Shown one piece after another: positions 1 through 17,785 of a stretch of DNA of 17,785 nt; the first letter of the stretch is position 1; every line of letters starts with the position of its first letter. A model generated the notes under the pieces. That model had not been told where the DNA came from and did not search any database. It saw only the letters and a list, made by a program, of their open reading frames with translations. The position numbers were made by a program, and so were the translations under genes. This DNA is from Gryganskiella cystojenkinii (lineage: Eukaryota > Mortierellomycota > Mortierellomycetes > Mortierellales > Mortierellaceae), in contig JAAAIG010000793.1 in assembly GCA_015852425.1 (NCBI GenBank), forward strand, positions 1 to 17,785, in the 5' to 3' direction.

Positions 1-70
1 TGGTGGCAACACAGGGTCGTTGGATGCGACAATGGGGGGGGGGGAGGTTTCTTCTTCACGGGTAGGGGTT

Positions 71-76
71 TTTATT
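71..76 (-). terminator. Likely poly(A) signal of the knottin-like gene
   Basis: AATAAA is read on the minus strand about 170 nt past the stop codon of the small secreted-peptide gene. It is the first canonical hexamer downstream. This is assigned by position and motif only. Confidence 0.4.
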
Positions 77-245
77 AGTTTAAAGGGTTTGATTTTCACC
101 TCAGTTCCAAGTGGACATGCATGTGCGTGTGCGTGCGCGTGTTTGTATGGTCTGTGAGCAGTCACATAAAGTGATGTTTAAACCTTTACGGGCTCGATGA
201 CTGTGCGTGAATCATGATGTTGACTTTGTGAGTGCTTGGATGGAT

Positions 246-440
246 CTAGTAGCTCTTGCGGCACCAACCCCAAGTTCCCGTAGAGATAGCACAATCGAGA
301 AAGGGGCAGCATTCTACAGGGGGCCATACAGTCGGGTTGCAACGCTCGCCCACGTGTCTGCATTCGTCTTGCACTTTCGCAGGAACAGCAGCTGTGAAAA
401 TCAGAAGAACGCACAGAACAAGCAGGTATTGGAGCTTCAT
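246..440 (-). CDS. Secreted six-cysteine knottin-like peptide precursor
   Basis: An intronless frame encodes 64 residues. Residues 1-21 form a clear signal peptide (MKLQYLLVLCVLL followed by a small-residue AVPA-type cleavage site). The mature part of about 43 residues has six cysteines spaced C-x6-C-x9-CC-x4-C-x9-C, the C-C-CC-C-C order of inhibitor-cystine-knot (knottin) peptides, with several Trp and Pro residues. Knottin-fold peptides include protease inhibitors, antimicrobials and ion-channel ligands, and nothing here picks among these. An ATG 24 nt upstream would add eight polar residues before the signal peptide, so the inner Met at 438-440 is preferred. The leader is nearly the same as that of the secreted peptide at 10733. 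It could be a secreted effector or an antimicrobial peptide. The gene is real with fair confidence; its function is unknown. Confidence 0.65.
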   Translation of the reverse strand: MKLQYLLVLCVLLIFTAAVPAKVQDECRHVGERCNPTVWPPVECCPFLDCAISTGTWGWCRKSY

Positions 441-626
441 TTGGGGAGATTGAGTTGCCTGCATAATAGCTTGTGGGTGTGTCCAAAGATGTGCGACTCT
501 TGTGAGTGTACTTGACGGCGTTCTGTGACAGGGATTGTTCGATTGACGGCTCTTGTAATGGTACTCGCACTGGTCCTTGTGATGATGGTTCTTGCAATAA
601 TTGTTGTGGGGGATGTGAGAGCAGCG

Positions 627-648
627 TTTTTTTTTTTTTTTTTTTTTT
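627..648 (-). repeat. 22-nt poly(A) tract (poly(T) on + strand)
   Basis: An uninterrupted run of 22 T on the plus strand. On the minus strand it is a poly(A) run 13 nt after AATAAA (662-667). The spacing is that of a genuine cleavage and polyadenylation site, so this is best read as the tail of a reverse-transcribed mRNA rather than a random homopolymer. Confidence 0.6.
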
Positions 649-807
649 GCAATTCACAGTGTTTATTGGTGGGAGAGGGAATGTGAGGGCAAGGGTAGTT
701 GCTTTGATGTCTGCTGAAAAAACAGTCCAATATCAGCAGGCTCTTCTTTTCCTCCTGTCGCGTCCGGAATAAGGAACAAAAATAAGAAAATGCTGAATGA
801 TGATTTG

Positions 808-2740
808 TTACTCGGAAAGGATCATAGACCATCGGGCAAGTCGACCTGAAAGATCCTGTTTAAGAAAGAGAAACTGCAAAGAGCCGTGGTCAATGTAGAG
901 TGTAGACGTGGAAATGAACGACAGTAAAATAGTGATGGAGTTTTTATTCGAATAGCCCAGACTAAAGCAAGAACTTCAAGTCCATAGACTGCAGAGTTCC
1001 TCTCGCCCGGAGTGAGGGAACGAGAGGCAAAACAACTGGGTGGAGGTAACCGTCGTCGTGGCGCCGGCAGACTGCAACGCCAAGGCCTTGGCCACAGGCC
1101 GCGTCACAGTAGAGTTCATATGGGCGTAGGGGGTCGCCATGGATAAGGACAAGAGGAGAGATCAAAGCGCGCTTGAGAACGGCGAAAGGATCGGTATCGT
1201 CATGTTTGTTGGTCCAAATGAGCTTAGCATTCTTCTTGAGTAGTATATAAAGGCTGGCGGCGATGACGGCATAACGAGAGACAAAGGAATGATAGACACC
1301 ACATAGGCCGAGCAAACCAGAGACTTCTTTTGAGTTTTTTGGCCTGCATTGAACGATGACCCCTTGACTGGTACCAAAAAAACGGCGCGTGCATAGGCTG
1401 CTCAAAGAGCTGCCTATGAGGCGGCGAGAGATGGCAAACAAAGCCGCGCAGATACTTTGCACAATCGCACAGTGAATTTGGAGATACTTGCACAATCGCA
1501 CAATGAATGTGCGAATACTTTGCACAATCACACAATGAATGTGTGGACACTTTGCACAATCGCACAATGATTTTGGAGACAGGTTTTCGCTGGATCCCTT
1601 TGGATGATACAAGGAACCGAGGAATGTAGCTTGAGTGGCACAAAAGCTGTACTTGGAGCATTTGAGGAAGATGTTATAGGTGCGAAGGACATCGAAAACG
1701 GTTTGGTTTTGCAGGTGTTCAGACAGGGTTTTGGAGAAAATGGCATTATCGTCAAAATAGATATCAAGAGTTTCGTAGAGAAGGTGAGCGAAAGCGAGAT
1801 AGAGGGAGTGCATCCGGAGCGGATGAGGTTCCGAAAGGCATAACTGTCCACTCATACAAACCGGATGGAGTGTAAAAGGCGAGTTTCTTTGCCGTGAGTG
1901 GGTCAATGGGGGGCTTTCCAGTACGCACTAGGCATGTCGAGGGTCGAAAAGTATGATGCGCCATTGAGTGCATTGAGGGTCATATTCGTACGCGGAATAG
2001 GGACAGCATCGGAGACTGAGACAGCAATAACAAGACGGTAGGTGATACAAAAACGGAGATCACCCACCTTTTTGGGTATGAGGCGAACTCGAAAACACCA
2101 CGGAGAACGAGTCGGCTTGATGATACCACCAGCTAGTTCACTCCCACCAGCATCTCTTGGACATGTTGCTCAATAACGTTACGTTCAGCCGGGCTAAAAG
2201 GGTGACTGCGATCTTGCGTGGGCGGAGCAGAGCCAGTGTCAATGGTGAATGGAGGGATCAAGATACAAGGTGGGAGCATTTGGATTTTTGGCAAAAATAT
2301 CGTGGTTTTCAAGGATCAATTTGTCAACAAGATGAGAGGTGGATAAAGGAATAAGGGGGAAAACGTGGAGAGAAGCAACTGAGGTAGTAACCTGAAAAGA
2401 AAACAGGATAAAGAGGGAATTATTGATTGGATCTGGAAGGGGAAAGACAAAGCCTTAACCGTGGAAGGAGGAGGTTGGACAGTAATAGAGAGACCTTTGG
2501 GTGAATTGGAAGATTGAAACATCTCCAGTATATCCCAACCCAAAATAATGGTGTGTTTCGAACATGATAGCAGACGGGACGATTGTTGAAGGAGAAGGTA
2601 AGAGTGTCAAAAGTATGGATTGCAGAACCGTCTGCATTGCTGACTAGGGTGATATGATGACGATCAATAATATTGGGGGCAGACAGAGTGTCGCAAAAGG
2701 TACTCGAAATACGGGAGTTTGAGGCGCCATTACCTTCAAG
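808..2740 (-). pseudogene. Broken Ty3/Gypsy pol (protease, reverse transcriptase, RNase H)
   Basis: Several frames must be followed. Protease: LEGNGASNSRIS near 2697-2744 stands where a D-[TSN]-G-A-S active site is expected, so the catalytic Asp appears lost; IILGWDILEMF near 2540 matches the protease C-terminal ILG-D-L motif. RT: HPFSPAERNVIEQHV (about 2190), GGIIKPTRSPW (about 2130), YFSTLDM with the first catalytic Asp (about 1945), LAFYTPSGLYEWTVMPFG (about 1880), YFDDNAIFSK with the Asp pair (about 1755) and FLGSLYHPKG (about 1610). Then a minisatellite, the connection LLGLCGVYHSFV, a WTN-x9-F-x2-LK segment, YELYCDAACGQGLG, FASRSLTPGERNSAVYGLE (about 1000) and DHGSLQFLF, GRLARW (about 880-830). 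Different frames are needed before, within and after RT. It cannot encode a working polyprotein. Confidence 0.85.
1450..1579. repeat. Four-copy 32-bp minisatellite inside the retroelement
   Basis: Four head-to-tail units with starts spaced 32, 31 and 32 bp (ATAC/ACAC anchors at 1452, 1484, 1515 and 1547) share the core TTGCACAATCGCACAATGAA. They abut directly with no spacers. They sit exactly between the RT thumb (FLGSLYHPKG) and the connection region of the decayed pol. All three frames of the unit are open on the minus strand, so the RT frame reads through it as alternating CDCAK, HCAIVQS and FIVRLCK-like peptides. Confidence 0.85.
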
Positions 2741-3300
2741 AACTTGAACGCGGTGTTGGAGAATCGAAATAAAGAAAGTGGGAGGTTTGTGCCAGGGCCA
2801 GGAGAATTATGAAAGATGGACATAGATTTGGCGGAATTCGGTAGAAGATCGTTCTTAACTTTAGGGCGTTGTTCAGGATACTTGAAGAAACAACTGTTAG
2901 AGGGGTGATTGACGTTATATTGGTCACATTTCTGACGAGTAGATCGTTGTTGAGAGCAGGAGGTGGAAAGGAGAGCCGAAGGTTTCGGAAGCGGAGCGAC
3001 GTCGAGGTACGTAACCAGATCAGAGGTAAAAACGTGCAACGGAATGACGCTGAGACGCTGCGAACGGATATAGCTGAGCGGGATGATTTTGAAGTGGTTT
3101 AGGGTGAGGGTAAAACAGGGAGAGAGGAATAGTAGGGACGAGGGGATGAGCGGTGTTAAGAGCAATGGGGCGAGAATAGTAGGAAGACAGCGATTGATCT
3201 CGGGATTGTGCGTGGAGATGAGCGAGATTTTGTCGGAGACTCCCGTTGTTCCGAATAGAACAGATTTGCCACATGAACGAAAATTCAACGCCACCAATTT

Positions 3301-4267
3301 AAAATTATTTTTTTGGGTTGTGGCAGGGAAGCTTATTTTTGGAAAGGTCTGACGCCAACACAAACATTGTGCTTGAGAGGCCACGACAATCAAAAACGAG
3401 GAACAGAGAGAAAGAGGAAGAGGAAGGAAGTGAGGGATCGATGACGCCGTATATTCTTGAAGGGGATGAGCTTCCTTGACACGTCTGTTCATCATTCTCA
3501 TCCTTATCCCTTCTCCGTTGGTCAATCCGAGCGGCGCGCTTTGTCCTATTTGCAAATTTCAGGTACAGTTTTGTGCACCGCACGTGCGGTGGTGAAGACA
3601 ACTTTTCATCCAACCAATTTGAGAAGCCTGGTGCAACAACAATAAGATGCCTTTCTCCAGCTGGGGATGGTTACACATGGTCGTCTGTCCTTTCCCAAGT
3701 CTATTTTAGTTGTTTTTTTTTCGCCCTCCTGCGGTCTCGCCCGCGCCTGCTCTTCCTCCTCTTCTCCTCTGGCAAAAAGTGGGCAGATACTCCAAAGGGG
3801 CACAATTGTGGCTTCCAGTTCAAGAGCCAATCGGGGGACTGACACGAACTGGGATGCTCCGATAGAGTAGAAGAGAAATGCCCTCAAAACACGAGAAAAA
3901 AAAAATAAGCACTGGGGAAGGTTACGGGGTTGCTCAAAAGGCTCAACCCTAAAATAAAAAAACAGTGCTTCTAAGGAAGGAAGAGAAGGAAAGGAAAAAG
4001 TTCCGCCCTTTTCCAATTCTGGCGTTCGACCTTTTCAACTTGTCATACCAGGGAAATCAACAACAAAAACGAAACGCGCGCCCACTTTTGTTTCTTGATA
4101 AAAACCGAACTCTCGACTGTTTTTTTCCACAAGAGAAACCGATTTTCGTTTTCAGCTTCCTTTTCTTTGTTTCTCATCCCCTTTTGTTCCTTTTCTTCTT
4201 CCCTTCTCATTAGCTCGTATCCCACCTCCCTCGTCCACAATCCTATTCATATCGATAGCATAAAAAG
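3301..4267. promoter_or_regulatory. Intergenic region and upstream region of the DUF202 gene
   Basis: No convincing coding sequence was seen. The first part may contain unrecognisable gag remnants. From about 3690 the plus strand becomes rich in C and T tracts (for example 3700-3770 and 4110-4215), typical of fungal promoters and 5' leaders. The stretch just before the ATG at 4268 is A-rich (ATAAAAAG). No TATA box or known operator can be assigned. Confidence 0.4.
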
Positions 4268-5735
4268 ATGGTCTTCAAAGCACCGGTAAACCCTTCGACA
4301 TCGTCTACAGCCCTAATGGACGTGGATTTGGATAACAGAACAACAACAAGACAGAGGACGAGACCAGAGCCCAAAGGCAAAGAGCAACAGTCCCCGTTCT
4401 CGTCCCACCACGGCAATAACAACCACCAGCAATTCGACGACAACTGGCAAAGAACATCCGACTTCCAACAATTGAACTTCTTTTCTCCTCCACCTCCACT
4501 ACCTCTCCTCAACTCGGGCGCTATGGACATTTCTCGTCAACAGCAGCCTTATCAACAACAACAACCTCACCATCAATATCCTTATCCTTCGTCGAATCAA
4601 CCTTTGGGATATTCAAACACTCCTCGACGCATCCCCGTTCCTGACCGACCTTCTCCCCTGCACTCGTCACAACCACACCAACCGTATTTTCCACCTCACC
4701 ATCCTCTTGGAGCGTCATCTCCTTCCTCCACAGGTCCACGAACCACTGTGAACAATCCTTTGGATCTCGACCAATACCAACCGTACCCTCAGTTACCGAA
4801 CCGAGTCTCGTCCGTCATGCCCTCCCCCTCGAGCCCTGCCAGCAAGGCCACTCTTAACCATAACAGTTACAACAATACCCTCAATGGAATCAACAGTACC
4901 AACAGTATGAACAACAACTATTATCAACCTCCGCAGAACACATACGATCGCCAGTCTGGGAGTCCAATTGGTTACCAACCACCACCGCCACCAAACCATC
5001 CACCACCACAACCCTCCTCGTTACCACGCTCGTATTCTTCCCCAATCTCACCTTCAACAACACTTCGTCACAACAGCACCCTCCCTTCTTCCTCAGCTTC
5101 CATCCGTTCCGAGAAATCGTCTTCTTCCTCTCGACTTCAGAAGATTGCACAGACCCGTCATCGCATCTACAAGAACCCCTTTCGCAAATACAACGACGAT
5201 GGCACGCTTCGGTTCTTGACCTATCGAGAGATCGAGATGAAGGGACTTGGTGAATTGGCTCAGTTCTCAAATGAACGTCTGTACCTGCATTGGATACGAT
5301 TCGGGGTTCTCCAGGGCGGGATCGCAGTGATGCTTCTGAGCTTTGGAATCGGCGTCGCGGCCTATGTCGGCGTCGGTGCTTTATTGTTGACGTCGATGAC
5401 GTTGGTGTATGCGACGACGTTGTATCATAAACGCCATCTTTATATGCGAGCCAAACGACAGGATGTGGATTATTATGCGAGAACTACCCCGACCTTGTTG
5501 ACCTTGGGGTTGCTCGTCCTTTATGCCGCGAACTTTGCCTGTAAGTTTTTTTTCTTTTCTTTTCTTTAAATTCGCTTGTTGTTACAATTTTTTTTGTTTG
5601 TTTTTGTTTTGAGCGTTCAAAACAGCTGACCGACTTTTTATGTCTCTGGATTTAGTACAACTATCCTTCGGAGAAGAGGCCAGAAGTCCTCCTCCATGGA
5701 CCGCTGACGACAAAGGCAACTACAAAAATGTCTAA
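4268..5735 (+). CDS. DUF202/VTC-like three-helix membrane protein with long disordered N-terminus
   Basis: Two exons, 4268-5540 and 5656-5735, give 450 residues; the intron is GTAAGT to TTTAG, and a CTGAC branch-like site lies at 5626-5630. Residues 1-290 are low complexity: Q/N/P/S-rich with runs of Gln, Pro-rich stretches and Ser runs. Residues about 300-440 form the recognisable part: FSNERLYLHWIRFGV, then hydrophobic segments near 344-361, 364-384 and 406-428, with YHKRH and the TTPTLL start of the third helix. This is the pattern of the DUF202 domain in Vtc1-like vacuolar transporter chaperone subunits (FANERTFLSW, YHWRA, GPTLL in yeast). Those proteins act in vacuolar polyphosphate synthesis. 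No SPX or polyphosphate polymerase domain is present, so a Vtc1-like accessory role is a guess. The short C-terminal tail is Glu/Asp/Lys-rich. An in-frame alternative acceptor after 5625 would add ten residues inside or just after the third helix. Confidence 0.85.
5541..5655 (+). other. Intron with two in-frame acceptor choices
   Basis: The donor GTAAGT begins at 5541. Acceptor TTTAG ends at 5655 and gives the joint GCC T/TA CAA. A second AG ends at 5625 (AAAACAG), and its use also leaves the frame open, adding 30 nt. The later acceptor is preferred because a CTGAC branch-like site precedes it by about 25 nt. Confidence 0.7.
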
Positions 5736-5819
5736 TAAAAACGAATTGCTATTTTTTTTGGGTCAAAAACTAGTCACACAGAAAATGAATGAATCATGTT
5801 GACTGGGCAACAAAATAAA
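5734..5819 (+). terminator. Poly(A) signals of the DUF202 gene
   Basis: AATAAA occurs at 5734-5739, overlapping the TAA stop codon, and again at 5814-5819. The second is at a more usual distance from the stop and is the likelier working signal. The next gene starts only 107 nt later. Confidence 0.45.
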
Positions 5820-5925
5820 AATTGACAAAAAAGACTCAAGAGTTTGTGTCCCTTCTTCACATTCATTCAATTGACTTTTCATTCATAATACGCATTTCAT
5901 TTAAACAATTCTCAAGGAACATACA

Positions 5926-6767
5926 ATGACTATTCTGGAAAAGGCCGTTCAAGTGGGCGTGGGTGTTCTTATCATGCGCCAACACAAGGTCCTTGTCGGA
6001 AAGCGGATCGGGAGCCACGGTGCAGGTATTGAACTTTTGATATCTAATCATGGACAACCGCGACGCTTTTTTTTGGTGGCAAAAGATGTCCATTCTTATA
6101 TAGAACTGCATGCTGACAGAACCTCCACAATGAAAACAAAATCTTGATCTTAGATACATGGCAGTTGGCAGGAGGTAAAAGAAAGGATAGGTGAAGGAAG
6201 GTCTTGTTTTGAAGATCGGACAAAACTTGAGCAGTAAACGCTAAACTGCACGATCGTCTTTCTCCCTCCCTCTTTGTCGACCAAATAGGTCATCTCGAGT
6301 TCGGAGAATCGTTTGAAGAGTGCGCCATTCGTAAGTTAAACAAATGACTGACTCACTTTCCCCTATTTTGATGAGCATCCTTTACATCCCAAATATCTAA
6401 AACCTCTTGTTTCTCTGCGCTGACGCCGTTCATATAATTTTTTCGCCCTCCTGTTACTCTGTTTCTTCTAGGCGAATCGCTGGAGGAGACCGGACTAGAG
6501 TTGGATACCTCGACAGCCAAGTTTGTCACTGCCAACAACAACATCATGTCCTCGATCGATAAGCACTATGTCACAGTCTTTGTCTCTGCGATTGCTCCTG
6601 GAAAGGCACCTGCCCGTGCGATGGAGCCGACAAAGTGTGGAGGATGGGAATGGATCACGCTCGAGCAATTGTGCGATGATCAGGGTCCCTACCGTCCTTT
6701 ATTCTCGCCTCTTGCCAAGATGGTGCATGAATACGATCTCAAGCCTCTTTTTGACGCCAGCACGTAA
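5926..6767 (+). CDS. Nudix hydrolase, NUDT15-like nucleotide diphosphatase
   Basis: Four exons: 5926-6025, 6154-6174, 6289-6330 and 6472-6767; 152 residues. The Nudix box GX5EX7REUXEEXGU is complete at residues 41-63 (GHLEFGE, REsLEEtGL), carrying the metal-binding glutamates. GVGV near residue 11, VLVGKRIGSHGA before the box, and WEWI near residue 110 match the NUDT15/MTH2-like group, which hydrolyses nucleoside triphosphates to monophosphates plus diphosphate and may clean the nucleotide pool. Without the 21-nt exon (DTWQLAG) the strand before the box would be missing; with it the GADTWQLAGGHLE segment matches the family. The usual Pro of LPGG is Ala here. All introns are phase 1, so skipping the microexon would keep the frame. 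Length is close to family size (about 150-165). Substrate is inferred only. The gene converges with SRP14. Confidence 0.9.
6154..6174 (+). other. 21-nt microexon of the Nudix gene
   Basis: It is flanked by TTAG upstream and GTAAAA downstream. It encodes D-T-W-Q-L-A-G and restores the family's conserved segment before the Nudix box. It is phase 1 on both sides and a multiple of three, so its inclusion or skipping leaves the frame intact. Gene callers would easily miss it. Confidence 0.85.
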
Positions 6768-6797
6768 CATAAAGCTGATCCTGATAAAACCAAAACA

Positions 6798-6803
6798 AAT
6801 AAA
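6798..6803 (+). terminator. Poly(A) signal of the Nudix gene
   Basis: AATAAA lies 30 nt past the Nudix stop codon, inside the 163-bp gap shared with the convergent SRP14 gene. The two 3' untranslated regions probably overlap. Confidence 0.5.
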
Positions 6804-6930
6804 CCAGATACGAACCAGAAAGCCTGGTTTGAGCATACCATTGCTAGACACCGAGATTATGGCACGTTGAATATTGTCCTGATAAAATCCAGTCTGTATT
6901 ATTGATGATTTTTTGTAGTGGTTGAGTAGT

Positions 6931-7672
6931 CTAGGCGGTAGCCTTCTTGGCCTTGGTGGCCTTTTTCCTCTCCTTCTTCTTGAGTGCGTCCATGTTGATC
7001 TTGATAATGTTTGTGTATTGAACCATGAAGCGCTCCAGATCCTGGGGTTGAACCTAAGAATGATAGCATAATTAACAAAACGGGTCAGCAATATCCTACA
7101 AATATTGAGATGCCATCAACCTCTTGTAACAACACAGGACAAGAAATGGTGGCGTCGCGACAAAACGTACAAGAGTGCTGACTTTTGTCTTTGAGCCGGA
7201 AGACAAGCGGACCAAGGTTGGGTATTCCTTGTCCTGAGGATCTGTTGACATAATAGCATCCCCTGATGCCTTCTCTGCAGCCTCCTCTGCGGCTCTGATC
7301 TTTTTCGTTGAGTAGCCGTCTTTGAAAGTCGCATTATCAAGTAACAAGGATAAGGAGAGTCAGTTTCGCGACGTTCAAGGTCAAATGAGGGGGTCAATCG
7401 ACATGATGAATATAAAAGGTGCTTACGTCTCTTCATTGTGAGGTATACGGTCTTTGATGACTTTGAATCTTCAAAGGCCTTGGCCATTTTTGTGAGGAAC
7501 TAATGGAGGTTACAGGGGGCAAATGTATACTGATGCTGATCAGCACTCGCCTTTTTCTCATTTTCTCATCTTGCTAGAGTACACATTGGTTCTCTCTTTT
7601 GTCGCATCCGTTGAAGCAGTCGTTTTCCTTTTGTCCTGCTGACATGGGTACCTTGTCATTGTCGAACAGCAT
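6931..7672 (-). CDS. SRP14: Signal recognition particle 14 kDa subunit (SRP14)
   Basis: Four exons read on the minus strand: 7672-7652, 7499-7427, 7319-7171 and 7053-6931; 121 residues. With SRP9 or its fungal replacement, SRP14 forms the Alu domain of the signal recognition particle, which pauses translation while the ribosome is targeted to the ER. The N-terminus MLFDNDKFLTKMAKAF, SSKTVYLTMKR, the central TLVRLSSGSKTKVSTLV and the C-terminal RFMVQYTNIIKINMDALKKK line up in order with SRP14. The tail is Lys/Ala-rich (KKERKKATKAKKATA), as in human SRP14. Using the internal Met at 7487 would remove the conserved first helix start; the 21-nt first exon ending AAG/GTACCC fixes this. A loop around residues 40-60 is Ala/Glu-rich. 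The acceptor of exon 3 is the least certain joint. Divergent from PP2A. Confidence 0.9.
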
Positions 7673-8096
7673 GTCAGTATAGTCTGGCCCTTGTGTGGTT
7701 GTTGAGTGAGCGAGTGAATGTCAAGTTTGATGATGGCGTCCCTGTCTCTCTTTGGTCTGTCCTGTGGAATTCAAAGCCGCATATGATTTCCAAAAAGTGA
7801 CCGAGAAAGTGGCTTGGCTGCCAACAAAGAGGTATCCGCACGTGACTTTACTCGCCTCTTTCTTTGTTCGAGGAGTGAAGGCCGTCCTGTCACCTGTCGA
7901 GCGCTGCATGTCCAAAGCGAAGCAACCACAGCGAGTCCAAAACAGGGGATCCCATTTTCAGCTTTGATCCAATTCACCGCACTCTTCTCTGGATACCCCC
8001 CCATTCTTCCTTCCTCTTCATCCTCACTTTGATCCTTCTTTGTACATATTAATCAACTCTTTAACGACCCATCCAAACCCAACAAATCACACAAAC
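7673..8096. promoter_or_regulatory. Shared divergent promoter region of SRP14 and PP2A
   Basis: A 424-bp gap separates the start codons of two divergent housekeeping genes. No supported coding sequence is present. C/T-rich stretches precede the PP2A start (7975-8040). No consensus element can be assigned with confidence. Confidence 0.45.
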
Positions 8097-9555
<1,459 letters not shown>

Positions 9556-9796
9556 AATAATACAAGAAATAATGTCCGAGAAGAGTCAAATATCATCACC
9601 CATTATGTCAGCCAAATGTTAAGCCTCTTCTCCCAACCTATTATTGCCTTTTTTTTTGTACATTTTTCTCTCCACTTTTACACTTTTTTTTTTTACAATT
9701 TTCTGCTTCTTGCTCATACATTGCTTTGGATTTAATAATATCTCTTAAAAAAGAAACGGAATTTGTGTAGAATCGGGCCTTTTGTATTCTTTGAGA

Positions 9797-9802
9797 AATA
9801 AA
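9797..9802 (+). terminator. Candidate poly(A) signal of the PP2A gene
   Basis: AATAAA about 240 nt past the stop codon, after T-rich stretches at 9640-9700. Position and motif only. Confidence 0.4.
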
Positions 9803-9899
9803 CCATGATCTCTATATTCTTACCCATCTTCCTTTCGCCAGAATATATGGCAATTCTTGATAATACTGGGGAGCAGGTTGCTGTGAGTTTACAGTTGAG

Positions 9900-10660
9900 T
9901 TTGCCTCGCTTATATCTTTTTATGCCCCTTGCCCGACATCTTTATTTGTCTCTCCCCTGCCATTGTTCTTTATCTCTTTTCTGTGCCTCCCCTGGAATTT
10001 GTTTATTTCCGCCTCTAGGTGCCTTTCTGTCCCTCCTCTGACGTCTTTTTTCTCTGTTGCTACCTTTTTTCTGTGCCCCTCCTAGGTGTTTTGTCTCATA
10101 GCATTTTCCTTTCAGCATATTCTCAATCTTACTCTTTTGTCTCTCCCCTGAGATCTCTCTTTTCTGTCCCTCCCCTGACATATCTTCTTATGTCTCTGGC
10201 CTAAATCTATATTTTTCTGCCCTACAGTAATTTTTTTCTTAATCCCTCTCCTTACCCCGTTTTTCTCATTCCCACCTCTCAAGATTTTATCTATTTCTTT
10301 AGTCCTATGTGATGTCTGGCCTCTTGATTTTATCCATCAACATTTTGTTTCTGATACGGTCTCTTAGTCTTGTCCCTTGGGGTTTCCTTAATGTTTTTGT
10401 TCCCCTTTCAATCTTTTTATTGCTTTTTGCCTGTCCTCTGTCCCTTTGATCTTTTCTTGCTCTCTGTTTCCCTTACTTGATCTTCTCGATCTTTTTCTTG
10501 GTCTTTGTTTCTTTCCGTTCTCTTAATTTTTTTCTTATCTTCAGCTTTTTCCTCCTCTTTGATCTTTTGTTTTCTTGTTTTTGCTTCTTCTTTCCACAAC
10601 ATCAATCCAATTTTACGTTGCCTTCTATAGTACATTTCATTGTCATCTACCACACATCTC
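9900..10660 (+). repeat. Pyrimidine-rich degenerate repeat tract
   Basis: About 760 bp of the plus strand is overwhelmingly C and T. From 9920 to 10230 a degenerate motif of the type TCTGTCCCTCCCCTGACAT recurs about every 25-35 bp, separated by T-rich segments (for example near 9949, 9979, 10027, 10072, 10140, 10156). The later half (10230-10660) is T-rich with TTGATCTTTT-type recurrences. The open frames across it on both strands are composition artefacts. It ends about 70 bp before the secreted bL12-like gene, so it could act as its upstream region or leader. Confidence 0.6.
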
Positions 10661-10732
10661 TCTTGCATTTTTCACCGCCTCACAATCCATTTCTGCCTTG
10701 TATTCCCCTTAATACAGCAATTCCATTCAAAA

Positions 10733-10963
10733 ATGAAAGTCCAATATTTGGTAATCCTCTGTGTTCTTTTGAATTTCGCCGCTTCACGTCCCTCCAGCCC
10801 TGCAAGCCACTCTTCCGAGAAGCGTTCTATAACAAAGGACCAAATACTGGAGGCCGTGTCAGCAATGAGCGTGATGGATGTTGTAGACCTCATATCAGCT
10901 ATGGAGGAGAAATTTGGCGTCTCAGCTGCTGATGCTGCTGTTGTTTCCCCTGGCCAGGTCTAA
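10733..10963 (+). CDS. Secreted precursor carrying a bacterial ribosomal bL12 (L7/L12) N-terminal domain
   Basis: An intronless frame encodes 76 residues. Residues 1-18 form a signal peptide ([18 protein letters not shown]) close to that of the knottin-like precursor at 440-246. Residues 19-31 are a short Ser/Pro-rich pro-segment ending in Glu-Lys-Arg, a Kex2-type site. Cleavage there would release 45 residues starting [11 protein letters not shown] and including [20 protein letters not shown]. That is unmistakably the N-terminal dimerisation and L10-binding helical hairpin of bacterial bL12, of the gammaproteobacterial type, beginning at the residue that is first in bacterial bL12 after Met removal. 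The bL12 hinge and C-terminal factor-binding domain are absent: the frame ends a few residues after the hairpin ([11 protein letters not shown]), and no further bL12 sequence was found downstream. Role unknown. A mitochondrial bL12 gene is unlikely because the leader is secretory and the C-terminal domain is missing. The start at 10733 is chosen because it opens the signal peptide; an in-frame Met at 10640 would put 31 extra residues before it. Confidence 0.85.
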
Positions 10964-11139
10964 TTAGCTACCTTGGTCCATTTCCTCTTTGGGTCCCACT
11001 GCCATGCGAACACCCAAGCGTAAGGAATCTCGGTTAACAAGAGCTGTCAAATACAGTAAATGCAAGAGCAATCGTATTTCTCCAGCTTGCTCGCTGTTCT
11101 TCCCCAAAGTGCAATTGTAGCTGAATTTCATTTGTTGAG

Positions 11140-11480
11140 GATTCTTAAGTGAGGAGGAGGTTTGGTGAATTGATGGTCAAGCCTCGCACATGCTCTCATC
11201 TTAACCATTTTCACACAGTCCTTTGGGTGAATACCTTCTCCTTTCTTGCGTTTTCTGTGTTTCCATGTGGCAGACGTGGCCATAGAATCTTTGTTAGGAT
11301 TTCTTGAAGGATATGAAAACAGGCGCGATGCTTTTTCTGCCGGCGTAGCATTTTTAGCGAGTTGGAAATTTGTTGTAGCGCGAGATGCGGAGCTAGCCAT
11401 CAACAAAAGAAATGCGAGTTTTTATTTTTTATTTGTTGTTATCTCTCTCCCCGGTTGGGTCCTGAGTGCCTGGCGAAAGT
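11140..11480. repeat. Dispersed repeat, copy 1
   Basis: It aligns by eye to 11925-12280 at an offset of about 775-800 bp. Shared blocks in order: CATGCTCTCATCT (11189), then TGTTTCCATGTGGCAG near 11258, TTTTTCTGCCGGCGTA (11332), GCGCGATGCGGAG (11379), and a CTCCCCGGTTGGG-type block followed by CTGAG (11448-11475). The copies have many substitutions and indels, so the duplication is old. No coding capacity recognised. Confidence 0.6.
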
Positions 11481-11924
11481 TTTGTGATTACCAAAAAAAG
11501 GCGAAATAGACCGTGACCCGGTGAGAATGATAAAAAAAGAGCGTGTATCGCAACGATGTATGTACCTGGGAAATCGAGACGCGTCTGGTTTTTATAGCAT
11601 GACGATCCACAATTAAGAGAGCGCGCGTGTTCTCGAGCTGAGGGAGGGTTCTATTCCAAGGAGCACACAAGAAAACGGCCAGAGTTCTTCATGCCTCCTG
11701 CTCATCGTCAAACCCAGGCATAAAAAATAAATATGAAGAAACCCCCCAGTGTGCCTTGTATTCTTTGGGAAATAAAAGTGGCAAACATCATCCCCCCACG
11801 ACTTACTATCTATCTTTTGTCGCAATTATACTTGACAGTTCATAAGGACAACAGGTTATAGTAATCAACATACAGTGACCTCACCATCGTCGAGGGCCCA
11901 GACTTTGGGATGTGATGGTTGGAA

Positions 11925-12280
11925 ATTCTGAAGCGGTTTGATCATTGAAGGTTACACTTGCTCCATGCTCTCATCTAGACCGTTTCCGTCTGACCACTGG
12001 GTCATGTTTTCTTTGCTTTTTTCTGCGTTTCCATGTGGCAGCCAGGGTTCAACGGATGTTTGTCGTTGAAGGACATAGAGAAGGAGAGGGAGATAAAAAT
12101 AGCTGGGTGGTTTTTTTTCTGCTGGTGTAACATTCAATTAAAAATTAGGCAGCACAAAAGGGTTCTCTCCCAGCGCGATGCAGGAACAGAGCGTGAATGT
12201 TACAAAAGGAGCGAGTGTTTATTTATCCAACCATCATCCCCTTCCCCGTTTGGTTTTAGGGTTCTGAGACTGGCACGTTT
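11925..12280. repeat. Dispersed repeat, copy 2
   Basis: The direct-orientation partner of 11140-11480, with CATGCTCTCATCT (11964), GCGTTTCCATGTGGCAG (12027), a TTTTTCTGCTGGTGTAAC block (12113), GCGCGATGCAGGA (12173) and a CTTCCCCGTTTGG block followed by CTGAG (12241-12270). It could be a member of an uncharacterised non-coding repeat family or a local duplication; no terminal inverted repeats were recognised. Confidence 0.6.
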
Positions 12281-13559
12281 AACGGTCCTGAAATCAAAGA
12301 GGATACGAAAGATGTAGAAACGGCTTGACGGAGAAAGTCTACGCAGGAATGACACGATTAATAAACCGACCTGGTACCAAGGCGAAGAGGCGCTCGTGTG
12401 CAAACCCAAAGCGAGGGTTTGCGATCTAAAGTTCCCACCAAAACACAACAGAGCATGCGTAACGTCCCCCTTCATGGACAAGATTCTGCCACAACAAAAA
12501 CAAACGCTTTGTCCTTGCTATAAGGATTAGGGTTTTCTGATGTCGAAATTTCAGCTTCACCACCTCTCTTTACTTCGACGTTTTTTTTTATAAGTAGAGA
12601 TTTGGATTATCGATTATCTGACCATGGCAACATCACGAACTCGAGAAGTATATTGCGCTCATTACGTGGTACAACCGCGAAGGTATGGACGTGCATGGGT
12701 AACGACGGGTATTCAATTCTCGTAGTCGCGCGTGCAAAATTTGGATAATGAGACTGTTCGTACGGACGTGGTAAAGAGCCTGATATGAAATTGAGCCGTT
12801 TTATTTTTGTAACAATGTAAGCAATTGAGCGTAACCAAAATAAAAGAACAAAAGAATGTTTTTGGATAGTCGGAATTGAGAACGGAGGTATGGCGGGAGA
12901 GGGACAAAACACACTCGAGCTCTAATTTCATCTGACAAAGATGAGGAGGATCAAAGAGAAAAATGACCCCGGCCGTTGTGGTTCTTATTTCGACTGTTGG
13001 CGATCGTCATTGACCTCGTTTTTTGATGCTCTTATCAATTGAAGATACACGACACGCGAAAATTAAACAAAACAAAACGAAACAAAAAATGTTGACAACA
13101 CAAACGAAATGAAATATTTCGTCAATGGCACTTCGCATTGCAGTGAGTCTTGATTAAATGAGATTCCTGCGTTAACAGCCAGGGTATGCTCCCTTACCCT
13201 CTCTCTTCGTCAAGCGAGGTCTGTAATGCACGGATACGATTGAACACCCAAAGAATTGCTTTGACCATCCATCAATTACTTGGTTGTAAATGTTTGTCGC
13301 TCCAGAAAAGGAGTGACTAAAGAGGAGCAGGTTTGAGATTTGGGGCGGGACGCAAATATATAAAAAAATATGAAATTGAAACGAGTGATTGACAGGCCTT
13401 GCGCGCACCTGTAATTAGTTTCGCGTAGAAGCAGGAGTAGCAGCGGAGGAGCGGGTTTGAGGACAGAAAAGCGCCAACGATCGCGGCACGGGAAGAGACT
13501 GAGAGAACAAGCGAGAGAGCAGACAAAGTTGTCAACGCAAAACAAAACAAAGCAATGCA

Positions 13560-14589
13560 AAGGCCGATGAGGGGTGCTGATGAGCCCATCGGGCACATTT
13601 CTTTTTTTCTCTTTTCAAAATTGCTTACCCCCCACTCTCGTCCCCTGTCGGTCATTCGCCTGTTCGTCTCTGACTGGTCGCAATGCTTCGCAAACCGACA
13701 ATTTTCTTTTCGTCTTTCGTTGATTTCTTTCTCTCCCAATTCGTCCCCCACCTTGCCGCTTGTTGATCCTCTCTTCTTTCCTCTCTTCTTTCCTCTCTTT
13801 CTTTCGTTCACTCCTGTTAGGTTTGTTTTCTTCTTTTCTACCCTCCTTTTCGTCTCCTTTCTTTCTTTCACGACCCTTTCCGAGCGCCTATTTTTCAAAC
13901 GCGTTCTTTCTATCATCCCAATTCACTGCTCAGCGAAAACCATTTTACTGTTGTTTGTTCACTGATCGCAGCGAGCATCCAGCCGAAGCATACCACTCCG
14001 GGGAAAAATCAACAGCCAAAGCTGGAAGACGATTACCACACACTGTTTTTGTAATTTTTCTCGCAATATACGTTTGTCCCTCCTCCCTCCATAGACAGCT
14101 GATCCAAAAGTAGACAGTGAGTAGTTACCATACAAAACATACAAAACGGCGACTTTCTTTTTTTGCACACCATTGCAAAAGCGTACATACAACTTCTTGT
14201 CGTGGTTTCTATCTTCTGCCAAAAGGATTATTTTTAGGGTGCCACTCCACCTTTTCTCAAAAAAAAAAATACCCGCATACTGTCTTTTTTACTTCTCTCT
14301 CTCTTCTTGCAACAAATCGCAGTAGTGCTCACAAAAAAAACACTCTTTTTTTGTCGTTTTCAACCTCGCTTTCAAGAAAATAGAGCACGATCATCTTTTT
14401 ACTTTTTCTCTCTCATTACCCTTCACTTGGTCATCTTTCATTCATCTGCTCATCTCATCTACCATCAACACCCCCACCTTTTCGCAACTCGGAAAAAAAA
14501 AGATTGCCACAACGGAGACAGAAACTCAATATCCACTTGCAACGACGGCAACGACGACGACGACGACGACGACCACCCAACGGAGAACG
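13560..14589 (+). promoter_or_regulatory. Pyrimidine-rich upstream region and leader of the kinase gene
   Basis: Strongly C/T-rich on the plus strand, especially 13590-13930 and 14280-14480. It holds a short tandem repeat of CTCTCTTCTTTC at about 13771-13805 and an (ACG)n run at 14551-14571 just before the start codon. Lys/Arg-rich open frames on the minus strand here are composition artefacts. The frame of the kinase ATG is open back to 14326 with no Met, so an extra 5' coding exon cannot be excluded. Confidence 0.45.
14551..14571 (+). repeat. (ACG)7 trinucleotide microsatellite
   Basis: Seven ACG units lie 18 bp before the kinase start codon, in the presumed 5' untranslated leader. If the frame were extended upstream it would encode a Thr run. 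Confidence 0.85.
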
Positions 14590-17500
14590 ATGGTCGCCAG
14601 TGACAGGACGCAGAGCGCCCAAGTCAAGAAAAACACCCGGGCAGAGGAATGGCTCAAGAATGCGGTCAAGGACAAACATGTCCGCATGATTCCATTCTCA
14701 GAGATCAGCAAAGTCAAATACAATGTCGCCAAAGGCGGGTCCGGAACTATCCATCTCGGCGCCTGGCGCAACATGCACATTGCCATCAAGGAGCAACATA
14801 ATACCAATGATCTCATCAAAGAGGTAAACATCCGTTTCCACGTTGTTTTTTATTTGTTTGCTTAATACTGACGTGGGTGTACAACAGGATTGAACCCTCG
14901 GTACAACGACGCACCACAATCGCATACATACAGTCGATATCCAGAGAACCATCAATAATCGCCCCTCAGGAGGACTCAGGAACTATCAGTTATTACGGAG
15001 AATAAGCCTTTTATCTTTCATCCTTCTGGACTGAATTCAAGGAGGCGAGCAGGACTGTATGAGCCGAATAACCCTTGTGGCATTACTTTTTGCTGTTATC
15101 CCCACCATCCAACCAAGCTATCGTCTACTGCCCACTTTCTTTTCTTGGGCGTAAAGGACGTCGTCCATTGGACCAAAAAGAGAAATACCTCCGCGCAAAA
15201 AGAAGACAGAAAGTGTGCCAGTTTCGCTATTAGCCGAATTTACGCCCAATTAGAGAGAAACACAAAAAACCCACGAAACGCCAGTTCCAGCCAGCCTCTT
15301 GCTCCCGATTGTTCCCTCAGTCTTAGCCTGTCCATATATCGCTAACTCGTCAGCCTCTGCTTTTTTCATTATTTTTCGTGCATAATAGCTCAAGATGCAT
15401 AAGCAAGTCCACGACTCAAACTACATTGTCAAGTTTTTTGGAATCACTCGACACCCGCTTACACACGACACCTGTATTGTCATGCAATTTGCCGAGAACG
15501 GGTGTCTACAGGATTATCTCGAAAACCACAACGTCTCGATCACCTGGTTGAACAAGTACCGGTTAGCCTGGGAAGTCGCCTCGGGTCTAGATTTCATTCA
15601 TAGGGAAAATATCTTTCATACGGATCTTCACTCTCGCAACATTCTGATCGACACTGGAGGAAAAGCTCTGATTACAGATTTCGGTCTGAGTAAATCCGTC
15701 AACAAAACCATCTACACGACAAAAGCAGGACTCTTTGGTGTCGTCCCCTACGTGGCTCCGGAGCGGATGCAGAACCCGACTTATACCTACAACGCCAAAT
15801 GTGATATTTATTCGCTCGGTGTCATCTTTTGGGAGCTTTCGAGTTGTGTTATTCCTTTTGAGGCACAATTACAGGATGTCATGTTGGCAGTCAACATTAT
15901 TGCGGGTGTCCGTGAAAAGACTGTACCAGGAACCGCGATCGAATACGAGATGCTTTACAGGAGATGCTGGGATGGCCTTCCTCAGAGTCGACCCAACATG
16001 GATATCGTCCTCTCGGAACTCGTCGAGATGTTGGCAGCAGAACAAGCGAACCCAAGACCGGCCGCCAATCGTCCAGTCTCACCCCGTCCTCTTCGACCTC
16101 TTTCCAGCGACTCGATGATAGCGCCTAGCACACCATTTCCTTATGACAACGATACGACCTTACAATCCTCACCCGAGAATACAAATCATGTTCGACCTGC
16201 CTCCCCACCTTCCAAGGGACCTGCGGCGCGTCAGTCATTAGCAGGAATTGCTCAAACTGGGCAAGGTATTCCCTCGGTGCCTATTCGTGATCGTTCAGCA
16301 GTTCGAGTCTCGTTTGTCAGTGATCAACCTCCCGCTAAGGCTGCTCCCAAGACCGCTAATGGCCCTACTCTAGAGCCGACCAAGAAAGTCGCAAAGAACG
16401 GAAATGTCGAGCAGGAGCAAGCAAAAGACAACAAGGCGACGAATCTTCCTCTTGCCTCTATTCCTTTCCCCGACAGTCCCACTGTCACCGATAGCACTCA
16501 ATTGGAACAACAGCAACAGCAACTACAGCAGCAGCAGCAGCAGCAGCAACAAAAACAACAACAGGAACAGCAGGAGCAACAACAGCAACAACAACAACCA
16601 CAGGCTACAGAAAAGAAGACGAGTCCAAGAGGGTCACCTTGTCCAGAACCCAGTGTCGCGCCAGCTGCTCCCCACTTATTGCTGCCTCCAATCCCTCAGT
16701 TCAAAGCTCTTGCACTTACGACCCCACCCAAGGATATTTCGATCCATGGATCCCTTATCGAACAACAACAAGCTAATGCTCCTCTACCCGAGACCGCATC
16801 CTTAGCGCTCGCCAATGGCATTTCCATGGTTAACGTCGTCAATAAGTTGAATATTACCTCGCTCAAGACTATTTCAACAATCTCTCCACCCCCTCCAGGA
16901 GCGCCGCCACCACCACCCACTTATCCTGGTCAGGTGAACTCTCCTCGGGTCGTTTCTCCTCCGTCCCGCGCACCAAAGATCATTTCACCTTCCAGCAGTC
17001 GCGCAGTTGGTACCGCCGTTCGACCGTCAAAGACGATATCACCTCCTACAGGAGGCAGACCGGTTCCTATGCCGCCACAAAAGCCAATGGGATCGCCTTC
17101 TTTAGGTCCTACGCCCAAACCCCCCTCGGGACCTCCTCCCTCGCCTAGTTTGAACGGGACCCCGAGTCCAAGCTCGAGTAGCAAGACGAATGCGGCAGAG
17201 CCATTGAGGAACCCAGCCTCGCCTATCAAGTATGTGCCCTCAACGACTTATAGCCCTGCAGCACCCAAGGGCAAGGCCATTCAGGACAAGCGGCCAGGAG
17301 ATTCAGAACCCGCTTTGTCTTCGACATCAGCAGCAGCACCCGCATCCGAGACCCGACCTACGCCAGCTCGTCAACTCGCCATGGGCTTCCCCGTCGTGGA
17401 CCCATTGGAACCTCATGTGTTCAAGCGAACCCCGGCCGCTACAGAACACAGTAATGCTTCTGTGGCACCTTCCTCGACCCCTTCGCCTTCTCTTGGACCC

Positions 17501-17762
17501 GTACACAAGGTGTCTAGACAACTGGACGGCAAGAACAACAATATTGTGGCTGCAAATGTGATGCCGAATGGATTGTCCAGTCGACAGATTGAGGCTCAAA
17601 AGGTCGCTGCGGCGCTGGTCAACGCCGGTATTCAAATGCCTCCTGCGAACTCGTCTTCTTCTCCCGCACCTTCATCATCGTCTTCGAACCGAGGAGCTGG
17701 AGCTTACTTTCCCGTTGTGGACACTATTCGCGCGGGATTGCAAAAAGCTCGCGAACACAAAG
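14590..17762 (+). CDS. TKL-like protein kinase with Q/P-rich tail (3' end beyond window)
   Basis: Exon 1 is 14590-14823 and exon 2 runs from 15389 to at least 17762, joined in phase 0 across a 565-bp intron; 869 residues are visible. Kinase domain, residues about 35-300: Gly loop KGGSGTIHLG (48-57), ATP-binding Lys67 (IAIKE), catalytic loop HTDLHSRN (155-162, Asp157 and Asn162), DFG (175-177), APE (201-203) and DIYSLGVIFWEL (217-228). The usual HRD Arg is Thr, so it is a non-RD kinase with otherwise intact catalytic residues. The DLHSRN loop and overall look resemble fungal TKL/tyrosine-kinase-like families. The tail is disordered: a Gln run at about 452-484, Pro runs (for example PPPPGAPPPPPTYP) and many S/P sites, suitable for SH3, WW or profilin-type binding. 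GFPVVD and YFPVVD repeat near 744 and 851. The reading ends at AAAG/GTAAAA, a possible donor, followed by poly(A) to the window edge. Confidence 0.85.
16508..16605 (+). repeat. CAG/CAA tract encoding polyglutamine
   Basis: About 33 codons, nearly all CAG or CAA, in the kinase frame, broken by single Leu, Lys, Glu and Pro codons. The CAG/CAA mixture makes it less prone to slippage than a pure run, apart from a pure CAG stretch near 16526-16547. Confidence 0.85.
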
Positions 17763-17764
17763 GT

Positions 17765-17785
17765 AAAAAAAAAAAAAAAAAAAAA
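17765..17785 (+). repeat. Poly(A) run at the window edge
   Basis: 21 A in a row to the last base, directly after a possible splice donor GT. It may be an intron homopolymer or a place where an assembly broke. Confidence 0.7.

Follow-up and report, generated by a model that had tools for sequence, protein, structure and literature searches.

The DNA analysed here (the window, 17,785 bases) is the whole of contig C858, one of the 1050 contigs of a 35.0-Mb assembly. Its other genes include, by Pfam, a calcineurin-like phosphatase, a protein kinase and a DUF202 protein; inspected by eye, the genes neighbouring the locus of interest are eukaryotic in look and apparently split by introns, and it is from their appearance that the host is taken to be a fungus. 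Among them lies a short open reading frame (ORF; Table 1) with a single match across the assembly. The N-terminal leader was called a signal peptide by hydropathy and by eye (top mean of 3.26 over nine residues on the Kyte-Doolittle scale), and is presumably cleaved after Ala-Ala-Ser, a guess made by the −3/−1 rule. The Lys-Arg pair that closes the following pro-segment (10820-10825) is one that we take to be a kexin-type site. A P_proprotein domain, as in kexins and furin, is encoded on contig C808 (E 5.3e-15, 59 of 86 positions), in a stretch with one in-frame stop that is perhaps an intron.

The peptide predicted to follow Lys-Arg has 45 residues starting with SITKDQ, a mass of 4.6 kDa, a pI of 4.05 and a charge of about −5.5 at pH 7. 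Its first 35 residues are those of an N-terminal domain of bacterial ribosomal protein bL12, of the type found in Enterobacterales. The dibasic pair occupies the position of bL12 Met1; consequently, a kexin cut at this site would restore the Ser1 start. The layout put forward in the original prediction, namely a signal peptide, a pro-segment ending in Lys-Arg and a 45-residue bL12 part, was borne out by the translation, the Pfam match and the match to a solved structure, and the translation likewise agrees with the proposal that processing would recreate the bL12 N-terminus.

Table 1. Coordinates of the chimeric ORF, its parts and the related leader gene within the window
Feature	Position	Strand	Basis
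Whole ORF, 76 residues plus stop, uninterrupted	10733..10963	+	Translation
Signal-peptide-like leader, 18 residues, hydrophobic	10733..10786	+	Hydropathy; leader relatives within the genome
Pro-segment, 13 residues, C-terminal Lys-Arg	10787..10825	+	Translation
bL12 N-terminal (dimerisation) domain, mature residues 1-35, equal to rplL codons 2-36	10826..10930	+	PF16320, solved bL12, Enterobacterales rplL
Short diverged tail, in register with the hinge start in several rplL genes	10931..10960	+	rplL alignment
Stop codon TAA	10961..10963	+	Opposite GAA (Glu) in L126, L127 and L036; end of similarity
Paralogous leader on an unrelated six-Cys peptide, stop included	246..440	−	Leader pattern, blastn, translation

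A leader shared by dispersed genes

The leader of the chimeric ORF has relatives in the same genome, in support of the proposed fusion to a secretory leader. A strict pattern made from its first 11 codons matched two places in 35 Mb, both on this contig: the chimeric ORF itself and 409-440 on the minus strand. When up to three mismatches were allowed, six places in the assembly were found; a reversed control pattern gave zero matches in the assembly under either setting. The second gene, at 246-440 (−), encodes MKLQYLLVLCVLLIFTAAVPAKVQ followed by a six-cysteine peptide with the spacing C-x6-C-x9-CC-x4-C-x9-C, which we take to be knottin-like and which weakly resembles UPF0506 (22.2 bits against a cut-off of 23.2). 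The two leaders, 10 kb apart, are identical at 41 of 60 bases and 13 of 20 residues, values that none of 5000 codon shuffles reached for either measure. In a blastn comparison of the two gene regions the sole match with E below 0.01 spanned 53 bases and lay at the leader (10731-10783 versus 390-442, E 6.7e-5).

Outside the window, the leaders on C582 and C640 are related to that of the chimera both in protein (11 of 20 residues, reached by one of 5000 shuffles) and in bases (0 of 5000). For C165 the bases support a relationship (0 of 5000) and the protein similarity is weak (8 of 20 residues, 147 of 5000), and the sixth place, on C179, looked like chance and was excluded from the shuffle test. 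The mature parts behind the C582, C640 (L013) and C165 (L010) leaders differ by eye. Judged from these sequences, a resident leader thus precedes different peptides, one of them bacterial in origin, and since its mature parts are so different it appears to export whatever follows.

Two further observations were made on members of this family and their surroundings. At C582:366-509 (L012), a related leader is followed by GPVGYPGVYLNVGSFRAWID, which is like the C-terminus of proteases with the chymotrypsin fold (E 0.016 for the best PDB match). The tail has no Pfam trypsin match, and a search of the assembly with the trypsin model PF00089 at E 0.001 gave zero matches; the similarity is weak, and the tail could be a second captured fragment or what is left of a protease gene since lost. 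In the window, the segment 962-1906 (−), which lies between the two leader genes, carries a reverse transcriptase/RNase H remnant (PF17919, 7e-7, just under the cut-off), which may have aided local duplication.

Bacterial relatives and limits of the homology

Pfam model PF16320 (Ribosomal_L12_N) matched residues 34-72 of the ORF with 55.1 bits and an E-value of 6e-15 (cut-off, 25 bits). The NCBIfam model of full-length L12, TIGR00855, scored 41.7 bits, below its cut-off of 84.4, as expected for a fragment. The best PDB match was the bL12 chain of 3j7z, presumably the E. coli protein, over residues 32-75 (E 4.5e-14); other bL12 chains followed (8rdw, 42 bits; 1dd4, 26; 7pao, 25; 8yeq, 18; 2zjq, 17), and acyl carrier proteins scored about 18 bits. 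The E-values of the Pfam and PDB matches rule out a chance similarity to bL12. Two other genes in the assembly were found with PF16320, one on C533 (L003) and one on C100 (L004), making three matches with the chimera. The C533 and C100 genes form a paralogous pair, each continuing into an L12-like C-terminal frame, and are probably mitochondrial.

A scan with one genome per species confirmed at least 437 bacterial relatives. About 64 of the best 80 are, by record title, what we take to be Enterobacterales; one is titled Chryseobacterium (L046) and the rest are other gammaproteobacteria. The search of the bL12 part against bacteria that had been called for thus ranks gammaproteobacteria, chiefly Enterobacterales, first, and by similarity ranking of the sequences the donor group is, at about the level of order, Enterobacterales-type. 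Across 117 bacterial loci read on both strands, a set that includes duplicates of one gene (L014 = L095, L016 = L094), identity peaked at 31 of the 33 N-terminal residues, a value shared by 64 loci, and at 37 of 45 over the whole peptide. The residues L8, S12 and D21 occur jointly in Candidatus Pantoea edessiphila (L014), and the pair L8 and D21 is found in Prodigiosinella (L016) as well as in more remote gammaproteobacteria. Of 392 genomes taken from the family of Ca. Pantoea edessiphila, 390 carry the match (G001 being the genome of L014). Every residue in mature positions 1-35 is seen at its position in at least 17 of the 80 bacterial proteins, and all eight positions invariant among the 80 are kept (V16, L22, M26, E27, K29, F30, G31 and V32). 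Tail residues D36 and Q44 are present in none of them.

Two other sources were considered and rejected. Plasmid records gave 14 with matches, none spanning 80% of the query. Among viral contigs (viral_contigs) there were 33 pattern matches and no relative confirmed by tblastn, and the contig carries eukaryotic-type genes.

Homology to rplL runs from codon 2 to the stop and takes in about ten codons of the hinge. The 45 bases preceding codon 2 match the upstream DNA of L036 and of L016 at 9 positions each, and no rplL likeness was seen 3′ of the stop in comparisons with four rplL loci (22-27 of 105 bases), both chance levels. By blastn with all 135 bases, the aligned portion extends from base 1 to between bases 129 and 134 in the top bacterial genes, at 73-75% identity. 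The tail was examined separately, with 36 bases, 5000 codon shuffles and eight rplL loci. L126 and L127 matched at 27 bases each, a value reached by 7 and 15 shuffles, respectively, and L036 at 26 bases (17 shuffles). Alignments to L129 (26 bases, 68 shuffles), L014 (18, 102) and L128 (24, 325) were weaker; L016 (20, 1893) and L073 (19, 2471) gave no support, as their hinges are probably shifted by one residue. A tblastn search of the window with five whole bL12 proteins found nothing past the N-terminal domain better than E 0.5, and hence no relic of a C-terminal domain. Together with the Pfam match, the rplL relatives and the single copy in the assembly, these data support a bacterial origin with reduction to the N-terminal domain. 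The further statement that the peptide ends where the hinge begins holds in that the domain remains whole up to roughly residue 35; the exact stopping point was misplaced, as the last ten residues align with the Ala-rich start of the hinge.

Synonymous divergence and codon usage

The protein has changed little and the codons have changed a great deal. Where residues are identical, 74% of codons (63-80%) differ from those of the 98 bacterial rplL loci, out of the 117 read, that share at least 30 of 33 residues; the 61 such loci among the first 80 give the same figures. Among those 61 bacteria, codons for the same residue differ in 12% of cases on average and in 50% at most (1731 non-identical pairs), the maximum belonging to L014, a symbiont with AT-rich third codon positions (GC3 0.24). 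Compared with four rplL genes, the bL12 part matched at 72-75 of 99 bases, where fully random synonymous codons would give 72.5-74.5 (standard deviation about 3). The highest values in the 117 loci were 75 of 99 (L073) and 100 of 135 (L126 and L127). In the 392 family genomes, with up to two candidates scored per genome, the best long DNA match among those listed was 75% identical; a partial match reached 78% over 68 bases (G059), and many short matches had higher identity and weak E-values.

Neutral divergence was simulated from three rplL starting genes, each mutated to an equal number of base changes in 5000 runs. Whatever the starting gene, none of its 5000 runs retained the observed number of residues, 30 or 31, and a stop codon arose in 39-44% of runs. 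Either the protein was conserved in the host as its codons became saturated by drift, or codons of this kind were present in the donor from the outset. The bacterial genomes compared contain no donor with codons already scrambled; were one to exist, the argument for selection would fall. As read from the sequence, a near-unchanged protein over rewritten DNA suggests that the fungus uses the peptide.

Comparison with host codon usage gave a less simple picture. Of the three usages fitted to the bL12 part, uniform usage fits best (ln L −52.3), followed by that of the other window genes (−59.2) and that of rplL (−70.4). The host table draws on a few window genes, of which six stretches were used. 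The proportion of synonymous versions drawn from host usage that scored as low as the bL12 part was 0.000 of 2000, and the value per codon of that part against the host is −0.154, beyond the span seen when the kinase gene is cut into windows of 45 codons (−0.022 to 0.179). At 0.047 per codon, the ORF's own leader and pro-segment are host-like, fitting host usage slightly better than uniform usage. The Cys-rich leader gene is also off host usage (−0.086), and the C582, C165 and C640 genes are host-like. In our reading the codons of the bL12 part reflect relaxed codon choice in a little-expressed gene; a foreign or a young segment could look alike. Full adaptation should make a gene resemble the host along its whole length, and in this respect the bL12 part counts against the interpretation given below.

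Readings of the locus and relation to known systems

On balance, these sequence comparisons make it probable that the ORF is an established chimera of the start of an Enterobacterales-type rplL gene, under protein-level constraint in the host. We propose that rplL codons 2 to about 46 entered the host nucleus and became joined behind the leader of a resident family of secreted peptides. The product would enter the secretory pathway and be trimmed by kexin at Lys-Arg, releasing the acidic 45-residue peptide. This would then fold like the N-terminal helical hairpin of bL12, as its identity to solved bL12 leads us to infer, and dimerise. Secretion, processing, folding and selection in the host are all predictions for this peptide.

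As to its action, the candidate that we favour, and put forward tentatively, is interference with assembly of the bacterial ribosomal stalk, through uL10 or bL12 itself. These would be the likeliest targets, since it is the residues under constraint in bacterial bL12 that the peptide has kept. The peptide would occupy the stalk site and bring no C-terminal domain to recruit elongation factors, so that bacterial translation would be lowered. For this it would have to reach the cytosol of bacteria, most plausibly of ones living in or on the hyphae, and that need for entry is a weak point of the mechanism. The full scheme, in which a dominant-negative stalk mimic is secreted and released by kexin, and long selection driven by uL10 kept the peptide while its codons were scrambled, seems doubtful as a whole. 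A simple membrane-active peptide, also suggested originally, is unlikely, as the predicted mature product is acidic; with its negative net charge it does not qualify as a classic cationic antimicrobial peptide.

About as likely as the stalk mimic, and quite possible in our estimation, is that the bL12 fold, once secreted, acts outside the cell as a compact helical dimer (a scaffold, a signal or a decoy for bacterial recognition) with no ribosomal target. Secretion takes the peptide away from ribosomes, and the leader family carries varied mature parts, including the Cys-rich peptide, as this reading would have it. A scaffold should, however, tolerate many substitutions, and only two or three of 33 residues differ from the nearest bacteria even though synonymous sites look saturated.

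A functionless chance fusion seems unlikely. Here a bacterium outside the sample, one with unusual codons, would have donated the segment at a later time; the segment would have fallen in frame by accident and be hardly expressed or not at all. The ORF is short and known from one genome, and the contrast between its uniform, non-host-like bL12 codons and its host-like leader is what such an event could leave. Yet the matches listed from the 392 family genomes hold no long one above 75%, even the most deviant close rplL gene, that of symbiont L014, differs in at most 50% of synonymous codons, and the exact replacement of Met1 by Lys-Arg would have to be coincidence.

It is very unlikely that splicing places the leader and the bL12 part on different transcripts: the neighbouring genes do appear, by eye, to be interrupted by introns, but this ORF is continuous, with both halves intact and in frame. 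An assembly chimera or bacterial contamination is still less probable. A bacterial ribosomal protein inside a draft assembly invites the suspicion, and an assembly artefact had been named in advance as something that could undo the original prediction; however, synonymous sites differ strongly from all 98 close rplL genes, the codons are unlike those of the bacteria compared, and the bL12 part is in frame with a leader that has genomic relatives. Bacterial-type bL12 is absent elsewhere in the assembly by the PF16320 search, and rplL similarity was not found outside the segment. A bacterial genome within the assembly is disfavoured because its own rplL should have appeared in that search. Plain E. 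coli contamination was rejected: blastn at E-values up to 1 found zero matches in a collection of 20,395 E. coli records. A scan for bacterial promoters and terminators found none, but shuffles expect fewer than one of each, so that this result carries little weight. Derivation from the host's own mitochondrial bL12 can be set aside, for the two mitochondrial-looking PF16320 genes of the assembly score about 28 bits against 55 for the chimera, and the N-terminal piece they share aligns poorly to the peptide.

The preferred reading, an established chimera, has precedents for several of its parts. In arthropods, HGT-chimeras join host and bacterial segments in one reading frame, and PMC13389597 reports transcription of 36 of 41 tested and purifying selection. 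The ORF at 10733-10963 likewise holds a bacterial and a host segment. It differs in its non-arthropod host and in having a core ribosomal protein fragment as its bacterial part; the word "ribosomal" is absent from the main text of PMC13389597. In Schistosoma japonicum, according to the abstract of PMC3434034, similar signal sequences occur on different dispersed genes with repeats nearby. The leader described here is similarly shared by dispersed genes of one genome, with homologous leaders before unrelated mature parts. Unlike that family, whose abstract features no bacterial domain, this one includes a bacterial domain and comprises a handful of leader members.

Mobile bL12 is known from phages: according to PMC6375957, the identity of these versions to cellular bL12 is about 30-40%, and contacts with elongation factors are said to be retained. 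There, as here, a bL12 domain lies in a non-bacterial genome and is itself mobile; unlike the phage proteins of that account, the chimera has a near-identical N-terminal domain alone. Bacterial bL12 itself (L7/L12; PF16320; PDB 1rqt and 1rqu) is alike in 31 of 33 N-terminal residues and 37 of 45 overall, and the same hairpin is expected. Unlike it, the chimera has a leader and a pro-segment, a short hinge and no C-terminal domain, and lies on a contig of eukaryotic genes. Among xenologs of early-diverging fungi, signal peptides were reported in 33% versus 7.7% of the background (PMC11291939); neither "ribosomal" nor "Enterobacter" appears in the main text of that survey. No bL12 that is secreted or was acquired by a fungus was found in the literature searched (titles and the beginnings of abstracts, mostly outside subscription journals). 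Thus, ORFs combining host and bacterial sequence, shared leaders and mobile bL12 are already known, and the unusual part is the ribosomal protein fragment.

Core ribosomal proteins are seldom considered raw material for transferred, secreted peptides. If the chimera is expressed, a eukaryote would be sending out part of the machinery of bacterial translation, and the leader family would offer a testable route by which new secreted peptides may be made from foreign fragments. If uL10 is the target, stalk assembly would be open to attack by a natural peptide. With a kept protein and scrambled codons, the claim of function can be put to a direct test in sister species.
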